Shown here one piece after another: positions 1 to 64,000 of a stretch of DNA of 64,000 nucleotides; positions within the stretch are counted from its first letter, which is position 1, and every line of letters starts with the position of its first letter. Position numbers and translations under genes: made by a program. The notes under the pieces are model-generated. The model searched no databases, was not told the origin of the DNA, and saw only the letters and a list, made by a program, of their open reading frames with translations. The DNA is from Ferroplasma acidiphilum (GTDB lineage: Archaea; Thermoplasmatota; Thermoplasmata; Thermoplasmatales; Thermoplasmataceae): the NCBI RefSeq assembly GCF_002078355.1, contig NZ_CP015363.1:1736001-1800000 (forward strand). Reading direction: 5' to 3'.

Positions 1-388
1 CAAGAATAAAAACAACGGCTATCCCCATAGCAGGTGGATGCATTGCACGGGCCTCTACAAGGAGCATTGCAATTATAGTTTCCACTATTGCAAGGGTATA
101 ATAAATCCCTATATAGGGTTCTATAAACGCACCGGCTATACCGATGGCACCGGATATTATATAACTCACCACAAATTTTGAAAGGCGTGATGATTTCTGT
201 TCAGGTTCCATGAAAAGCAGGAAGCAACTGGAAGCAAAGGATGAAAAAACAATAAATTTGGCTATTGGAATGATGTATATATGCAGCAGGGATAAAAATA
301 AAATTGTAAATGTTATGGTTATACCTATGAATATAGCCGGTATTATGCTGTTTCTAAGCCGTACTATACTCTTGCCAGGTTTCTCCAT
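1..388 (-). CDS. HPP family integral membrane protein, 3' end cut by window edge
   Basis: Reading leftward from an ATG at 388, the frame stays open to the window edge (about 129 residues) and encodes several hydrophobic segments. Near the edge it reads HPPAMG, the His-Pro-Pro-Ala signature that names the HPP transmembrane family. Members have four or five membrane helices; some plant and cyanobacterial ones have been linked to nitrite transport, but the substrate here cannot be inferred. It starts 37 bp downstream of the epimerase stop on the same strand, so the two are probably co-transcribed. The C-terminus lies outside the window. Confidence 0.75.
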   Translation of the reverse strand, partial: MEKPGKSIVRLRNSIIPAIFIGITITFTILFLSLLHIYIIPIAKFIVFSSFASSCFLLFMEPEQKSSRLSKFVVSYIISGAIGIAGAFIEPYIGIYYTLAIVETIIAMLLVEARAMHPPAMGIAVVFIL

Positions 389-425
389 TGAAAATAGATA
401 TGTTAATAGTTTATCAACATGTTGC

Positions 426-1382
426 CTACTTTATATTTTTTAGCTGGTCTATTGTTTCCTGGACAGCCACATCAACGGATTCGTCACTGGTATACCTGCT
501 CTTCCACCCTGTGGATAGTAGCTTATCTATAGCAAGATGGGTAATTTTTATATCTCCTTTCCATCCCCTTCCATTTATTCCGCCTGTGAAACGGTATTTT
601 ACATTTTTGAGGCCCATTCTCTTTACTACATAATCTGCAATGGTTTTTACCGATGTTGTTTCACGATTTCCCAGATTAATAATATCCGTTCTTGTTAATT
701 TTTCATGGACGTATATCATTGAATCCACACAGTCTTTTACATGCATGTATGATTTTTTCTGTGTGCCATCGCCCAGTATTTCAAGTTCATCAGGACTTTT
801 CAACAATTTATTTATAAAATCATATATAACTCCGTGGGTAGAGTTTTTACCCACTATGTTTGCAAATCTGAAAATAGAGCCTTTAAATCCGTAATAATGG
901 GAGTAAGCTGTAATGAATCCTTCATTGGACATCTTCGATGCCCCGTATGATGATATGGGCATATAGGGCCCATAATTTTCTGGTGTAGGCATGATCGATG
1001 CTTCGCCATACACCGTGGATGAGGATGCAAATAGTATGTCTTTAACATCATATTTTCTCATGTATTCCAGGATGTTTTCAGTTGCAACAACGTTATTTTG
1101 AAAATCTTTTGTCGGGTCCTGTGAACCATACCTGACGTCGGAATTGGCTGCAAAGTGGATAACTGTGTCAATGCCTTTTAATGAACCGTAATCAAATGAA
1201 AGCAGGTCTGTGTTTATAAAATGAAAGTTTTTGTTTTCCATAAATTGTGTTATGAAACGATTTCCAACATGGTTGTTAAGGTTGTCCAGTACTGTTATAT
1301 TGTTGTCTGGCAATAGTTTTTCGACCATATTGGAACCTATGAATCCTGCTCCCCCAGTAATAAGTATGTTTTTCCCTTGCAT
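426..1382 (-). CDS. NAD-dependent epimerase/dehydratase (UDP-glucose 4-epimerase-like)
   Basis: A 318-residue extended short-chain dehydrogenase/reductase. The N-terminus carries the NAD-binding GGAGFIG motif (Gly10, Gly13, Gly16), and the active site shows the Ser/Thr cluster at 120-123 and YGASK with Tyr146 and Lys150. The length suits GalE-like nucleotide-sugar epimerases, which act in the cytoplasm and supply glycan precursors. Substrate cannot be read from sequence, so UDP-glucose/galactose is only the default guess. The ATG at 1382 sits directly before the Rossmann strand. It is divergent from the DUF1059 gene with 59 bp between start codons and probably leads a unit with the HPP gene. 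Confidence 0.85.
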   Translation of the reverse strand: MQGKNILITGGAGFIGSNMVEKLLPDNNITVLDNLNNHVGNRFITQFMENKNFHFINTDLLSFDYGSLKGIDTVIHFAANSDVRYGSQDPTKDFQNNVVATENILEYMRKYDVKDILFASSSTVYGEASIMPTPENYGPYMPISSYGASKMSNEGFITAYSHYYGFKGSIFRFANIVGKNSTHGVIYDFINKLLKSPDELEILGDGTQKKSYMHVKDCVDSMIYVHEKLTRTDIINLGNRETTSVKTIADYVVKRMGLKNVKYRFTGGINGRGWKGDIKITHLAIDKLLSTGWKSRYTSDESVDVAVQETIDQLKNIK

Positions 1383-1441
1383 GGATGTAGATAGCCTGAT
1401 AAATAATAATTGTTTTTATATTAAAAATTAATAGGGTAACT

Positions 1442-1639
1442 ATGACATATTATTTCAAATGTAAAGATTTGGGATGGAATTGCTCATTCGAGAACCACGC
1501 AGAGAAAAGGGAGGACATATTTCCCAGGATAAGGATCCATTTCCATTATGCACATGCAACGAACGATATAGATGAGGAAACAATGAAAAAAATTGAATCC
1601 GTCATATATGAGGGTGAAGAATACAAAGGGGAAATATGA
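1442..1639 (+). CDS. DUF1059 small protein
   Basis: A 65-residue protein opening MTYYFKCKDLGWNCSF, the hallmark start of the DUF1059 family, with two Cys (positions 7 and 14) that could bind metal or act as thiols. The family is of unknown function and frequent in archaea. Its last codons overlap the hisS start (ATGA at 1636), so translation is probably coupled to the synthetase. An AT-rich box about 25 nt before the ATG suggests a leaderless transcript starting here. Confidence 0.75.
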   Translation: MTYYFKCKDLGWNCSFENHAEKREDIFPRIRIHFHYAHATNDIDEETMKKIESVIYEGEEYKGEI

Positions 1640-2925
1640 AAGTTGAGAAATTAAAGGGTTTCAGAGACCACTATCCGGAGGATATGGAAGTAAGGAATTA
1701 CTTTTTCAAGAAAATTACAAACGCTGCTGAGAATTTTGGTTATCAGCTGATTGATTTTCCAAGCCTTGAACCACTTGACCTGTACAGGCTTAAATCAGGG
1801 ACAGAGATTGTCAACCAAACTTTTTCATTTACCGATAAAGGTGGCAGGGAGGTTACAATGATACCGGAAGCCACGCCTTCCACTGTCAGGTTGCTCACAG
1901 CAAGAAAAGACCTTCCAAGGCCTGTTAGATGGTATTCATTTCCAAAGGTATGGAGATATGAAGAACCTCAGGAGGGAAGATTCAGGGAACATTACCAGTT
2001 CAATGCTGATGTGTTCGGGCTTGATTCTGAGGAAGCAGATGCGGAAATTGTTGGATTGGCTTCAAGCATTCTTGATTATCTTGGTTTATCCGGGGTATAT
2101 GAAATTAACATTAATGACAGATTTTTGATGGAATATGTGTTAAAGGACCTGAACATCGAAGATATACCCGATGCATTTTCAATAATAGACAAATACAAAA
2201 AAGTTGATAAAAGCTCATTCGTTGAGGCATTTAAAGGCATAGGTGCCGGGGAGGATGAGATAAAAAAGATCCTTTCGCTTTTAGGCGAAAAGGTTGATAT
2301 AGGCAATTTGGAGAAAAAGATAAAAAGAGTAGTGAACAACTACGAAGAAATAAAACCCAGGATAGAGAGAATTAAAAAGACATTCGACCTTATCGGGCTC
2401 TATACTGAGAGCAAGATAAATTTTGATTTTTCCATAGTCAGGGGTTTATCATACTATACAGGAATCGTATTCGAAGCCTTTGATGTGAAAGGAGAATTAA
2501 GGGCAATACTGGGAGGGGGAAGATACGATGGCCTTTCACAGTTATTTACACAGGAGAAAATTCCTGCCGCGGGATTTGCAATAGGGGATGCAGTAATAGA
2601 ATTGCTTCTAAAAAGGCAGAATTTATGGTTAAAAAGAAATATGAAAGAATCGTATTATATATGCAACCTTTCATCAGAAAACTATGATTATATTATTAAA
2701 ATTGCCAGTGTAATAAGGAGCCTCAATAAAATTGCAGTTGTTGATATGACACACAGGAAAATTTCATCACAGATGAAAAGTGCATCAGACTTTGATTTTG
2801 CCATCATCATAGGGGAACGGGAAATTGAAGAAGAGACAATGACGGTAAAAAACATGCATAGTTCCGAACAGTCAACTATAGGATATGATGAATTTTTCCT
2901 TAAGCTCAGAAGTGGAAATAACTAA
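1636..2925 (+). CDS. hisS: Histidyl-tRNA synthetase
   Basis: A 429-residue class II aminoacyl-tRNA synthetase that charges tRNA-His. Visible signatures are the motif 2 region (FPKVWRYEEPQEGRFREHYQFN, of which RYEEPQEGR..REHYQ is the loop), the histidine-binding stretch GLSYYTGIVFEAF, and motif 3-like GGGRYDGL followed by AAGFAIGDAV. The C-terminal ~90 residues form the anticodon-binding domain. Length is normal for archaeal HisRS. It overlaps the stop of the DUF1059 gene, forming a two-gene unit. Confidence 0.96.
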   Translation: MKVEKLKGFRDHYPEDMEVRNYFFKKITNAAENFGYQLIDFPSLEPLDLYRLKSGTEIVNQTFSFTDKGGREVTMIPEATPSTVRLLTARKDLPRPVRWYSFPKVWRYEEPQEGRFREHYQFNADVFGLDSEEADAEIVGLASSILDYLGLSGVYEININDRFLMEYVLKDLNIEDIPDAFSIIDKYKKVDKSSFVEAFKGIGAGEDEIKKILSLLGEKVDIGNLEKKIKRVVNNYEEIKPRIERIKKTFDLIGLYTESKINFDFSIVRGLSYYTGIVFEAFDVKGELRAILGGGRYDGLSQLFTQEKIPAAGFAIGDAVIELLLKRQNLWLKRNMKESYYICNLSSENYDYIIKIASVIRSLNKIAVVDMTHRKISSQMKSASDFDFAIIIGEREIEEETMTVKNMHSSEQSTIGYDEFFLKLRSGNN

Positions 2926-2981
2926 ATAATTATAACATTTCTAATGGCAAAACTTATATTGAAAAATAGCTTTTACCATAA

Positions 2982-3215
2982 ATGTCAGTTGCTTTTGTCC
3001 TTATAAGAGTTATCCCCGGAAAGGAACATGAAGTTTATGACCGGGTTTCTACATTGAAGTATGTCACAGAAATACATCCGCTTCTTGGTGAATTTGATAT
3101 TTTAGTGCGGATAGATACAGAAGACATGTCTGAAATAGGAAAACTGATAATACAGGACATAAGGTCTATAAGCGGCGTAGTAGATACAAAAACATTGGCG
3201 GAAATTAAATTGTAG
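2982..3215 (+). CDS. Stand-alone Lrp/AsnC ligand-binding (RAM) domain protein
   Basis: This 77-residue protein matches the regulation-of-amino-acid-metabolism (RAM) domain of Lrp/AsnC regulators: a beta-alpha-beta-beta-alpha-beta pattern with the core H-P-L-L-G-E-F-D, where the Gly-Glu/Asp turn shapes the effector pocket. There is no helix-turn-helix upstream, so it cannot bind DNA alone; known stand-alone RAM proteins oligomerise and may modulate full-length Lrp proteins or sense amino acids. A TATA-like stretch near 2950 fits leaderless transcription. The small membrane protein gene follows 8 bp downstream. Confidence 0.85.
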   Translation: MSVAFVLIRVIPGKEHEVYDRVSTLKYVTEIHPLLGEFDILVRIDTEDMSEIGKLIIQDIRSISGVVDTKTLAEIKL

Positions 3216-3223
3216 GTGATTGA

Positions 3224-3529
3224 ATGACGGGTTTTTCATGGAATTGGGACGTTTTTTTGTTGGTTTTGCTGGCATTGCTGGCCCTATCACTGATCGTGTT
3301 TGGTGTTCTCACCGCATACTTCGGCAGCAACAAAAGCAGGATGGTTGGAGGAGGATTGCTGGTTGTTGGAATTTTAATCGGCATATTCGTTATTCTTGGT
3401 TCAGGAGATATTTTCAAAGTAAGCTTTATTACAAGAATTCTGGAACCGACGATATTTTATATTATTGCAGCGGTCATAGGAGTGGTTATAGGGCTCCTGG
3501 TATTTCTAGGGGCAATAATGAAGACATAA
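3224..3529 (+). CDS. Small three-helix membrane protein, unknown function
   Basis: A 101-residue, strongly hydrophobic protein with three predicted transmembrane helices (about residues 10-32, 40-60 and 72-98) joined by short loops. I do not recognise a family. The ATG at 3224 is preceded by GGTGAT, which can pair with the 3' end of archaeal 16S rRNA, and lies 8 bp after the RAM-domain stop, so it is probably the second gene of that operon. Another frame is also open across this stretch but lacks a ribosome site and has poor protein character. Confidence 0.7.
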   Translation: MTGFSWNWDVFLLVLLALLALSLIVFGVLTAYFGSNKSRMVGGGLLVVGILIGIFVILGSGDIFKVSFITRILEPTIFYIIAAVIGVVIGLLVFLGAIMKT

Positions 3530-3598
3530 TTATTTTATCAACCCTTTGATTTCGTTTTCTTCTGAAATAAAATAAATTACATTATTTTCAGCAAATTC

Positions 3599-4567
3599 TT
3601 AATTATCCTCAACCGGAAAAATATAATCATTTTCGCTGAATACGGATAGAACTACTATTTTTTTAAAAATTTTCTTGAAATCAAGTAGATTGTATACGAT
3701 GTACTTATCAGGTATTTTTACAGAATAGATTTTTGGGCCATCACCGGATGATAATAATCGGAGAACAAAATCAGGCAGTTTGGGATTCATTATAGATTTT
3801 GATATGACAAGGGCACTGAGTTCATTCAGGGTAATAACTTCATCTGCACCTGCACTTTTTGCATTTGTTACATTGTCTGAACTGGCTACCTGTGCTATTA
3901 TTTCAGCAGATTTATTTAGTTTTCTTATCTGAAATATATTCAGTATTGTTTTTGCATCTATAAGATTCAGTGGGACGTTGGAGCTAAAATCCCCTGTAAC
4001 AATAAAACGTTTGGCTTCTGAAGCATTTGCTTCGGCAAGGGTTTTTTCGTCTGTTGGATCCCCCGGGGTAAAAAATACATAATCTGATTTTACGGGGTTT
4101 TCCTGAAGGTTTGCAATCAGAACAAGGGAATCTATTTTCAATTTTCTATTAAGATAGTTAAGAATAATATTTTTGGAATAATCATTGTAGTTGCATATTA
4201 TTGTATGATTTTTCATTCTTATACTCTTTATTTTGTGCTTTAATTTAACGTTTGTCATGTATGCAGCTGTAGATGCCGTTAAGGTGGTTACAGTGCCTAT
4301 TCCAGCGAGCATAATTATTATGGCTATTATTCTGCCTGTTAAATTCACCGGAACTACATCCCCGTATCCAACTGTAGTTACAGTTTGAAATACAAACCAT
4401 ATAGCCAGTTGCGGGCTTTTTATCTGGCTTCCCTGAGTATTTATCTGTGAGACCTACTCAAGATATGAGCCCACGAGTACTATCAGGATTAGAATTAATA
4501 CAGTTTTAAAGACGTTAGAACCTGTATACCTCTCAATTTTTATGAGGATACGCTTTAATATATTCAT
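3599..4567 (-). pseudogene. RCK-type potassium channel gene interrupted by an in-frame TAG
   Basis: From an ATG at 4567 the frame encodes a first membrane helix ending ..GSYLE, then a TAG at codon 38 (4454-4456), then reading resumes in the same frame with a pore segment containing the K+ filter TVGYGD (codons 65-70), a second helix, and a TrkA-N/RCK domain to 3599. Without the stop this would be a 322-residue MthK-like channel, close in length to the intact paralogue at 34324-35313. A CAG-to-TAG change would restore Gln. The sequence past the stop shows no other damage, so the lesion is recent, a sequencing error, or read through. Translation from an internal ATG at 4348 would lack the pore. 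Confidence 0.75.
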
Positions 4568-4730
4568 TTATAATTACATAATCGATGTCCATATAAAAAG
4601 TTACTTTAAAATGCCAATATTTTTTTTACCGTCTCGATACCCGGATTACTCTTATTGTGGAGCTGGTTTCCTTTTTGCCTTCCATAACTTCATGTGTATA
4701 AAAATTAATAATATAACTATATTAGGTTAT

Positions 4731-5651
4731 ATGGATGCTAAAAAATTTATTGAAGAAAGCAGGGAACTGATACTGTCAAAACTGCACGGAAAAGGGATTC
4801 TGGCCTGTTCTGGAGGGCAGGACAGCACCTTGCTATCACTGATAGCTGCCCCCATAAAAAACATAGAAATAATATTTGTTGATACTGGCTTGCTGAGGTT
4901 AAATGAAGTTGCCCGTGTTAAATCCCTTTTTGAAAAATTTGGTGTTAAATACAAATTAATTGATGCAAAAAAAATATTTCTTGATAATTTAAAGGGAGTG
5001 GTAGACCCTGAAACGAAGAGAAAAATTATTGGAAAAACATTTATAGATGTTTTCAAGAAAGAAGCTGAGACTTTTGGAGCTACATATCTGCTTCAGGGGA
5101 CTATAGCCCCTGATTGGATTGAAAGCGGTGGCGCTTCCAGGGATACTATTAAAAGCCACCATAATGTTGGTGGTTTGCCTGCAGATCTGGGATTCGAACT
5201 GATTGAGCCATTGAGAGATCTTTACAAGGATGAAGTGAGGGAGGTATCAAGATATTTCGGGCTTCCAGATGTTATGCCATTTCCGGGCCCGGGCCTTGCA
5301 ATAAGGATTATAGGAGAAGTTACTGAACATAAACTGGAGATATTAAAGCAGGCAACGGATATACTTGAAAGGTCTGTAAATGAGAGGTACAGTGGTGAAA
5401 AGCCATGGCAATATTTCTGCGTGCTCCTGTCTGTAAAAACTACAGGTGTTCATGGAGACCAGCGTACATACGGTGAGACAATAGCTATCAGAATGATAGA
5501 TACACTTGACGGGATGACGGGCACCTTTTCAAGGCCGGATTGGGAGCTGATCAGCGATATTTCTGTAAATATTACCGATGAAGTGCCAGAAATTAATAGA
5601 GTTGTTTATGATATTACAGACAAACCCCCCGCCACTATAGAATGGGAATAA
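4731..5651 (+). CDS. guaA: GMP synthase subunit B (ATP pyrophosphatase/amidotransferase acceptor)
   Basis: A 306-residue synthetase subunit of the archaeal two-subunit GMP synthase, converting XMP to GMP with ammonia from a separate glutaminase. The PP-loop SGGQDST lies near residue 30, VDTGLLR and the GMP-synthase signature FPGPGLAIR follow, and the C-terminal dimerisation domain ends KPPATIEWE, a typical terminus. The start at 4731 is chosen because the protein then begins [10 protein letters not shown] like other GuaAb proteins and a TATA-like run sits about 27 nt upstream; an upstream in-frame start at 4542 would add 63 low-complexity residues. guaB is 8 kb away, so the genes are dispersed. 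Confidence 0.95.
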
Positions 5652-5691
5652 TTATATAATAATTTACAATTCAATAAAAAAGGTAATCATT

Positions 5692-6294
5692 ATGATGGAA
5701 GAGCAATTACTAATACCGGAAGAAGAATATCAGAAATCCGGTATCCATATAGGGACACAGGTCAAATCAAAGGATATGGATAGATACATATTCAAAATAA
5801 GAAATGATGGTTTATATATACTGGATATTAAAAAAACAAACCATGCGCTGATAGAAGCAGGCAAAATGCTGGCAAGGTACCAGCCCGAACAGATTCTTGT
5901 TGTGGCACAGAGGCAGTATGCATTTAAGCCAGTTGCAAAGTTCTCTGAAATAGTAGGCTCAAGTTCTATTATCGGGAGATTTATACCGGGAACGCTAACA
6001 AATCCAAATTTAAAGTCTTATTACAACGCAAAAGTAATACTTATAACAGATCCTTTAGCAGATACACAGGCAATGAAGGAAGCTATAAGGATAGGCATAC
6101 CTGTAATATCACTCTGTGACGCAAACAACAAAACAGATTTTGTTGACCTTATTATTCCAACAAACAACAAGGGAAGAATGTCTCTTGCAGTTATATACTG
6201 GCTGCTTTCAAGGGAAATCTTGAAAAACAGAGGAGATATAAAATCATACGACGAAATGAAAGCTAAGGTAGATGATTTCGAAGTACAGATCTAA
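5692..6294 (+). CDS. rpsB: 30S ribosomal protein S2 (uS2)
   Basis: A 200-residue archaeal uS2. Recognisable parts are GIHIGTQVKSKDM near the N-terminus, RYIFKIRNDGLYILDI, GRFIPGTLTNP, and IPVISLCDANN followed by DLIIPTNNKGRMSLAVIYWLL. It binds the head-body junction of the small subunit. Two ATGs in tandem (5692 and 5695) are possible starts. In many archaea rpsB sits with enolase or RNA polymerase genes; here it stands alone after guaA. Its last bases overlap the end of endA on the other strand by 4 bp. Confidence 0.96.
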   Translation: MMEEQLLIPEEEYQKSGIHIGTQVKSKDMDRYIFKIRNDGLYILDIKKTNHALIEAGKMLARYQPEQILVVAQRQYAFKPVAKFSEIVGSSSIIGRFIPGTLTNPNLKSYYNAKVILITDPLADTQAMKEAIRIGIPVISLCDANNKTDFVDLIIPTNNKGRMSLAVIYWLLSREILKNRGDIKSYDEMKAKVDDFEVQI

Positions 6295-7157
6295 ATATCC
6301 CTTAATCTTTCTATATAAATATATTTTAAATCATTGCCTATAAAGCCGGCAATCAGAGTCTTTTTCCTGACACTGGTGGATAATCTTATTGCCCTGCTTA
6401 TTTTATACCATTTCTCAGAAGTCATAAGGCTAACAAGAAATTCCGCATGGTTTTCCATAGAATCTGAATAAATCCTGAAATTCTGCCCGTATTTAAATCC
6501 ACTTTTGACAATAAAATGCCTTTTTATAAGATCCCTGTAAAGCTTATCCTCATCTGTTTTTAATTCTCCAGAAATATAATTTGCTTCAAACTGATTGAGT
6601 ATTTTGACACCCATGAATTCCTGCCCGAACCATTCGGGATGGCTGTTTGTTGTGTAATATATGTTATTCAATTTTTCAGGATTTCCTATGGAAATATCTG
6701 AATCTGCGTTACCCTCCGGATCTATAAAATCCGCCCTGAAGTATGTTATGCTTTTTTCCTCATCAACAGTTATGAATATGGCAGGCAGGTCCACATAGAG
6801 GCTTGAGAAATCTATTAAATCGCCTTCCTTGATAAGTATAACAGGTATGCCGTATTCTCCGCCGGTTTTTTTGTAGAAAAACTTATTTCCATCCCTTTTT
6901 ACAATTAGCCCTTTTTCTTTTAAAATAGAATATACGTAATAGATGTAAAGATCTTCGGTGAACACACTGCTTATAACCTGCGGCAATCCCATTTCCGGTT
7001 CCGGCATTATTTTTCCTTTCATATACAGGTATATGCATTCACAGGGGTTCAGTTCCAGCACATTATCCCTCATCTTTCCAACATGGTATTTATTGATTAT
7101 CTGTGAAATATCCATGCCAGACAAAACAAAATGTGTGTTTCTGCATACGATTTCCAT
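6291..7157 (-). CDS. endA: tRNA-splicing endonuclease, fused two-repeat type
   Basis: A 288-residue protein that excises introns from pre-tRNAs at bulge-helix-bulge motifs. The C-terminal half carries the catalytic core: Tyr230 in NFRIY, His237 in NHAEFLV and Lys265 in SVRKKTLIA. The N-terminal half looks like a degenerate repeat without these residues, matching the homodimeric fused type known from Thermoplasma and Archaeoglobus rather than the ~180-residue homotetrameric type. It follows the small G-protein gene by 8 bp on the same strand, so the two form an operon. Confidence 0.9.
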   Translation of the reverse strand: MEIVCRNTHFVLSGMDISQIINKYHVGKMRDNVLELNPCECIYLYMKGKIMPEPEMGLPQVISSVFTEDLYIYYVYSILKEKGLIVKRDGNKFFYKKTGGEYGIPVILIKEGDLIDFSSLYVDLPAIFITVDEEKSITYFRADFIDPEGNADSDISIGNPEKLNNIYYTTNSHPEWFGQEFMGVKILNQFEANYISGELKTDEDKLYRDLIKRHFIVKSGFKYGQNFRIYSDSMENHAEFLVSLMTSEKWYKISRAIRLSTSVRKKTLIAGFIGNDLKYIYIERLRDI

Positions 7158-7165
7158 GCATGGTA

Positions 7166-7663
7166 TTATTTACTCGGATTATAAATTTTTGCCAGAGCAT
7201 AACCTATAACATCGTTTAAAATGCCTGAAAAATCATCATGGCTACTGTAAATAAAGTATATTGATCCGTACTTGTCCGCAAGTTTTGATATTTCAGGTTC
7301 CCAGAACTCTGATGCATACCTCATATCCGATTTGGTAGCAATAATAAATACTTCCATATCCGGAAACTCGCTTAGAAATTTGCCTGCATCCTGCAAGCTT
7401 TCCATATCGGTAATATCCACAACAAACAATACGAATGTTGATTTGGAAAGAAATTTGTCATTCAGTGTTTCATATGGCATTTCAAGGAATAAAAGGTCTA
7501 TATCATAATCCTCGGACATAAAATTTGTATTTACTTTCTTCCTGATAAACCCCCTGCTACTTATCTGTGTGGCCGTATTGTAAACAGCCCTGGAAACTAT
7601 AGAACTTTTTCCAGAATTTTTTTTGCCTGTAACCGTAACTTTCCAGATCAGCTTCTGAACCAT
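7166..7663 (-). CDS. Ras-like small G protein with degenerate switch II
   Basis: A 165-residue P-loop GTPase-like protein. The P-loop is GKKNSGKSS (residues 13-21), a DITDME strand-loop follows the core sheet, and TKSD replaces the guanine-specificity NKxD. The expected DxxG of switch II is absent: that strand reads LLFLEMP. It therefore probably binds GTP but may hydrolyse it poorly or act as a scaffold. The gene is upstream of endA with 8 bp between them. Function is unknown; the fold assignment is firm and the role is not. Confidence 0.7.
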   Translation of the reverse strand: MVQKLIWKVTVTGKKNSGKSSIVSRAVYNTATQISSRGFIRKKVNTNFMSEDYDIDLLFLEMPYETLNDKFLSKSTFVLFVVDITDMESLQDAGKFLSEFPDMEVFIIATKSDMRYASEFWEPEISKLADKYGSIYFIYSSHDDFSGILNDVIGYALAKIYNPSK

Positions 7664-7786
7664 TAGGGTTTGAATTAAGAACCATTATAAAACATTTTTT
7701 AATTTTCAGATAACACTCTGCTTTCGTATATCCCTATTATTTTATTCCACTGAATAATTTTAAATATCCAGGTTATATTATATAGT

Positions 7787-8989
7787 ATGGAGTTTCAATT
7801 TTCTAATAAGATGAAAAATATAAAGTCCTCTGAAATCAGGGAGCTTTTAAAATATATCCATATGCCCGGCATGATATCCTTCGGCGGTGGGCTTCCGAAC
7901 CCTGAAAGCTTTCCGGGCGAAGAGCTAAGGAATATACTTGACGATATAATGGAGAACTATGTTTCTTCTGCATTGCAATATGGCCAGACCAACGGTCTTC
8001 CTGAGCTTAAGGAACAGCTGGCTGCATACCTGAAAAGTGATGAAAACATAAATGTTGACCCGGAAAATATATTGCTTACAACAGGTTCACAGCAGGCACT
8101 GTATGCACTGCCTTTAATATTCGCAAATGAGGGCGATTATGTCATAACAGAAGCACCAACATATGTGGGTATGCTGTCTTCATTGACTGCCAGTGGAATC
8201 AGGTCTCAATCTGTAAGCATGGACGATAACGGGATGATAACGGACGAACTGGAAGAGAAGCTTAAATCCATGAAATCAAAGGGAATTATGCCAAAATTCA
8301 TTTACACAATACCCACTTTCCAGAACCCTGCCGGGTATACTATGCCACTTGACAGAAGAAAACATCTTCTGGAACTTGCACAGCAGTATAATATCCCTGT
8401 AATAGAGGACAATCCATATGGAGACCTGAGATATTCCGGGAAAAAATTGCCCACGTTGAAAAGCCTTGATACCAATGATATGGTTACATATCTTGGAACA
8501 TTTTCAAAAATAATGGCGCCCGGGCTTAGAACTGGATTTACCGTTTCACAGCCTGAAGTCCTCGGTGAGTTTAACAAATTAAAGCAGTCGCTTGACCTGA
8601 CATCCGATTCACTTTCCCAGTATATAGCCTATGAATATATCAGGAAAGGCATAATATATAAGCAGATACCTAAAACAATAGAACTGTACAGAAGAAAAAG
8701 GGACATAATGCTCGAAGCACTTGATGATGAAATGAGTGATGCCACATGGTCCAGGCCCGAAGGCGGTATGTTTCTCTGGGTAAAACTTAACAAGGATATG
8801 GATGCCTTAAAAATGCTGAAAAGGGCAATAAACAATAAAATAGCATACGTTACCGGGTCAGCTTTTTACCACAACAATCCGGAAATGAATACCATGCGCC
8901 TGAATTTCACATATTCCAGCGATGAAGACCTTAAGGAAGGCGTTAAAAGGCTGGCAAAAACCATTAAAGAGGAAAAACAATCCCTTTAA
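7787..8989 (+). CDS. PLP-dependent aminotransferase, 2-aminoadipate aminotransferase (LysN)-like
   Basis: A 400-residue class I/II aminotransferase. Features are FGGGLPNPESFP near the N-terminus, TGSQQALY, PTFQNPAGYTM, the Asn-Pro-Tyr stretch, and the PLP-binding Lys in GTFSKIMAPGLRTGF. This arrangement is typical of the LysN/Kat subgroup, which transaminates 2-oxoadipate to 2-aminoadipate and often also accepts aromatic or branched keto acids. A role in lysine synthesis is inferred from the homocitrate synthase and hydro-lyase genes elsewhere in the window. A TTTCGTA element lies about 50 bp before the start, resembling sites at those genes. Confidence 0.85.
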   Translation: MEFQFSNKMKNIKSSEIRELLKYIHMPGMISFGGGLPNPESFPGEELRNILDDIMENYVSSALQYGQTNGLPELKEQLAAYLKSDENINVDPENILLTTGSQQALYALPLIFANEGDYVITEAPTYVGMLSSLTASGIRSQSVSMDDNGMITDELEEKLKSMKSKGIMPKFIYTIPTFQNPAGYTMPLDRRKHLLELAQQYNIPVIEDNPYGDLRYSGKKLPTLKSLDTNDMVTYLGTFSKIMAPGLRTGFTVSQPEVLGEFNKLKQSLDLTSDSLSQYIAYEYIRKGIIYKQIPKTIELYRRKRDIMLEALDDEMSDATWSRPEGGMFLWVKLNKDMDALKMLKRAINNKIAYVTGSAFYHNNPEMNTMRLNFTYSSDEDLKEGVKRLAKTIKEEKQSL

Positions 8990-9031
8990 CTTTTTACTTA
9001 ATATTTTATAATAATTTCTTATTTACTTATA

Positions 9032-10006
9032 ATGATAACACTTGTGGGTGGCACATTTAATAGATTTCATAAAGGGCATGAACAGCTTCTTCTTGCGGCA
9101 TATAATACAGGAAATAAGGTAATGATAGGCGTAACCTCTGATGAATATGCCCGTAAGCATAAAAATATAGTTATTTCCTATAAAAGGAGAAAGGCGAGAG
9201 TTGAGAGGTTTATGCAGAAATTTACTGATAATTATGAGATCCATCCTCTTGATTCCATGTTTGGAAATACGCTTGATGTGAAAGATGCCATACTGGTTGT
9301 TTCGCCGGAAACGCATGCAGGCGCCATAAGAATTAATGAACGGCGCTTATCTATGGGCAAAAATCCACTGCATATTGTTAAAATACCTTTTACACTTGGG
9401 GAAGATTTATTCCCGATCAGCTCAACCAGGATAATTAAGGGAGAAATAACTGTAACCGGCAAAAGGAAAACACCTGTAAATATAGCAATTTCCACCGGAA
9501 ATGAATTGAAACTGGAAGCAACGGAAAAGTTTATCAAAACTATCATGAAAAATTACAGGATCACAAGGAATACCGAATATTCAACAGGAAGTGAACAACC
9601 TTTCGGAAGTGATACAATACGTTTTGCAACAGATAGGGCAATGTACGGATTAAAAGATAATGATTACTCAATAGGAATCGAATCTGGAATTTTTTACAAT
9701 CCTGTTAATAATATGTATTATGACCTGCATTACTGCGTGGTAATAGACAGATACAGTGTGATAACTACAGGTTTTGGGTCCGGGTTCCAGATGCCTGATC
9801 AGGTTATAGATGCCATTAAAAATGGCACCAGCACCAATGAATTTGTGGAAGCTAAGTATGGTATTAAGAAAATCGGGCATGGCAGAGGCATATCCGGGCT
9901 CATTTCAGAAGATTCAGTAACCAGGGCTACACTTGTATATGAATCAGTAAGAAATGCATTTATCCCGAGAATGAGGCCGGATATTTATTGCCGGCGTTTT
10001 GATTAG
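9032..10006 (+). CDS. coaD: Fused phosphopantetheine adenylyltransferase and DUF84 (YjjX-like) NTPase
   Basis: A 324-residue two-domain protein. Residues 1-~150 are an archaeal phosphopantetheine adenylyltransferase with the nucleotidyltransferase signature GGTFNRFHKGHE and ISSTRII, making dephospho-CoA. Residues ~155-324 resemble the inosine/xanthosine triphosphatase family DUF84: ISTGNELKLEAT, GIESGIF, and the C-terminal GxxSxxxVTR region. To my knowledge this fusion is known from Thermoplasmatales. It could combine CoA synthesis with nucleotide-pool cleaning, or the second domain may serve a CoA-linked task. The ATG at 9032 follows a TATA-like box by about 25 nt. The 3' end overlaps the DMT transporter gene by 4 bp. 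Confidence 0.9.
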   Translation: MITLVGGTFNRFHKGHEQLLLAAYNTGNKVMIGVTSDEYARKHKNIVISYKRRKARVERFMQKFTDNYEIHPLDSMFGNTLDVKDAILVVSPETHAGAIRINERRLSMGKNPLHIVKIPFTLGEDLFPISSTRIIKGEITVTGKRKTPVNIAISTGNELKLEATEKFIKTIMKNYRITRNTEYSTGSEQPFGSDTIRFATDRAMYGLKDNDYSIGIESGIFYNPVNNMYYDLHYCVVIDRYSVITTGFGSGFQMPDQVIDAIKNGTSTNEFVEAKYGIKKIGHGRGISGLISEDSVTRATLVYESVRNAFIPRMRPDIYCRRFD

Positions 10007-10893
10007 GAAACAGGCTTCGCAGATGCCTTAATTTTTGTTCCACGTGCCGAGAAATATATTCCTATTCCAACGAGCGCCAGTCCAATGATTTCGTAAAATG
10101 ATGGAATTTCGTTCAATATTATTATACTGAATACCACAGATAATGCAGGAACAAGGAAAAGGAATGAGGAAACAGTAGATACGCCATATTTTCTATTTAA
10201 ATGCAGAAAGGCGAAATATGCAACAGCAGTACCAGGAATAGCTATTATAAGTACAAGCAATATCAATATGAGGGAGGGTTCAAAAATGGATATGCTTGGA
10301 GTAGCGATTCCGGCTATAAGCAGGGATGGCAACAATGCAAATCCCATCTGGAAAAAATTAGTAGATTCCCTATCCCTTTTCACATGGTATTTCATGAAAT
10401 ATATTGTACCGATGGCCCATACTATGGCACCGAGGAGGGCTATTATAATTCCTGGCTTGAAGCCTGAAAGGAGTGAATTGGAAAATATTACAAGCAAACC
10501 GGCAAATCCAATTCCTATACCGAGAAATACATACTTATTATACTGTTCCTTGAGAAATACTATAGCCATTAATGTTGATATTATGGGGTATGTATATATT
10601 ATAATTGAAGTCAAAGAAGCTGATATTGTTGTTTCAGCAAGAAACCACAATTCCATCCATATCAATACATTTAACAGTGAAAGAATAAAAAGTGGTATTA
10701 TTTCAGCCTTTGTAATCCTGAGGTGCAATTTTGGGCGGAATATTATATAGATAAATATAGATGAGAATAGTATTCTGTAAAATAATAGTGTGAATGGCCC
10801 TGTATAATTAAGGGCTATTTTTATAACGGGATAATTAATAGACCATGAAATTACCATAGTAGCAAATAATAGTATATCGGCCTGTTTGCCCAT
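10003..10893 (-). CDS. EamA/DMT-superfamily transporter
   Basis: A 296-residue membrane protein with about ten predicted helices in two homologous EamA halves, each starting with a motif like WSINYPVIK (residues ~17-25) and WAIGTIYFMKY in the second half. Members export or import small metabolites such as amino acids, purines or sugars; the substrate cannot be deduced. It ends in a short C-terminal basic tail. It is convergent with the coaD fusion, overlapping by 4 bp. Confidence 0.85.
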   Translation of the reverse strand: MGKQADILLFATMVISWSINYPVIKIALNYTGPFTLLFYRILFSSIFIYIIFRPKLHLRITKAEIIPLFILSLLNVLIWMELWFLAETTISASLTSIIIYTYPIISTLMAIVFLKEQYNKYVFLGIGIGFAGLLVIFSNSLLSGFKPGIIIALLGAIVWAIGTIYFMKYHVKRDRESTNFFQMGFALLPSLLIAGIATPSISIFEPSLILILLVLIIAIPGTAVAYFAFLHLNRKYGVSTVSSFLFLVPALSVVFSIIILNEIPSFYEIIGLALVGIGIYFSARGTKIKASAKPVS

Positions 10894-10971
10894 ATTCCAG
10901 ACATCAAGGCATTATTAATAAATTTGTCCTGCAAAGTTTATGGTGGTTAATTTATGGTATTTATTGTTAAC

Positions 10972-10995
10972 TTTAAACATTAAATAATGTTTAAA
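10972..10995. promoter_or_regulatory. Perfect 10-bp inverted repeat over the DUF59 promoter
   Basis: The arms TTTAAACATT (10972-10981) and AATGTTTAAA (10986-10995) are perfect complements separated by AAAT. The right arm runs into the TTTAAATA TATA-like box about 25 nt before the ATG at 11020, so a bound dimeric regulator would block TBP/TFB. The regulator is unknown. Confidence 0.5.
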
Positions 10996-11019
10996 TAGCC
11001 ATTTACAATAGATTATATT

Positions 11020-11322
11020 ATGGTAACCAAAGAAGAAGTTCTTGAAGCGTTAAAAGAGGTATCAGACCCTGAAATAGGGATGGATGTGGTCAACCTTGGT
11101 TTAGTTTACGATGTTGAAATTACAGATGGAAACAGGGTTTACATAAAGATGACTATGACTGCCCCAACATGCCCTGTGACACCGTGGATTTTATCAGAAG
11201 CACAAAAATCAGTTGAAAACCTTGCAGATGTGGAGGCAGCTGATATAGAACTCGTATGGGATCCGCAATGGAACCCGGAAATGATGACAGATTACGCCAA
11301 AGAACAATTAAATATGTACTGA
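11020..11322 (+). CDS. MIP18/DUF59 family protein, SufT/PaaD-like
   Basis: A 100-residue DUF59 protein with the family core VSDPEIGMDVVNLGLVYDV and TAPTCPVT carrying the conserved Cys. Such proteins assist iron-sulfur cluster assembly or delivery (SufT, MIP18) or are part of phenylacetyl-CoA oxygenase (PaaD); as no paa genes are near, the Fe-S role is more likely. The C-terminus has a WDPQWNPEMM segment common to archaeal members. A perfect inverted repeat covers the promoter, suggesting regulation. TBP follows 62 bp downstream with its own TATA box. Confidence 0.85.
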   Translation: MVTKEEVLEALKEVSDPEIGMDVVNLGLVYDVEITDGNRVYIKMTMTAPTCPVTPWILSEAQKSVENLADVEAADIELVWDPQWNPEMMTDYAKEQLNMY

Positions 11323-11348
11323 ATATAAATGGTATATAAATTAAAAGC

Positions 11349-11358
11349 TTTATATACC
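11349..11358 (+). promoter_or_regulatory. TATA box of the TBP gene
   Basis: TTTATATACC, following GC-containing bases that could serve as BRE, lies 27-36 nt before the ATG at 11385. This fits a very short leader or leaderless mRNA. Confidence 0.5.
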
Positions 11359-11384
11359 CTTTAAATATAAACATATTGATTAAT

Positions 11385-11939
11385 ATGAGCGAAATGGAAA
11401 AAATAACCATAGAAAATATAGTTGCATCAACTTCACTGGCGGAACATTTAGACTTAAGCCGCATTGCATTAGCCCTCGAAGGTTCAGAATATGAACCGGA
11501 ACAGTTCCCTGGATTGATATACAGGTTAAAGGACCCGAAAACAGCTGTACTGATTTTTAGAAGCGGAAAAGTAAACTGCACAGGCGCAAAAAATCTTGAA
11601 AATGTCAAAAAGACCATAGATATCATTATTGACAAACTGAAAAAAGCTAAAATAGAGGTATATGACAATCCCGATATTATAGTTCAAAATATTGTTGCAG
11701 TATATGACCTTGAATCTGACCTTAACCTTACAGATATAGCAATGTCCCTTGGCCTGGAAAATGTGGAATACGAGCCTGAACAATTCCCCGGTCTTGTATA
11801 CAGGGTTGAGGAGCCAAAGGTTGTACTGCTACTTTTCGGTTCCGGTAAAGTTGTATGTACCGGTGCAAAGGAAGAGAGCGAAATAGAACAGGCAGTAATA
11901 AAGGTTAAGAAAGAACTTCAGAAAGTCGGATTAATTTAA
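11385..11939 (+). CDS. tbp: TATA-box-binding protein
   Basis: A 184-residue archaeal TBP that nucleates transcription by bending promoter DNA together with TFB. The two symmetric repeats are plain: EPEQFPGLIYRLKDPK..GKVNCTGAK in the first half and EPEQFPGLVYRVEEPK..GKVVCTGAK in the second, each with the DNA-contacting Phe. The ATG at 11385 gives MSEMEKITIENIVAST, the usual start; a TTG at 11376 would add three residues. The 3' end overlaps truD on the other strand by 9 bp. Confidence 0.97.
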   Translation: MSEMEKITIENIVASTSLAEHLDLSRIALALEGSEYEPEQFPGLIYRLKDPKTAVLIFRSGKVNCTGAKNLENVKKTIDIIIDKLKKAKIEVYDNPDIIVQNIVAVYDLESDLNLTDIAMSLGLENVEYEPEQFPGLVYRVEEPKVVLLLFGSGKVVCTGAKEESEIEQAVIKVKKELQKVGLI

Positions 11940-13175
11940 ATCGCCTTTAATAAGTTCTCTTAACAGGGAAGTTGCATAAATGCCCTTTCCCAGGGAAAAA
12001 TTTATTCTATTTTTTTCTATTATTTTGAAATCTACTGGAAGCACAGACATTATTCTATAATCGCCGGATGAACCCAGCCTCCTATCAGAACTCAAATTGA
12101 AATCCTTTTTCTCTATTCCTTCCTCCGCCATTATTCTGCTTTCTATTTCCCCTTCAATGCCTGAAGATAGTTCCGTTGAATAGCCAATTAAGGGTATAAC
12201 TGTCCGGATCCTGTTTTCCCTGGAAAGATTGTTGAGTTTTTCGATATTATATGAAGATGCACGTATTAACTGGCTGCGATCCGGGTTAAAATACCTGTCA
12301 ACGGGATAAAGCAAATCCCCTTCCAGGACTTTATGCATGCTTCCGGCATATTTCATCCTGTCAGAGAGTATTCTGTTAAAAAGATATGACTGGTAAGCAT
12401 GTATGAATAACATAGATAGGTTTCTGGGAAATACGCTGAATGCGTTTTTATATGTATTTTCCCTTATAATATAACCCAGCAATGAGCGTTCAAATGTCAG
12501 GTATTCAGGAAACTCTTTTATTGCCCTTTTCGCATCCCCGGTCTCTCCGAATGTTCTTCTGTAATCCTCCCGGTCAAATTCGGGATCATAAATATATGTT
12601 TTAACAGCATCTTCATATTTATTCTGTACCAGCAGTTTACCAATTTTATGGGTATTTGCCCTTATGCTGCCAAATCTCTGGTACCCATAAAAATTTGGGA
12701 ATCCTCCATTTTTAACTATGCTCTCCACGGTCTCCCCTATTTTCTGTGTATTATCATCAGTAGATTGTATGCTTATTATGAATTCATTCCCCAGTAAATC
12801 GCCCAGTTTAACCAGTTTATCTGTACGGAAGGATGAAATAATCTCGGCATCCTTTATAGATATATTATTGATTTGCTGATTTTCCGGCATATTGATGCAG
12901 AAGTACTGTGTTGTTATGCCTATTTTATCCTTGGTCCCTGCATATGTTATCCTTTTATTGCTTATATGCAACTGATCTGCCAGGTACATCAAAAATTTAT
13001 TGGTATCCCAGTTCCGCAGGCGCACCTTTAATATGGTATACTTGCCATTATTGTTTTCAGGAATTGTTACAGGTATCTCATTTACAATAAAACTTTCCGG
13101 ATCATATTTAATATTACCATCAATGCCAGGAGTATCAGTAGAATATCCATTAATGCCTATGATGCTATCTTCCAT
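11931..13175 (-). CDS. truD: tRNA pseudouridine synthase TruD (Pus7 family)
   Basis: A 414-residue TruD-family enzyme that converts U13 in tRNA to pseudouridine. The catalytic Asp is in YAGTKDKIGITTQ (around residue 83), followed by FYGYQRFGSIRANTHKIGKLL, the TruD signature, and the inserted TRUD domain. In the thermoplasma group it is the full-length archaeal form. It is convergent with tbp and stands alone on its strand. Confidence 0.92.
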   Translation of the reverse strand: MEDSIIGINGYSTDTPGIDGNIKYDPESFIVNEIPVTIPENNNGKYTILKVRLRNWDTNKFLMYLADQLHISNKRITYAGTKDKIGITTQYFCINMPENQQINNISIKDAEIISSFRTDKLVKLGDLLGNEFIISIQSTDDNTQKIGETVESIVKNGGFPNFYGYQRFGSIRANTHKIGKLLVQNKYEDAVKTYIYDPEFDREDYRRTFGETGDAKRAIKEFPEYLTFERSLLGYIIRENTYKNAFSVFPRNLSMLFIHAYQSYLFNRILSDRMKYAGSMHKVLEGDLLYPVDRYFNPDRSQLIRASSYNIEKLNNLSRENRIRTVIPLIGYSTELSSGIEGEIESRIMAEEGIEKKDFNLSSDRRLGSSGDYRIMSVLPVDFKIIEKNRINFSLGKGIYATSLLRELIKGDLN

Positions 13176-13249
13176 GAGACCATATAACCTGAAGATATAA
13201 TAATAAGCCGGAGTTTAACCTAAAAACAACTGTCATATGTTTAATTTTA

Positions 13250-13507
13250 TTAACAGGGATTCCTGGCATAATAATAAACACGTTCCAGAAGGCCATTCTG
13301 TACTTTTTTTATGCCCAGTTTATTGCTATCCACCATTTCGTTAAGAAGAAATTCCAGTTCATTTTCAACAAGTATCTGGGCTCCTATTTTTAAATAACCT
13401 GCCTTAGAATTATCCGATGTGCTGTATTTTCCTATCATCTTATCGGCAATTTGATCCTGTGTCATTTCTGTATTTCCAAGTATTTCAAGGACGTTTTCAC
13501 AATCCAT
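13250..13507 (-). CDS. Small helical protein, unknown function
   Basis: An 85-residue protein, mostly helical by eye, opening MDCENVLEILGNTEMTQDQIADKM, which could be a winged-helix-like segment, and ending in a Tyr-rich strand and Cys. I do not recognise a family. It lies alone between truD and guaB on the same strand, with a TATA-like stretch upstream near 13530. Confidence 0.5.
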   Translation of the reverse strand: MDCENVLEILGNTEMTQDQIADKMIGKYSTSDNSKAGYLKIGAQILVENELEFLLNEMVDSNKLGIKKVQNGLLERVYYYARNPC

Positions 13508-13631
13508 ATAAATAGTAGATTATTAAAGGTTATAAAAGGTTTTCAATGTGAACAATTATGTACATAACCTGCTGAAATATGATGCAACAGATAAAGCATA
13601 TGGTATATAAATATAAAAAATAATTTATGTT

Positions 13632-15089
13632 TCAGTAGATGCCAGAATTCTGGTAATTTGGAGGTTCTGAAACAATGCGTATGTCATGGGGGTGGCTTTC
13701 CCTTAATCCACTATTGGTGATTTTTATAAATACTGCTTTTTTCTTTAACTCCTCCAGATTTTCTGCACCAAGGTATCCCATGCCGGTCTTTATTCCACCA
13801 ACGAACTGGAACAGGTTTTCGGAAACTTTGCCCCTGTATGGTACTGAACCTTCCACGCCCTCGGCTATGAACTCATTTGTCCCGAGTTTTTCATATCTAT
13901 CTGATTTTCCGGCCTTTATGGCGCCTATTGACCCCATTCCCCTGTATGCCTTGTATTTCCTGCCATTTATTATCATTTCTGTACCCGGGCTCTCCTCTGT
14001 GCCTGCAAGCAGTGACCCGAGCATAACGGTGGAAGCTCCAGCCGCCAGTGCCTTTATCATATCTCCTGAATACCTTATTCCACCATCAGCTATTACAGGA
14101 ATTCCATGTTCGCTGGCAACGTCCGCAACATCTGATATGGCAGTTAGCTGTGGAATCCCTACACCTGCAACTATCCTGGTTGTGCATATTGAACCGGGGC
14201 CTATGCCAACCCTTAAACCATCAACGCCAAGTGAGATTAGATCCTCCGCAGCCTCCGCTGTTGCAATATTGCCTGCTATTATGTCTATATGGATTGCATT
14301 TCTTATCTTTTTAAGGGATGAGAGGACATTTTTATTATGGGCGTGGGCTGTATCTATTACCAGAAAATCAGATCCTGCGTTTTCAAGATTGATAGCCCTA
14401 TCTATATCGTATGCCCCTATAGCTGCACCCACCATGAGCTGGCCCTGTTCGTCCCTTGATGCATTGGGGAATTTTTCCCTGGTCTTTATGTCTTTAGCTG
14501 TTATTAGCCCGACCAGCCTTCCCTTAGAGTCCACAAGTGGTAGCTTTTCAACCCTGTTTTTATAAAGTATAAACTTTGCATCTTCTATTGAAACGTTCTC
14601 ATCAGCAGTAATTACGTCCTTTGTCATTATATCCTTCACTGTGCCTTCTGACTCTGAAAATTCAAGATCCCTCTTGGTTAAAATCCCTATTAGCTTCCCG
14701 GAAGCTACAACGGGCAAACCGGCAATATTTTTTGTTTTCATGAGAGTTCTGGCTACATTTACAGGAGTGTCAGGAGCTATTGAAAAAACGTCCCGGATTA
14801 TAATGCTCTCCTCTTTCTTAACCTTCTTAACCATCTCAACCTGTTCATTCGCTGACATATTGCGGTGAATGACACCAATAGCCCCATATCTTGCCATTGC
14901 AATTGCCATTGACTCCTCTGTTACTGTATCCATGGGCGAGCTCACAATCGGTATGCCAATGCTGATATGCCGCGAAAATTTGCTTGATACATTTGCGTTT
15001 TTAGGTTCTATCGATGAATGCAATGGTTTTAAAAGTACATCGTCAAAAGTATAGCCCTCTGTAATATTTTGGAATTTTTCTCTAAACAT
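13632..15089 (-). CDS. guaB: IMP dehydrogenase
   Basis: A 485-residue IMP dehydrogenase, the NAD-dependent first step from IMP towards GMP. It has the (beta/alpha)8 barrel split by two CBS domains (about residues 95-205), the catalytic Cys in GPGSICTTRI, the GGIRYSGD phosphate loop, and the flap with RGMGSIGA. The C-terminus lacks a peroxisome-type tail and ends around PPNYQNSGIY. GMP synthase subunit B is at 4731. Divergent from the polymerase gene with 120 bp between starts. Confidence 0.96.
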   Translation of the reverse strand: MFREKFQNITEGYTFDDVLLKPLHSSIEPKNANVSSKFSRHISIGIPIVSSPMDTVTEESMAIAMARYGAIGVIHRNMSANEQVEMVKKVKKEESIIIRDVFSIAPDTPVNVARTLMKTKNIAGLPVVASGKLIGILTKRDLEFSESEGTVKDIMTKDVITADENVSIEDAKFILYKNRVEKLPLVDSKGRLVGLITAKDIKTREKFPNASRDEQGQLMVGAAIGAYDIDRAINLENAGSDFLVIDTAHAHNKNVLSSLKKIRNAIHIDIIAGNIATAEAAEDLISLGVDGLRVGIGPGSICTTRIVAGVGIPQLTAISDVADVASEHGIPVIADGGIRYSGDMIKALAAGASTVMLGSLLAGTEESPGTEMIINGRKYKAYRGMGSIGAIKAGKSDRYEKLGTNEFIAEGVEGSVPYRGKVSENLFQFVGGIKTGMGYLGAENLEELKKKAVFIKITNSGLRESHPHDIRIVSEPPNYQNSGIY

Positions 15090-15209
15090 GTCAAGTTAAG
15101 ACTTACACAGTATTTAAGATTATTTATAATTCAACAGTATTATCTGGCAGTACATGCATTTGAATTATAAAAACAATAAAAATTATAGCAAAGATGTATT
15201 ATTGATGTA

Positions 15210-16613
15210 ATGGACCTGATAGAGAATCGCAAAGAAGTGCTGGTGTATTTCCAGTCGAAAGGCATCATGGTGACAAAGAAAGCACTTGATGTGATACTGG
15301 ATTCCAGCATGGGGGAGCTATTGCCTAAAATGGTCACGCAGGAAGTGCTTGACACGGGATTTCTCACCGAAAACGATGTGATAAAATTAATAAGAAGCCC
15401 ACAGCGCAAGAAAATGGATTTCGAGGTATATATACCGGACATAAAAGCCCATAGCTCTGTTGAAGATTTCCAGGAAATGTTTATGGACCGCTATGAAAGG
15501 CTTAAGAAAATAATAGTGCAATCATCTGAAATGAGGGGGACATACACCATCAAAAGCGCAAAAAAGGCCCAGGGCAAGGTAAAAATTGTTGGCATGGTTT
15601 CCGAGGTAAGTACAACTAAAAACGGCCATAAAAGGCTATTGCTTGAAGACCTTGATGATAACATCAACGTTTTCCTTTTAAAAGGGAAGGGAATGAACAA
15701 TGAACTGATACTTGAGGATGAAGTGTTAGGGGTCATAGGGTCTGTAAGCAATACAGGCAAGGATCCCGTTCTGTTTGCTGATGAAATTATACGGCCGGAC
15801 ATACCCTATAAATTAATAGATGAACAGAAAAAAGACCCTGTTTTTGTGGCATCATTATCAGACATACATGTGGGTAGCAAGACCTTCAGGAAAAACGATT
15901 TTATGAAAATGATTTCCTGGATAAAAGCATCCGAAGAAGAGGCGTCAAAGCTCAAATATCTGATACTTAGCGGCGATGTTGTGGATGGAATTGGGGTATA
16001 TCCCGGGCAGGATAAAGACCTGGAGATATTGAATCCATATGAGCAATACGAAAAACTCGCAGAATATGTAAATATGGTTCCGGATGATGTGAATGTATTT
16101 ATTATGCCTGGAAACCATGATATTGTCAGGCTTGCAGAGCCACAACCGGTATTTTCACAGAAAATAAAGAATTTCTTTAATGAAAATGTAACATTGCTGC
16201 CAAATCCATACAATCTGGTTCTGGAAAATAAAAATGTCCTGGTTTACCATGGCATGTCGCTCAACGATATGATAGAGCTGGTTCCGGGAGCCAGTTATGC
16301 AAGCGTAGGGTCTTCAATAGAAGAACTATTAAAAAGAAGGCACCTGGCTCCAGTATATGGCGGCAAAACGCCAATAATACCTTCAAAAAGAGATTACCAT
16401 GTAATTGATCAGGTGCCGGATATTTTCATTACCGGGCATATACATTCATTCTCACAGGGAAGCTATCGTGGAGTGCGCTATATCAATGCATCAACATGGC
16501 AGTCCCAGACAGATTACCAGAAAATGATGAATTTTTCCCCCAATCCCTCTATAATGACGTTATTTGATCTAAATTCAAAAACACAGATTATAAAGGATTT
16601 TAAAGAATCATAG
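15210..16613 (+). CDS. polB: DNA polymerase II (family D) small subunit DP1
   Basis: A 467-residue DP1 subunit, the Mre11-like 3'-5' exonuclease and scaffold of archaeal replicative polymerase D. An OB-fold region (~115-200) precedes the calcineurin-like phosphoesterase domain with metal motifs SLSDIHVGS (Asp218, His220), GDVVDG (~264), GNHD (~302), YHGMS and GHIH (~414). It is somewhat short compared with Pyrococcus DP1, which has a longer N-terminal DP2-interaction region. The large subunit gene is not in the window. The 3' end overlaps the next gene on the other strand by 6 bp. Confidence 0.94.
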   Translation: MDLIENRKEVLVYFQSKGIMVTKKALDVILDSSMGELLPKMVTQEVLDTGFLTENDVIKLIRSPQRKKMDFEVYIPDIKAHSSVEDFQEMFMDRYERLKKIIVQSSEMRGTYTIKSAKKAQGKVKIVGMVSEVSTTKNGHKRLLLEDLDDNINVFLLKGKGMNNELILEDEVLGVIGSVSNTGKDPVLFADEIIRPDIPYKLIDEQKKDPVFVASLSDIHVGSKTFRKNDFMKMISWIKASEEEASKLKYLILSGDVVDGIGVYPGQDKDLEILNPYEQYEKLAEYVNMVPDDVNVFIMPGNHDIVRLAEPQPVFSQKIKNFFNENVTLLPNPYNLVLENKNVLVYHGMSLNDMIELVPGASYASVGSSIEELLKRRHLAPVYGGKTPIIPSKRDYHVIDQVPDIFITGHIHSFSQGSYRGVRYINASTWQSQTDYQKMMNFSPNPSIMTLFDLNSKTQIIKDFKES

Positions 16614-16949
16614 GGTACTTTTAATTATTTCTTCTATTTCCTTTTTGAAGGTGTTCATAAAATCGTTCAGTGCTTCCTGTTTTATTCCATTAGGGGCACT
16701 GACTAGGCCGATTTTGGCTGTAACCTTTGCCATTTTTGCCAGGGAATCGTATTCCTTTATTTTAGCCTCCATAAATTCTTCTATTACCTCACTTATCTGC
16801 TTTTTGAGATCTTCGTCCTCGTTAATCTTCTTCCTTATATATTCCTTAACCAGGTCCTTGAATATGTCACGGATAGCTTCAAAATACATTTCTTCAGAAG
16901 GAGCGGAATTTATAATATTATTCAGGTATTCGTTTACGTCTTTTTTCAT
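16608..16949 (-). CDS. Charged helical protein, unknown function
   Basis: A 113-residue protein rich in Lys and Glu with long amphipathic helices (roughly 5-70 and 85-110), possibly a coiled coil. No catalytic motif or membrane segment is visible, and I do not recognise a family. It is convergent with the DP1 gene and overlaps its last codons by 6 bp. Confidence 0.55.
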   Translation of the reverse strand: MKKDVNEYLNNIINSAPSEEMYFEAIRDIFKDLVKEYIRKKINEDEDLKKQISEVIEEFMEAKIKEYDSLAKMAKVTAKIGLVSAPNGIKQEALNDFMNTFKKEIEEIIKSTL

Positions 16950-17082
16950 AACACATTAATTGCTATCAGTAATTAAAGTTTAACCTATATTAAATCTACC
17001 AGAATTGATAGCCATAATTCCAGTTATCCTGAATATCATATATTGCCAAAAGTATTATATAAATATATATCCTTCATGTCTT

Positions 17083-17634
17083 ATGAATAAAAAGATACTG
17101 GCAATAGGAATTGTTATGATCATATTGGGCATAGCAATGGCGGCCGGGGGAACTGAGTATTTCCAGAGTTCTTTTAACAGTGTATCGAATTCACATTACA
17201 CATACAATGCAACAACTGCATTAAATGTTTCAAATCCAATCCATATTAAAACAGGGTATCTTGTTCTTATTGAGGGCAGTGTTGGAGATTCCGGACTGGT
17301 AACACATTCCAATCTGTCAATGGTTACCAATTTAACGGCACTTAAATCCCACGAAGAAAAGGTAACAGATTCATCCGATGGGATAGAGCTATTTTTAGGA
17401 TTGCCTGCCGGCACCTATAATTATGTTTATGCTAATAATACAACATCCACTGCACCTACATACGGCTATATAACAGGAGGGCAATTTGATACCATGGCTG
17501 GCCTGGCAGTTGGTGGAGTACTTATCGGAATAATAGGATTTATTGTAATGATATACGGTGCAATTAAAAAGGAAAAGCCAAAAAACCCATATGCCGCTGA
17601 TGATCCTTACAACATAGACAACATAAAACTGTAA
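17083..17634 (+). CDS. Membrane-anchored surface protein, unknown function
   Basis: A 183-residue protein with an N-terminal hydrophobic anchor (about residues 4-24), an extracytoplasmic beta-rich domain with many Asn/Thr sites, a second helix (about 140-162), and a charged cytoplasmic tail ending KKEKPKNP..NIDNIKL. The start is placed at the ATG at 17083 because an AT-rich TATA-like run sits 22-32 nt before it; an upstream start at 17005 would run through that promoter. No family recognised. Confidence 0.65.
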   Translation: MNKKILAIGIVMIILGIAMAAGGTEYFQSSFNSVSNSHYTYNATTALNVSNPIHIKTGYLVLIEGSVGDSGLVTHSNLSMVTNLTALKSHEEKVTDSSDGIELFLGLPAGTYNYVYANNTTSTAPTYGYITGGQFDTMAGLAVGGVLIGIIGFIVMIYGAIKKEKPKNPYAADDPYNIDNIKL

Positions 17635-17872
17635 CATTCTTACCGGCTAAAATGGAGCTATGCTGCTATTGGCCAGATATACACGGTGCTATGTCACGGC
17701 ATATATTTACGGTATAAAATATCATAAATGCGTTCTATTTCATTGTTTCTATTATCACTTTAATATTTATTATATATCGCCTGCAATTTTTTTGTAGCAT
17801 ACTTTTGATATGGAAGAAAAATAAAAATTATGAAATGAAGTAAAATTATTATAATAAAATATCCTGCAAACT

Positions 17873-18982
17873 TCAATGGCTGGAAAATAATTTCTTTATG
17901 CTCTTAGATCCGGAACCGTGATTGCCGAATTCGATGGAATAGAATAATAAAAGGAAAATAGCCGCAACGAAAACGGCTATGGCCGAGTTGAGCGCTTCAT
18001 TGCCGATTGTCAGGACAACAGGAAATATAAAACCTGCAACTGCCGAAAAATTCATGCTGGGGCCTATCTTATTTGCATCTATATCCATATTTCTGCTTAT
18101 TATAGGCAGAAGTGAATTAACACCCAGGCCAAAAGCGGTAAAGAGCACAGCAAACACAATGTTCGTTGTAGCGAAAAATATAATTCCGCTAATTGCAACT
18201 ATTATCAGGGATGAAAACAATGTTTTCTTCAGGGAAAAACGGATTATAAGGGCAGGCAGGAGCAGATATGCAAATACAGCAATAGAATATGCAATTATAG
18301 ATTCCGTAAAGGATGATGGGCCCAGGTAAGATGGAACTACTTCAAGAACATAAGCAGGAGTGAATCCCAGTAAGAATACAAGGAATACCTTGATTGAAAA
18401 ATCAAAATGGAACTTTTTCAACATTGGAGATATAATATTGTGTTTTCTGGAAAACAGCAACGCCGGTGCAAATACTATGCCTGCAATAGAAACCAGTTCC
18501 CATGACCCTAAAATCATGAAGAATATGGCGCCCATCAACCATCCTATAGCCCAGCCTCCCATTGTAAGCCCTATAATTTTTCTATCTCCCGTGATGGATG
18601 AAACTTCTATAGCTGCTGAAGTGGCCAATCCAAAAAATATGCCTATTATAAACCGGCTAGCAAAGAGTTCAATGAATGTTGTTTCATACCCCATTATAAA
18701 TGATATTATTGCCATTGAGGTTATTGCAAGCAATGCCAGCCTGGGAACCCCTATCTTTCCAACATAGGAATACACAAATGGGGTTACCATCCTTCCAATA
18801 AATGGAATTCCAAGGAGAATAAATGATTCAATATAGGTGAAATGCAATGTGGTTACTATATCATTGATGAAAAATGCGAAATCCATCAAAAAAAATGTGG
18901 CTACAGAATAAGAAAATATTGGCAGAATTTTATTGAATTCTTTTCCCGATATCCCAATATTATTTATGTGCAAATTTAACAT
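17873..18982 (-). CDS. Major facilitator superfamily transporter
   Basis: A 369-residue protein with about 11-12 hydrophobic helices. The loop after helix 2 reads FIGRMVTPFVYSYVGKIGVPR, resembling the MFS motif A, and a glycine-rich helix (FIIGIFFGLATSA) follows. The substrate is unknown. It is divergent from the hydro-lyase genes across a 370-bp region that holds two copies of a TACGWAATTCG element, so transport of a pathway-related metabolite is possible but unproven. Confidence 0.8.
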   Translation of the reverse strand: MLNLHINNIGISGKEFNKILPIFSYSVATFFLMDFAFFINDIVTTLHFTYIESFILLGIPFIGRMVTPFVYSYVGKIGVPRLALLAITSMAIISFIMGYETTFIELFASRFIIGIFFGLATSAAIEVSSITGDRKIIGLTMGGWAIGWLMGAIFFMILGSWELVSIAGIVFAPALLFSRKHNIISPMLKKFHFDFSIKVFLVFLLGFTPAYVLEVVPSYLGPSSFTESIIAYSIAVFAYLLLPALIIRFSLKKTLFSSLIIVAISGIIFFATTNIVFAVLFTAFGLGVNSLLPIISRNMDIDANKIGPSMNFSAVAGFIFPVVLTIGNEALNSAIAVFVAAIFLLLFYSIEFGNHGSGSKSIKKLFSSH

Positions 18983-18986
18983 ATAC

Positions 18987-18997
18987 TACGAAATTCG
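18987..18997 (+). promoter_or_regulatory. TACGAAATTCG element at the MFS promoter
   Basis: TACGAAATTCG lies between the putative TATA box and the start codon (18982) of the leftward MFS gene, where binding would repress. It differs by one base from the copy at 19291 and resembles one at 28868-28878. Confidence 0.35.
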
Positions 18998-19148
18998 AGA
19001 TTAATATTTATACGTTATTCATTATATTATTATTTATATATCATAACTACAAATTAAACATGGTGTATTGTATCCTGTTTATTAGTAATGGTTTGCATAA
19101 ACTACTTCTATATTAAAAAATATAGCATATAATATTTGCTCGAGAATT

Positions 19149-19251
19149 ATGAGACAGGCAACAATTCGATTATGGGGAATACCCGTTTATCTGGTTCTCT
19201 ACAAACAATGAAATCGCAGGTTGAAAAAATAAATGATGAAACGGTAAATTA
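19149..19251 (+). pseudogene. Possible remnant of a ribbon-helix-helix antitoxin gene
   Basis: An ATG at 19149 starts MRQATIRLW, like the N-terminal strand of CopG/VapB-type ribbon-helix-helix proteins, but the frame stops at 19211. A second frame continues helically to a TAA at 19249. A frameshift near TTATGGGG would join them into about 33 residues. No toxin gene is adjacent. This is suggestive only. Confidence 0.2.
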
Positions 19252-19290
19252 AGAGTTAATAAATAATATTACATAAATTTATATACAATT

Positions 19291-19301
19291 TACGTAATTC
19301 G
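19291..19301 (+). promoter_or_regulatory. TACGTAATTCG element upstream of the hydro-lyase genes
   Basis: TACGTAATTCG, containing the palindrome TTACGTAA, sits about 55-65 bp before the start at 19356 and upstream of the TATA-like run. This position suits an activator or an upstream repressor site. Confidence 0.35.
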
Positions 19302-19355
19302 TATTTTCTATACTATAATAGTAATAAATTTATAATAAGTCAATATAAAGTGAAA

Positions 19356-20606
19356 ATGAATATTGTAGAAAAAATTCTTTTCAACCATTCAGCAGAGCCG
19401 GTAAATAATATTTCGCCCGGGGATATAGTAACGGTGAACGTTGATAGGACAATAATTGTAGACATGGCTGCTCTTCACCCTGAATTCATTGAGAATCCTC
19501 CGGTAAAACCATTTAATCCTGAAAAAATTTCGCTGGTGTTTGACCATTATGTTCCAGCTCCCGGCATAGAAATTGCAAACAGGGTGAACAGGCTCAGGAA
19601 ACTGGTCAACAGATGGGGCATAAGGGATTTTTATGACGTTGGCAGGGGAGGCATTTCACATGTGCTGGGAGGGGAAAAAGGATGGTTCAGGCCAGGAAGC
19701 TTAATAGCCAATACTGATTCCCATACAATAGCAACAGGCGCTTTCAATACCCTTGGAAGGGGACTGGGGACACCGGAGATCATGAACATTATAGCTACAG
19801 GCAAAACATGGTTTCTCCTGGGAGAAACGCTGAAGGTGAATCTAGAAAACAGCATGAGGCCTGGCACTTCAGCAAAAGATGTGTTTTTTTATATGTCATC
19901 GGTGATCGGCGATGTGCCTAACAAAAATATTGAATTTTCAGGAAATGGCATATATTCCCTGAACATAGACCAGAGAAGCTCCATATCAACAATGTGTGCT
20001 GAAGTAAGTGCCGAATTTGCTGTGTTTCCGGAGGATAAAGTATTAAGGCAATATATGGTTGAACGTGGATATGGCAATTATAGACCTGCTGCACCGGATA
20101 GAGATGCAGAATATGCAAATGAAATTAACATAGATATGGAAAAAATAGAGCCCATGGTTGCATTGCCCGACAGGATTATTAATAATGTTAAACCTATCTC
20201 AGAAATCGGGAAAGTAGAAATAGATGTGGCTGTGGTAGGGTCATGTGCCAACGGGCGGCTATCAGATTTACGGGATGTCGCGGAAGCGGTAAAGAATAAA
20301 AAAATTAATGATAATGTAAGATTCATAGTGACCCCGGCATCAAAGGAAATATATGAGGAGGCTTTGAGGCTCGGGTATATAGATACAATAATAAAATCAA
20401 ATGCCATGGTTACCAATCCCACATGCGGTGCATGCCTTGGCGGTCATATGGGTGTTGTAGGAAATGGGGATACAGTATTGAGTTCTACAACCAGGAACTT
20501 CAAGGGAAGAATGGGTGCCGGTGGTGCCAGGATATACCTTGCATCCGCCAGGTCTGTGGCTATTTCTGCTATAAATGGGTATATTTCGGGTGGTTTCAAT
20601 GAATAA
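19356..20606 (+). CDS. Aconitase-family hydro-lyase large subunit (homoaconitase / isopropylmalate isomerase)
   Basis: A 416-residue LeuC/HacA-type large subunit that holds a 4Fe-4S cluster through Cys297 (GSCANGR), Cys357 and Cys360 (NPTCGACLGGH). FDHYVPAPG and ANTDSHTIATGAF are the other family motifs. The ATG at 19356 has a TATA-like run about 26 nt upstream; a GTG at 19350 adds two residues. Because a second LeuC begins at 63808 in a leuA operon, and homocitrate synthase lies at 27686, this copy is more likely the homoaconitase of the aminoadipate lysine pathway. That assignment is inference; it could also act on isopropylmalate or methylmalate. Confidence 0.85.
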   Translation: MNIVEKILFNHSAEPVNNISPGDIVTVNVDRTIIVDMAALHPEFIENPPVKPFNPEKISLVFDHYVPAPGIEIANRVNRLRKLVNRWGIRDFYDVGRGGISHVLGGEKGWFRPGSLIANTDSHTIATGAFNTLGRGLGTPEIMNIIATGKTWFLLGETLKVNLENSMRPGTSAKDVFFYMSSVIGDVPNKNIEFSGNGIYSLNIDQRSSISTMCAEVSAEFAVFPEDKVLRQYMVERGYGNYRPAAPDRDAEYANEINIDMEKIEPMVALPDRIINNVKPISEIGKVEIDVAVVGSCANGRLSDLRDVAEAVKNKKINDNVRFIVTPASKEIYEEALRLGYIDTIIKSNAMVTNPTCGACLGGHMGVVGNGDTVLSSTTRNFKGRMGAGGARIYLASARSVAISAINGYISGGFNE

Positions 20607-21102
20607 AATAGAAGGAAAAGCATGGATCTTTGGAGACGATATCAATACTGACTTGATGTATCCACAGATATGTTATACATTGCCGGAGAAAGAAAAACCC
20701 CATCATGCCATGGAGGCAAACCGCCCTGGCTGGGCTTCTTCAGTCCGCAACGGCGACATAATTATTGCAGGGAAAAATTTTGGTACCGGTTCAAGCAGGC
20801 CCGCAGCCGACAATATAAAGAATCTTGGCATAAGCTGTGTTCTTGCGGAATCATTAAATGGGTTATTTCTGAGAAATTCTGTTAACTCTGGATTGCCTTC
20901 GCTTGAAGTGCATGGAATTTCAGGAATTGTAAAGGAGGGCAATATTGTTGCCATTGACTTTAGCAGCAATACTGTTATGGATAAAGAAACAGGAAAAGTA
21001 ATGAAGTTCAAGCCATTGCCTGCATTCCTCATGGAAATAATAGATAATGGAGGAATAATAAATATACTGAAAAATAAAGGTTTGCTCGGCCCACCATTAT
21101 GA
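20599..21102 (+). CDS. Aconitase-family hydro-lyase small subunit (LeuD/HacB)
   Basis: A 167-residue swivelling subunit with FGDDINTDLMYP near the N-terminus and the substrate-binding GKNFGTGSSRPAA. It partners the large subunit, overlapping its stop by 8 bp so that both are made together. The ATG at 20599 is used because the protein then begins MNKIEGKAWIFGDDINTD like family members. The 3' end overlaps the MFS gene on the other strand by 6 bp. Confidence 0.9.
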   Translation: MNKIEGKAWIFGDDINTDLMYPQICYTLPEKEKPHHAMEANRPGWASSVRNGDIIIAGKNFGTGSSRPAADNIKNLGISCVLAESLNGLFLRNSVNSGLPSLEVHGISGIVKEGNIVAIDFSSNTVMDKETGKVMKFKPLPAFLMEIIDNGGIINILKNKGLLGPPL

Positions 21103-22266
21103 TGGGACAACCTTTATCAGGTTGCCCTTCGCCAGGAATATTAAAGGCACAAATATTAATCCCAGTATGCCCATGGATACCCATGCAAGTTCATAATTAT
21201 ACTGTGATACAATTATTGTGAAAATGACGGGGACTGCAACGGCTACCAGAAGTTGCAATGTGTTTACAAAGGAAAGTGTGAGGGATACCAGGTCCCTTCT
21301 GGCCAGATACCTTACAAGGGTATATGTTATGGACATCCCGTACACGGTAATCATGCCCATTGCAATAGCTATAATTATTATGAATATGTAATAATGGATA
21401 AAACCGATCAAAATCAGGAGTATGGAAAGTACGATATTTATTGCCAGGAATGTCCCGATCTTGTATTTAGTCCTTGAAAAATGATATCCCCCAAGAACCC
21501 CACCTAAGAAACCGATAAGAAGGTATAATGAAGATATGCTGCCAGCCAGGTCAACACTATACTTTATGGATTCCAGGTAATACACGAAAAATTGGCCCAG
21601 TATGGTTTCGGCCACCATTGCTGCTATCCCTATAAAAGCTACCAGAATAATTATCCTGTTTGAGAATACTTTCTTAAAGCTGGCAAATATATCGGATTTG
21701 TTTGTTTTTATGTTTTCTATATTCCTGAATAGAAAAACCAGGACAAAAAATAATGCAAGTGTGAGAACGCCTGCGATTATAAAGGGGATTCTGTATCCCA
21801 TATACTGGTCAAGGATTGCCCAGCCTATAATTCCTACTCCGCCGCCAACATTGAATGCACCGTTATAAATTCCTATATGGAACGCATATTTGTTTTCCGG
21901 CACAATGGATGCAAGAAGGCTTAAAGCCGGAGAGAAGAAGAGCGCAGCCGAAAGGCCTGCAAAGAATCTTGAGACTATTAGCTCGGTAAAGTTTACCGAA
22001 AGCCCTGATGTTATTGCAAAAATAGATACAAAGAGCAGCCCGATAAGCGATGTTGTCTTATCGCCTATATATGATGAAAGGTAGCCACCCAGAACCTGAA
22101 ATACTGCAATTCCCACATAAAATGCGGTTACAAGTGTTCCAAGCTCAACAACAGTGAGGTTCATATCTGTTTTTATGTATTCCAGTGCTGGAGCCATGTC
22201 CATCCAGTTAAGGGCATATAATGCCCTGGCAGTGTGAACTAGCCCGGCTCTGGTACCATAATTCAT
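21097..22266 (-). CDS. Major facilitator superfamily transporter
   Basis: A 389-residue, roughly 12-helix transporter. After helix 2 it reads GGYLSSYIGDKTTSL, and later GGVLGGYHFSRTKYKIG, both resembling MFS motif A in the two halves. The N-terminal segment up to ALNWMDMAPALEYI resembles metabolite:proton symporters. Substrate unknown. It is convergent with the hydro-lyase small subunit. Confidence 0.82.
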   Translation of the reverse strand: MNYGTRAGLVHTARALYALNWMDMAPALEYIKTDMNLTVVELGTLVTAFYVGIAVFQVLGGYLSSYIGDKTTSLIGLLFVSIFAITSGLSVNFTELIVSRFFAGLSAALFFSPALSLLASIVPENKYAFHIGIYNGAFNVGGGVGIIGWAILDQYMGYRIPFIIAGVLTLALFFVLVFLFRNIENIKTNKSDIFASFKKVFSNRIIILVAFIGIAAMVAETILGQFFVYYLESIKYSVDLAGSISSLYLLIGFLGGVLGGYHFSRTKYKIGTFLAINIVLSILLILIGFIHYYIFIIIIAIAMGMITVYGMSITYTLVRYLARRDLVSLTLSFVNTLQLLVAVAVPVIFTIIVSQYNYELAWVSMGILGLIFVPLIFLAKGNLIKVVPS

Positions 22267-22795
22267 CCACCATTATTAATATCACATTTATAAATCCATC
22301 TAACAGTTTAAAAACGTTCTGATATGTATATGGCGATATGATTGGAGTAGTGGCATTTATCAGGAATTTTTCGATCTAAAATCAATAAAATAATTAAATC
22401 ATCTAATGTTGATTGCTAACTACTTTAAGGTCAAGCAGTGAGGCTTATACTTGCCGTCTTTCTTTTTACAAAGAAATTAAAGCGGGCCTATTGGCTGGTT
22501 GGCAGGATACCTGTCCCTAATATTCATGTGGTGCAATGCAATTTACTTCTCTATTGAAAACGTAGGGAATATATTTAAACCTTAACTCATCATTTTCTGT
22601 GGAATATGTTATTCTAAATTTCATGTTTTATTATTTCCATATTACCAATTTTCCTGTGGTTTTTATTAATTGTGATATCACTAAATATGCAGTGTTATGG
22701 GAGATAACGGCCTTAAAATCTATTAACAGGTTCGCAGAAAACCGGCGAGCCCGGGGAAATGAAAGTTAAATTAAATATAGGGGGTTCCGGTATTC
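22267..22795. other. Gene-free region with possible decayed coding sequence
   Basis: No convincing gene in about 530 bp. A 31-codon open stretch near 22425-22520 (ending ..LLAGWQDTCP) is open in two frames and may be the tail of a lost gene, perhaps a transposase, but I cannot support that. The stretch at 22720-22760 is unusually GC-rich for this genome. A TATA-like run at 22569-22578 has no clear gene downstream. Confidence 0.45.
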
Positions 22796-23404
22796 TCAGA
22801 GGTGGGTACCAACTTGTGATACTGTGTTGTTATACAGGGAGGGCCTGGATTCTAAAGTATAATTATAATTGAAAGTAATTGGTTTTCCAGTGAAATGGTA
22901 TATCCAGACATTGTATACCGGCACTATATTAAATGAAACGTATATTGAATTATTGTCTGAAGAATGAAACACAGTGCATAAACTCCATTCAATGGTTTTA
23001 TTATTCCATGTGTAAGCTGCTGGCTTGTTGAATAACCCTGGAAAATTATTTAACTTAAGATTAATATTTTTTATTTCAATGGCCGTTGATGTTAATGGAA
23101 AATTTAGTGTTTGATTGAGTTTGTATACCTGTATATTGCCTATATAACCACTCTCGCCTGTTGTATATATCTGTGGTATATACCAGTATTCAATAACATA
23201 TTCTACTTTAGATTTTCCATATGTTAAATTAACGTATTTTAATTCATAAGTTATATTCTTAGCTATGCAATTTTTTAGCTGTTTCTGATCTATTGTTGTT
23301 TTTATATTTGTTTTTGGCTCTGTTTCAAAATTGTAACCTGTAAATGATATAATTATAATAATTACGATTAATATTACTAAATATTTAATTGTAGATTTTC
23401 TCAT
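22796..23404 (-). CDS. Membrane-anchored extracytoplasmic protein, partner of the secreted protein upstream
   Basis: A protein of about 202 residues with a strongly hydrophobic N-terminal helix (about residues 6-24, Ile/Val-rich) and an Asn/Thr/Tyr-rich extracytoplasmic domain containing two Cys. No family recognised. A GTG at 23413 overlaps the stop of the upstream gene (GTGA) and would add three residues; the ATG at 23404 is equally possible. The overlap makes translational coupling with the 502-residue secreted protein likely. A similar secreted-plus-membrane arrangement occurs at 37736-39039. Confidence 0.65.
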   Translation of the reverse strand: MRKSTIKYLVILIVIIIIISFTGYNFETEPKTNIKTTIDQKQLKNCIAKNITYELKYVNLTYGKSKVEYVIEYWYIPQIYTTGESGYIGNIQVYKLNQTLNFPLTSTAIEIKNINLKLNNFPGLFNKPAAYTWNNKTIEWSLCTVFHSSDNNSIYVSFNIVPVYNVWIYHFTGKPITFNYNYTLESRPSLYNNTVSQVGTHL

Positions 23405-23409
23405 ATTTA

Positions 23410-24918
23410 TCACGTGCTTGAATACTGTTCAAGATCAAAGTTTTCACTTATTTGAGCCTTGTATTGCTGGTTTTCAAATTCTACTGGTTTCATATCACTG
23501 TTAGTTATTGTAAATGTGCTTGTATAGGTCATTGGATCGGCATAGGGATTAGTGTGTGTTCCGTATGGCTGTTGAAAATGAAATTCTAAGCAGTCTCCAA
23601 ATTCATGTACATCATATGTATGGTATTCGGGTATGAATCCATACAGATAAGTCCAGTAACTAAGTGTTATTGGATTCCAGTAAACACCGGCTTTTGCTGA
23701 TGTAGTTGTACCGGCGTTTGCTGTGATTTGATATCCATTGGTCACATCTCCGGCGGAAACATCACTACTTGATGAGAACAATGATGACGGATTTGGGATC
23801 GATATTCCTTCAATAGCCAATATGGAATTAAGGAAGAAAAATGCCGCATTTATAGCACTTTGTATTTTTGGGCAAGATTGTTCTTCATGATATTGAAGAA
23901 CACTATAATAATTCCTTTCCACAAAATTACTATTCCCCCCATTACTATCAACGATTTTTTGTTCTATGCAATTGACATCATATGAAGATGATGTTGGGCT
24001 GAATGTGGTATCTATTTCTACATAAGCTTTTGTAGAATCGGCATACAAAGTACTTCCAGTTTGTGCCGTTTCTGTTATTACGCCAATTTCCTTACCATTT
24101 GAATTAAACAGGCATGCGCCCGTACTTATGCCTGTTGTTATAGTGCCATAAGTGACAACATTAGAACCCCTATAGTTTTCTATTACAGGGTCTATGGTAT
24201 ATGTTTCATTTTTTGTTAATATTACATTATATGCCATGTTTAGAACAGCATAACTATTATCTTTCATTATTGTTGTGTGTAAAGGAAATGAAGCCGAAGG
24301 ATTTATCATTACATTGTTGAATGATAAGCTATTGTATGGATTTTTTATATTGATTAAATTAATATATTTGTTGTTTGCGTAAACATTACTGAATTCATTA
24401 TTTATATTATGGTTATTTTCCATTATATTACTGGACGGCAACATTAAATTGAATTGCACTGTATAATTGCCTGTTGTATTTTTTAAATTTTTAATCGTTA
24501 TATCTGCATGCACACTGTTATTATAGAATAAATAAATATACGCTACTTTTATAGATTTATCTTTTAATATTTCCACCGCAGAATTTTGAAATTTACTAAC
24601 TATTTTTTTATTATCTATAATGTTTAATTTCTGGCTATTTGTATTATTTGATATGATCCATTGTGATGGGTAATACTGGTTATTTAATTTAATATAAGGA
24701 TCATTGCCTGAAAATGTTACACCGTTATTATTAAAATCGTATGCTTTTCCGGCAGGCTTTATATTAAATACAGGTATTTTATTGATGCTATTACTGATGC
24801 TAGCTATCTCCGGCACGGATGATGCAATGTTTGTGTTATTGCTTATCGCAGGTGAAAAAGCCGTAAAAACAAAAATTAGTGCCATTGTTACACCTATTAT
24901 TACCCTTTTCCTATTCAT
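23410..24918 (-). CDS. Large secreted protein, unknown function
   Basis: A 502-residue protein starting MNRKRVIIGVTMALIFVFTAFSP, a clear signal peptide or anchor, then a long Asn/Ser/Thr/Tyr-rich region of beta character with many N-glycosylation sequons, and an Ala-rich hydrophobic stretch around 370-385. No C-terminal membrane helix is visible, so it is probably released or lipid/sheath bound. The ATG at 24918 is chosen since the longer frame would include the TATA region. The signal peptide and promoter closely resemble those of the gene at 38164-39039. No protease or glycosidase motif was recognised. Confidence 0.7.
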   Translation of the reverse strand: MNRKRVIIGVTMALIFVFTAFSPAISNNTNIASSVPEIASISNSINKIPVFNIKPAGKAYDFNNNGVTFSGNDPYIKLNNQYYPSQWIISNNTNSQKLNIIDNKKIVSKFQNSAVEILKDKSIKVAYIYLFYNNSVHADITIKNLKNTTGNYTVQFNLMLPSSNIMENNHNINNEFSNVYANNKYINLINIKNPYNSLSFNNVMINPSASFPLHTTIMKDNSYAVLNMAYNVILTKNETYTIDPVIENYRGSNVVTYGTITTGISTGACLFNSNGKEIGVITETAQTGSTLYADSTKAYVEIDTTFSPTSSSYDVNCIEQKIVDSNGGNSNFVERNYYSVLQYHEEQSCPKIQSAINAAFFFLNSILAIEGISIPNPSSLFSSSSDVSAGDVTNGYQITANAGTTTSAKAGVYWNPITLSYWTYLYGFIPEYHTYDVHEFGDCLEFHFQQPYGTHTNPYADPMTYTSTFTITNSDMKPVEFENQQYKAQISENFDLEQYSST

Positions 24919-25334
24919 AATGATATTAATACATAAATATATATATATTTCAGTAACAATATTAATAAATAATTTATTATTTAATAATTTACCGGTCAAT
25001 CTTTATATTAGTTTCCAGTATTTATACCTGATCATCTGCAATCTCATCAAAATTATATGAATTTGAATGCTATTTCCATGGGATTAATTATCAAATAATA
25101 CACTTTCAATTAAAATTCCATAATTCCTGATAAAAACGGAATAAAAATATTATTATAAATTTTAAATCTATTACCTTTTAGGGAATATATCCGTACCAGG
25201 TTGTTCATCTATCCATTCAGATGATGTAGAAACTTCCGAAATAGTTTCCTTTTATTATGTAAAATCTTATAAACCATGGATAGCTCTGTTTAGCTTGCCT
25301 ATTATAGCATCCCTATTAGTTGGTTTTCTCTTCC
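24919..25334. other. Intergenic region with promoter and a coupled micro-frame
   Basis: The left part carries the promoter of the secreted-protein gene (TATA-like alternating AT at 24935-24950 and the shared element at 24958-24976). The right part (25171-25338) contains a short leftward frame that begins in an ATGA overlap with the phosphoesterase stop, encodes 23 residues (starting MRKRKPTNRDAIIGKLN), then hits stops, with a further open piece ending TDIFPKR. It may be a micro-ORF or a decayed gene. Confidence 0.4.
24958..24976 (-). promoter_or_regulatory. 19-bp element shared by two secreted-protein promoters, copy 1
   Basis: AATATTAATAAATAATTTA (plus strand) ends 40 nt before the start codon at 24918, just upstream of an alternating-AT TATA box. 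An identical 19-mer sits at 39081-39099, 42 nt before the other secreted-protein gene and also just upstream of a TATA box. Confidence 0.55.
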
Positions 25335-26024
25335 TCATACATAATATTTCCTCAACTTTTCATATATATCCTTGTCGGGAATCAATGTTTTTAGCTTCTC
25401 CAGCATACTTTCAGCGTCATATGTGACCCTTTTAAATGAGATAGCCATGGTTTCAGTGTCTATAACTGCATATGATGGCTTGCCGGTGAAATCCCTTGGC
25501 TGGCCAACGCTTCCCGGATTGATTATTTTATTGCGGTAAACCATCATAAAATGTGTGTGCCCTATGAGTATATAATCATGGCTATCAAAAAATGGCTTGT
25601 TCCTAAACACCTTTTCAGCTTCGTTGGCAAACAGGTATCCATCAAGGTTGTTGTATGGCGACGCGTGTGCCATATAGAATTTCTTTCCATCTATTTCAGT
25701 GTCAGTATTTAATTTAAATGTTTTAAGAAGAGCCATATCATTTTTACCCAGTAATTTCATACTTATATGCTCCCTTGTGTAATCACTGAGCTCAAGCATA
25801 TCAAAGGAACAGTTGCAGGAGGAACCGGTGAGTACTGCGTTATCATGGTTTCCAAGTATATTTATGTCGCTATTGGCCTTGAGGAAATCCAGAACCCTGT
25901 CCGGTTCAGGGCCATAATCCACGGCATCGCCTAAAAATATCATTTTATCATATTTTTCTTTATCATATACCGATTGCAGGGCATCAAAATTTCCGTGTAT
26001 GTCCGATAATACCAGCAGTTTCAT
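25335..26024 (-). CDS. Metallophosphoesterase (YfcE/ApaH-like)
   Basis: A 229-residue calcineurin-like phosphoesterase. Metal and catalytic motifs are SDIHGNFDAL at the N-terminus, GDAVDYG, GNHDNAV, and GHTHFMMVYR, followed by NPGSVGQPRD typical of the single-domain YfcE/MJ0936 group, which hydrolyse phosphodiesters. The ATG at 26024 gives MKLLVLSDIHGN; an earlier start adds six residues. The promoter region is shared with arsR and contains a perfect inverted repeat, so arsenic-linked control is possible. Confidence 0.87.
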   Translation of the reverse strand: MKLLVLSDIHGNFDALQSVYDKEKYDKMIFLGDAVDYGPEPDRVLDFLKANSDINILGNHDNAVLTGSSCNCSFDMLELSDYTREHISMKLLGKNDMALLKTFKLNTDTEIDGKKFYMAHASPYNNLDGYLFANEAEKVFRNKPFFDSHDYILIGHTHFMMVYRNKIINPGSVGQPRDFTGKPSYAVIDTETMAISFKRVTYDAESMLEKLKTLIPDKDIYEKLRKYYV

Positions 26025-26051
26025 TCTTTTATATGGGATCAACGTATTTAA

Positions 26052-26077
26052 TTCATATGTATATAATTACATATGAA
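26052..26077. promoter_or_regulatory. Perfect inverted repeat, candidate ArsR operator
   Basis: TTCATATGTA (26052-26061) and TACATATGAA (26068-26077) are perfect complements around a 6-bp spacer. The site lies just upstream of the arsR TATA-like run (26083-26091) and beside the TATA-like run of the divergent phosphoesterase gene (about 26045-26051). ArsR-family dimers bind such palindromes, so arsR autoregulation is the natural reading. Confidence 0.6.
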
Positions 26078-26111
26078 ATATTATTTATATATGTATTTGA
26101 TAACTTGCCAG

Positions 26112-26429
26112 ATGGAAAAAATCAGGGATGTTAACATATATAAAATGCTGTCAGATGAAATAAGGCTGCATATTATGAAATTATTATCTGAAAAAGATAT
26201 GCCTGTGTCTGATATTGTCAACGCACTTAATATTGAACAGCCATTAATATCCCACAAGTTAAAGGAACTCCGGGAAAATGGGATGACCATAAGCAGGAAG
26301 TCCGGGAAGAATATTATATACTCCATATCTGACACGTTACTGGAAGATGTTCTCCGTGTTACTGAAAATGCAGGAAATAAATTAGATTTAGCATGCAATT
26401 GTGTAGAATGCGATAACAACGACAAATGA
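26112..26429 (+). CDS. arsR: ArsR-family metalloregulator
   Basis: A 105-residue winged-helix repressor: YKMLSDEIRLHIMKLLSEKDMPVSDIVNALNIEQPLISHKLKELRENG spans the first helices and the recognition helix. The usual ELCVCDL metal site in helix 3 is missing, but the C-terminal tail reads LACNCVEC, giving three Cys that could bind As(III) or Sb(III). The ATG at 26112 is 25 nt after a TATA-like run; an upstream in-frame start at 26073 would overlap the operator. The stop overlaps the arsB start (ATGA), forming an arsRB operon. Confidence 0.88.
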   Translation: MEKIRDVNIYKMLSDEIRLHIMKLLSEKDMPVSDIVNALNIEQPLISHKLKELRENGMTISRKSGKNIIYSISDTLLEDVLRVTENAGNKLDLACNCVECDNNDK

Positions 26430-27715
26430 CATTATTATTTTACCTGGCACTTCTCATATTCGCCATCACACTGGTACTTGTACTTAAAAAGCCGAAAAAT
26501 ATAGGCATTGGATACTCTGCACTGGCAGGTGCAGTTGTTACCATTATCCTGGGAATTTCAACTTTACATGATATAATAACAGTATGGGATATAGTCTGGA
26601 ATGCCACTTTTACATTTATCTCTGTTATTATAATTTCACTGATACTGGATGAAGCAGGATTCTTTGAATTTATTGCCTACAAAATGGCACTGTATTCAAG
26701 GGGGAATGGAAAAAAATTATTTATGCTTATAATTCTCCTGGGTTCCGGCATATCCGCAATTTTTGCAAATGATGGTACCGCGCTTATACTTACACCTATA
26801 GTCTATGCAATCCTTTACAGGTCAAATTTCTCAAAAAACAGGATACTCCCGTTTATTATGGCAACAGGTTTTATTGCAGATACTGCCAGCATACCATTTA
26901 TTGTCAGCAACCTTGTCAACCTGGTAACTGCTGGATACTTCCATATAACGTTTTCAAGGTATACTGAAATTATGCTTATCCCGGACATAGTATCTGTTGT
27001 CTCCAGCCTGTTTGTGCTGTATATATACTATCGCAAAAATATAAGGGATGATTTTCACACTGACCCTGCAGTAAAACCTTCTTCATTCATAAAGGATAGA
27101 AGAATATTCCTGATGGCATTTCCAGCCACAGTACTCCTTATGGTTCTTTACTTTCTATCAGGGTTCATAGGAGTCCCAATTTCCTTTATTGCGATGCCTT
27201 TTGCACTGATATTTTATATTGTTGCCAGACTTGGCGGGAGAATAGATGCAAACCATGTTATAAAAATTGCCCCGTGGCAGGTTGTTTTGTTTTCACTTGG
27301 AATGTACATAATAGTATTCGGCGTAAGCAGCAATGGGCTCGATTCTATATACATTGTTATATTGAATTACTTTTCCTCGCTCCCTGGCCCATTCCCCATA
27401 ATTACAACAGGGTTCTTCTTTGCCATGAATGCGGCATTCATGAACAATATGCCATCGGTCATGATAGGCGATATAGCAATATCGGGGATAGCACATCCCG
27501 GATTGCTTATGTATGCCAATATAATAGGCAATGACATAGGGCCGAAATTTACGCCTATAGGGTCACTTGCCACACTTCTATGGCTATATACCCTTGAAAG
27601 GAAAAATTCCATAAAGATTTCCTTCTCCTATTATATGAAAACGGGGTTTATCCTTGCTGTGCCTGTACTGTTTTTTACACTGCTTTCACTTTACATAATG
27701 TCTTTGATTGTCTGA
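26426..27715 (+). CDS. arsB: Arsenite efflux permease ArsB
   Basis: A 429-residue ArsB/NhaD-superfamily carrier with about 11-12 helices. FANDGTALILTPIVYAI and MNNMPSVMIGDIAISG with GNDIGPKFTPIGSLATLLWL are the hallmark membrane motifs. It expels As(OH)3 or Sb(OH)3. No arsC reductase or arsA ATPase is adjacent, so it probably works as a secondary carrier. Start codon overlaps the arsR stop. Its last 30 bp overlap the homocitrate synthase gene on the other strand. Confidence 0.92.
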   Translation: MTLLFYLALLIFAITLVLVLKKPKNIGIGYSALAGAVVTIILGISTLHDIITVWDIVWNATFTFISVIIISLILDEAGFFEFIAYKMALYSRGNGKKLFMLIILLGSGISAIFANDGTALILTPIVYAILYRSNFSKNRILPFIMATGFIADTASIPFIVSNLVNLVTAGYFHITFSRYTEIMLIPDIVSVVSSLFVLYIYYRKNIRDDFHTDPAVKPSSFIKDRRIFLMAFPATVLLMVLYFLSGFIGVPISFIAMPFALIFYIVARLGGRIDANHVIKIAPWQVVLFSLGMYIIVFGVSSNGLDSIYIVILNYFSSLPGPFPIITTGFFFAMNAAFMNNMPSVMIGDIAISGIAHPGLLMYANIIGNDIGPKFTPIGSLATLLWLYTLERKNSIKISFSYYMKTGFILAVPVLFFTLLSLYIMSLIV

Positions 27716-28819
27716 ATTTGCTATTTCTTTCAGGTCATCCTCACTGTAAACCATATTATTATTCTTAATTTTCTCCAGCATATATGATATTTTATTATCA
27801 TCTGCGTTGATTCCCATATTTGCCAGCTTTTCACGCAGTGCGTGTTTTCCTGAATATTTGTCTATGGTGAAAGAATGCTGCAAGCCAAGCCTTGAAGGAT
27901 CCATGAACTCATATGTTCCTGGATTTCTTATTATTCCGTCTACATGCACCCCCGATTTATGTGTAAAGGCAGTGGATCCGGTTACCGGATAATTAGGTGG
28001 CATTGTAATTCCACTGTATTTTTCAATAAGTTCAGAAAGAGGTTTAAGTGAAAGAAGGTTTATGGCATCCACACCTAAATGGTAATTCAACAGCACACCA
28101 AGAGCCTGTGTCGGGATTATTCCAACCCTTTCACCCAGGCCGTTAACAGTGGAATGTATGATGGTAGCGCCGGATTCTGCAGCAGCCAGTCCATTTGCAA
28201 GTGCCATTCCCATGTCATTGTGCCCGTGGAAATCGTATTCAACACCTTTTATATCACTTAAATTATTGAATATATATGCCGTTTTCTCCGGGGTCAGTAT
28301 TCCAAGAGTATCTGCTATTGAAACCCTGTCTGCCCCTGCATCCACAGCTGTCCTTACCACATTCCTCAAAAAGTTTATATCGGTCCTGGAAGCATCCTCT
28401 GCGGTAAATCTTACGGGTATCCCTGTCAAGGAAGCATAACTTATTGAATCATATATTATATCCAGTGCCTCTGTGCGGCTCCTGTGTGTTTTGTTATCCA
28501 GATGTATATCACTTACACCGTAGAATATTGCTATCCTATCAACGCCAAGCGATGCTGCGGAATCGATATCAGAATTGACAGCACGGCTATGCGCAATTAT
28601 CTCTGAATTGATCATCCCGGAAGCTTTCATATCCATTATTTCTTTTATAGCAGAGTAAATATCAGGCGAGACCAGTGGGTGACCTGCTTCAATCATTGCA
28701 ACATGTGCATCTGATAGAAGTTGCGCAATTTCTATTCGCTGATTTTTATTGAAAAGCACCCCGGGAGTTTGTTCACCCTCCCTGAGTGTTGAATCCAGTA
28801 TTCCAACTTTTAAAGGCAT
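27686..28819 (-). CDS. Homocitrate synthase-like enzyme (LysS type)
   Basis: A 377-residue HMGL-like TIM-barrel synthase with DSTLREGEQTPGV and the metal site FHGHNDMGMALAN. The stretch MIEAGHPLVSPDIYSAI and HSRAVNSDIDSAASLGVDRIAIFYGVSDIHL match my memory of archaeal homocitrate synthases of the alpha-aminoadipate pathway better than LeuA, CimA or NifV. It lacks the C-terminal LeuA regulatory domain. The 3' end overlaps arsB by 30 bp. Upstream, two TTTCGTA-like sites lie 20 bp apart. Alternative: an isopropylmalate or citramalate synthase. Confidence 0.82.
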   Translation of the reverse strand: MPLKVGILDSTLREGEQTPGVLFNKNQRIEIAQLLSDAHVAMIEAGHPLVSPDIYSAIKEIMDMKASGMINSEIIAHSRAVNSDIDSAASLGVDRIAIFYGVSDIHLDNKTHRSRTEALDIIYDSISYASLTGIPVRFTAEDASRTDINFLRNVVRTAVDAGADRVSIADTLGILTPEKTAYIFNNLSDIKGVEYDFHGHNDMGMALANGLAAAESGATIIHSTVNGLGERVGIIPTQALGVLLNYHLGVDAINLLSLKPLSELIEKYSGITMPPNYPVTGSTAFTHKSGVHVDGIIRNPGTYEFMDPSRLGLQHSFTIDKYSGKHALREKLANMGINADDNKISYMLEKIKNNNMVYSEDDLKEIANSDNQRHYVK

Positions 28820-28867
28820 AGTGTTCTATATGCTCATTTAATAAATAAAATTTTCGTATTATTTCTA

Positions 28868-28878
28868 CTAATTTCGTA
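28868..28878 (-). promoter_or_regulatory. TACGAAATTAG element between homocitrate synthase and kinase genes
   Basis: On the minus strand 28878-28868 reads TACGAAATTAG, and a related TACGAAAATTT lies at 28858-28848, twenty bp (two helical turns) away. They sit upstream of the TATA-like runs of both divergent genes and resemble the sites at 18987 and 19291. Confidence 0.3.
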
Positions 28879-28928
28879 AATTATGTGATAATACAAAATC
28901 TTTTTAAATGCTATTTGCTCATGGACGT

Positions 28929-29900
28929 ATGATACTTTCAGTAGATGGTGGAGGAACAAAAACTGCCGCCATAATAGTGGATGAGAAGAATTACAGACTT
29001 GCTGGATTTGGAGTTGCCGGCCCGAGCAATGTCCGCAGTGTTACAGCATCAACTTCAAGAAAAAATATTTTAAAAGCTATTAAAAATGCTGAAAAGATGG
29101 CTGGAAGCGTTTCCATCACCGGTTCTATTTATGGAATAGCTGGATATGGCGATTCTATTGCATACACAGAGGAGATTAAATCAATTGTAAAGTCTATTGA
29201 AGCCATATCCGATGGAAAAGCTGTAATAACAAATGATGGAGAGGCTGCAGTATACCTTGTTACAATGGGCGATGATGGAATAGTTACTGCACTGGGCACC
29301 GGTTCCGTTGGAGCTTATATTAAAGATGGGAAAGTTAACAGGATTGGCGGATGGAGTTACCTTACGGATGATGTTGCTTCCGGTTACTGGATTGCAAGGA
29401 ATGGAATAGAAATGGCTGAAAAAAGCTATGATGGCATTATAGGAAAAACATCACTTATTGAGAAATTGCAGGAACATTTCAAACTTCCGCTCCGTGACCT
29501 TGTTGCCGATCTGGAAGCGCATTTTAATAAAAGAGTCATGGCTTCACTGGCAATGGATGTCGACACAGAGGCTGAAAAGGGCGATAAGATTTCAGAGAAT
29601 GTGCTTTATATGGCTTTTAACGAGATAAAATTAATGATAGATGGTATGAAAAAAAATTTTGAAAAGCCGGTGGCGGTGGGATCCATAGGAGGGGTTATGC
29701 AATCCAGAACAATAAGGGAACTGCTTCACCGGGAGTATAATGGAATTAAAATTTTTTATGGGTATCATGTTGCAATAGGGAATGCTATGAGGTTGCTTGG
29801 CTCCAGAAGCAGTGAAGTGAGAGATTCCTTTGTATCACAGATGGAAGAGAAAATCGATTTGCTTTCACAGTCAGAGAGAGACTTGCTTTTTATTAAGTAA
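28929..29900 (+). CDS. BadF/BcrA-family kinase, probable 2-keto-3-deoxygluconate or amino-sugar kinase
   Basis: A 323-residue ASKHA-fold ATPase: the phosphate-1 loop SVDGGGTKTAA starts the protein, ITNDGEAAV forms phosphate-2, and GTGSVGAY and SIGGVMQSR follow. Single-domain BadF members are N-acetylglucosamine kinases or, in Thermoplasma and Picrophilus, 2-keto-3-deoxygluconate kinases of the Entner-Doudoroff pathway. With an enolase-superfamily sugar-acid dehydratase at 45665, the latter is plausible. The ATG at 28929 follows TTTTTAAA by about 25 nt; an earlier frame start at 28908 overlaps the promoter. Confidence 0.8.
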   Translation: MILSVDGGGTKTAAIIVDEKNYRLAGFGVAGPSNVRSVTASTSRKNILKAIKNAEKMAGSVSITGSIYGIAGYGDSIAYTEEIKSIVKSIEAISDGKAVITNDGEAAVYLVTMGDDGIVTALGTGSVGAYIKDGKVNRIGGWSYLTDDVASGYWIARNGIEMAEKSYDGIIGKTSLIEKLQEHFKLPLRDLVADLEAHFNKRVMASLAMDVDTEAEKGDKISENVLYMAFNEIKLMIDGMKKNFEKPVAVGSIGGVMQSRTIRELLHREYNGIKIFYGYHVAIGNAMRLLGSRSSEVRDSFVSQMEEKIDLLSQSERDLLFIK

Positions 29901-29920
29901 TATCTTTTTCTAAAAAGATA
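29901..29920. promoter_or_regulatory. Inverted repeat, candidate PadR operator
   Basis: TATCTTTTT (29901-29909) and AAAAAGATA (29912-29920) are perfect complements with a 2-bp spacer, immediately before the alternating-AT TATA box (29921-29931) of the padR-ABC operon. It begins right after the stop of the upstream kinase gene, so it could also act as that gene's terminator. Confidence 0.5.
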
Positions 29921-29951
29921 CATATATATACACTTTCAATATTATAGATTC

Positions 29952-30368
29952 ATGAGATACCATTTATCTGATATGCTTATACTTGAACAGGTTTCAGAAA
30001 GCCCTAAAAAACCTTACAGAATCATAAAAGGCATAGTGGGAAAATTTGATATTGAGTATAAACCCAGCACAGGTATGATATATCCAGCAATAGACCGGTT
30101 ATTAAAAGCAGGTTATATAAAAAAAACCATTGATGGATATATAATAACAGAGGAAGGAAAAAAATACAGGTCAAACAACCGGGAAAACTATGAAAAGCTT
30201 ATATCGAATTTTATGGATAATAAACTATTCTTCAGAAATCTAAGAAAGGCTGTACGTGATTTGATTTCCACAATAAAGGAATCAGACAAAAGCTATATAA
30301 GGGAAAATCAGGAAACTATTATAGAAGAGATAGGCGAAATTTCAAGAAAAATTAAAAATAAGGAGTGA
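29952..30368 (+). CDS. PadR-family transcriptional regulator
   Basis: A 138-residue winged-helix regulator. LSDMLILEQVSESPKKPYRIIKGI, GMIYPAIDRLLKAGYIKKT and the wing YIITEEGKKY are PadR-type; the C-terminal helical part forms the dimer interface. PadR proteins often repress adjacent multidrug ABC exporters, exactly the arrangement here. It starts about 25 nt after a TATA-like run with a palindrome directly upstream. Its stop lies 5 bp before the ATPase start. Confidence 0.85.
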   Translation: MRYHLSDMLILEQVSESPKKPYRIIKGIVGKFDIEYKPSTGMIYPAIDRLLKAGYIKKTIDGYIITEEGKKYRSNNRENYEKLISNFMDNKLFFRNLRKAVRDLISTIKESDKSYIRENQETIIEEIGEISRKIKNKE

Positions 30369-30373
30369 ATAAT

Positions 30374-31357
30374 ATGGATTATAGCATAGAAATAGACAAA
30401 TTGACAAAGATATTTAACGGAAAAGTTACTGCTGTCGATAACGTCAGCTTGAAAATAGGATCAGGGCAGATATACGGCCTGCTCGGGCAAAACGGGGCAG
30501 GAAAATCAACATTAATTAAAATGCTTACAGGCAGCCTGACTCCAACATCCGGTACAGCTAAAATTGCCGGATTAGATTTAACAAAGGACTCAATGAAAAT
30601 AAGAAAGATTACCGGTGTGGTGCCACAGGATCTTACAACGGATGGAGACCTAAGCGGGAGGGAGAACCTTAAATTGATTGCAGATTTATACGGCATACCG
30701 AAAAAAGAGGCCCTTGAAAGAATAGATGTTCTTCTCCATATGGTTGATTTATATGATGTTCGGGACAGGCATGCTGAGAATTATTCTGGCGGCATGAGAA
30801 AAAGGCTCGAACTTGCATGTGGATTAATGAATACACCAGAGGTATTATTTCTGGACGAACCCACACTGGGGCTGGATGTTACCACAAGGGAAAACCTCTG
30901 GAAATATATCCGGTCGGTACAGAAAGAATTCCATATAACAATAATATTGACATCCCATTATCTGGATGAGGTGGACGCACTTGCAAATGAATTATCCATA
31001 ATAGACCATGGAAAAATAATAATTTCGGGTACATCAGATGAGTTAAAGAAGAGCCTTAAGGGTGATATTATAACATTAAAAGTAAAAAATGATGATGAAT
31101 ACAGCAAACTGGAAAAATTCCCGGAATCACTTGAAATAAAACGTATGGAAACGGGAGATGTGAGGATGAAGGTAAACAATTCAGATGAAGTGCTGCCAAA
31201 GCTTATGAAGTTCCTGGGGGAAAATGAAATTTCTCCAGAAGCTATAAGCATACGCAAACCGTCACTTGATGAGGTATTTATCGAGTATACCGGAAGAAAT
31301 ATAAATTCTGAAGCGGGAAACACCGATTATGCAAAATTAATGATGGGGAGGAGATAA
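30374..31357 (+). CDS. ABC exporter ATP-binding subunit (DrrA-like)
   Basis: A 327-residue ATPase: Walker A GQNGAGKST, Q-loop PQDL, signature YSGGMRKRLELA, Walker B EVLFLDEPTLGLD and the switch His in LTSHYLDEVD. The C-terminal ~90 residues after HGKIIISG match the DrrA-type extension. The ATG at 30374 is preferred since GGAGTGA lies 8 nt upstream; a GTG at 30365 overlaps that site. The permease starts 1 bp after the stop. It probably powers drug, lipid or antibiotic export under PadR control. Confidence 0.92.
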   Translation: MDYSIEIDKLTKIFNGKVTAVDNVSLKIGSGQIYGLLGQNGAGKSTLIKMLTGSLTPTSGTAKIAGLDLTKDSMKIRKITGVVPQDLTTDGDLSGRENLKLIADLYGIPKKEALERIDVLLHMVDLYDVRDRHAENYSGGMRKRLELACGLMNTPEVLFLDEPTLGLDVTTRENLWKYIRSVQKEFHITIILTSHYLDEVDALANELSIIDHGKIIISGTSDELKKSLKGDIITLKVKNDDEYSKLEKFPESLEIKRMETGDVRMKVNNSDEVLPKLMKFLGENEISPEAISIRKPSLDEVFIEYTGRNINSEAGNTDYAKLMMGRR

Positions 31358-31358
31358 A

Positions 31359-32162
31359 ATGGGTGGCTTGATACCTTTAACTATAAGGGATCTGAAAAGA
31401 TGGTACAGGAACCCTATATCCGCTGTGGTTGGTGTGATTCAGCCTATATTCTGGATTGTGCTGTTCGGCAGTGCCTTTGATATTGCAAAATTTGGTGGGC
31501 CTGCAAGTTCTGCGTTCTTTGAGGGGGCGCCAAACTATATAACATATCTTATGGGAGGAATATTGACAATTATAGGGCTGTTTACGGGTATGTTCTCAGG
31601 AATTAACATAATATGGGACAGAAGGCTTGGAATACTGCAGAGGTTCCTTATAGCACCCATAAATAGGGCATCTATAGTATTTTCCAGGATCCTCTCATCG
31701 GTGGCAAGAATACTTGTCCAGATTGTAATACTATTCGTCGTTGCCTTCCTGATACCGGATGGGTTGAAAATTGAACATGGGTTTACAGCTATGGATGCTG
31801 TAGTGCTTGTTTCAGCAGTATTGATGATATCGTTTATATTTTCATCCCTGTTCAGCATCATAGCAGTCAGGACAACAAAAATGGAGTCCGTATTTGGAAT
31901 AGTAAATCTGATAAACCTGCCACTTATGTTTGCCAGTTTCGCAATGTTTCCACCTGACCTTATGGCTGGCTGGTTGGAAAATGTTGCCAGGTATAACCCC
32001 GTATCATGGTCCGCACAGTCCATAAGAATGGTGATAATAAACGGTACATTAAGTGCGAGTGAAGCCCACACAGTACTTCTTTACATGATGGGATTGCTGG
32101 CATTGACTGTCTTTATGCTGGTACTTACCTATGTGATATCCAACAAAGAAATACGTGGATAA
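31359..32162 (+). CDS. ABC-2 type exporter permease (DrrB-like)
   Basis: A 267-residue permease with six predicted helices; RDLKRWYRNPISAVVGVIQPIFWIVLFG at the N-terminus and the segment around WDRRLGILQRFLIAPINRASIVFSRI are typical of ABC-2 subunits. A strong purine-rich ribosome site (GGGGAGGAG) precedes the ATG. It is the membrane partner of the ATPase upstream. Its stop codon abuts the stop of pyrH on the other strand. Confidence 0.9.
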   Translation: MGGLIPLTIRDLKRWYRNPISAVVGVIQPIFWIVLFGSAFDIAKFGGPASSAFFEGAPNYITYLMGGILTIIGLFTGMFSGINIIWDRRLGILQRFLIAPINRASIVFSRILSSVARILVQIVILFVVAFLIPDGLKIEHGFTAMDAVVLVSAVLMISFIFSSLFSIIAVRTTKMESVFGIVNLINLPLMFASFAMFPPDLMAGWLENVARYNPVSWSAQSIRMVIINGTLSASEAHTVLLYMMGLLALTVFMLVLTYVISNKEIRG

Positions 32163-32840
32163 TCAGGAAATTACTGTACCACCACATTTTTCATTATACA
32201 ATATATTTTTATATTCATTTAAATCAAACCCGTTTATAACAAATATTTTTATTCCAGCCCTTTTTGCTATTGTTAATGATGTTATGTCCATAAACACATT
32301 TGTTCCTGCACCGGTAGAATTTTTAATGGATAATGAAATAGCCTCATTATAGGAAAGTTTTGAGAATTTCTTTGCATCATTATCGATTTTCGGGTCAGAT
32401 GAGTAAACGCCATCAACAGATGTTGCATTTATAAGTACTTTTGAGCCGATTCTTTCTGCAAGAAGTGTTGATACAGTATCTGTAGTATGTCCAGGCTCTG
32501 TGCCACCCATTACAACATACCTGTAATTATGGAGCATTTCAGCAGCGTCGTTGATATTTGTGGGAATTTTAGAGTTTACGTCATCAAAGAATGTTGTCAT
32601 CGCCAGGGCATTTATCCTGGTAGCGTTTATTCCGATTTCATCCAGTATATTATCGTTAACATTGTATTTCTTCAGGTCAGATATATATGTCCTGGCAAGC
32701 TTTCCACCACCCACCACAATGCCGAATTTGTCGTATGTGGAAATAGATTTCATTGTTTCTGAAAATTCTTCCATTAATTTAAGATTGAGCCTTTCCTTTG
32801 ATATTATTGATCCACCCAGTGATATAACTACACTATTCAT
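32163..32840 (-). CDS. pyrH: UMP kinase
   Basis: A 225-residue archaeal UMP kinase of the amino-acid-kinase fold, phosphorylating UMP to [11 protein letters not shown] opens the protein, VVGGGKLAR forms the nucleotide-binding loop, [13 protein letters not shown] and [14 protein letters not shown] follow. Its start codon lies only 42 bp from the divergent prf1 start. It abuts the ABC permease gene at the 3' end. Confidence 0.94.
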
Positions 32841-32882
32841 TTGATTTCATTAAGGTTAAATATTATTATAAAATTTTCTATA
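32841..32882. promoter_or_regulatory. Compact divergent promoter of pyrH and prf1
   Basis: Only 42 bp separate the two start codons. The AT-rich centre (about 32850-32870) must supply TATA elements for both directions if both genes are leaderless, as position suggests. The boxes would overlap, so the two genes may compete for initiation. Confidence 0.45.
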
Positions 32883-34121
32883 ATGGATGATGAAGATTAT
32901 AAACGCTATGAATTTAAAAAAGCCATGGAAGAGCTGTCTAAATTACATGGCCGTGGAACGGAATTAATATCACTTTACATCCCGCCAGACAAACAGATTT
33001 CTGATGTGGTACAGTATTTAAGGGAGGAGTTTTCCACTTCTTCAAACATTAAATCAAAAACAACCAGAAAAAATGTCCTGGGCGCTATCGAGTCCATAAT
33101 GTCCAGGCTAAAATATTATAAACAGCCGCCTGAACACGGGCTTGTGTTTTTTGTCGGCCATGTCGCAACGCGAGGTGACCAGACAGAGATGTATACAAAG
33201 ATAATAGAACCTCCACAGGCTATACAGACCTTTTTATATAAGTGTGATTCGAGCTTCCATCTGGAGCAGCTAACAGACCAGTTGAAAGAAAAGGAATTAT
33301 ACGGGCTTATAGTAATAGACAGAAAAGAGGCAACTATCGGTTTCCTTCGAGGGACAAAAATAGATGTTGTTGACTATGAATATTCACTGGTTCCAAGCAA
33401 GCACCGACAGGGTGGACAGTCATCGCGAAGGTTCGAAAGGCTTATAGAAATTGCCGCAAATGAGTTTTTTAAAAAGATAGGAGATATAGCAAACAGTACA
33501 TTTATGCCAGTTATAAAGGATGTAATAACCATATTTGTTGGCGGCCCTGGCGCAACAAAGGAGTATTTTATAGAGAAAGATTATCTGAGGAATGAAATAA
33601 AAGATAAGATAAAGGATCTATTTGATATAGGATACACGGATGAATCAGGATTAAGGGAACTGGTAGAAAAGGCATCTGAATCAATAAAGGATATGAGGAT
33701 AACACGGGAAAAGGACATTATAAACAGGTTTCTCAGGGAAATAAAAAAATCTGATGGTGGGCTTGGCGTATATGGTGAAGCTTCAATAATCAATGCTTTG
33801 AAAATGAAAAATATCGAATTGCTGATAGTATCAGATAGTATAAGAAAAATAAAATATTTTTATAAATGCCCTGTATGTGGTGCGGAGAAAACATTCACGG
33901 ATGAGCCAACTGAAGAACCAGTATGCGACAATGATAACACCCCTATGAACTTCGAAAAGGAGGATGATTTCATAGAAGACCTCTATAAAATGGCGGAGGA
34001 ATCAGGAACGAAGGTAGAAATGGTTTCAGAAGATAGCGATGAGGGAAGGTTATTAAAAACAGCATTTGGGGGATTGGCAGGAATATTAAGGTATGTTCCC
34101 GAAAACCAGTTAAACATATGA
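32883..34121 (+). CDS. prf1: Peptide chain release factor aRF1
   Basis: A 412-residue aRF1 that decodes all three stop codons. NIKS is at residues 55-58 and the peptidyl-hydrolysis GGQ at 177-179, in [14 protein letters not shown]. The C-terminal domain keeps a CPVCG..C zinc-finger-like minidomain (about 340-375), ending with typical residues [15 protein letters not shown]. The ATG at 32883 gives [11 protein letters not shown]; an upstream frame start at 32841 would use up the promoter. Relevant to the TAG-broken channel gene at 3599-4567, because this factor should terminate there. Confidence 0.95.
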
Positions 34122-34323
34122 AGTGCCAGAAAACACAGCAATTATTGTGATGGAAATTATATCCATCCGGTTATTTTCTATATACTATTTGCATGCCATT
34201 GCTCCGGTGGAAATTTTCTATAAATCCTTTATTTCTATGCTTTATAAATCATATATGCCATCAGAGTGATATATAGCACATCGATTGTCTAAAAAAATAA
34301 ATATTCAATTACCATAAAAGATA

Positions 34324-35313
34324 GTGAATCCGTTTTTCCTCTTTTTCAAAAAATTCAGGAAATACTCCAGAAATCATGTGATAAAAGCTTCTATTCTAAC
34401 AATAGCGGTGATAGTATATTCTGTATTCAGTGAGTTTTTTATTGAGGATTCGATTGTTTCCAGTGGAATTCATTCTTTATTTTCAAGCCTCTGGTGGACA
34501 ATGCAGACAATAACGACTGTTGGATATGGGGACACTCCTGTTTATGGCCTTGCAGGGAGAGCAAATGGCATGCTTATAATGGTAATCGGGATAGGTTCAC
34601 TGGGTTATCTGATGGCAGGATTGACAAGCATGTTAATAGATATCAGATTATCTTCAAAATTAGGTGAGAGAATGGCTGCTGAAAAGAAACACATAGTGCT
34701 ATGCAACTATAATGAAAGTACAAAAAAAGTGCTTGATAAAATAAAATATGATGGCATTGACATTGTTATACTCAATGAAAATGAGGTTAAAGGCGATAAT
34801 GAATACACGTACATTAAAGGCAGTTTTCTCCGGGAAAATGATCTTATAAGGGCAGGAATAAAAAAGGCCTCATCGGTAATAATTTTTTCAAGGTCCGAGG
34901 ATAAGGAACAGATGGCAATGGATGCTGAAAGCATATTATCTGCAATGATAATAAGGAAACTTAACCCGGAAATTAGAATTATAGGTGAAATTTTGAACCC
35001 CGACAGCCGTGAACACGCGTCAAGTTTTATGGATGATATAATAATAAAAGGCGATGTATCATCTATGCTAATCTATTCTTCAATAATGATTCCTGGAATT
35101 CCGGAGTTTATCAATGACCTCTTAATGTCCAATAGCATTTCTGAGGAAGATATAGATGAAAAATATGCCAGCAGCACATACCATGAATTTATCAGCAATA
35201 TGGAAAAGGAAAACCGTATCGTTCTTGCATTCAGAAAGCAGGATAAAATATACTTAAGGGAAAATTCAGATAAAAAAATAGATGTTGATAGTTATATATT
35301 TATAAAAAATTGA
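34324..35313 (+). CDS. Potassium channel with RCK (TrkA-N) domain
   Basis: A 329-residue MthK-like channel: helix 1 (about 20-40), a pore loop with the K+ selectivity filter TTVGYGD, helix 2, then a cytosolic RCK domain with a Rossmann-like strand KKHIVLCNYN (the nucleotide glycine motif is replaced, as in several channels) and a C-terminal subdomain. The start is a GTG at 34324 with a TATA-like run about 26 nt before it. It is the intact paralogue of the broken gene at 3599-4567. It abuts the VAT gene at its 3' end. Confidence 0.88.
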   Translation: MNPFFLFFKKFRKYSRNHVIKASILTIAVIVYSVFSEFFIEDSIVSSGIHSLFSSLWWTMQTITTVGYGDTPVYGLAGRANGMLIMVIGIGSLGYLMAGLTSMLIDIRLSSKLGERMAAEKKHIVLCNYNESTKKVLDKIKYDGIDIVILNENEVKGDNEYTYIKGSFLRENDLIRAGIKKASSVIIFSRSEDKEQMAMDAESILSAMIIRKLNPEIRIIGEILNPDSREHASSFMDDIIIKGDVSSMLIYSSIMIPGIPEFINDLLMSNSISEEDIDEKYASSTYHEFISNMEKENRIVLAFRKQDKIYLRENSDKKIDVDSYIFIKN

Positions 35314-37548
35314 TTACTGGTATAAGCCCAGGTCCTCTGTTTTCTTCTTCTCGCTTATATCCCTTCCCATAGTCGCTGCAAGGTCATTATAGAACTTAGT
35401 AACGTTCTTGTCTATGGATGGGCGTATAGTTTTCATGGCTTTTATAAATGCATCCTGATTGACCTCGGTTGCTTCAGGGTTGTTACGGTATGCCATCATT
35501 CCGGCTTCTCTGCAGAGATTTTCCAGGTCAGCCCCAACGTATCCGTCAGTTTTTCTGGCAATATCCTTGAGATCAACATCTTTCGCAAGGGGCATTTTCC
35601 TTGTGTGGACTTCCAGTATCTTTAAACGGCCTTCCTCTTCAGGCGGCGGTATGTATATGATTTTATCAAATCTGCCTGCCCTTAGCAATGCAGGGTCAAT
35701 TATATCAGGCCTGTTTGTAGCGGCTATAACCACCACCCCTTTCAGTACCTCAATGCCATCCATTGAAGTCAACAGCTGGTTAACAATACGTTCTGTAACC
35801 CCTGAATCCATGGATGTCCCCCTTCTGGGTGCAATTGAATCTATTTCATCCATAAATATGATTGCAGGTGATACCTGTTTTGCCTTCTTGAATATTTCAC
35901 GGACAGCCTTTTCACTATCACCAACCCACTTGGAGAGAACTTCCGGGCCTTTCACGGAGATGAAATTGGCGTTGCTTTCGTTAGCCACTGCCTTGGCAAG
36001 CAGGGTTTTTCCGGTACCTGGTGGGCCATAAAGCAAGAATCCTTTTGGTGCCCTGATTCCCAGCCTGCTAAATACGTCTGGATTTAAAAGTGGCAGTTCC
36101 ACAGCTTCACGGAGTTCTGATTTCAGGGCTTCGAGTCCACCAATATCGTTCCATTTTATATTTGGAACTTCGACTGTTACTTCCCTGAGGCTGCTGGGTT
36201 CAATTGTTTTGAGTGCTTCCATGAAATCGTCCTCTGTAACAATCATTTTCTCCAGTACCTCAGTGGGTATTGGCTTATCCAGATCAATTTCAGGCAAATA
36301 CCTCCTGAGTGCATTCATAGCAGATTCCCTTGTTAAAGCCGCCAGATCTGCCCCAACAAAACCGTATGTAATGTCGGCTATTCTGCTGAAGAATTCACTT
36401 TCCTTCTCATCATCCATGCCAAGGGGCATTCCCCTGGTGTGTATTGTAAGGATTTCCATTCTGCCCTTTTTATCAGGAACTCCGATAACAATTTCACGGT
36501 CAAACCTTCCTGGCCTTCTAAGAGCAGGGTCAACAGCGTCTAACCTGTTTGTTGCGCCGATAACTATAACATGACCCCTGTCCTTCAATCCATCCATCAG
36601 GGTAAGAAGCTGGGCTACCACTCTCCTTTCTACCTCGCCCTGCACATCTTCCCTTTTCGGGGCTATGGAATCTATTTCATCTATGAATATTATAGATGGC
36701 TCGGATTCGTCTGCCTTCTGGAATATCTCACGGAGTTTCTGTTCACTCTGCCCATAATACTTGCTCATAATTTCAGGGCCATTGATAGCAAAGAAATTTG
36801 CACCACTTTCGTTTGCAACAGCCTTTGCTATAAGGGTTTTCCCGGTACCTGGTGGACCATTAAGCAGGACTCCCTTGGGCGGTGTTATGCCCAGCCTTTC
36901 AAAAAGCTCCGGGTGTTTCAGTGGAAGCTCAATTATTTCCCTTATTTTGCCTAGCTGGTCAGAAAGGCCCCCTATATCCTCATAACTTACCTTTGTCACT
37001 TCTTCAAGGACTTCAGAAGCTGGATCTTCCCTGATTTCAACACGTGTTTCTTCACTGACTTCCACCGGTATCTTGCTTGGAATTGTTTTGATTACCTTAA
37101 ATAGCAAACCTGTGTGCCCTGCTAGCGTTAATCCAGGGACGCTTATGCTATCCTGTTCTATCAAAGGCCTCCTTATAAGGGCTTTCTGGACAAAATCATC
37201 TATGCCTTCCCCGAACCTTAATTTCTGGTCTTTTCTTATTATGGGTGCGAGTACCACTTTCTTTGCTTCCTCAACTTCTACCTTTTTTACCTTTACCTTG
37301 TCTCCGATAGAAGCGCCGCAGTTATTTCTCATTACACTATCTATTCTAACAATGCCCTTGTTTTCGTCCTCTGGCCTGGATCTGAATACTCTCCCCACAG
37401 TAGACCGTACCTTTTCAATAGCGACAACGTCGCCTATTTCAACGTCAAGATCTAATCTGGAAATTTCATCAAGCCTAACCCTGGCCATGCCGGGATCGGT
37501 TGCATTTGCCTCAGCTATCCTGAGTAATATACCATCATTTGGTTTCAT
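35314..37548 (-). CDS. vat: VCP-like AAA ATPase (VAT / archaeal Cdc48)
   Basis: A 744-residue Cdc48/p97 homologue that unfolds proteins for the proteasome. The N domain (1-~180, double-psi barrel then four-stranded part) is followed by D1 with GPPGTGKT and [14 protein letters not shown], and D2 with GPPGTGKT and [14 protein letters not shown]; both have the SRH arginines ([19 protein letters not shown] and [19 protein letters not shown]). It matches the well-studied Thermoplasma VAT in architecture and length. The C-terminus ends in LGLYQ, with a penultimate-type Tyr like the HbYX proteasome motif region. It abuts the K+ channel gene. Confidence 0.96.
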
Positions 37549-37735
37549 AAACCCTTATTTACTAAATAGTATTTTAAAATATTGATATTGTATAATTTTA
37601 TGTTATGAAACTAATACAGACTGCTTCTTTTATAAATTGGAAGTTTTTGAGTTTATGGATTTATGAATAATATAGAAAAATGTAGTAATCTGGATTTAAA
37701 ATACTGGAAAATCGATTATAGATACCTAATTTGAA

Positions 37736-38170
37736 TCATTTAAACAGGAAAAAATGGAGTACAACATATACATACACAACAAAATATATTATTAATGATA
37801 AAAAAATGTAAATATTGATTTTGTGTGCTTTTTTTATATATAATTTTGGATTAAGTTTCTTCTTGCTTAAATGCCCTACCAGGATAAAATTATCAACTAA
37901 TCCAATTTCTAATAAACTTGTGAATGCAAAATAAATATAAAAAAACAATGTATTTTCTGTTAGTATTACAAATGAAATGGAATTTGTTATAAAAGCTATA
38001 GAGATAACCAGAATTATGTGGGTCAATTCTTTTAAATTTTTAAATACAACTATATTTTCCTGAATTCCAGTGTTTTTCTTTATAACATTCTTAACCTTAA
38101 AGCTTCTTTCTAAAAAAACAATGACAGAAATCATAAAAATAGCCAGTAATAAATAATTAAGGATTACCAT
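37736..38170 (-). CDS. Small four-helix membrane protein, partner of the secreted protein upstream
   Basis: A 144-residue protein with four predicted helices (about 2-20, 48-68, 76-98 and 116-140) and basic loops. No family recognised. Its ATG lies inside the last codons of the secreted-protein gene upstream (7-bp overlap), so the two are co-expressed. Possible roles are anchoring, export or self-protection; none is shown by the sequence. Confidence 0.62.
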   Translation of the reverse strand: MVILNYLLLAIFMISVIVFLERSFKVKNVIKKNTGIQENIVVFKNLKELTHIILVISIAFITNSISFVILTENTLFFYIYFAFTSLLEIGLVDNFILVGHLSKKKLNPKLYIKKAHKINIYIFLSLIIYFVVYVYVVLHFFLFK

Positions 38171-39039
38171 GGTGGTTCCTCATTTGGATTCCATACTCCT
38201 GTATGTGGGGCGTATCCCGATAAAGGTGGATATTTTGCAGAATCCCCAAATGCAATAGATACTGGGATATAAATACCGCTGCTGCCAGAATCAGCTGTAC
38301 CGGTAAATGCACCCTCTTCCCCATAAATACCAACATCATAGAAATTATACCATTTTGTACCCCAGCTTGCACCGAGATCAAAATACACAGTCGGGTCATG
38401 ATTCTCAGAGGCGTATGCATCTATAGCTATATAGTCCAGTGCTAAAGCTGCAACTATTGGTGCCAGAAGTCCTGGCAAAACAATTGATGCAGCCGCGCTT
38501 CCATAATAAACTGCACCTTCAAGTGACCCGACCTCGCCTGAAACAACCTCTCCAAAAACGGCTATTATTGTAGCATCACTGGCTCCTGATATTACAGGCA
38601 GTTTAGTAACGTATAAGGCTGCTTCATGATTTTTAGGAAATTTATAATATATATTTGAACAATCACCAGGAACTTTATTTATTTTATTGTTTGGGATAAT
38701 AGTCATATTAAGATATATCCTGTTCCCTGATTCAAATACAGATACGTTGCCGAATTTTCCATGTTCTGTTATATGCTGGTTATTACCTGTATTATTGGTC
38801 ACAGAGAACGCCATATTCATATAAATACGATTGCTTAACATGTTGACACTGTCATTATATTTTACTACATTAATCTGTTTGCCGTTTAAATTGCTGGCGT
38901 GCGGTTGTGCCGAGATATCAGAAGTAACGACATTAACACGCTGGTCGGTATTATTTGTTGCATTTGTTACCGGCGCAAAGGATACCATCACAAATATTGC
39001 TGCAATTAGTACACCTATTATTAACTTCTTTTTATTCAT
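38164..39039 (-). CDS. Secreted protein with an Ala/Gly-rich hydrophobic segment, unknown function
   Basis: A 291-residue protein with signal peptide MNKKKLIIGVLIAAIFVMVSFAP, an Asn/Thr-rich region with sequons (25-125), a hydrophobic Ala/Gly/Val-rich block (about 154-207) with the look of a membrane hairpin, and a Gly/Tyr/Ser-rich C-terminal part ending WNPNEEPPW. The layout of a leader, a soluble region and a hydrophobic hairpin next to a small membrane protein recalls protein toxins with immunity partners, but also surface-layer accessory proteins. Signal peptide and promoter resemble those of the gene at 23410-24918. Confidence 0.68.
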   Translation of the reverse strand: MNKKKLIIGVLIAAIFVMVSFAPVTNATNNTDQRVNVVTSDISAQPHASNLNGKQINVVKYNDSVNMLSNRIYMNMAFSVTNNTGNNQHITEHGKFGNVSVFESGNRIYLNMTIIPNNKINKVPGDCSNIYYKFPKNHEAALYVTKLPVISGASDATIIAVFGEVVSGEVGSLEGAVYYGSAAASIVLPGLLAPIVAALALDYIAIDAYASENHDPTVYFDLGASWGTKWYNFYDVGIYGEEGAFTGTADSGSSGIYIPVSIAFGDSAKYPPLSGYAPHTGVWNPNEEPPW

Positions 39040-39080
39040 AATAAGATTAACATTCCAATATATATATATATTTAGATAAT

Positions 39081-39099
39081 AATATTAATAAATAATTTA
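39081..39099 (-). promoter_or_regulatory. 19-bp element shared by two secreted-protein promoters, copy 2
   Basis: AATATTAATAAATAATTTA (plus strand), identical to 24958-24976, ends 42 nt before the start at 39039. Between them lies an alternating-AT TATA box (39058-39073), as in the other copy. Confidence 0.55.
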
Positions 39100-39241
39100 G
39101 TAGATAAATTTATACATGTATCCCGCTTGCTGTTCAAGCTTGCAATGTAACAGAATTTTTACATTAATTATTTCTACGCCTGTGTATTTCATCGTTCAAT
39201 ATTACCTGCAATAATATTACATTAAATAACTAATTTATTTT

Positions 39242-40171
39242 ATGAATGAATCGTATTATATGGAAGTTACAAAAAAGAGTTATTCTTCTTCAGCCAATCT
39301 CGGTCCGGGCTATGATATATTGTCCTTAGGGCATAAAGCATTCTTTGATTCTGTCACGGTAAAGCACAATAATAGCAATGGTGTAAAGATTATTTCAAAT
39401 TCTACCCCGGAAGAGCCGGATAAGAATACAGCAGGATTAAGCATCCTAAAAATTATGGAAGATAAGGGCATTAAAACTGGACTGGACATAACAATAAAAA
39501 AGGGTGTCCCAATTGGCCTCGGCCTGGGGAGCAGCGGAGCTTCATCCTCTGCAGCTGTAAGGTCTGTAAATGAACTCCTGGATCTTGGCATGGGCAAAGA
39601 TGAAATGGTCTATTATTCAATGTATGGAGAGATAGCCGCATGCGGTTCAGCCCACCCGGACAATGTATCTTCCGGGATTTATGGAGGGCTTACACTAATA
39701 AGTTCCACATCTCCTGTAAAAGTAAAAAAAATTGATATTAATTACAATTTTAACCTGGTACTTGTAATACCTGATATCAGTATGAAAAATAAAACCCGGT
39801 ATGCAAGGTCAATTGTGCCCCAATCGATAAAAATGGAAGAACATATAGTTCATACATCCAGAATATCTACAATGCTTTACGGGTTTATGAAAGGGGACCG
39901 TGATGCTATAAGGGAAGGGATGAATGATGATATTGTTGAGCGGTCCAGGGAAGCCATGTTTCCATTTTACAGGGATATAAAGGAAAAAGTTATCAACAGA
40001 AATGCTGTTTCTGCCTGCATAAGCGGAGCAGGGCCTACAATGTTAATATTTGCAGATGATAAAACCAGAAAGGACGAGATGCTTGGTGATATAAAAAATG
40101 TCATGGGGTCATATAATACAGATTATAGTATCCGTGAAACAGGTATTCTGGAGGGATTAGATGACCAGTAA
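39242..40171 (+). CDS. thrB: Homoserine kinase
   Basis: A 309-residue GHMP kinase: [18 protein letters not shown] near the N-terminus, the ATP loop [29 protein letters not shown], and the C-terminal [10 protein letters not shown]. It phosphorylates homoserine for threonine synthesis. A second start at 39260 (MEVTKKS) is possible. It overlaps the next gene by 11 bp, so phosphohomoserine may also feed the cystathionine synthase encoded there. Confidence 0.93.
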
Positions 40172-41249
40172 TAGAGCATATGCAGCACCACTTACTTATC
40201 CTATTTACCAGACCAGTTCATATGTAGTTCCGGAGGGTGAAAAATACAGGTACAGCAGGGAGTATAATCCAACCGTTGAAAATCTTGGCATTAAGATAAA
40301 GGAAATGGAAGGAGCTGAAGATTACAATGTTTTCTCTTCGGGCATGGGAGCTATTACTACGACGTTATTATCATTATCAAAGCCTGGAGATAGAATATTA
40401 ACACACCTGGACACATTTGCAAGGTCCTATCATTTTATCAGGGATTTTATGGGAAAGTGGGGAATCAAGCCGGATATTGCCAATCCGGGTACGGAGAATA
40501 TTATTAATGGAATAAAAAAAGGTACAGGAATAGTGTTTATTGAAAGCGTAACCAATCCTATATTAAGGGTGAACGATATAAGCACCATATCTGAGAAATG
40601 CCATGATGTTGGAGCCATACTTGTTGTTGATTCCACAGTTCCGACTCCATATAACGTAAAATCTTTAAAATTAGGGGCAGATATAGTTGTCCACAGTTCA
40701 TCCAAATTTATTGCAGGGCATAATAACGTAATATCAGGGCTTGCAGCAGGAAGAAAGGATTTAATGGAGAAAATTGATGCCATGAGAAGAACGCTCGGAA
40801 CATCCCTTGACCCTAACTCCGCATTTCTGACAGAAAATGGAATGAAAACACTTGGAATAAGAATGGAAAAGATAAATTCTAATGCTATGGAAATAGCTAC
40901 AGAACTTCAAAAAAACCCCGAAATATCCAGGGTAATATATCCCGGGCTTTCTGAACATCCTGATCATGAAATAGCCAAAAAATATATGAAAGGTTATTCC
41001 GGCATAGTCTGCTTTAAGGTAAAAACCGATCCTGAAAAATTTATAGGAAAACTGGAGAAAATAGTTCCGGCAAACACCATGGGAGGGACAGAAACAGTGA
41101 TATCGACACCTGCTTCAATGTCACACAGGTCTTTAACTTCAGAAGAATTGAATGTGCTGGGTGTGGATTCAACATTTATGAGGCTTTCCGTGGGAATAGA
41201 AGACCCGGATGAAATAGTAAGGGATATTAACAGGGCCCTTAATGATTAA
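40161..41249 (+). CDS. Cys/Met metabolism PLP enzyme (cystathionine gamma-synthase-like)
   Basis: A 362-residue Cys/Met-metabolism PLP enzyme. [13 protein letters not shown] near the N-terminus, [32 protein letters not shown] and the PLP Lys in [13 protein letters not shown] are family motifs; the C-terminus has SMSHRS and [11 protein letters not shown]. Options are cystathionine gamma-synthase, O-acyl- or phosphohomoserine sulfhydrylase, or gamma-lyase. Coupling to thrB favours a synthase using O-phosphohomoserine, which is inference. Confidence 0.86.
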
Positions 41250-41835
41250 TCTGCCCTTTTATGTAATTTATTAATGTGTTTTTTGTAATAGGAAAATCAG
41301 TATTATCAACAATGAAAACATCATCCCCGCAGTGATCCATAGAATACTTTTCTATTACACTGTATACTGGCAATTGCTCAACAAGCCGTTCTCCAGGTGA
41401 GTTAAAGTGTGTGTAGTCTATTCTCTCTTTAAGCCTGTTGCCATGCAAAGATTTGTCCGGAATATGTATATAAATCATAATTATTTTATTCCTAATATCA
41501 CTGGCAATCATTTCCGGATTAAAATATAATGTTTCAAGTATTAGCGGCTCTCCGTTATCTATTGACCGGCGCAAAACTGCATTTATTCCTTTATACATAA
41601 ATTCTGACTGGTTAAGATATCCTTTTATTATATTTTCCTCATTCTTTTCTCCATATATCCTGTAAGCATTATAGACGCTTTCTCCCATTGCCGGGTTATC
41701 TGCGTAAGGCCTCAAAAATTCCCTGAGATAATCGCCTGAAAGTATTATATTTATATTAAATTCCCTGCTTATAAAACCAGATAAGCTTGTTTTTCCAACA
41801 CCGGGAATGCCGCCAATCAATATAACCGGAATCAT
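41239..41835 (-). CDS. P-loop kinase, 2-phosphoglycerate kinase-like
   Basis: A 198-residue P-loop protein with Walker A GGIPGVGKTS at the N-terminus, then LSGDYLREFLRPY and ILETLYFNPEM, resembling the 2-phosphoglycerate kinase group and other AAA-type small-molecule kinases. In methanogens that enzyme starts cyclic 2,3-diphosphoglycerate synthesis; here the substrate is uncertain. The ATG at 41835 is preferred to a TTG at 41844. It is convergent with the PLP enzyme gene (11-bp overlap). Confidence 0.7.
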   Translation of the reverse strand: MIPVILIGGIPGVGKTSLSGFISREFNINIILSGDYLREFLRPYADNPAMGESVYNAYRIYGEKNEENIIKGYLNQSEFMYKGINAVLRRSIDNGEPLILETLYFNPEMIASDIRNKIIMIYIHIPDKSLHGNRLKERIDYTHFNSPGERLVEQLPVYSVIEKYSMDHCGDDVFIVDNTDFPITKNTLINYIKGQINH

Positions 41836-41974
41836 ACAGGGCAATTATAAATATATTATTAATTCTTTTCAGCATTTCATCCAGAATTATCATTTCTTTT
41901 CTGTATGTGTATATTAATCATATTCTAAGCTATTACAACTGCAATAAATTTTTAAATGATAAGTTTATATCAAT

Positions 41975-42607
41975 ATGATAATTATGGCGACAGAAACTTG
42001 GGAAGTAAAGGAAAATGCAAAACCTAGAGGATTAGACGGCATATCAGATAAACAGATAGACTACCACTTTGATGTCCATTATAAGGGATATGTATCAAAG
42101 CTCAATGAAATATGGTCAAAGTTGCCAGATGTTGACCTTACAAAGGCAAACCAGAATTACAGTGACCTTAGAGAAATGAAACTGGAAGAAACCTTCAACT
42201 ACGATGGATCAATGCTTCATGAGTACTATTTCGAATCCTTAAGCAAGGATCATGTTGCAATGCCTGAATCAGTAAAGGCACAGATAGAGAAGGATTTTGG
42301 AAGCTATGAGAAATTCGTGGCACTGTTCAAAGCAACAGGAACTGCATTCAGGGGATGGGCACATCTTGTGTTTGACCTTAACTGTGGAAAACTTAGGGTT
42401 CTCGGTGCCGATATACATAATGCATCTGCAATATGGAATGCATTGATGATACTGCCACTTGATGTTTACGAACATGCATACTATACAGATTACGGAGCAA
42501 AGAGAGCACCATATCTTGACGCATTCATGAACAATGTCAACTGGAAGGTTGTTGAGAAAAGGCTTGACAGGGCAAAGAGAACATACGAAGCTTTTAAGAA
42601 GGATTAA
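41975..42607 (+). CDS. sod: Superoxide dismutase (Fe/Mn family)
   Basis: A 210-residue Fe/Mn superoxide dismutase. Metal ligands are visible as the first His in YHFDVHYKGYV, the second in LHEYYFESL, and Asp/His in LPLDVYEHAYY. The rest of the C-terminal domain, AWNALMILPLDVYEHAYYTDYGAKR-like, is typical of crenarchaeal-thermoplasmal forms. Two starts are possible, 41975 and 41984. A TTTTTAAA box about 26 nt before 41975 favours it. It protects against superoxide in an aerobic iron-rich habitat. Confidence 0.92.
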   Translation: MIIMATETWEVKENAKPRGLDGISDKQIDYHFDVHYKGYVSKLNEIWSKLPDVDLTKANQNYSDLREMKLEETFNYDGSMLHEYYFESLSKDHVAMPESVKAQIEKDFGSYEKFVALFKATGTAFRGWAHLVFDLNCGKLRVLGADIHNASAIWNALMILPLDVYEHAYYTDYGAKRAPYLDAFMNNVNWKVVEKRLDRAKRTYEAFKKD

Positions 42608-42622
42608 ATATTTTTTATTTTT

Positions 42623-43252
42623 ATGATTAAAAACGATGAGTTGTCCATTAAGATAATGGAATCCAAACTATTATACAGTAAAAAGATAAATGAAAGGGTC
42701 ATAGATTTTATAAATATGGGAAAATCACGCAATGATTCACTCTTCATGGAATTGTGCTTCTGCATACTTACAGCAAATACATCTGCTGAAATGGGCATCA
42801 GGACCCAGAGAATGATTATGGATGGGTTTATAGAATATAGCATGGAACAGTTAAGTGAAGAACTTAAAAAGGCTAAATATAGATTTTATAACAAAAGGGC
42901 TGGATATATTATAAATGCAAGATTTATCCGTAAAAATATAAAAAAATTAATCTCTTCCATGGAACATTTCACACTCAGGGAATATCTGGTAAATAATGTC
43001 AAGGGTCTCGGGTACAAAGAGGCTTCACATTTCCTGAGAAATATAGGGATATTTGATTTTGCTATTCTGGACAAGCATATTTTGCAACTTTTATTTGATT
43101 ATGGATATACTAAGGATATGAAATTGAATTCAAGGGCAGACTATCTGGAAAAGGAAAAAATATTTAATTCCATAGCCAGTGACTACAATATACAGCCAGG
43201 AATAATGGATTTATATTTATGGCAAATTGCAACAGGAAAAATATTGAAATGA
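42623..43252 (+). CDS. ogg: 8-oxoguanine DNA glycosylase/AP lyase (Ogg2 type)
   Basis: A 209-residue helix-hairpin-helix DNA glycosylase that removes 8-oxoguanine and nicks the site. The hairpin reads VKGLGYKEASHFLRN, the catalytic Lys is in AILDKHIL and the essential Asp in GIMDLYLW near the C-terminus, as in archaeal Ogg2. It lies 15 bp after sod, so both oxidative-damage genes may share a transcript, although a T-rich stretch at 42610-42621 between them could terminate some of it. Confidence 0.9.
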   Translation: MIKNDELSIKIMESKLLYSKKINERVIDFINMGKSRNDSLFMELCFCILTANTSAEMGIRTQRMIMDGFIEYSMEQLSEELKKAKYRFYNKRAGYIINARFIRKNIKKLISSMEHFTLREYLVNNVKGLGYKEASHFLRNIGIFDFAILDKHILQLLFDYGYTKDMKLNSRADYLEKEKIFNSIASDYNIQPGIMDLYLWQIATGKILK

Positions 43253-43255
43253 GCC

Positions 43256-44677
43256 TTAATTTTTGATAGCATCCATTTTTTTAATGTCCTTTTCAGTTGA
43301 ATAAAATGAATTGTATCCGTGGGATCTCATAATTGATGCTGCATAAGCACTGTTAAGCCCCTTTTTGCAATAGAAAAAGTAATTTTTATCAGGATTTCCT
43401 GATTCAGCCAGCGAATCTATGGAACTTACAGGCATATTTATTGCCCCGGGAACGTGCCATAGATCAAAATCCTTATTATCTCTGAGGTCTATAATTATGC
43501 TGTTTTCCGGTATCGTATCACTTTTACTGTTATTTATTGAATTGACATAATCATCAATTTCGTCTTTCTTTATTTTTATTATTTCGTGCAATATTTCCTT
43601 TAAAGGAAATTTCTCAACTTCTGGCTTCAAATCTCTATAAGCCGTATTTATTCCCGGGTTTTTTGAAAACAATGAACAGAATTCCCCTATGGATTCGTCC
43701 ATATACAGCCCCTTTCTTTTTGAATAGTTTATTGTTTCTTCCTTGTCAAAGCCTATTAATGGGCGGAATAGTGGAGTATTGATACCGTAGGAAAGTGATT
43801 TGAGGTTTTTTGGAATCTGGGATGAAACCTGCCCGATAGATTCTCCTGTCACAATGGCATCATAATCATTTTCCTGGCAAAGCCCCTCTGCATATGAATA
43901 AAGAAGCTTTTTGAAGATAAGGTTTGCATATTTCTGTTCCGGATTTCGCAGAATTCCGGTTATCAACGAGGTCCCGTCCAGTATGTATATATTGCTGTTA
44001 TACCCGTAAGAATACCGGAATAAAAGGTTTCTTGCTGCCTTAAGCATGTACAGTGTATCTGAGGGGTGCGCCAGGGAGCAGAAAAGCAGGTCTGTTGCCA
44101 TGCCACGCTTCATAACCATAAATGTAGCCACAGGAGAGTCGATGCCTCCAGAAAACAGTGAAATTGCTATCCCTTCGGATTTTAATGGCAATCCTCCCGG
44201 GCCTTCCATCTTTTCTGTAAATGTATAGAAATTTTTGTCCCGTACTTCGATATATATGGGCGCTTCCGGGCTTTCCAGGTTTACACCGGAAGAATTATCG
44301 TATAACTTATTTCCAATGGCAATTTCCAGGTCCTTAGATGTAAAATTATGCGTTCCCTTTCTGGTTACCCTTACAGCAAAAGTTTTATTTTTTACGTAGC
44401 TATAATAGTTTTCAACGCAGCGTGTTACTATATCTTCAATGGTGTTGAATGTATACTCATTAGCCCTGGAAAATGATTTAACACCGAAAATATCTGGCAG
44501 AATATTCATTAATTCCGGGCTATCTGAATATAAATAAATCCTTCCATCACTCTTTTTGTATTTCAGGCCAGAATCCTCCGGCAATGATGATATAATGTTT
44601 TCAATAAGGAGTTTTTCCATATTCCTCCTCGTTTTATTTCCCTTAAGGCCTATCTCTGAATACCTTACAATGAACAT
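43256..44677 (-). CDS. thiI: tRNA 4-thiouridine synthase ThiI with C-terminal rhodanese domain
   Basis: A 473-residue enzyme: N-terminal ferredoxin-like and THUMP domains (1-~165), PP-loop SGGIDS (176-181), the catalytic Cys region FCSLFSKNPG, and a rhodanese domain (~390-473) with the persulfide Cys in YCKKGLNS. It adenylates U8 of tRNA and transfers sulfur; the rhodanese domain also serves thiamine thiazole synthesis in bacteria. The rhodanese fusion is known for gammaproteobacteria and Thermoplasma; most archaeal ThiI lack it. A thiamine-binding-type protein gene is nearby at 45369. Confidence 0.92.
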   Translation of the reverse strand: MFIVRYSEIGLKGNKTRRNMEKLLIENIISSLPEDSGLKYKKSDGRIYLYSDSPELMNILPDIFGVKSFSRANEYTFNTIEDIVTRCVENYYSYVKNKTFAVRVTRKGTHNFTSKDLEIAIGNKLYDNSSGVNLESPEAPIYIEVRDKNFYTFTEKMEGPGGLPLKSEGIAISLFSGGIDSPVATFMVMKRGMATDLLFCSLAHPSDTLYMLKAARNLLFRYSYGYNSNIYILDGTSLITGILRNPEQKYANLIFKKLLYSYAEGLCQENDYDAIVTGESIGQVSSQIPKNLKSLSYGINTPLFRPLIGFDKEETINYSKRKGLYMDESIGEFCSLFSKNPGINTAYRDLKPEVEKFPLKEILHEIIKIKKDEIDDYVNSINNSKSDTIPENSIIIDLRDNKDFDLWHVPGAINMPVSSIDSLAESGNPDKNYFFYCKKGLNSAYAASIMRSHGYNSFYSTEKDIKKMDAIKN

Positions 44678-44762
44678 TGTTATTGTATATTTATTAGCTA
44701 TTTATGCGTTGCTTTAAAAAAGTATAGCTAAAATATTTAACATATAAAGATATTTAAGCAGC

Positions 44763-45317
44763 ATGGAAACAATAAAAATAGCAGGATTTGGAGGTAGCTT
44801 GAGGAAAGAGTCATACTCCAGGTATTTGCTTGAGAACGCCGTTGGATTGATGCCTGAGAATTCTAAACTTGAAATACTGGACATAAAGAATTTTCCTTTA
44901 ATGAACCAGGATGAGGAGAACAATTACCCGGAAAATGTAAAAAAGTTTAAGAGGCAGATTAAGGAATCTGATGGAGTTTTGATGGTTACTCCAGAATACA
45001 ATTACTCAATCCCCGGATATTTAAAAAATGTTTTAGATGTTGCTTCGAGGCCATATGGTGATAATCCTTTCAATGGAAAGCCTGTAGCCATTATGAGTTC
45101 ATCAATAGGCATGCTGGGCGGTTCAAGGGCACAGTACCACCTCCGCCAGGTTTGTGTATTCCTTGATATGATTCCTGTAAATACACCTGAAGTTTTTCTA
45201 ACATTTGCACAGGATAAATTCGATGAAAAAGGCAAGCTTAAGGATGAGATGACAGCTAAATTTGCCGGGCAGTTGCTACAGAACCTTGTAAATCTTGCCA
45301 GGCAGCTAAAAAAATAA
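44763..45317 (+). CDS. NADPH-dependent FMN reductase (flavodoxin-like)
   Basis: A 184-residue flavodoxin-fold reductase with the phosphate loop GSLRKESYSR near the N-terminus and TPEYNYSIPGYLKNVLDVASRP, the FMN-binding signature, in the middle. It reduces FMN, quinones, or metals such as chromate or Fe(III) in various relatives. A TATA-like run about 25 nt upstream and an ATG at 44763 suggest a leaderless transcript. Confidence 0.88.
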   Translation: METIKIAGFGGSLRKESYSRYLLENAVGLMPENSKLEILDIKNFPLMNQDEENNYPENVKKFKRQIKESDGVLMVTPEYNYSIPGYLKNVLDVASRPYGDNPFNGKPVAIMSSSIGMLGGSRAQYHLRQVCVFLDMIPVNTPEVFLTFAQDKFDEKGKLKDEMTAKFAGQLLQNLVNLARQLKK

Positions 45318-45368
45318 TTTTTTAAAATAAAATAATATATTTTTATATTCTTTCAGTATCATAGTTCC

Positions 45369-45659
45369 ATGATCATAGCGGATGTGACATTTTATCCAAT
45401 TGGAAAAGGAGTTTCTGTGGGCGATACTATAGAGAAGGTTGTTAGCCGGTTAAAGAATAATAATTCAATTAAATGCTATCCAAATAGCATGGCTACTGTA
45501 ATTGAATGCAGTAATATTGATATTTTAATGGATGCGATAAAGGATGCTGAAAAGTTTATTGAAAATATGGGTTTTCCCAGGGTAGAGACTATATTAAGAA
45601 TTGATAGCAGAACCGATGTAGAAAACTCAGTTGAAAGAAAAATGAAATATGTCAGCTAA
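45369..45659 (+). CDS. MTH1187-family (DUF77) thiamine-binding-type protein
   Basis: A 96-residue ferredoxin-like protein of the MTH1187/YkoF family: ADVTFYPIGKGVSVGDTIEKVV at the start, TVIECSNIDILMDAIKDAE in the middle, and a conserved Arg/Asp-rich segment near the end. Members bind thiamine or related ligands. It has its own TATA-like run and is convergent with the dehydratase gene. Confidence 0.82.
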   Translation: MIIADVTFYPIGKGVSVGDTIEKVVSRLKNNNSIKCYPNSMATVIECSNIDILMDAIKDAEKFIENMGFPRVETILRIDSRTDVENSVERKMKYVS

Positions 45660-45664
45660 AAAAA

Positions 45665-46840
45665 TTATGGCTTAAAAGTACCTGAGACTACCCATGGTGG
45701 TTCTGTACCCAGCGGCTCCATCCCTGATACTTTGCTATTTTCCAGAAGTTTTTCGTTTACCTCAATGCCAAGCCCTGGTTTCCCTGATAATGCCATTGTA
45801 CCGTTTTCCACAGAATATCCTGTGAAAAGGTTCTTTTTCCATGATGGCCATGATTCTTCAAAACTTTCCTGTATTAAGAAATTTGGAAGGGTGTAATCAA
45901 CATTTAACGTTGCCGCCGTCTGCACCGGGCCGAAGGCATTGTGGTATGCTACGGAAATTCCGAATGATTCTGCAATTGCACCGATTTTTTTTGCCTCCAG
46001 AATGCCTTTGGAATTGGTTAAATCCGGTTGTATAACATCCACCATTCCATCGGAAATGTACCTGGCAAAATCTTCCTTGTTAAGCAGCCTTTCACCAAGT
46101 GCCACCGGAATATCTACCCTGGCCCTGAATTCTGGCAGGAACCTTTCAAGTTCAGGATGTATTGGCTCCTCTATAAACAGCGGGTTATATTCCTCCAGTG
46201 CTTTTCCTGCCATTATGGCATATTTTGGAGAAAACCTTCCGTGGCATTCAATTAATAAATCTACACCTTCACCGAGGCTTGATCTCATCTGTGCCACTAT
46301 TTCCTGTGCTTTTTTTACCCCATCCACGGTTATTTTATCATAGTTGCTTCCGAATGGGTCGAATTTAAATGCACTATATCCACGTGAGACAAGGGATTTT
46401 GCCTTTGAAACAAAATCTTCAGGAGAAACACAATCGGAATACCACCCGTTGGCATATCCCCTGATTTTTTCGTTAAATCTGCCACCCAGCAAATTATAGA
46501 TTGGTGACCCGAGGTTTTTCCCTATCAGGTCCCATGATGCAATCTCAAATGCGCTCAATGCTGCTGTTTCCTCAACGGATTTCGCTACGTAAAAGGCATT
46601 TCTATAGTAATCCCTTAGATTTTTTTCTATATCAAAATAATTCTTGCCCTGGAATACCCTGGCAACCTCATTCATGCTTTCTTTCACAGGAAGTGTCATC
46701 ATCGTGGTAGGCGCTTCGCCGAAGCCAACCCTTCCATCAGAGGATGTGAGTTTCAGTATAAGTATTGTAGAGCTCCATGGAGAGGACTTTTCTTCAGGAG
46801 ACCCAAGTTCGTATATTTCTATGTTTTTTATAGTTTCCAT
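45665..46840 (-). CDS. Enolase-superfamily sugar-acid dehydratase (gluconate/galactonate dehydratase)
   Basis: A 391-residue mandelate racemase/muconate lactonizing-type enzyme. The capping domain occupies residues 1-~120, the barrel includes FKFDPFGSNYD, LIECHGRFSPK, FIEEPIHPE and GERLLNKED supplying metal-binding acids, and the catalytic His appears in YHNAFGPVQTAATL. These fit D-gluconate or D-galactonate dehydratases of the archaeal Entner-Doudoroff pathway, making 2-keto-3-deoxy acids. A BadF-type kinase at 28929 could phosphorylate the product. The ATG at 46840 is preferred over a TTG two codons earlier. Confidence 0.85.
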   Translation of the reverse strand: METIKNIEIYELGSPEEKSSPWSSTILILKLTSSDGRVGFGEAPTTMMTLPVKESMNEVARVFQGKNYFDIEKNLRDYYRNAFYVAKSVEETAALSAFEIASWDLIGKNLGSPIYNLLGGRFNEKIRGYANGWYSDCVSPEDFVSKAKSLVSRGYSAFKFDPFGSNYDKITVDGVKKAQEIVAQMRSSLGEGVDLLIECHGRFSPKYAIMAGKALEEYNPLFIEEPIHPELERFLPEFRARVDIPVALGERLLNKEDFARYISDGMVDVIQPDLTNSKGILEAKKIGAIAESFGISVAYHNAFGPVQTAATLNVDYTLPNFLIQESFEESWPSWKKNLFTGYSVENGTMALSGKPGLGIEVNEKLLENSKVSGMEPLGTEPPWVVSGTFKP

Positions 46841-46886
46841 GCACAATCAATTATATAATACATATTAATTTTTGGATGGAGAAAAA

Positions 46887-48815
46887 TTATTTTTTGTCGA
46901 ATTTCTTCAGGGTAAAACGCCTGTTGCTCCCGAATGGTGAAAACGGCTTTCCATTTCCAAAATAAAATTTAGAGAAGAATTCCACGTATAGAAGCCTTGC
47001 GCCCTGTATGCCTGGCTCAAATACAGCTATTATTAGATTGAACAGCTGCCCTACAACCAGCACCACAACACCGATTATTATAAAATAAAATGGGTCAGAT
47101 AATGTTGCCCTGAATACGGTATCTATGACAAGGACCAGGACAACAGATGCCAGGAGTATCCCTACAATCCTTGTGTATGAAAGTATGTGTGAAATAATTG
47201 ATGGAATTTCCATAAGGCTAAGTGTGCCTTCGAAAACAACTACGGTTATAAAGCCAACTATGAGCATTACATAGCCAATAAGTGAGGATGTTTCCAGGGG
47301 GCTAAGGCTGACCCTGTGTATTAGATTAAGGCCGAGTATTGCAAAGGCCCATGCCATCAGTATCCACCCTACTTTAGCCACTGCAGCTTTTCTGTGATTT
47401 ATATATGCATTGTTAATTATTCCAAGGACGAAGCCGAAGGTGACAAAAGCAAGCCCGATATAACCGGAAATCATCAGCAATTCTCCAATATGTATGACCG
47501 GCACCGGAGTGGAACTGAGCCTGAATGGCACCGGATATATGGTAAATCCAAAGAATTCATTGAATACTATACCAAATATTATTGCGATTATTGAAGATGG
47601 TATAAGTGCTTTTGCAAGTGTTTTTAAAGAATTCTTCCCCATTATCATGAGAATAAATCCGGATAATTTTTTTGGTATATGGCTTTTTGCCGGTGGGTGG
47701 TCAACCCTGTGTATTATAAACAGTGATATCAGGAGGATAACCAGGCCGTACCCTGCGTCACCAACCATTAAACCGAAAAATACAGGGAAAACAAGGGCAA
47801 ATATCATTGTCGGATCAAATTCATACTCCTCTGGCAATGAATAGAATCTTATGAAAAATTCGAATATTTTAAAATGCTTTGGATTCGAGAGTTTTGTTGG
47901 AGGGTCTTCCTTTGTTTCTATCTTCTGGATAAACATTGTGTTATTTGAATCTTCATTAAGCACTGAAGAAACTTTTTCATATTCAGATTCGGGAATCCAT
48001 CCCTCGAGAGCAAAAGCATTTTCAGAAAAAGCAATATTGCTTAAAATTTCTTCTTCTTTCACATATATTTCAAGCTGTTCTGTTATCTGTGCCACAGGTT
48101 CATAATATTTATCTGACAATGCATTAAGGGATGATTTTATTCCCTCTATTGCGTTTGAAGCTTCATTAATGGTGTTATGGATTAATTCTATATTTTCCTT
48201 TACGGTCCCGTTCAATTCCGGGATCTTCATCATATCATAGGTTTTTGATGAAAGTATGGAAAGAAATTCTGGTTCGTTTTTTCTATTTATTGTAACGGTT
48301 GAATAGCCATTATTTAAATTGATGAATGTTGCATAATCTGTTTTGAGACTTTCAGTTTCATCTGACGATTTAATTATAAAACTTTCAACGTAATCATTAT
48401 TTAATATTGATAAATCTTCACCAAAGCCCGATAATAACTCCAGTGGTTTTAAGGTAATCTTATTTTCCTGGATCTTTGCTGTAAGTTTCTCTTCATCATC
48501 TTTGAGTTTGTTTAATTCGCCGGCTATGTATATTTTTGATATATCTTCCAGGACTTCCTCCGGAGAACTGTAGTATTTTTTATGTTTAACTTCCCTCTGT
48601 GGAAGTATTGAAAGAAATCCCTTGAACCGTGATAGATTTTCAGATAAAACCTTGTAATTGGCGTTGGAGCCCTGGGTGTTGAATACCTTTGCAACCTCAG
48701 GTTCTGCATTCTCTATCTGTATAACATTTAGATCATGCATATCATCTACTATTTTATTTTTATACGTATTCAGGCCAATAATCCTGATTTTTGTCATCTT
48801 CACGGGCTTTAGCAT
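46887..48815 (-). CDS. atpI: A-type ATP synthase subunit I (a-subunit-like stator)
   Basis: A 642-residue subunit I, the proton-channel stator of the A-type ATPase. The cytoplasmic N-terminal half (1-~330) is coiled-coil-like; the C-terminal half has about seven helices, with VGDAGYGLVILL and the conserved Arg-containing helix near SLMEIPSIISHILSYTRIVGILLAS. The ATG at 48815 (MLKPVKMTKIRIIG) is 4 bp after the atpH stop and matches the family N-terminus; a longer frame upstream overlaps atpH. It is the last gene of the operon, whereas in many archaea H and I come first. Confidence 0.93.
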   Translation of the reverse strand: MLKPVKMTKIRIIGLNTYKNKIVDDMHDLNVIQIENAEPEVAKVFNTQGSNANYKVLSENLSRFKGFLSILPQREVKHKKYYSSPEEVLEDISKIYIAGELNKLKDDEEKLTAKIQENKITLKPLELLSGFGEDLSILNNDYVESFIIKSSDETESLKTDYATFINLNNGYSTVTINRKNEPEFLSILSSKTYDMMKIPELNGTVKENIELIHNTINEASNAIEGIKSSLNALSDKYYEPVAQITEQLEIYVKEEEILSNIAFSENAFALEGWIPESEYEKVSSVLNEDSNNTMFIQKIETKEDPPTKLSNPKHFKIFEFFIRFYSLPEEYEFDPTMIFALVFPVFFGLMVGDAGYGLVILLISLFIIHRVDHPPAKSHIPKKLSGFILMIMGKNSLKTLAKALIPSSIIAIIFGIVFNEFFGFTIYPVPFRLSSTPVPVIHIGELLMISGYIGLAFVTFGFVLGIINNAYINHRKAAVAKVGWILMAWAFAILGLNLIHRVSLSPLETSSLIGYVMLIVGFITVVVFEGTLSLMEIPSIISHILSYTRIVGILLASVVLVLVIDTVFRATLSDPFYFIIIGVVVLVVGQLFNLIIAVFEPGIQGARLLYVEFFSKFYFGNGKPFSPFGSNRRFTLKKFDKK

Positions 48816-48819
48816 TTTA

Positions 48820-49143
48820 TCACATTTTAGTAATATATTCCAGAATAAGATTATACACTTTCTCTTCAAGCTTTCTGTTAGATATGTCAACTTTCATTAC
48901 ATTTGATCTGGCTCTCTGGGTATCAAGTGCATCAGCCATTTTCCTGCTTTCTGATTTCTTTATTTCCTCTATGGCTTTATTGTAATCATTTATTATTTGA
49001 TTTTCCAGGTTTTTTGCCTTTTCATTGCATTCAGCTATTTGCTGGTTTAACTGTTTTTCCATTTCCTCCTTTAGCTCTGCTATGGAACGTTTTTTTGCTT
49101 CTTCTTTGTTTTTAATTACCTTCAATTCATCTATTTCTGTCAT
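48820..49143 (-). CDS. atpH: A-type ATP synthase subunit H (peripheral stalk)
   Basis: A 107-residue, highly charged protein predicted as one long coiled coil (about 5-90) with a short globular end. It pairs with subunit E to form the peripheral stalk. Its ATG overlaps the stop of the 35-residue microprotein gene (ATGA) and it is followed by atpI after 4 bp. Confidence 0.82.
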   Translation of the reverse strand: MTEIDELKVIKNKEEAKKRSIAELKEEMEKQLNQQIAECNEKAKNLENQIINDYNKAIEEIKKSESRKMADALDTQRARSNVMKVDISNRKLEEKVYNLILEYITKM

Positions 49144-49247
49144 TTAATTATCACCATTATCAGTATTGCAATAAATGCTATTGCAAGCAGGATATTTATT
49201 ATCCGTATGATCTTTCTTATCCTTTTGAATTTTTCAACATTGCCCAT
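49140..49247 (-). CDS. 35-residue single-helix microprotein in the ATP synthase operon
   Basis: Between atpD and atpH an ATG at 49247 opens a 35-residue frame: a basic N-terminus (MGNVEKFKRIRKIIRI), one hydrophobic helix of about 18 residues (LLAIAFIAILIMVII) and a final Lys. AAGGGA lies 7-12 nt upstream as a weak ribosome site, and its TGA overlaps the atpH start. The positive-inside pattern predicts a membrane helix with cytoplasmic N-terminus. It is too short for routine gene calling. A role in assembly or as a small A-ATPase subunit is inference. Confidence 0.6.
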   Translation of the reverse strand: MGNVEKFKRIRKIIRIINILLAIAFIAILIMVIIK

Positions 49248-49279
49248 ATATTCCCTTTGAATATATAATAGGGCCAAAC

Positions 49280-49918
49280 CTATTTATTATTTTCTCCAGT
49301 TGAAACTACATGGCTTTTTACAAATTTCAGGGTTGCAAATGAATCCCTTTCCAATTCGTCCAGATGCTCCCTGATGATTTTATAGTTGTTGTTAAACCTT
49401 GGAATCATTATATTTTCTATTGCATTGGATCTCCTGTTTGTCTTGTCTATTTCATTTAACAATTTGCGCATTGATGATTCTTTCTGGGAAACTTCCAGAA
49501 GCTCTTTGAATATTTTATTAAAGAGTGTAATTGCATCATAGATTGACACAGGAACAGAATTTGCAAGATATGAATCGTCAATTATCTTTTTTCCTGCCTG
49601 GGCTGACATTTCAGGAATTGTAACACCCATTATATTTTTCCCGCCTATTTTAATTTCTGGCGAAGAAAACATGTATGAAATTCTTTCGATTTCAAGAGTT
49701 CCATCTATTATCTCTGCCACTTTAATTGCATTCAACCCTTTTTCTATATCATTTTTGATGTTTTCTCTAAGCCCTCTGACCTCATTGCTAATTTTAAAGA
49801 ATTCCATTACCAGGGATTGTCTTTTCATTTTCAGGAGTTCGAGTCCTCTAGAAGCTACTTTTATCCGTTTTTTCGTATTTATAAGTTCTATTCTGGTAAG
49901 TCTTACAGTATTTGCCAT
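49280..49918 (-). CDS. atpD: A-type ATP synthase subunit D (central stalk)
   Basis: A 212-residue subunit D, the rotor shaft connecting the catalytic head to the c-ring. It has the two long coiled-coil helices expected, with TRIELINTKKRIKVASRGLELLKMKR near the N-terminus and a C-terminal helix with NKTNRRSNAIENIMIPRF-like residues. The ATG at 49918 overlaps the atpB stop (TAATG) behind GGAGG; an in-frame ATG at 49930 is less likely because it precedes that ribosome site. Confidence 0.93.
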   Translation of the reverse strand: MANTVRLTRIELINTKKRIKVASRGLELLKMKRQSLVMEFFKISNEVRGLRENIKNDIEKGLNAIKVAEIIDGTLEIERISYMFSSPEIKIGGKNIMGVTIPEMSAQAGKKIIDDSYLANSVPVSIYDAITLFNKIFKELLEVSQKESSMRKLLNEIDKTNRRSNAIENIMIPRFNNNYKIIREHLDELERDSFATLKFVKSHVVSTGENNK

Positions 49919-51294
49919 TATTCCTCCCATTTCCCGTATTTTGGTATATATGCGGATTTTACCTTTTTCATTTCCTCTTTAGGCAAAATTGAAAGCAGGT
50001 CCCATCCAAGATTCAAAGTTTCTTCTATGGAACGGTCAGTATCTCCCTGGTTTACGTATTTGCTTTCAAAATCCTCTGCAAATTGAAGGTACTTTTTATC
50101 TGATACACTCAAAGCTTCTTCGCCAACAATCTCACTTAATGCTCTGGCGTCTTTTCCCTTTGCATATGAGGAATATAGCTGATCGGCCAGGCCTCTGTGG
50201 TCTTCCCTGGTATGGTCAGACCCTATACCCTGGTTCATGAGACGTGATAAGGATAAAAGGACATCTACCTCTGGATATATATCCTTCCTGCTAAGGTCTC
50301 TTGATAGTGTTATCTGCCCTTCAGTTATATATCCTGTAAGGTCAGGCACCGGGTTTGTTATATCATCCCCTGGCATTGTAAGAATAGGTATCTGTGTGAT
50401 TGAGCCGTTCCTTCCCTTTATTTTTCCTGCCCTTTCATATATTGTACTTAAATCGGTATACATATAGCCAGGATATCCACGCCTTCCAGGGATTTCCTCC
50501 CTTGAAGATGATATTTCACGGAGTGCTTCACAGTAATTTGTCATATCTGTGAGGATAACCAGCATGTTCATATCTTTCTCATATGCCAGGTATTCTGCAG
50601 TTGTTAATGCAACACGGGGCAGTATTATCCTGTCCATGGATGGATCTGATGCCAGATTCAGGAATATTACGGATTCTGACAGTGCGCCTGACGACTCAAA
50701 TTGCTTCATGAAATAGTTTGCTTCCTCACTTGTTATTCCAATAGCGCCAAATACAACACCAAATTTTTCTCCGCCTTTCAGGGTTTTTGCCTGCTTCGCT
50801 ATCTGTGTCGCCAGCCTGTTATGGGATAATCCTGCTCCAGAGAATATTGGAAGCTTTTGTCCCATAACAAGTGTATTCATTCCATCTATGGTTGATATTC
50901 CCGTTTCTATGAATTCACTTGGCTCTTCACGTGAATATGGATTGATTGCAGCACCTGTGATATCTACCTTATCCTTTGAATAAATCTTCGGGCCATTGTC
51001 TACCGGTTCACCGAATCCATTGAATATTCTGCCAAGCATATCATCAGATACTGGAAGCTTGAATGTGCTTCCTGTGAACGATACCCCGGTACTCTTTGGG
51101 CTCATGCTGGTAGTTGAACCGAACACCTGGACAACCGCAACGCCGTTCCTGGTTTCAAGTACCTGGCCTTTAACACGCTCTCCGTTATCCAGTATTATGC
51201 TAACAATTTCATTATACGATGCATTTTTCACGTCGTCCACAAATAGAAGTGGACCATTTATCTGTGAAATTGACCTGTAAATAATATCAGACAC
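49918..51294 (-). CDS. atpB: A-type ATP synthase subunit B (regulatory)
   Basis: A 458-residue non-catalytic subunit B of the head. It lacks a canonical Walker A, as expected, and includes [36 protein letters not shown], and [34 protein letters not shown]. The GTG at 51294 is chosen because GGAGG ends 9 nt upstream and the protein then starts like its relatives; frames from 51303 overlap that site. It overlaps atpA by 8 bp. Confidence 0.95.
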
Positions 51295-53056
51295 TTTCAA
51301 CACCCTCCATTATATTATCATATTCATTATTTATTTCCTTTATCACGTCATTGTAGAATTTCTCAAAGTCGTTTTCTGGAATTTCTTTCATTCTTGATAT
51401 TTTCATCCTCACAGGAAGTGTTGCAGTCTGGGTTAACTTCAATCCAGAAGCTATGGATTTTTCCTGCATTTCATTAAGTGTTTTAATAATTGTAAGCATT
51501 TCATACTGTTTCTTTATTGAACAGTATGTATCTGTATCATCAAAGGCATTCTGCTGGAGAAAATCTTCCCTGATAATCTTTGCAATGTCCAGAACGTTTT
51601 TCTGATTCTCTGGCAATGAGTCATATCCCACCAGCTGCACAATTTCCTGTAACTCTGATTCTTTCTGGAGTATACCCATCATGAGTGAATGCATCTGTGG
51701 CCATTCAGGGTTCACGTTTGATTTAAACCACCCGGAAAGGGAGTCCAGGTAAAGCGAATAGCTGTTAAGCCAGTTAATTGAAGGAAAATGCCTTCTGGAT
51801 GCAAGTGAGGCGTCAAGAGCCCAGAATGCCCTTGTAACTCTCAAGGTATTCTGCACAACAGGGTCTGAAAGGTCTCCACCTGGAGGCGATACTGCTCCTA
51901 TAAGGGTTATAGAGCCTGTCCTTTCATCCTGTGCTATTATCTGGGCATTTCCAGATCTTTCATAAAATTCAGATATTCTCCTTCCCAGATAGGCAGGATA
52001 TCCTTCTTCACCTGGCATTTCTTCCAATCTTCCAGATATTTCCCTCAGTGCCTCTGCCCACCTGCTTGTTGAATCTGCCATAAGAGCTACGTCATAACCC
52101 ATATCCCTGTAATATTCAGCTATGGTAACTCCTGTATAAATACTGGCTTCCCTTGCTGCCACAGGCATATTGGAAGTATTTGCAATAAGTATTGTTTTTT
52201 CCATGAGTGGTTTTCCGCTCTTGGGATCTTGCAGTTCAGGGAATGTTGAAAGTATTTCAGTCATCTCATTTCCCCTTTCCCCGCAGCCAACATAAACGGT
52301 TATATCTGCATCAGACCATTTGGACAGCTGGTGCTGTATTACTGTCTTCCCGCTTCCAAATGGGCCCGGAACTGCTACAGTGCCGCCCTTAGCAACAGGG
52401 AAGAATGAATCTATTACCCTCTGGCCTGTGATTAATGGTATTTCAGGTGCAAATTTAAGAAATACCTTTCTTGCCTGCCTGACAGGCCATATCTGCTTCA
52501 ATTTTATATCATATTTGGAAGTTCCAGTGTCGATTATACATACAGTATCAGATACTTTGAATTTTCCTTTGCTTATGCTTTTTATTATGCCACGAATGCC
52601 ATACGGAACCATAATTTTATGGGTTATTATATTAGTTTCCTGAACTGTGCCAAGTATATATCCCTGCTCAACTTCATCCCCTTCCTTTAACAGTGGAACG
52701 AAATCCCATTCTTTCTTTTCATCCAGTGGAGGTGCTGTTGCCCCCCTGACTATAAAATCACCTGTTTCTGATTGAATTATATCAAGAGGCCTCTGTATTC
52801 CATCATATATGGATTTAAGCAGGCCCGGGCCAAGTTCGACAGAGAGGGGTTTGCCTGTTGAATATACAGGTTCGCCTGGTTTGAGCCCGCTGGTATCTTC
52901 ATAAACCTGGATTGTAAATTTATCTCCAACTATTTTTATAACTTCACCTACGAGGCCCATTTCACCAACCCGTACCACATCAAACATTTTGCCATCAAGG
53001 TCTGTTGCTATTACTACCGGTCCAGATATACTATATATACTTCCTTTATTTTCCAT
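51287..53056 (-). CDS. atpA: A-type ATP synthase subunit A (catalytic)
   Basis: A 589-residue catalytic subunit with P-loop GPFGSGKT (231-238), the bulge domain, and the Walker B/Arg-finger region around [32 protein letters not shown]. Thermoplasma and Picrophilus homologues are known to carry an intein at the P-loop; here the loop is uninterrupted, so the copy is intein-free. Start codon follows atpF's stop directly on the same strand. Confidence 0.97.
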
Positions 53057-53365
53057 TTAATCACCAATATCAATGCCCAAAATTTTTTTTGCCAGATCGT
53101 ATACCGATTCCTCTTCTTTTATTCCTGGCAGGGGAATAAATATTACAAGCGGGCTAATAGACCCTGCGTATAAGTTTATTTCATCGGGGGTCATATACTT
53201 TTCAAATGATTGTGAAACCATAATCACATTATATTTCTTTGAATTGAACAATTCTTTTACAATGGATTTCCCATTTTCAGGGTCTGCAGTAAATGTATCG
53301 TTGATTCCTACTAATTTAAAGCCTGCTACAAGTTCCCTTTCCCCTATCAAACAAAGATCGTACAT
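53057..53365 (-). CDS. atpF: A-type ATP synthase subunit F (central stalk)
   Basis: A 102-residue Rossmann-like subunit F that sits at the central stalk with D. It includes LIGERELVAGFKLVGI and the IFIPLPG segment typical of the family. Its ATG is right after the atpC stop (TAAATG), and its stop abuts the atpA start. Confidence 0.92.
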   Translation of the reverse strand: MYDLCLIGERELVAGFKLVGINDTFTADPENGKSIVKELFNSKKYNVIMVSQSFEKYMTPDEINLYAGSISPLVIFIPLPGIKEEESVYDLAKKILGIDIGD

Positions 53366-54427
53366 TTAAATCAGCATCCTCTCTATTGTATTATTATCAA
53401 GCTTATATGACTTGCCTATTATTATTGTCCTGAGATTATCACGTTCTCTTTCTGCATAGAGGATATATGCAAAAATAAAGAGAGATGCTGTGTCCCTGAT
53501 CATTACCGGGACGAATTCATGGAATAATGACTTTCTCATGCCTATCTCAAACTGGCTCAGATTTTTATTTTCTTTATAGTAATCCAGAGCTTCATCTATG
53601 TTAAAATGCTTAAAAAGTGAAAGCAGCTCAATAACACTTCCAGACCTGAAAGTATCAGAAAGTGCTGTTCTGGAAAAATTGCCATTATCTATAATACTGT
53701 TTTCTATTTTTTCAAATGGAACGTTGAGCTCAATTGCCTTTGCCAGTGTAAGAATATTCTTTAAATCCACCACGGTTTTTACATATTTAATAATCTGCCC
53801 TTCATCCCCATTATAGAACAATGCGGTTTTAATAAGGTCATTATAATAACGGTAATCCATAGCTGATAGGAGGGATGATGTATCTCCTGTCTTCTTGTAT
53901 TCTTCCAGCTCTTTCAGCAGATAATTAAAACCGTAATTGAGAAGGTAATTAATCACAGAATCCACGTCGTTTTTTTCCATTATAGCCCTGAAATCATCTC
54001 GCTTCAGGTTTCCTGCATATATTCCCATAGGGATATCCCTGAAACTCATTATGAAACTGTCATTATATTTTATATCGTGGTGTATAACTTTAGAAGTAAT
54101 AATCGCCTTTATACTTTCTATATCCCATTTCGATACATATGATTTCATAAACGATTTTATCTGGGGCGGGACTGCGAACAGTGCTATTTTAGCATTGTTT
54201 ATCACATGCCGGTTAATTGCTGTAATCAGAATATCCACATCATCATTGCTTATTGTTGTAGCTTTATCTATATCATCGCGGTATGATGTCTCATATAATT
54301 TCAACCTTATATCTTTAATATCAAGTTCAAGAAGTGATTTTACAAAACTATCGCTAAGATAATCATTGAAATGTATCTTTAACCTTCCATAACTTCCTGA
54401 ATATGTAGTGTTAATTGGAACCACCAT
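53366..54427 (-). CDS. atpC: A-type ATP synthase subunit C (rotor-to-ring adaptor)
   Basis: A 353-residue subunit C, related to yeast subunit d, that joins the central stalk to the membrane ring. It is largely helical with three repeated helical units; the segment LRTIIIGKSYKLDNNTIERML at the end is a family hallmark. The start codon overlaps the atpE stop (TAATG). Confidence 0.9.
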   Translation of the reverse strand: MVVPINTTYSGSYGRLKIHFNDYLSDSFVKSLLELDIKDIRLKLYETSYRDDIDKATTISNDDVDILITAINRHVINNAKIALFAVPPQIKSFMKSYVSKWDIESIKAIITSKVIHHDIKYNDSFIMSFRDIPMGIYAGNLKRDDFRAIMEKNDVDSVINYLLNYGFNYLLKELEEYKKTGDTSSLLSAMDYRYYNDLIKTALFYNGDEGQIIKYVKTVVDLKNILTLAKAIELNVPFEKIENSIIDNGNFSRTALSDTFRSGSVIELLSLFKHFNIDEALDYYKENKNLSQFEIGMRKSLFHEFVPVMIRDTASLFIFAYILYAERERDNLRTIIIGKSYKLDNNTIERMLI

Positions 54428-54996
54428 TATTTAATATTTTCATATAGATATGTTTCTACATCGTATGAAATTTCATCAAAAATACTGCTTAAGCGCATAT
54501 CTACTTCTTTTTTCCCATCTGCACTGACCGCTATAATTCCAGATTTTATTGATTTGTCTATAATAAATTTAATTGAATCCGGGAATTTAAAACCCTGAAG
54601 TTTCTCGTTTTCCATTTCATCACAGTATACGGTGAACTTATTCCCAAGTTCTTTTTTCGATTCATTAACCATAGCTTTTAGCAATTCAGGGTAATTGGAA
54701 GATTTGTTAAGTGATGTGACATAAGACCTTAGTTTTTGCATAGTGTTAACCAGTATTTCCTTTTTTTTGTCATCAATGATTTTTTTTGACTGCAATCTAA
54801 TATTGTCCTCGTACTGCTTTATTATATTCTTAACATCATTATCAGATTTTACAGCATAGTAATTCTTAATCCTGGATATTTTATCATTGCAGGATTTTAT
54901 AATAGCCTCTATTTTGGCAGAATACTCATCTCTTATGGCTTTGAGCTCTGCCTGGGTCGTATTATCTATCTCATTTAATATATTTTCAAGTGACAT
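54427..54996 (-). CDS. atpE: A-type ATP synthase subunit E (peripheral stalk)
   Basis: A 189-residue subunit E: a long N-terminal coiled coil (about 1-95) and a C-terminal globular domain (~100-189) with the GIIAVSADGKKEVDMRLSS-like segment that binds subunits A/B. It pairs with H in the peripheral stalk. It starts 12 bp downstream of atpK. Confidence 0.9.
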   Translation of the reverse strand: MSLENILNEIDNTTQAELKAIRDEYSAKIEAIIKSCNDKISRIKNYYAVKSDNDVKNIIKQYEDNIRLQSKKIIDDKKKEILVNTMQKLRSYVTSLNKSSNYPELLKAMVNESKKELGNKFTVYCDEMENEKLQGFKFPDSIKFIIDKSIKSGIIAVSADGKKEVDMRLSSIFDEISYDVETYLYENIK

Positions 54997-55008
54997 AAAA
55001 AATCTTTC

Positions 55009-55236
55009 TTATATTACGTGCAACAGTAATATAATTCCCAGAACAAAACCAATAATCCACAGGGTTTCCGGTATTACAAAGAAAAACAATACCTGACCAA
55101 ATTTTTCTGGTTTTTCTGCAATTATACCCATTCCAGCAGCTCCGATACCCTGTTGAGCCATCCCAGTTCCAATCAATCCGCCGGCAATGGCAATTGAAGC
55201 TGCCAAAGCCAATATAGCATCCGGTGTAGTAATCAT
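55009..55236 (-). CDS. atpK: A-type ATP synthase subunit K (proteolipid ring)
   Basis: A 75-residue two-helix proteolipid (c subunit) of the rotor. The Gly/Ala-rich first helix (ALAASIAIAGGLIGTGMAQQG) and the second helix with the ion-binding Glu in VIPETLWIIG are clear. It is a single hairpin, so the ring would have many copies. As the first gene of the operon it is preceded by a TATA-like run at 55262-55270, suggesting a leaderless start. Confidence 0.95.
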   Translation of the reverse strand: MITTPDAILALAASIAIAGGLIGTGMAQQGIGAAGMGIIAEKPEKFGQVLFFFVIPETLWIIGFVLGIILLLHVI

Positions 55237-55261
55237 AAATATCCTTAATTCCCCATTGAAA

Positions 55262-55270
55262 TAACTTATA
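55262..55270 (-). promoter_or_regulatory. TATA-like box of the ATP synthase operon
   Basis: The minus strand reads TTTTATATAA here, 26-34 nt before the atpK ATG at 55236, the only clear promoter-like element for the nine known genes and microprotein that follow leftward. Confidence 0.45.
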
Positions 55271-55335
55271 TAAAATTATTTATTGCGAAGTGTTATATTT
55301 AAACTATATGTATTTTACAATAATAAAAATAAGTC

Positions 55336-56820
55336 CTAGTCCTTCTTCCTGGCAAAATATAAAGCCAGTAAAGACGGAACCAGTATCCAGATAAGTCCGA
55401 CTGCGATTATAGAATATATGTTAATGCCAACTGCCGACGCCTTATATGTACTGTATGAACCGAGATGGTAATCCGATATTAAATCAGGGAAATATGATGG
55501 AGAAAAAGAATTGACTATAAGGAGGTCCTTGAAATATGCAATTCCCGTAGATTTAACACGCAGTAAATACAGGATAGCTGGTGAAACTATAGTTGACCAC
55601 ATGAATCCCATAATAAATAACATTCCAAGCCCTGTTCCTAATACCTGCCCCTGGGTCTTTTCAAACTGGGAAACCAGGTAAATAATTCCTGCAAATCCTA
55701 TTATTTCTACAAGGTATCCTAAAAGTATTGTAAGGAACGTTCCTGATGATATAAAAACACCTGTATAATGATACAGGATAAAATCAGCAAGACCAAGAGC
55801 TATCAATAATCCTGCAAGGAAGCTAACGGAATTTCCAGCAAATCTGGACATCATAAGTTTGCCTTTTGTTATGGGCCTGACTATTATTGATTCCAGGACT
55901 CCTGAAGTCTTATCCTTGCTGTAATAGAAATATGCTGAGAATATCCCCATTATTGGTATCAGCAATACACCGAAAAATATGGCAAGCTCATCCTGTAATA
56001 TTGAACCGGGCTTTATGTAAGTGTACTCGTAATTTAGAAATGGTACTATCACTGCACCTGTGCTGTTAACAATATAAATATTCACAGATTTGCCGGCATC
56101 TGCGGTCTTCAGGGGTGGTGTGACAATAAACCTGTTCGAGTTTACTTTTCCTATATATACTGTATTCGTTTTGTTAAAGTGATTGGTGTTTAAAAGCGTA
56201 GAAGATGTATTATAATAGACATCAGGGCTATCTGTGAATTTATAGTCCGGGTTATATATCATTGTGCTTACCAGTGCAGGGTCAGATTTATCCTTCAAAT
56301 TTACTGCATATAATGGATATTTAGAATCGTTAAAATTGATTGAATAATATGGTGCTGCAAAAGTGGATGCGTCATTTATTAAAATATTCTGCCCATTATA
56401 ATAATTCATGGTATTATTGGATCCAACCAGTGCGATTCCATCCAGGTAATATTCGTTATAGCGGTATGTTAAATTTGTAGATAAATTCTTAATGATAAAA
56501 TGAACATAGCCTGTACTATTGGTTGTTCCACTGAAGTATTTTATTAAACTATTATTCGAATTGTAATATAAAGATGAAGTTATATGCAACCCTGAAACCG
56601 GGTCTCCATAGCCATTTATTACATAATCAGTTATATTTACTGAATTGCCAGTTTGGTTAATATATGGCATTACTATAGCTGTATTGCCTGGATGTGCATA
56701 GTCAGAACTGACTCCGGCTCCATAAGCAGATGCTGCGGTTACCAGTACAAGCAGAACTATGAGTATAATGGTAAATTTTCCTGTAATAGTACGTTTTATA
56801 TCATATAAAAATCCATTCAT
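55336..56820 (-). CDS. ABC-2 type permease with large extracytoplasmic domain
   Basis: A 494-residue permease. One N-terminal helix (about 15-35) is followed by a ~230-residue Asn/Ser/Thr/Tyr-rich extracytoplasmic domain with beta-sandwich character (SVNITDYVINGYGDPVSG suggests a carboxypeptidase-regulatory-like or Ig-like unit), then five or six helices including YSKDKTSGVLESIIVRPITKGKLMMSRF, a classic ABC-2 loop. The outer domain is unusual for a DrrB-type permease and may bind surface material. It lies 1 bp downstream of its ATPase. Confidence 0.83.
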   Translation of the reverse strand: MNGFLYDIKRTITGKFTIILIVLLVLVTAASAYGAGVSSDYAHPGNTAIVMPYINQTGNSVNITDYVINGYGDPVSGLHITSSLYYNSNNSLIKYFSGTTNSTGYVHFIIKNLSTNLTYRYNEYYLDGIALVGSNNTMNYYNGQNILINDASTFAAPYYSINFNDSKYPLYAVNLKDKSDPALVSTMIYNPDYKFTDSPDVYYNTSSTLLNTNHFNKTNTVYIGKVNSNRFIVTPPLKTADAGKSVNIYIVNSTGAVIVPFLNYEYTYIKPGSILQDELAIFFGVLLIPIMGIFSAYFYYSKDKTSGVLESIIVRPITKGKLMMSRFAGNSVSFLAGLLIALGLADFILYHYTGVFISSGTFLTILLGYLVEIIGFAGIIYLVSQFEKTQGQVLGTGLGMLFIMGFMWSTIVSPAILYLLRVKSTGIAYFKDLLIVNSFSPSYFPDLISDYHLGSYSTYKASAVGINIYSIIAVGLIWILVPSLLALYFARKKD

Positions 56821-56821
56821 C

Positions 56822-57718
56822 TTATTTCACCATATTCAAAAAGTAATCTTCCAGTGTTTCATTCTCCATGCTGATATAATCCACCCTGTAATTTTTAATT
56901 ACAAGTTGCCTGTTAAGTTCAGAAACATCAACTTCACCATTATTTTTGATGTAATAATAGGTGCCATCTGATGTAAATTCCCCGAATTCCGATAATATTT
57001 TTTCCATACCGGCATCGGGGTTTTTTATGTGTATTTTTGTTCCTGTTGTCCCCAAATGCATCAGATCATCCCTTGAAAGCGTTTTGACTACAGAACCATT
57101 CTTTACTATTGCAATTTTGTCTGCAACGTTCTGCAGTTCAGATAATATGTGGGATGAAAGGAGTATAGATTTTCCCTGCTTTTTTAGATTAATAATTAAA
57201 TCCCTTACCTCTTTAACACCGTTTGGATCAAGCCCATTCAATGTTTCATCGAAAAGATAATTGTCAGGATTTCCTATCATTGCAGCTATGAGTGCAAATC
57301 TCTTTTTCATTCCCTGGGAGTAATACTTTAATTTTCTATTCCTGTAATTGTAAATATCAAACTGTTTCATCATTTCAATAGCATTTTTCTCCGCTTCGTC
57401 CGGTTTTATACCGTAAAATCCTGCATAATATTTCAGAAGGGGTACTGGCCTGGCATCTGGTTCAAAATTTGGCAGTTCCGGAACCCAGCCAATGTTTCTG
57501 GATGCTTTTATTTTTTCTTTAACTATATCAAAATTATTAACGGTGATCGTTCCTGAAGTTGGAAATATTATACCGCATGCAGCCCTTATTGTTGTTGTTT
57601 TTCCGGCACCATTCAGGCCTGCAAGCCCCATTATTTGCCCGTTGTTTATTTCAAGGTTTAAATCTGATACTGCTTTAAAATTTTTAAATGATTTTGAAAG
57701 GTGTAAAATTTCTATCAT
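56822..57718 (-). CDS. ABC transporter ATP-binding protein
   Basis: A 298-residue ABC ATPase with Walker A GLNGAGKTT, signature YSQGMKKRFALIA, Walker B DNYLFDETLNGLDPNG and the switch His LLSSHILSEL. Note that Walker B reads LFDETLNG, lacking Pro of the usual DEPT. The C-terminal ~80 residues form the exporter-type extension. Partner permease follows directly. Confidence 0.9.
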   Translation of the reverse strand: MIEILHLSKSFKNFKAVSDLNLEINNGQIMGLAGLNGAGKTTTIRAACGIIFPTSGTITVNNFDIVKEKIKASRNIGWVPELPNFEPDARPVPLLKYYAGFYGIKPDEAEKNAIEMMKQFDIYNYRNRKLKYYSQGMKKRFALIAAMIGNPDNYLFDETLNGLDPNGVKEVRDLIINLKKQGKSILLSSHILSELQNVADKIAIVKNGSVVKTLSRDDLMHLGTTGTKIHIKNPDAGMEKILSEFGEFTSDGTYYYIKNNGEVDVSELNRQLVIKNYRVDYISMENETLEDYFLNMVK

Positions 57719-57765
57719 TGATATGGAATAAGATTGGATATATATTAAATTTCTTATAAATAATG

Positions 57766-58266
57766 CTATTTCTTTTTAATTATTTCAACCCTGCTGCTAT
57801 TAATCCTGCTCTGCCCTGAATCATCGTCCAGTATTATGGTTACGCTCTCCTCTGCGCCGCTTATTATACCTTCTATTCTTTGCCTCAGTACATTTATATT
57901 TTCATCGTCGCCCATGATAGAAAGTTTCTCTTTTATGCTTGTTAATATGCCTTCTATAGTTGTGATATAGCCCTTAGATGCTATTCCAGGGGATATTTCA
58001 GCCTCCAGTTCTGGAATATGGACACTTGCGTCTGGAGACCGGTAAACTATTGTTTTTAAATCGTTCTTATTCTTTATCTTAAACTTTATAATTTTTGGCT
58101 CTCCCTTTTCATGCCTGTCTATAGTGATATTTTTATAGTTGCAATTTTTGCATACGTATGTATGTATGGTAATTTTGCCTTCGTATGGTATTTCATTGTC
58201 TGCTTCAATATAATATAAAAAACTATTGCAATTCGGGCATCTTGATTCTGTTTTCTTTTCATCCAT
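57766..58266 (-). CDS. ZPR1-type zinc-finger protein
   Basis: A 166-residue archaeal ZPR1-domain protein. A Cys4 zinc ribbon (CPNCNS at 9-14 and CKNCNYK about 38-44) is followed by the beta-rich ZPR1 domain with ISPGIASKGYITTIEGIL, its hallmark. Eukaryotic ZPR1 binds EF-1alpha and helps its folding; the archaeal single-domain form likely has a similar chaperone role. Its ATG abuts the idi2 stop, placing it in the isoprenoid operon. Confidence 0.87.
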   Translation of the reverse strand: MDEKKTESRCPNCNSFLYYIEADNEIPYEGKITIHTYVCKNCNYKNITIDRHEKGEPKIIKFKIKNKNDLKTIVYRSPDASVHIPELEAEISPGIASKGYITTIEGILTSIKEKLSIMGDDENINVLRQRIEGIISGAEESVTIILDDDSGQSRINSSRVEIIKKK

Positions 58267-59316
58267 TTAATCACCCTGGTTTAGCCATGAATATAATGGA
58301 TCTAAAACTATATATCTTTTGTTTTTAAGTTCTGATACATCCTTCGAAGCTGTTAAAAACATAGAAATTTTAATATCTTTTATTATATTTTTTATATGGA
58401 ATACCAGATCTTCGTATGATGTGTCTGCGTCCTTTAGGAAATTCCTCGCCATAGCACCCATGTCTGCCCCCATAATTATAGATTTTACTACGTCCTGGCC
58501 ATTTCTTATTCCGCCACTCCCTATAATTGGCAAACCAACGGAACAGAATTTAATAGATGCTGGTGAAGGTACTCCCCAGTTCCAGAATGTCTGGCCGGTG
58601 TGCATTTTTTCTTTATTCTGAATTTTTTCAGCCCTGTAATATTCTATTGCAGCAAATGAAGTGCCACCAAGACCCCCAACATCTATTGCTTTGACACCTG
58701 CATCTTTTAGTTCCAGAGCATCATCCCTTGAGAATCCGCTGCCGGTTTCTTTAGCTATGACAGGATAAGATTTTGCTATTTCCTTTAGCCTTGACATCAC
58801 TCCTCTAGCATTTTTGTCCCCTTCCGGCTGTACCATTTCCTGTAAAAAATTAAAATGGACAATCAGGTATTTAGCACCTATAAGATTGAATATGTATTCA
58901 ATGTCTTTATCAGAAATAGGAGGCTTTTCCTGCCCGATTAGCTGTGGTGCCCCGATGTTTGCAAATCTTGCCGGTATCTTATAATTATTTATAACTGAAA
59001 ATGTATCTGCTATATTTTTATTTTCTATAGCAGCCCTCATGCTCCCAACACCCATGCCTATCTTGAATTCTTCAGCTGCCCTGGCAAGGTTTTCGTTTAT
59101 TTTTCTTGCTTTTTCAGTACCGCCTGTCATGGAAGATATAAGGAATGGCAAACCGAATTCAGTTCCTAGAAAATTAATTTTTGTATTTATAGAATCATAA
59201 TCAACTTCAGGTATAGCCCTGTGTATTAATCTAATATCATCCCAGAAATTGTGCTCTGAAGTAACATTCATATTCTCAGCAATATTAATATGCTCTTCCT
59301 TTCTGTTTTCTATCAT
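58267..59316 (-). CDS. fni: Isopentenyl-diphosphate isomerase type 2 (FMN)
   Basis: A 349-residue FMN-dependent IPP isomerase interconverting IPP and DMAPP. RKEEHINIAENMNV opens the protein (typical R-K-x-x-H), then SSMTGGTEKARKIN, MGVGSMRAAIEN, FANIGAPQLIG, AKETGSGFS and GSGGIRNGQD for FMN phosphate. Start codon overlaps the ipk stop (TAATG). It is the last step before prenyl-chain growth for archaeal ether lipids. Confidence 0.96.
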   Translation of the reverse strand: MIENRKEEHINIAENMNVTSEHNFWDDIRLIHRAIPEVDYDSINTKINFLGTEFGLPFLISSMTGGTEKARKINENLARAAEEFKIGMGVGSMRAAIENKNIADTFSVINNYKIPARFANIGAPQLIGQEKPPISDKDIEYIFNLIGAKYLIVHFNFLQEMVQPEGDKNARGVMSRLKEIAKSYPVIAKETGSGFSRDDALELKDAGVKAIDVGGLGGTSFAAIEYYRAEKIQNKEKMHTGQTFWNWGVPSPASIKFCSVGLPIIGSGGIRNGQDVVKSIIMGADMGAMARNFLKDADTSYEDLVFHIKNIIKDIKISMFLTASKDVSELKNKRYIVLDPLYSWLNQGD

Positions 59317-60044
59317 TAAACCACCGTTCCTGTAAAATTATCCTTTCCTATATTATATATTCGTTCCGGATAAAGTCCATTAATGAGGTATACAGGTATT
59401 CCTATATCAGAAATTAGTTTCATTTTATTATATTTATTCATTATTCCTCCTGTGACATCTGGATTAATAGTATCATATTGAAAATCTGTTGAAATTGTTT
59501 TTAAGAGCTTTGCATCAGGGTTATTTTTCGGATTTTTATCGAATATGCCATCAACGTCTGAAAAGAATATTACAAATTCGGGATGCAATATTTTTGAAAT
59601 ATCATATGCAATATTATCGCCAGAGTATATACCTATTTCATTGCCATGTATGTATGTATCTCCATATGAAATGGGGGTTATGCCCAGTTCCAGATATTTT
59701 GAAAAAATATTATAATTTTTTTTATTATTATAAACAAGTGATGAAACAGGAAGTGAAATATTATAGATTTTATTTTCCTGAAAAATTTTTGAAATTTTAA
59801 GATCCAATTCTGCCATATCATTATGTACGATATTCATGCCCTCCATTGTTCTTTCAGAAACCTGGCCTGGCAAACCATATTCTTTAGATTTTATATGGCC
59901 AAAAGAACCACCCCCATGAATTATTACCATTTGTTTATCTATACGTTTTAGAGTTTTAACAATGTTTTCTACTATTTGCCCATTGAATTTTTTATACATT
60001 GATTTATCTGTTATAATGCTCCCGCCGATCTTAATTACAATCAT
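59316..60044 (-). CDS. ipk: Isopentenyl phosphate kinase
   Basis: A 242-residue amino-acid-kinase-fold enzyme phosphorylating isopentenyl phosphate to IPP. MIVIKIGGSIITDKS begins the protein, and VIHGGGSFGHIKS contains the conserved His that distinguishes IPK. DVDGIFDKNPK and DVTGGIMNKYNKMK follow. In Thermoplasma this enzyme completes a mevalonate-3-phosphate route. The ATG at 60044 is used; an upstream extension of 41 residues is AT-rich noise. Confidence 0.93.
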   Translation of the reverse strand: MIVIKIGGSIITDKSMYKKFNGQIVENIVKTLKRIDKQMVIIHGGGSFGHIKSKEYGLPGQVSERTMEGMNIVHNDMAELDLKISKIFQENKIYNISLPVSSLVYNNKKNYNIFSKYLELGITPISYGDTYIHGNEIGIYSGDNIAYDISKILHPEFVIFFSDVDGIFDKNPKNNPDAKLLKTISTDFQYDTINPDVTGGIMNKYNKMKLISDIGIPVYLINGLYPERIYNIGKDNFTGTVV

Positions 60045-60170
60045 TGTATAAATAATATAAAAAGTGTTATTAAATTTGACTATTGCATCGGTAGTAAGAA
60101 TCTGGTTAAATAGCAAATCTAGGTTTAATAATACAGATAACATATTTTTAAAAAGCATTGTATCCAAATA

Positions 60171-60242
60171 TGGACCGATCGGGATTTGGACCCGAGCCCT
60201 CTTGCTTGCAAAGCAAGCGATCTACCGCTGATCTATCGGCCC
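60171..60242 (-). tRNA. tRNA-Ala (UGC anticodon)
   Basis: The minus strand folds as a 72-nt tRNA: acceptor GGGCCGA pairs with TCGGTCC, with the G3-U70 wobble that identifies tRNA-Ala and discriminator A. The D arm contains AGCGGTA, the anticodon stem CTTGC/GCAAG encloses TTTGCAA giving anticodon UGC, and the T stem TCGGG/CCCGA encloses a TCCAAAT loop, with C where U55 is expected. CCA is not encoded and no intron is seen. Confidence 0.95.
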
Positions 60243-60331
60243 ATCATAATTCAATGGAAATTATACTAAAATTATTAAATGTTTCTAAACTGGATTTAAT
60301 TTATTGACATAGAAAATTAGTTCGGATAGCC

Positions 60332-60364
60332 GGGAGGGGGGGAGAGGTGCATTTCCAGTGGAAC
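60332..60364 (+). repeat. G-rich/palindromic element, copy A (downstream of gcvT)
   Basis: A run of G residues and GAGAGG lead into the core GGTGCATTTCCAGTGGAA (60346-60363). The core matches copy C at 17 of 18 positions and copy B at 15 of 18; the G-run and GAGAG also recur in copy B. Copies B and C are on the opposite strand. Confidence 0.6.
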
Positions 60365-60474
60365 GTAAAAAAGGGTATGTGGGTATAATGATATTATATT
60401 ATTATAAATAATAAATATATAATTAATAGGATATGATATATAATATAATATAAAAGTTTAAATTATATTATTAT

Positions 60475-60493
60475 AAAGTGACACACTTTTTTT
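60475..60493 (+). terminator. Small hairpin followed by T-run
   Basis: AAAGTG (60475-60480) and CACTTT (60484-60489) form a 6-bp stem with a 3-nt loop and run into seven Ts (60487-60493). It could end a rightward transcript that starts near the G-rich element. Confidence 0.35.
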
Positions 60494-60547
60494 ATTATTA
60501 ATAATAAAAAAATATATTATTATATTAATTAAAAAGTAAAAAAATTA

Positions 60548-61654
60548 TTATTTCAAAATTTTTGGCTTTACAATTTCAGCTTTTACCATATTATCTCTTA
60601 TCTTGATAAAAGCTTCAGTTCCACTTTTGCTGTATTTTCTATTAATATATCCCAATCCAATCCCCGTATTTAGAATAGGAGATACAGTTCCACTTGTTAT
60701 TGTTCCTTCTATATTTCCATTTATATATATATTAAACCCATTTCTCGGTATATTCCGGTTTTCCAGTTTAAATCCCCTAAAAATATCCGTATACTCATTT
60801 TTCTGTTTCATCAAAGCTTCTTTTCCAATAAATTCATGGTCGATATTGACAATAAAAGATATAGACGCTTCATATGGGTTCTTATTTTCATTAAAATCCT
60901 GTCCGGATAATAGCATTCCTTTTTCCATTCTTAAGGTATCCCTGGCGCCCAGTCCGCATGGAAGCCCGTTCAACTTTTTAACTTCATTTAATACACTATT
61001 CCACATATCTGCTGCAAGTTCATTTGGAACTATAAGTTCTACACCTTTTTCACCTGTATAACCTGTTCCTGATATTATTATTTCATTTTTTCCAGTTATT
61101 GCATTATACTTTTTTGCATCTGAATATAAAAATTTAAACTGTTCAGGGAATTCCATTCCTAAATTTTTCAAAACATCTACAGATTTAGGGCCCTGTACTG
61201 CAATATGGCTGATTATATTTGAATAATTTTCTATTGTTACATCGTAATCTTTTTTATTATCTATCATCCACTTATAAATTTTATCGATATTGGACGCATT
61301 TGGTATTAAAAAGAATTTTTCACCGGATAATCTATAAATTATTGTATCGTCAATCATATTCCCAGATGGGTTAAGAAATGCAGTGTACATACATTCATTG
61401 TTCTTTAATAATGAAATCCTGGATGGGAAAATATAATCAACATAATTGTCTGATCCCGGACCGGATATTACAATATCGCCCATATGTGAAATATCAAACA
61501 TTCCAACATCGTTTCTTACAGACATATGCTCTTTTATAATGGATGTATATTGAAGCGGCATATCCCATCCATGGAAATCTATCATTGTAGCATTCAATTT
61601 TTTATGTTCATCATAAAGAGCAGTTCTCAGGGGGGTACTATTTTTCACTTCCAT
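60548..61654 (-). CDS. gcvT: Glycine cleavage system T protein (aminomethyltransferase)
   Basis: A 368-residue T protein transferring the methylene of glycine to tetrahydrofolate (or the archaeal analogue) and releasing ammonia. DFHGWDMPLQY, MFDISHMGDI, YTAFLNPSGNMIDD, HIAVQGPKS, GTGYTGEKGVEL and GLGARDTLRMEKGM are the family motifs, and the C-terminal barrel includes GxITSGTxSP. No gcvH or gcvP is nearby. The start at 61654 overlaps a G-rich/palindromic element. Confidence 0.95.
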   Translation of the reverse strand: MEVKNSTPLRTALYDEHKKLNATMIDFHGWDMPLQYTSIIKEHMSVRNDVGMFDISHMGDIVISGPGSDNYVDYIFPSRISLLKNNECMYTAFLNPSGNMIDDTIIYRLSGEKFFLIPNASNIDKIYKWMIDNKKDYDVTIENYSNIISHIAVQGPKSVDVLKNLGMEFPEQFKFLYSDAKKYNAITGKNEIIISGTGYTGEKGVELIVPNELAADMWNSVLNEVKKLNGLPCGLGARDTLRMEKGMLLSGQDFNENKNPYEASISFIVNIDHEFIGKEALMKQKNEYTDIFRGFKLENRNIPRNGFNIYINGNIEGTITSGTVSPILNTGIGLGYINRKYSKSGTEAFIKIRDNMVKAEIVKPKILK

Positions 61655-61679
61655 AGGAAATACACCCCTCTCCCCCCTA
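61648..61679 (-). repeat. G-rich/palindromic element, copy B (over the gcvT start)
   Basis: On the minus strand a G-run and GAGAGGGG lead into GGTGTATTTCCTATGGAA (61666-61649); the ATG of gcvT lies within the final palindromic part. A TATA-like TTATATA is just upstream (about 61677-61683), so the element occupies the transcript start and translation start. Confidence 0.6.
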
Positions 61680-61748
61680 TATAAGTGCGGGTATTATTTT
61701 TCATTTCAATTAATAATTTTTTACTTTCATAACACTTATAAATAAACA

Positions 61749-61772
61749 GTTTCCACTGGAAATACACCAGTG
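61749..61772 (-). repeat. Palindromic element, copy C (upstream of gcvT)
   Basis: The minus strand reads CACTGGTGTATTTCCAGTGG, then AAAC. The core GGTGTATTTCCAGTGGAA (61768-61751) differs from copy A by one base, and CACTGG/CCAGTG can form a hairpin. The G-run seen in copies A and B is absent. About 100 bp before the gcvT start. Confidence 0.55.
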
Positions 61773-61888
61773 CCTTATAATTTATCGCCTTTGCAACACC
61801 AAACCCTCTTTTAAGCATACCATTACAATAAAAACCAATATATTTATTTATCCACAATCCTGAAAAATTAATAAACAATTTTTTAAAT

Positions 61889-62116
61889 TTATTTTTTAAC
61901 CAGCTTTCTATTCTCTTTTTCTTTTTCATTTCCTAGCCATATTGTTAAAAGGCCTAAAAGTATCAATGGAACAACAAAGGATATAAGGCCAGAATCTTTC
62001 CATCCAGAATATTCTATTCCCCAGAATAAGTAAAAAACAAATCCACTAAGGAATAGAATAATACCTGTTAAACGGTAGAAGAAGAATACGGTGAAATATT
62101 CTGAAAATTTTCTCAT
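61889..62116 (-). CDS. Small two-helix membrane protein, unknown function
   Basis: A 75-residue protein with two predicted helices (about 12-33 and 43-62), an aromatic-rich first helix, and a charged C-terminal tail. An alternating-AT TATA-like run at 62136-62146 lies about 25 nt before the ATG at 62116, supporting a real leaderless gene. No family recognised. A further frame continuing downstream towards gcvT is probably not a gene. Confidence 0.55.
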   Translation of the reverse strand: MRKFSEYFTVFFFYRLTGIILFLSGFVFYLFWGIEYSGWKDSGLISFVVPLILLGLLTIWLGNEKEKENRKLVKK

Positions 62117-62417
62117 CGAGATAATGAATAAACTTAACTATATATACTTTAGCCCTATTTTTATTGATATATATTGATTTTAATTATATGTCTTATAGCC
62201 AGTATGCATCGAAAGGGTTGTTGTACACATTCCATGGGATTCATGTTCTGTAACCCATAGATAAAAATGAGCGAAAAGTTTATCATTATCCGAACAATAA
62301 ACGCAGGATAGTTTAAGGCTATAATGTGTACAGCGTTGAAATTGCTGGTACAGTGTTATATTGAACACTATCAAATGTAAATTGAGACTATTCTGAATTT
62401 ACCAGTGTAACTATGTA
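62117..62417. other. Intergenic region between the small membrane protein gene and tRNA-Phe
   Basis: Apart from the promoter-like AT run near 62140, this 300-bp region shows nothing I can assign. A 64-residue leftward frame (62180-62374) is open, but its composition is rich in Cys and His and it has no promoter or ribosome site, so I did not call it. Confidence 0.5.
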
Positions 62418-62490
62418 GCCGTGATAGCTCAGTTGGGAGAGCGCCAGACTGAAGATCTGGAGGTCGCTGGTTCAATCCCGGCTCACGGCA
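62418..62490 (+). tRNA. tRNA-Phe (GAA anticodon)
   Basis: A 73-nt tRNA: acceptor GCCGTGA/TCACGGC with discriminator A, D arm TAGCTCAGTTGGGAGAG, anticodon stem CCAGA/TCTGG around CTGAAGA (anticodon GAA), and T arm GCTGG/CCGGC with loop TTCAATC. No intron and no encoded CCA. Confidence 0.97.
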
Positions 62491-62500
62491 TTTTTAATTT
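62491..62500 (+). terminator. T-rich terminator after tRNA-Phe
   Basis: TTTTTAATTT immediately follows the discriminator base, matching the oligo-T signals used by archaeal RNA polymerase. Confidence 0.5.
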
Positions 62501-62549
62501 TGTATTTGATTCAAGAGCAGTTATAGATATATTTATATAACATTATGTT

Positions 62550-62621
62550 AATTCACCTGTAGATGAATTCGATAATGTTTATTGAGCAATTGTTCTTTTT
62601 GTTGCTTGAGTAAACGTTATC
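62550..62621 (+). promoter_or_regulatory. Structured 5' leader of leuA
   Basis: After a TATA-like ATTTATATAA (62529-62540), the leader can form a small hairpin AATTCA/TGAATT (62550-62555, 62564-62569) and a longer one: GATAATGTTTA (62571-62581) pairs with TAAACGTTATC (62611-62621), 11 bp with one G-U, enclosing GAGCAA/TTGCTT (62584-62589, 62602-62607). The ribosome site follows 14 nt later. A leader this long is unusual where most genes look leaderless; attenuation or ligand-dependent control of the leu operon is possible. Confidence 0.45.
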
Positions 62622-62648
62622 TTCATTAGAATTTTTGGAGGTAATAAG

Positions 62649-63815
62649 ATGTATTTTTATGGTGGCGGAAGCTATAGCGATTTTTTCAATATGGGTGAAT
62701 ACAGCAGAATGGGCTATGAATTTAACAGGGAAAATATAAGTATATTTGATACAACACTGAGGGATGGAGAACAAACACCCGGAGTATCATTTAACACAGA
62801 TCAGAAATATAAGATAGCAAAAATGCTGTATGATGCTGGTGTCAATATAATAGAGGCTGGATTTCCTGCCGTTTCTAATGATGAAATGAAATCAATAAAA
62901 AAGATAAATCATGATATGGAAAATATATGTTCACTGGCAAGATGCAATAGAAATGATATAGATAAGGTAATAGAGTCAGATTCTAGAATAATACACCTGT
63001 TTATTGCAACATCGGATATCCATATGAAATATAAATTAAAAAAAACCAGGGAACAGGTTTTTGACAGTATAATGGAATCTATAGATTATGCAAGGAGCTA
63101 TGGCATGAGAATAATTTTCTCTCCAGAAGATGCAACACGAACCAGCATGGATTTCCTTAAGCAGATAGTTTCCTCCATTAAGGTTGAAACTATAAATTTT
63201 CCAGATACTATAGGCATAATGAATCCAATCTCCATGTATTATTTTATCAACAAAATAAAATCATTTACCAGCACCGGCATAAGCATCCATTGTCATAACG
63301 ATTTTGGAATGGCTACAGCCAATACCCTTGCAGGTTTAATGGCCGGTGCAAATGAAGCCCAGGTAACAGTAAACGGAATCGGTGAGAGAGCTGGAAATGC
63401 CTCTTTAGAGGAGGTTGTGTCATCAATTTATGGATTTTTAAATTCATACACAGATATAAAAATGGAAAAACTATACAGCATATCAAAATATGTCAGTGCA
63501 GCAAGCGGAATAATACCTCAGAAGAACAAAGCCATAACAGGAGAAAATGCGTTTTCACATGAAGCTGGCATACATGTCCAGGGCATAATAAACAACCCGA
63601 AAACATATGAGGCTATAAACCCGGAAATTTTTGGGCTCAATAGAAGAATAGTTATAGGCAAGCATTCCGGGAAGGCAGCAATAAAATACATACTGGAGAA
63701 TAATGGTATGCATAAAACGGATGATGAAATAGATAATATATTACAGATAGTGAAGAAAGAAGGAAATAAAACAATTGATGACAAATTTTTATTAGAGGTG
63801 GCAAGAAATGAGTAA
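62649..63815 (+). CDS. leuA: 2-isopropylmalate synthase-type enzyme (LeuA family)
   Basis: A 388-residue acyltransferase of the LeuA/CimA/homocitrate synthase family: DTTLRDGEQTPGVSF, NIIEAGFPAVSNDE, ATSDIHMKYKL, SPEDATRTSMDF and the metal motif HCHNDFGMATANTLAG, then GIGERAGNASLEEVV. The C-terminal regulatory domain of long LeuA is missing, and the N-terminus has an aromatic/Gly-rich extension of about 28 residues. The ATG at 62649 has GGAGGT 7 nt upstream. It overlaps a leuC gene, supporting isopropylmalate; citramalate synthase is the main alternative. Confidence 0.87.
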   Translation: MYFYGGGSYSDFFNMGEYSRMGYEFNRENISIFDTTLRDGEQTPGVSFNTDQKYKIAKMLYDAGVNIIEAGFPAVSNDEMKSIKKINHDMENICSLARCNRNDIDKVIESDSRIIHLFIATSDIHMKYKLKKTREQVFDSIMESIDYARSYGMRIIFSPEDATRTSMDFLKQIVSSIKVETINFPDTIGIMNPISMYYFINKIKSFTSTGISIHCHNDFGMATANTLAGLMAGANEAQVTVNGIGERAGNASLEEVVSSIYGFLNSYTDIKMEKLYSISKYVSAASGIIPQKNKAITGENAFSHEAGIHVQGIINNPKTYEAINPEIFGLNRRIVIGKHSGKAAIKYILENNGMHKTDDEIDNILQIVKKEGNKTIDDKFLLEVARNE

Positions 63816-64000
63816 GACAGCGGTAGAGAAAATATTTTCAGAGAAGAGTGGAACAGATTCAAAAAGTGGCGATTATATAGTGGCAAATGTGGATTATGTA
63901 ATGGCCAATGATATTACAGCCCCAATAGCCATAGATGCTTTTAACGAACTTGGCATGAAGCCAAAAAGCGACAAAATAATAATTATACCGGACCATTTTG
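63808..64000 (+). CDS. leuC: 3-isopropylmalate dehydratase large subunit, cut by window edge
   Basis: The ATG at 63808 overlaps the leuA stop and opens a frame running off the window (64 residues seen): MSKTAVEKIFSEKSG, VANVDYVMANDITAPIAIDAF and KIIIIPDHF, matching the N-terminus of LeuC with the substrate-loop D-x-T-A-P and the Asp-His of the active site. The cluster Cys residues are outside the window. It is the second large-subunit gene of this family here. Confidence 0.88.
   Translation, partial: MSKTAVEKIFSEKSGTDSKSGDYIVANVDYVMANDITAPIAIDAFNELGMKPKSDKIIIIPDHF

Follow-up and report, generated by a model that had tools for sequence, protein, structure and literature searches.

The ATP synthase operon and its small frame

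The window, which is the whole stretch of 64,000 nucleotides of Ferroplasma acidiphilum DNA that was analysed, contains an A-type ATP synthase operon on the minus strand, with the gene order K-E-C-F-A-B-D-microprotein-H-I and the following features.

55009..55236, minus strand: atpK, c-ring proteolipid, named from its sequence and operon place
54427..54996, minus strand: atpE, named from its operon place
53366..54427, minus strand: atpC, named from its operon place
53057..53365, minus strand: atpF, named from its operon place
51287..53056, minus strand: atpA, named from its sequence and operon place
49918..51303, minus strand: atpB
49280..49930, minus strand: atpD, central-stalk subunit D (PF01813, E = 1e-47), with its true start probably at the ATG at 49915
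49140..49247, minus strand: microprotein gene in the slot between atpD and atpH, 35 aa, one predicted transmembrane helix with the N-terminus inside
48820..49143, minus strand: atpH, peripheral-stalk coiled coil, the H/G of papers on the acidophile ATPase
46887..48890, minus strand: atpI, membrane stator subunit; the listed open reading frame begins at an upstream TTG

The true start of atpI probably lies near 48818, directly after atpH. The sequence-only reading of this DNA had placed a frame between atpD and atpH, naming no strand, and described it as overlapping the atpH start (ATGA) and filling the only gap of more than 100 bp in the operon. All of this was borne out: the frame is read from 49247 to 49140 on the minus strand, its TGA (49142-49140) overlaps the atpH ATG (49143-49141), and the atpD stop and the atpH start are 136 nt apart, while the other junctions overlap, abut or leave 12 nt or less. 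The product is MGNVEKFKRIRKIIRIINILLAIAFIAILIMVIIK (35 aa). An in-frame TTG upstream of the ATG would lengthen it to 45 aa; the start at 49247 is conserved in close relatives, with ATG in nine of ten genomes and GTG in one.

The microprotein frame is a conserved gene under purifying selection

For the comparison we took this slot from nine genomes of the genus and from one of a sister genus. The frame has 35 codons in all ten, with zero indels and zero internal stops, and the other two frames of the same strand contain 84 and 35 stops. Compared to these two frames (pN/pS 0.61 and 0.99), pN/pS was lower in the microprotein frame (0.32), and parsimony assigned 35, 16, and 59 changes to codon positions 1, 2, and 3, respectively (p = 3e-6), which is the synonymous-site bias that the sequence-only reading had proposed as a check. 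Amino-acid similarity reached 3.48, above every one of 1000 column shuffles (mean 2.03, sd 0.26). In several other lineages, fifteen further pairs gave pN/pS values of 0 to 0.61; within each pair the synonymous divergence of the slot gene was mostly near that of atpD, and amino-acid constraint was weaker on the slot protein than on atpD. When atpD-atpH gaps were shuffled by dinucleotide, frames like this one, with 30 codons or more, a hydropathy of at least 2.0 and an end near atpH, appeared in 0.4% of trials on average. We rejected a spacer or chance frame on the codon and shuffle tests. The microprotein is encoded by a genuine gene that is conserved and evolves under purifying selection.

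The slot is filled in nearly all sampled Thermoplasmatota with the D-H-I order

To sample the slot more widely, AtpD was searched in relatives and across the phylum, the downstream DNA was fetched and the slot was read, with families numbered by the tool. The frame in relatives for which the sequence-only reading had suggested a search was found: a one-helix frame occupies the atpD-atpH slot in 56 of the 57 sampled genomes with the D-H-I order. By family, among loci with atpH and atpI after atpD, the slot was filled in 36/36 (f1, with the window-type proteins), 8/8 (f3), 5/5 (f4), and 7/8 (f7). The gaps in f7 are GC-rich (64-78% GC), so the hydrophobic frame is no by-product of AT-rich DNA. 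Family f7 appears to correspond to the Lutacidiplasmatales, judging from PMC9287336, which also reports another atp gene order for that group. The sole sampled D-H-I locus without a small frame, L186 (genome G096, f7), has atpD running straight into atpH. Two assemblies, G010 (contigs C4 and C6) and G060 (C23 and C2), carry two atpD copies each, possibly reflecting two ATPase operons or mixed bins.

Outside this operon type, about half of the other Thermoplasmatota sampled have a one-helix frame after atpD, as do most of the Methanosarcinales sampled, and the earlier suggestion of a protein specific to this lineage was thus too narrow. Among the sampled genomes, the post-atpD slot holds no such frame in Methanomicrobiales, Methanoperedens, and many Thermoplasmatota, indicating that the frame is not universally needed. 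As a negative control we used lineages that lack the gene, Methanomicrobiales among them, and these rarely hold any hydrophobic frame in the slot. No acidophile operon from outside Thermoplasmatota was found in the viral contigs scanned.

Slot proteins are short, with a basic flank and one predicted helix

Searched over whole genomes, profile A1 returned the slot as its only strong match, with E-values down to 2e-20. The slot match in the window's own genome had E = 1.8e-8, and genomes left out of the A1 alignment were matched at the slot with values of 2e-8 to 4e-11. The profile misses a few diverged slot proteins. Strongly diverged members were seen at L025 and L026 (g3), L030 and L031 (g12), and L044-L047 (f4); most of the diverged proteins score weakly with the family profile, and slot, length, and helix are retained. 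Slot proteins are 35 aa long in the window and 30-63 aa in relatives.

The basic N-terminus and single hydrophobic helix described in the sequence-only reading were recovered. The AlphaFold model of the microprotein is one continuous helix over residues 4-34 (mean pLDDT 91), and Lys and Arg are richer before the helix than after it in all family members counted (47/47, 61/61, and 8/8), so that the N-terminus is probably cytoplasmic. In the window group an invariant Phe lies ahead of the helix, within an F-x2-I/V-R/K motif, and the helix itself contains a nearly invariant Asn. The window-type proteins are a group of their own that evolves fast; hhalign joins those of f1 with f7 in one family (z = 9.6), to which f3 is more weakly linked (z = 3.6). 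Pfam and NCBIfam scans of the microprotein, Methanosarcina AhaG, and their relatives gave chance-level matches only, and PDB profile searches found no solved chain matching the window-type or AhaG family.

AhaG occupies the corresponding slot in Methanosarcina

The sequence-only reading took A-type ATPases to lack a protein of this kind. This did not hold, since Methanosarcina AhaG, subunit G of the A1AO ATP synthase, has the same slot after ahaD and the same topology. AhaG of Methanosarcina mazei is a 6.3-kDa hydrophobic protein, its gene lies right after ahaD, and its role is disputed (PMC4350412). An AhaG band was seen upon heterologous expression in Escherichia coli, the subcomplexes purified from E. 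coli held no subunits other than A, B, C, D, and F, AhaG was not recovered in M. mazei proteomics, and its expression and association with the ATPase are disputed (PMC4350412). The main text of a mazei Ribo-seq paper does not mention aha genes (PMC11456600). A 2013 paper reported AhaG as absent from acid-mine Thermoplasmatales and T. acidophilum (PMC3750248), whereas we found the Thermoplasmatales-type slot filled in nearly every operon sampled.

We read AhaG from named Methanosarcinales loci, fetched with the solved M. mazei AhaB sequence, and it follows ahaD in the loci compared. Homologues of AhaG are widespread in Thermoplasmatota: against post-atpD proteins of other Thermoplasmatota, hhalign gave a probability of 99% (z = 23.5 relative to permuted columns, the permutations keeping the helix block). 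The post-atpD proteins of family f5 are homologous to AhaG too, with a weaker match (82%, z = 4.7, 0/100 permutations), and not significantly so to the window type (z = 1.2, score reached by 17/150 permutations). Between AhaG and the window type, the profile-profile probability was 8-11% (z = 1.9), with the score reached by 7/150 permuted alignments. Because this direct hhalign comparison was non-significant once calibrated, we do not claim sequence homology of the two; homology is suggested by slot, size, and topology, and not by sequence. Loci of Methanoperedens-like archaea and Methanomicrobiales (L105, L106, L109-L111, L119, and L140-L170 except L153 and L157) had no AhaG-like frame after ahaD, so a large share of the methanogens and their relatives has lost AhaG or lacks it.

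A score no better than composition allows means that the window-type protein could be an unrelated slot replacement, a lineage-specific protein that came to occupy the slot at the origin of the acidophile operon type, whether or not it does the same job. We regard this as a serious but minority possibility. Besides the lack of a significant sequence link, it draws on gene order, since PMC9287336 gives H-I-K-E-C-F-A-B-D-G for methanogens and K-E-C-F-A-B-D-x-H-I, the order also seen here, for Thermoplasmatales, and on the placement of the acidophile ATPase in another clade that spread by horizontal transfer, as described in PMC6863869 and PMC9287336. It is weakened by the agreement with AhaG in slot, size, and orientation, by the AhaG-like protein that follows atpD in f5, from the same taxonomic order as the window, and by the quick fading of recognisable similarity in single-helix proteins. 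In the reading we favour, the microprotein and AhaG would share a common ancestor.

The small gene stays with atpD

In four f5 genomes (L200-L203 in G040, G044, G047, and G055), atpD stands alone, no other window Atp protein having a match within about 7 kb, and an AhaG-type small gene still lies directly after the isolated atpD. Family f5 is probably Aciduliprofundum-like, and a displaced D was reported for this kind of lineage in PMC9287336. More generally, the small gene remains directly after atpD across lineages with differing gene order. This is the best clue to function, and points to an interaction with subunit D or with the site on the membrane ring where D is seated.

Proposed role of the microprotein

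The microprotein is coding, conserved, and bound to the slot after atpD, and by prediction it spans the membrane. Its most probable explanation, in which we have reasonable though not full confidence, is a one-helix ATP synthase microprotein with its N-terminus inside, standing in the place of AhaG and acting as an accessory subunit or assembly factor that docks the central stalk. Most likely it would be translated together with atpD and atpH. Its site of action would be the membrane part of the enzyme, where this small subunit or assembly factor would serve to dock the central stalk, formed by D together with C and F, onto the c-ring. The protein presumably belongs to the complex or helps to build it, and its partner would be D or the foot of D on the ring. 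The invariant Phe and nearly invariant Asn of the window group, like the invariant Gly of the AhaG group, fit the packing of a helix against another membrane subunit, which leads us to favour the D/C foot or the c-ring as the probable site of such an accessory subunit or assembly factor. From sequence, the role of small subunit or assembly factor offered by the sequence-only reading is plausible.

An alternative that we consider improbable is that the microprotein is neither subunit nor assembly factor, and instead curbs ATP hydrolysis or proton flow under stress as a small regulatory protein. F-type enzymes have such small proteins, among them the cyanobacterial inhibitor AtpTheta (cited in PMC11456600); acidophiles live with a steep proton gradient, and the microprotein sequence evolves fast. 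The gene, however, lies inside the operon between two structural genes and overlaps atpH, an arrangement that suggests constant co-expression, and the protein is hardly more than a membrane-spanning helix. That the frame is untranslated and the conserved gap a leader or spacing element for atpH is very improbable: AT-rich DNA easily yields small hydrophobic frames, but the codon-position bias, the lack of frame-breaking indels, the frames in GC-rich relatives, and the low rate in shuffles all speak against it.

Returning to the accessory subunit or assembly factor, a slot that is nearly always filled and under selection, along with the retention of an AhaG-type gene beside a displaced atpD, makes it possible to test whether archaeal rotary ATPases contain a one-helix component at the central stalk that has been overlooked. 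PMC6863869 and PMC9287336 describe the V-type-like ATPases of acidophiles as nine-subunit complexes whose operon has passed between Thermoplasmatales, Thaumarchaeota, Micrarchaeota, Parvarchaeota, and Marsarchaeota; in the sections consulted, neither paper counts the small gene. We raise, tentatively, the bolder proposal that a membrane subunit has gone unrecognised in the acidophile ATPase, which would then have ten subunits: the additional one would bind the central stalk, move between phyla together with the operon, and correspond to AhaG. If accepted, the slot gene would revise the gene content of the acidophile operon. The slot family is missing from annotation libraries, and is now flagged.

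Comparison with known small ATPase proteins

AtpZ has two helices, and AtpI more. Like the microprotein, both are small membrane proteins encoded in ATP synthase operons, and both are proposed assembly helpers. They belong to F-type operons, however, and have two or more helices, while the microprotein belongs to an A-type operon and has one predicted helix. The likeness drawn in the sequence-only reading was not supported; we rejected AtpI or AtpZ identity on helix number, and the Pfam and NCBIfam scans revealed no similarity to either. Subunit H/G of the acidophile V-type-like ATPase is encoded by a neighbouring gene of the same operon. It is a soluble coiled-coil protein of the peripheral stalk, namely the atpH product, and is distinct from AhaG. 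We rejected the microprotein as subunit H/G, since it is a hydrophobic one-helix protein and the adjoining atpH fills that role.

The AhaG-type proteins of f5 resemble the microprotein in lying directly after atpD, in having one helix, and in being under purifying selection, and differ in that atpD and the small gene are apart from the other atp genes. AhaG itself differs from the window group in its consensus, approximately PExxARxxxxxWIISLxMLVLG with an invariant Gly, and its gene ends its operon, whereas the microprotein gene has atpH and atpI after it. In other respects the two agree: each gene lies immediately downstream of atpD/ahaD, each protein is small (about 45-60 aa for AhaG and 35 aa here, with up to 63 aa in relatives), Pfam and NCBIfam offer no model for either family, and each protein has one predicted helix with the N-terminus inside and a basic N-terminal flank.
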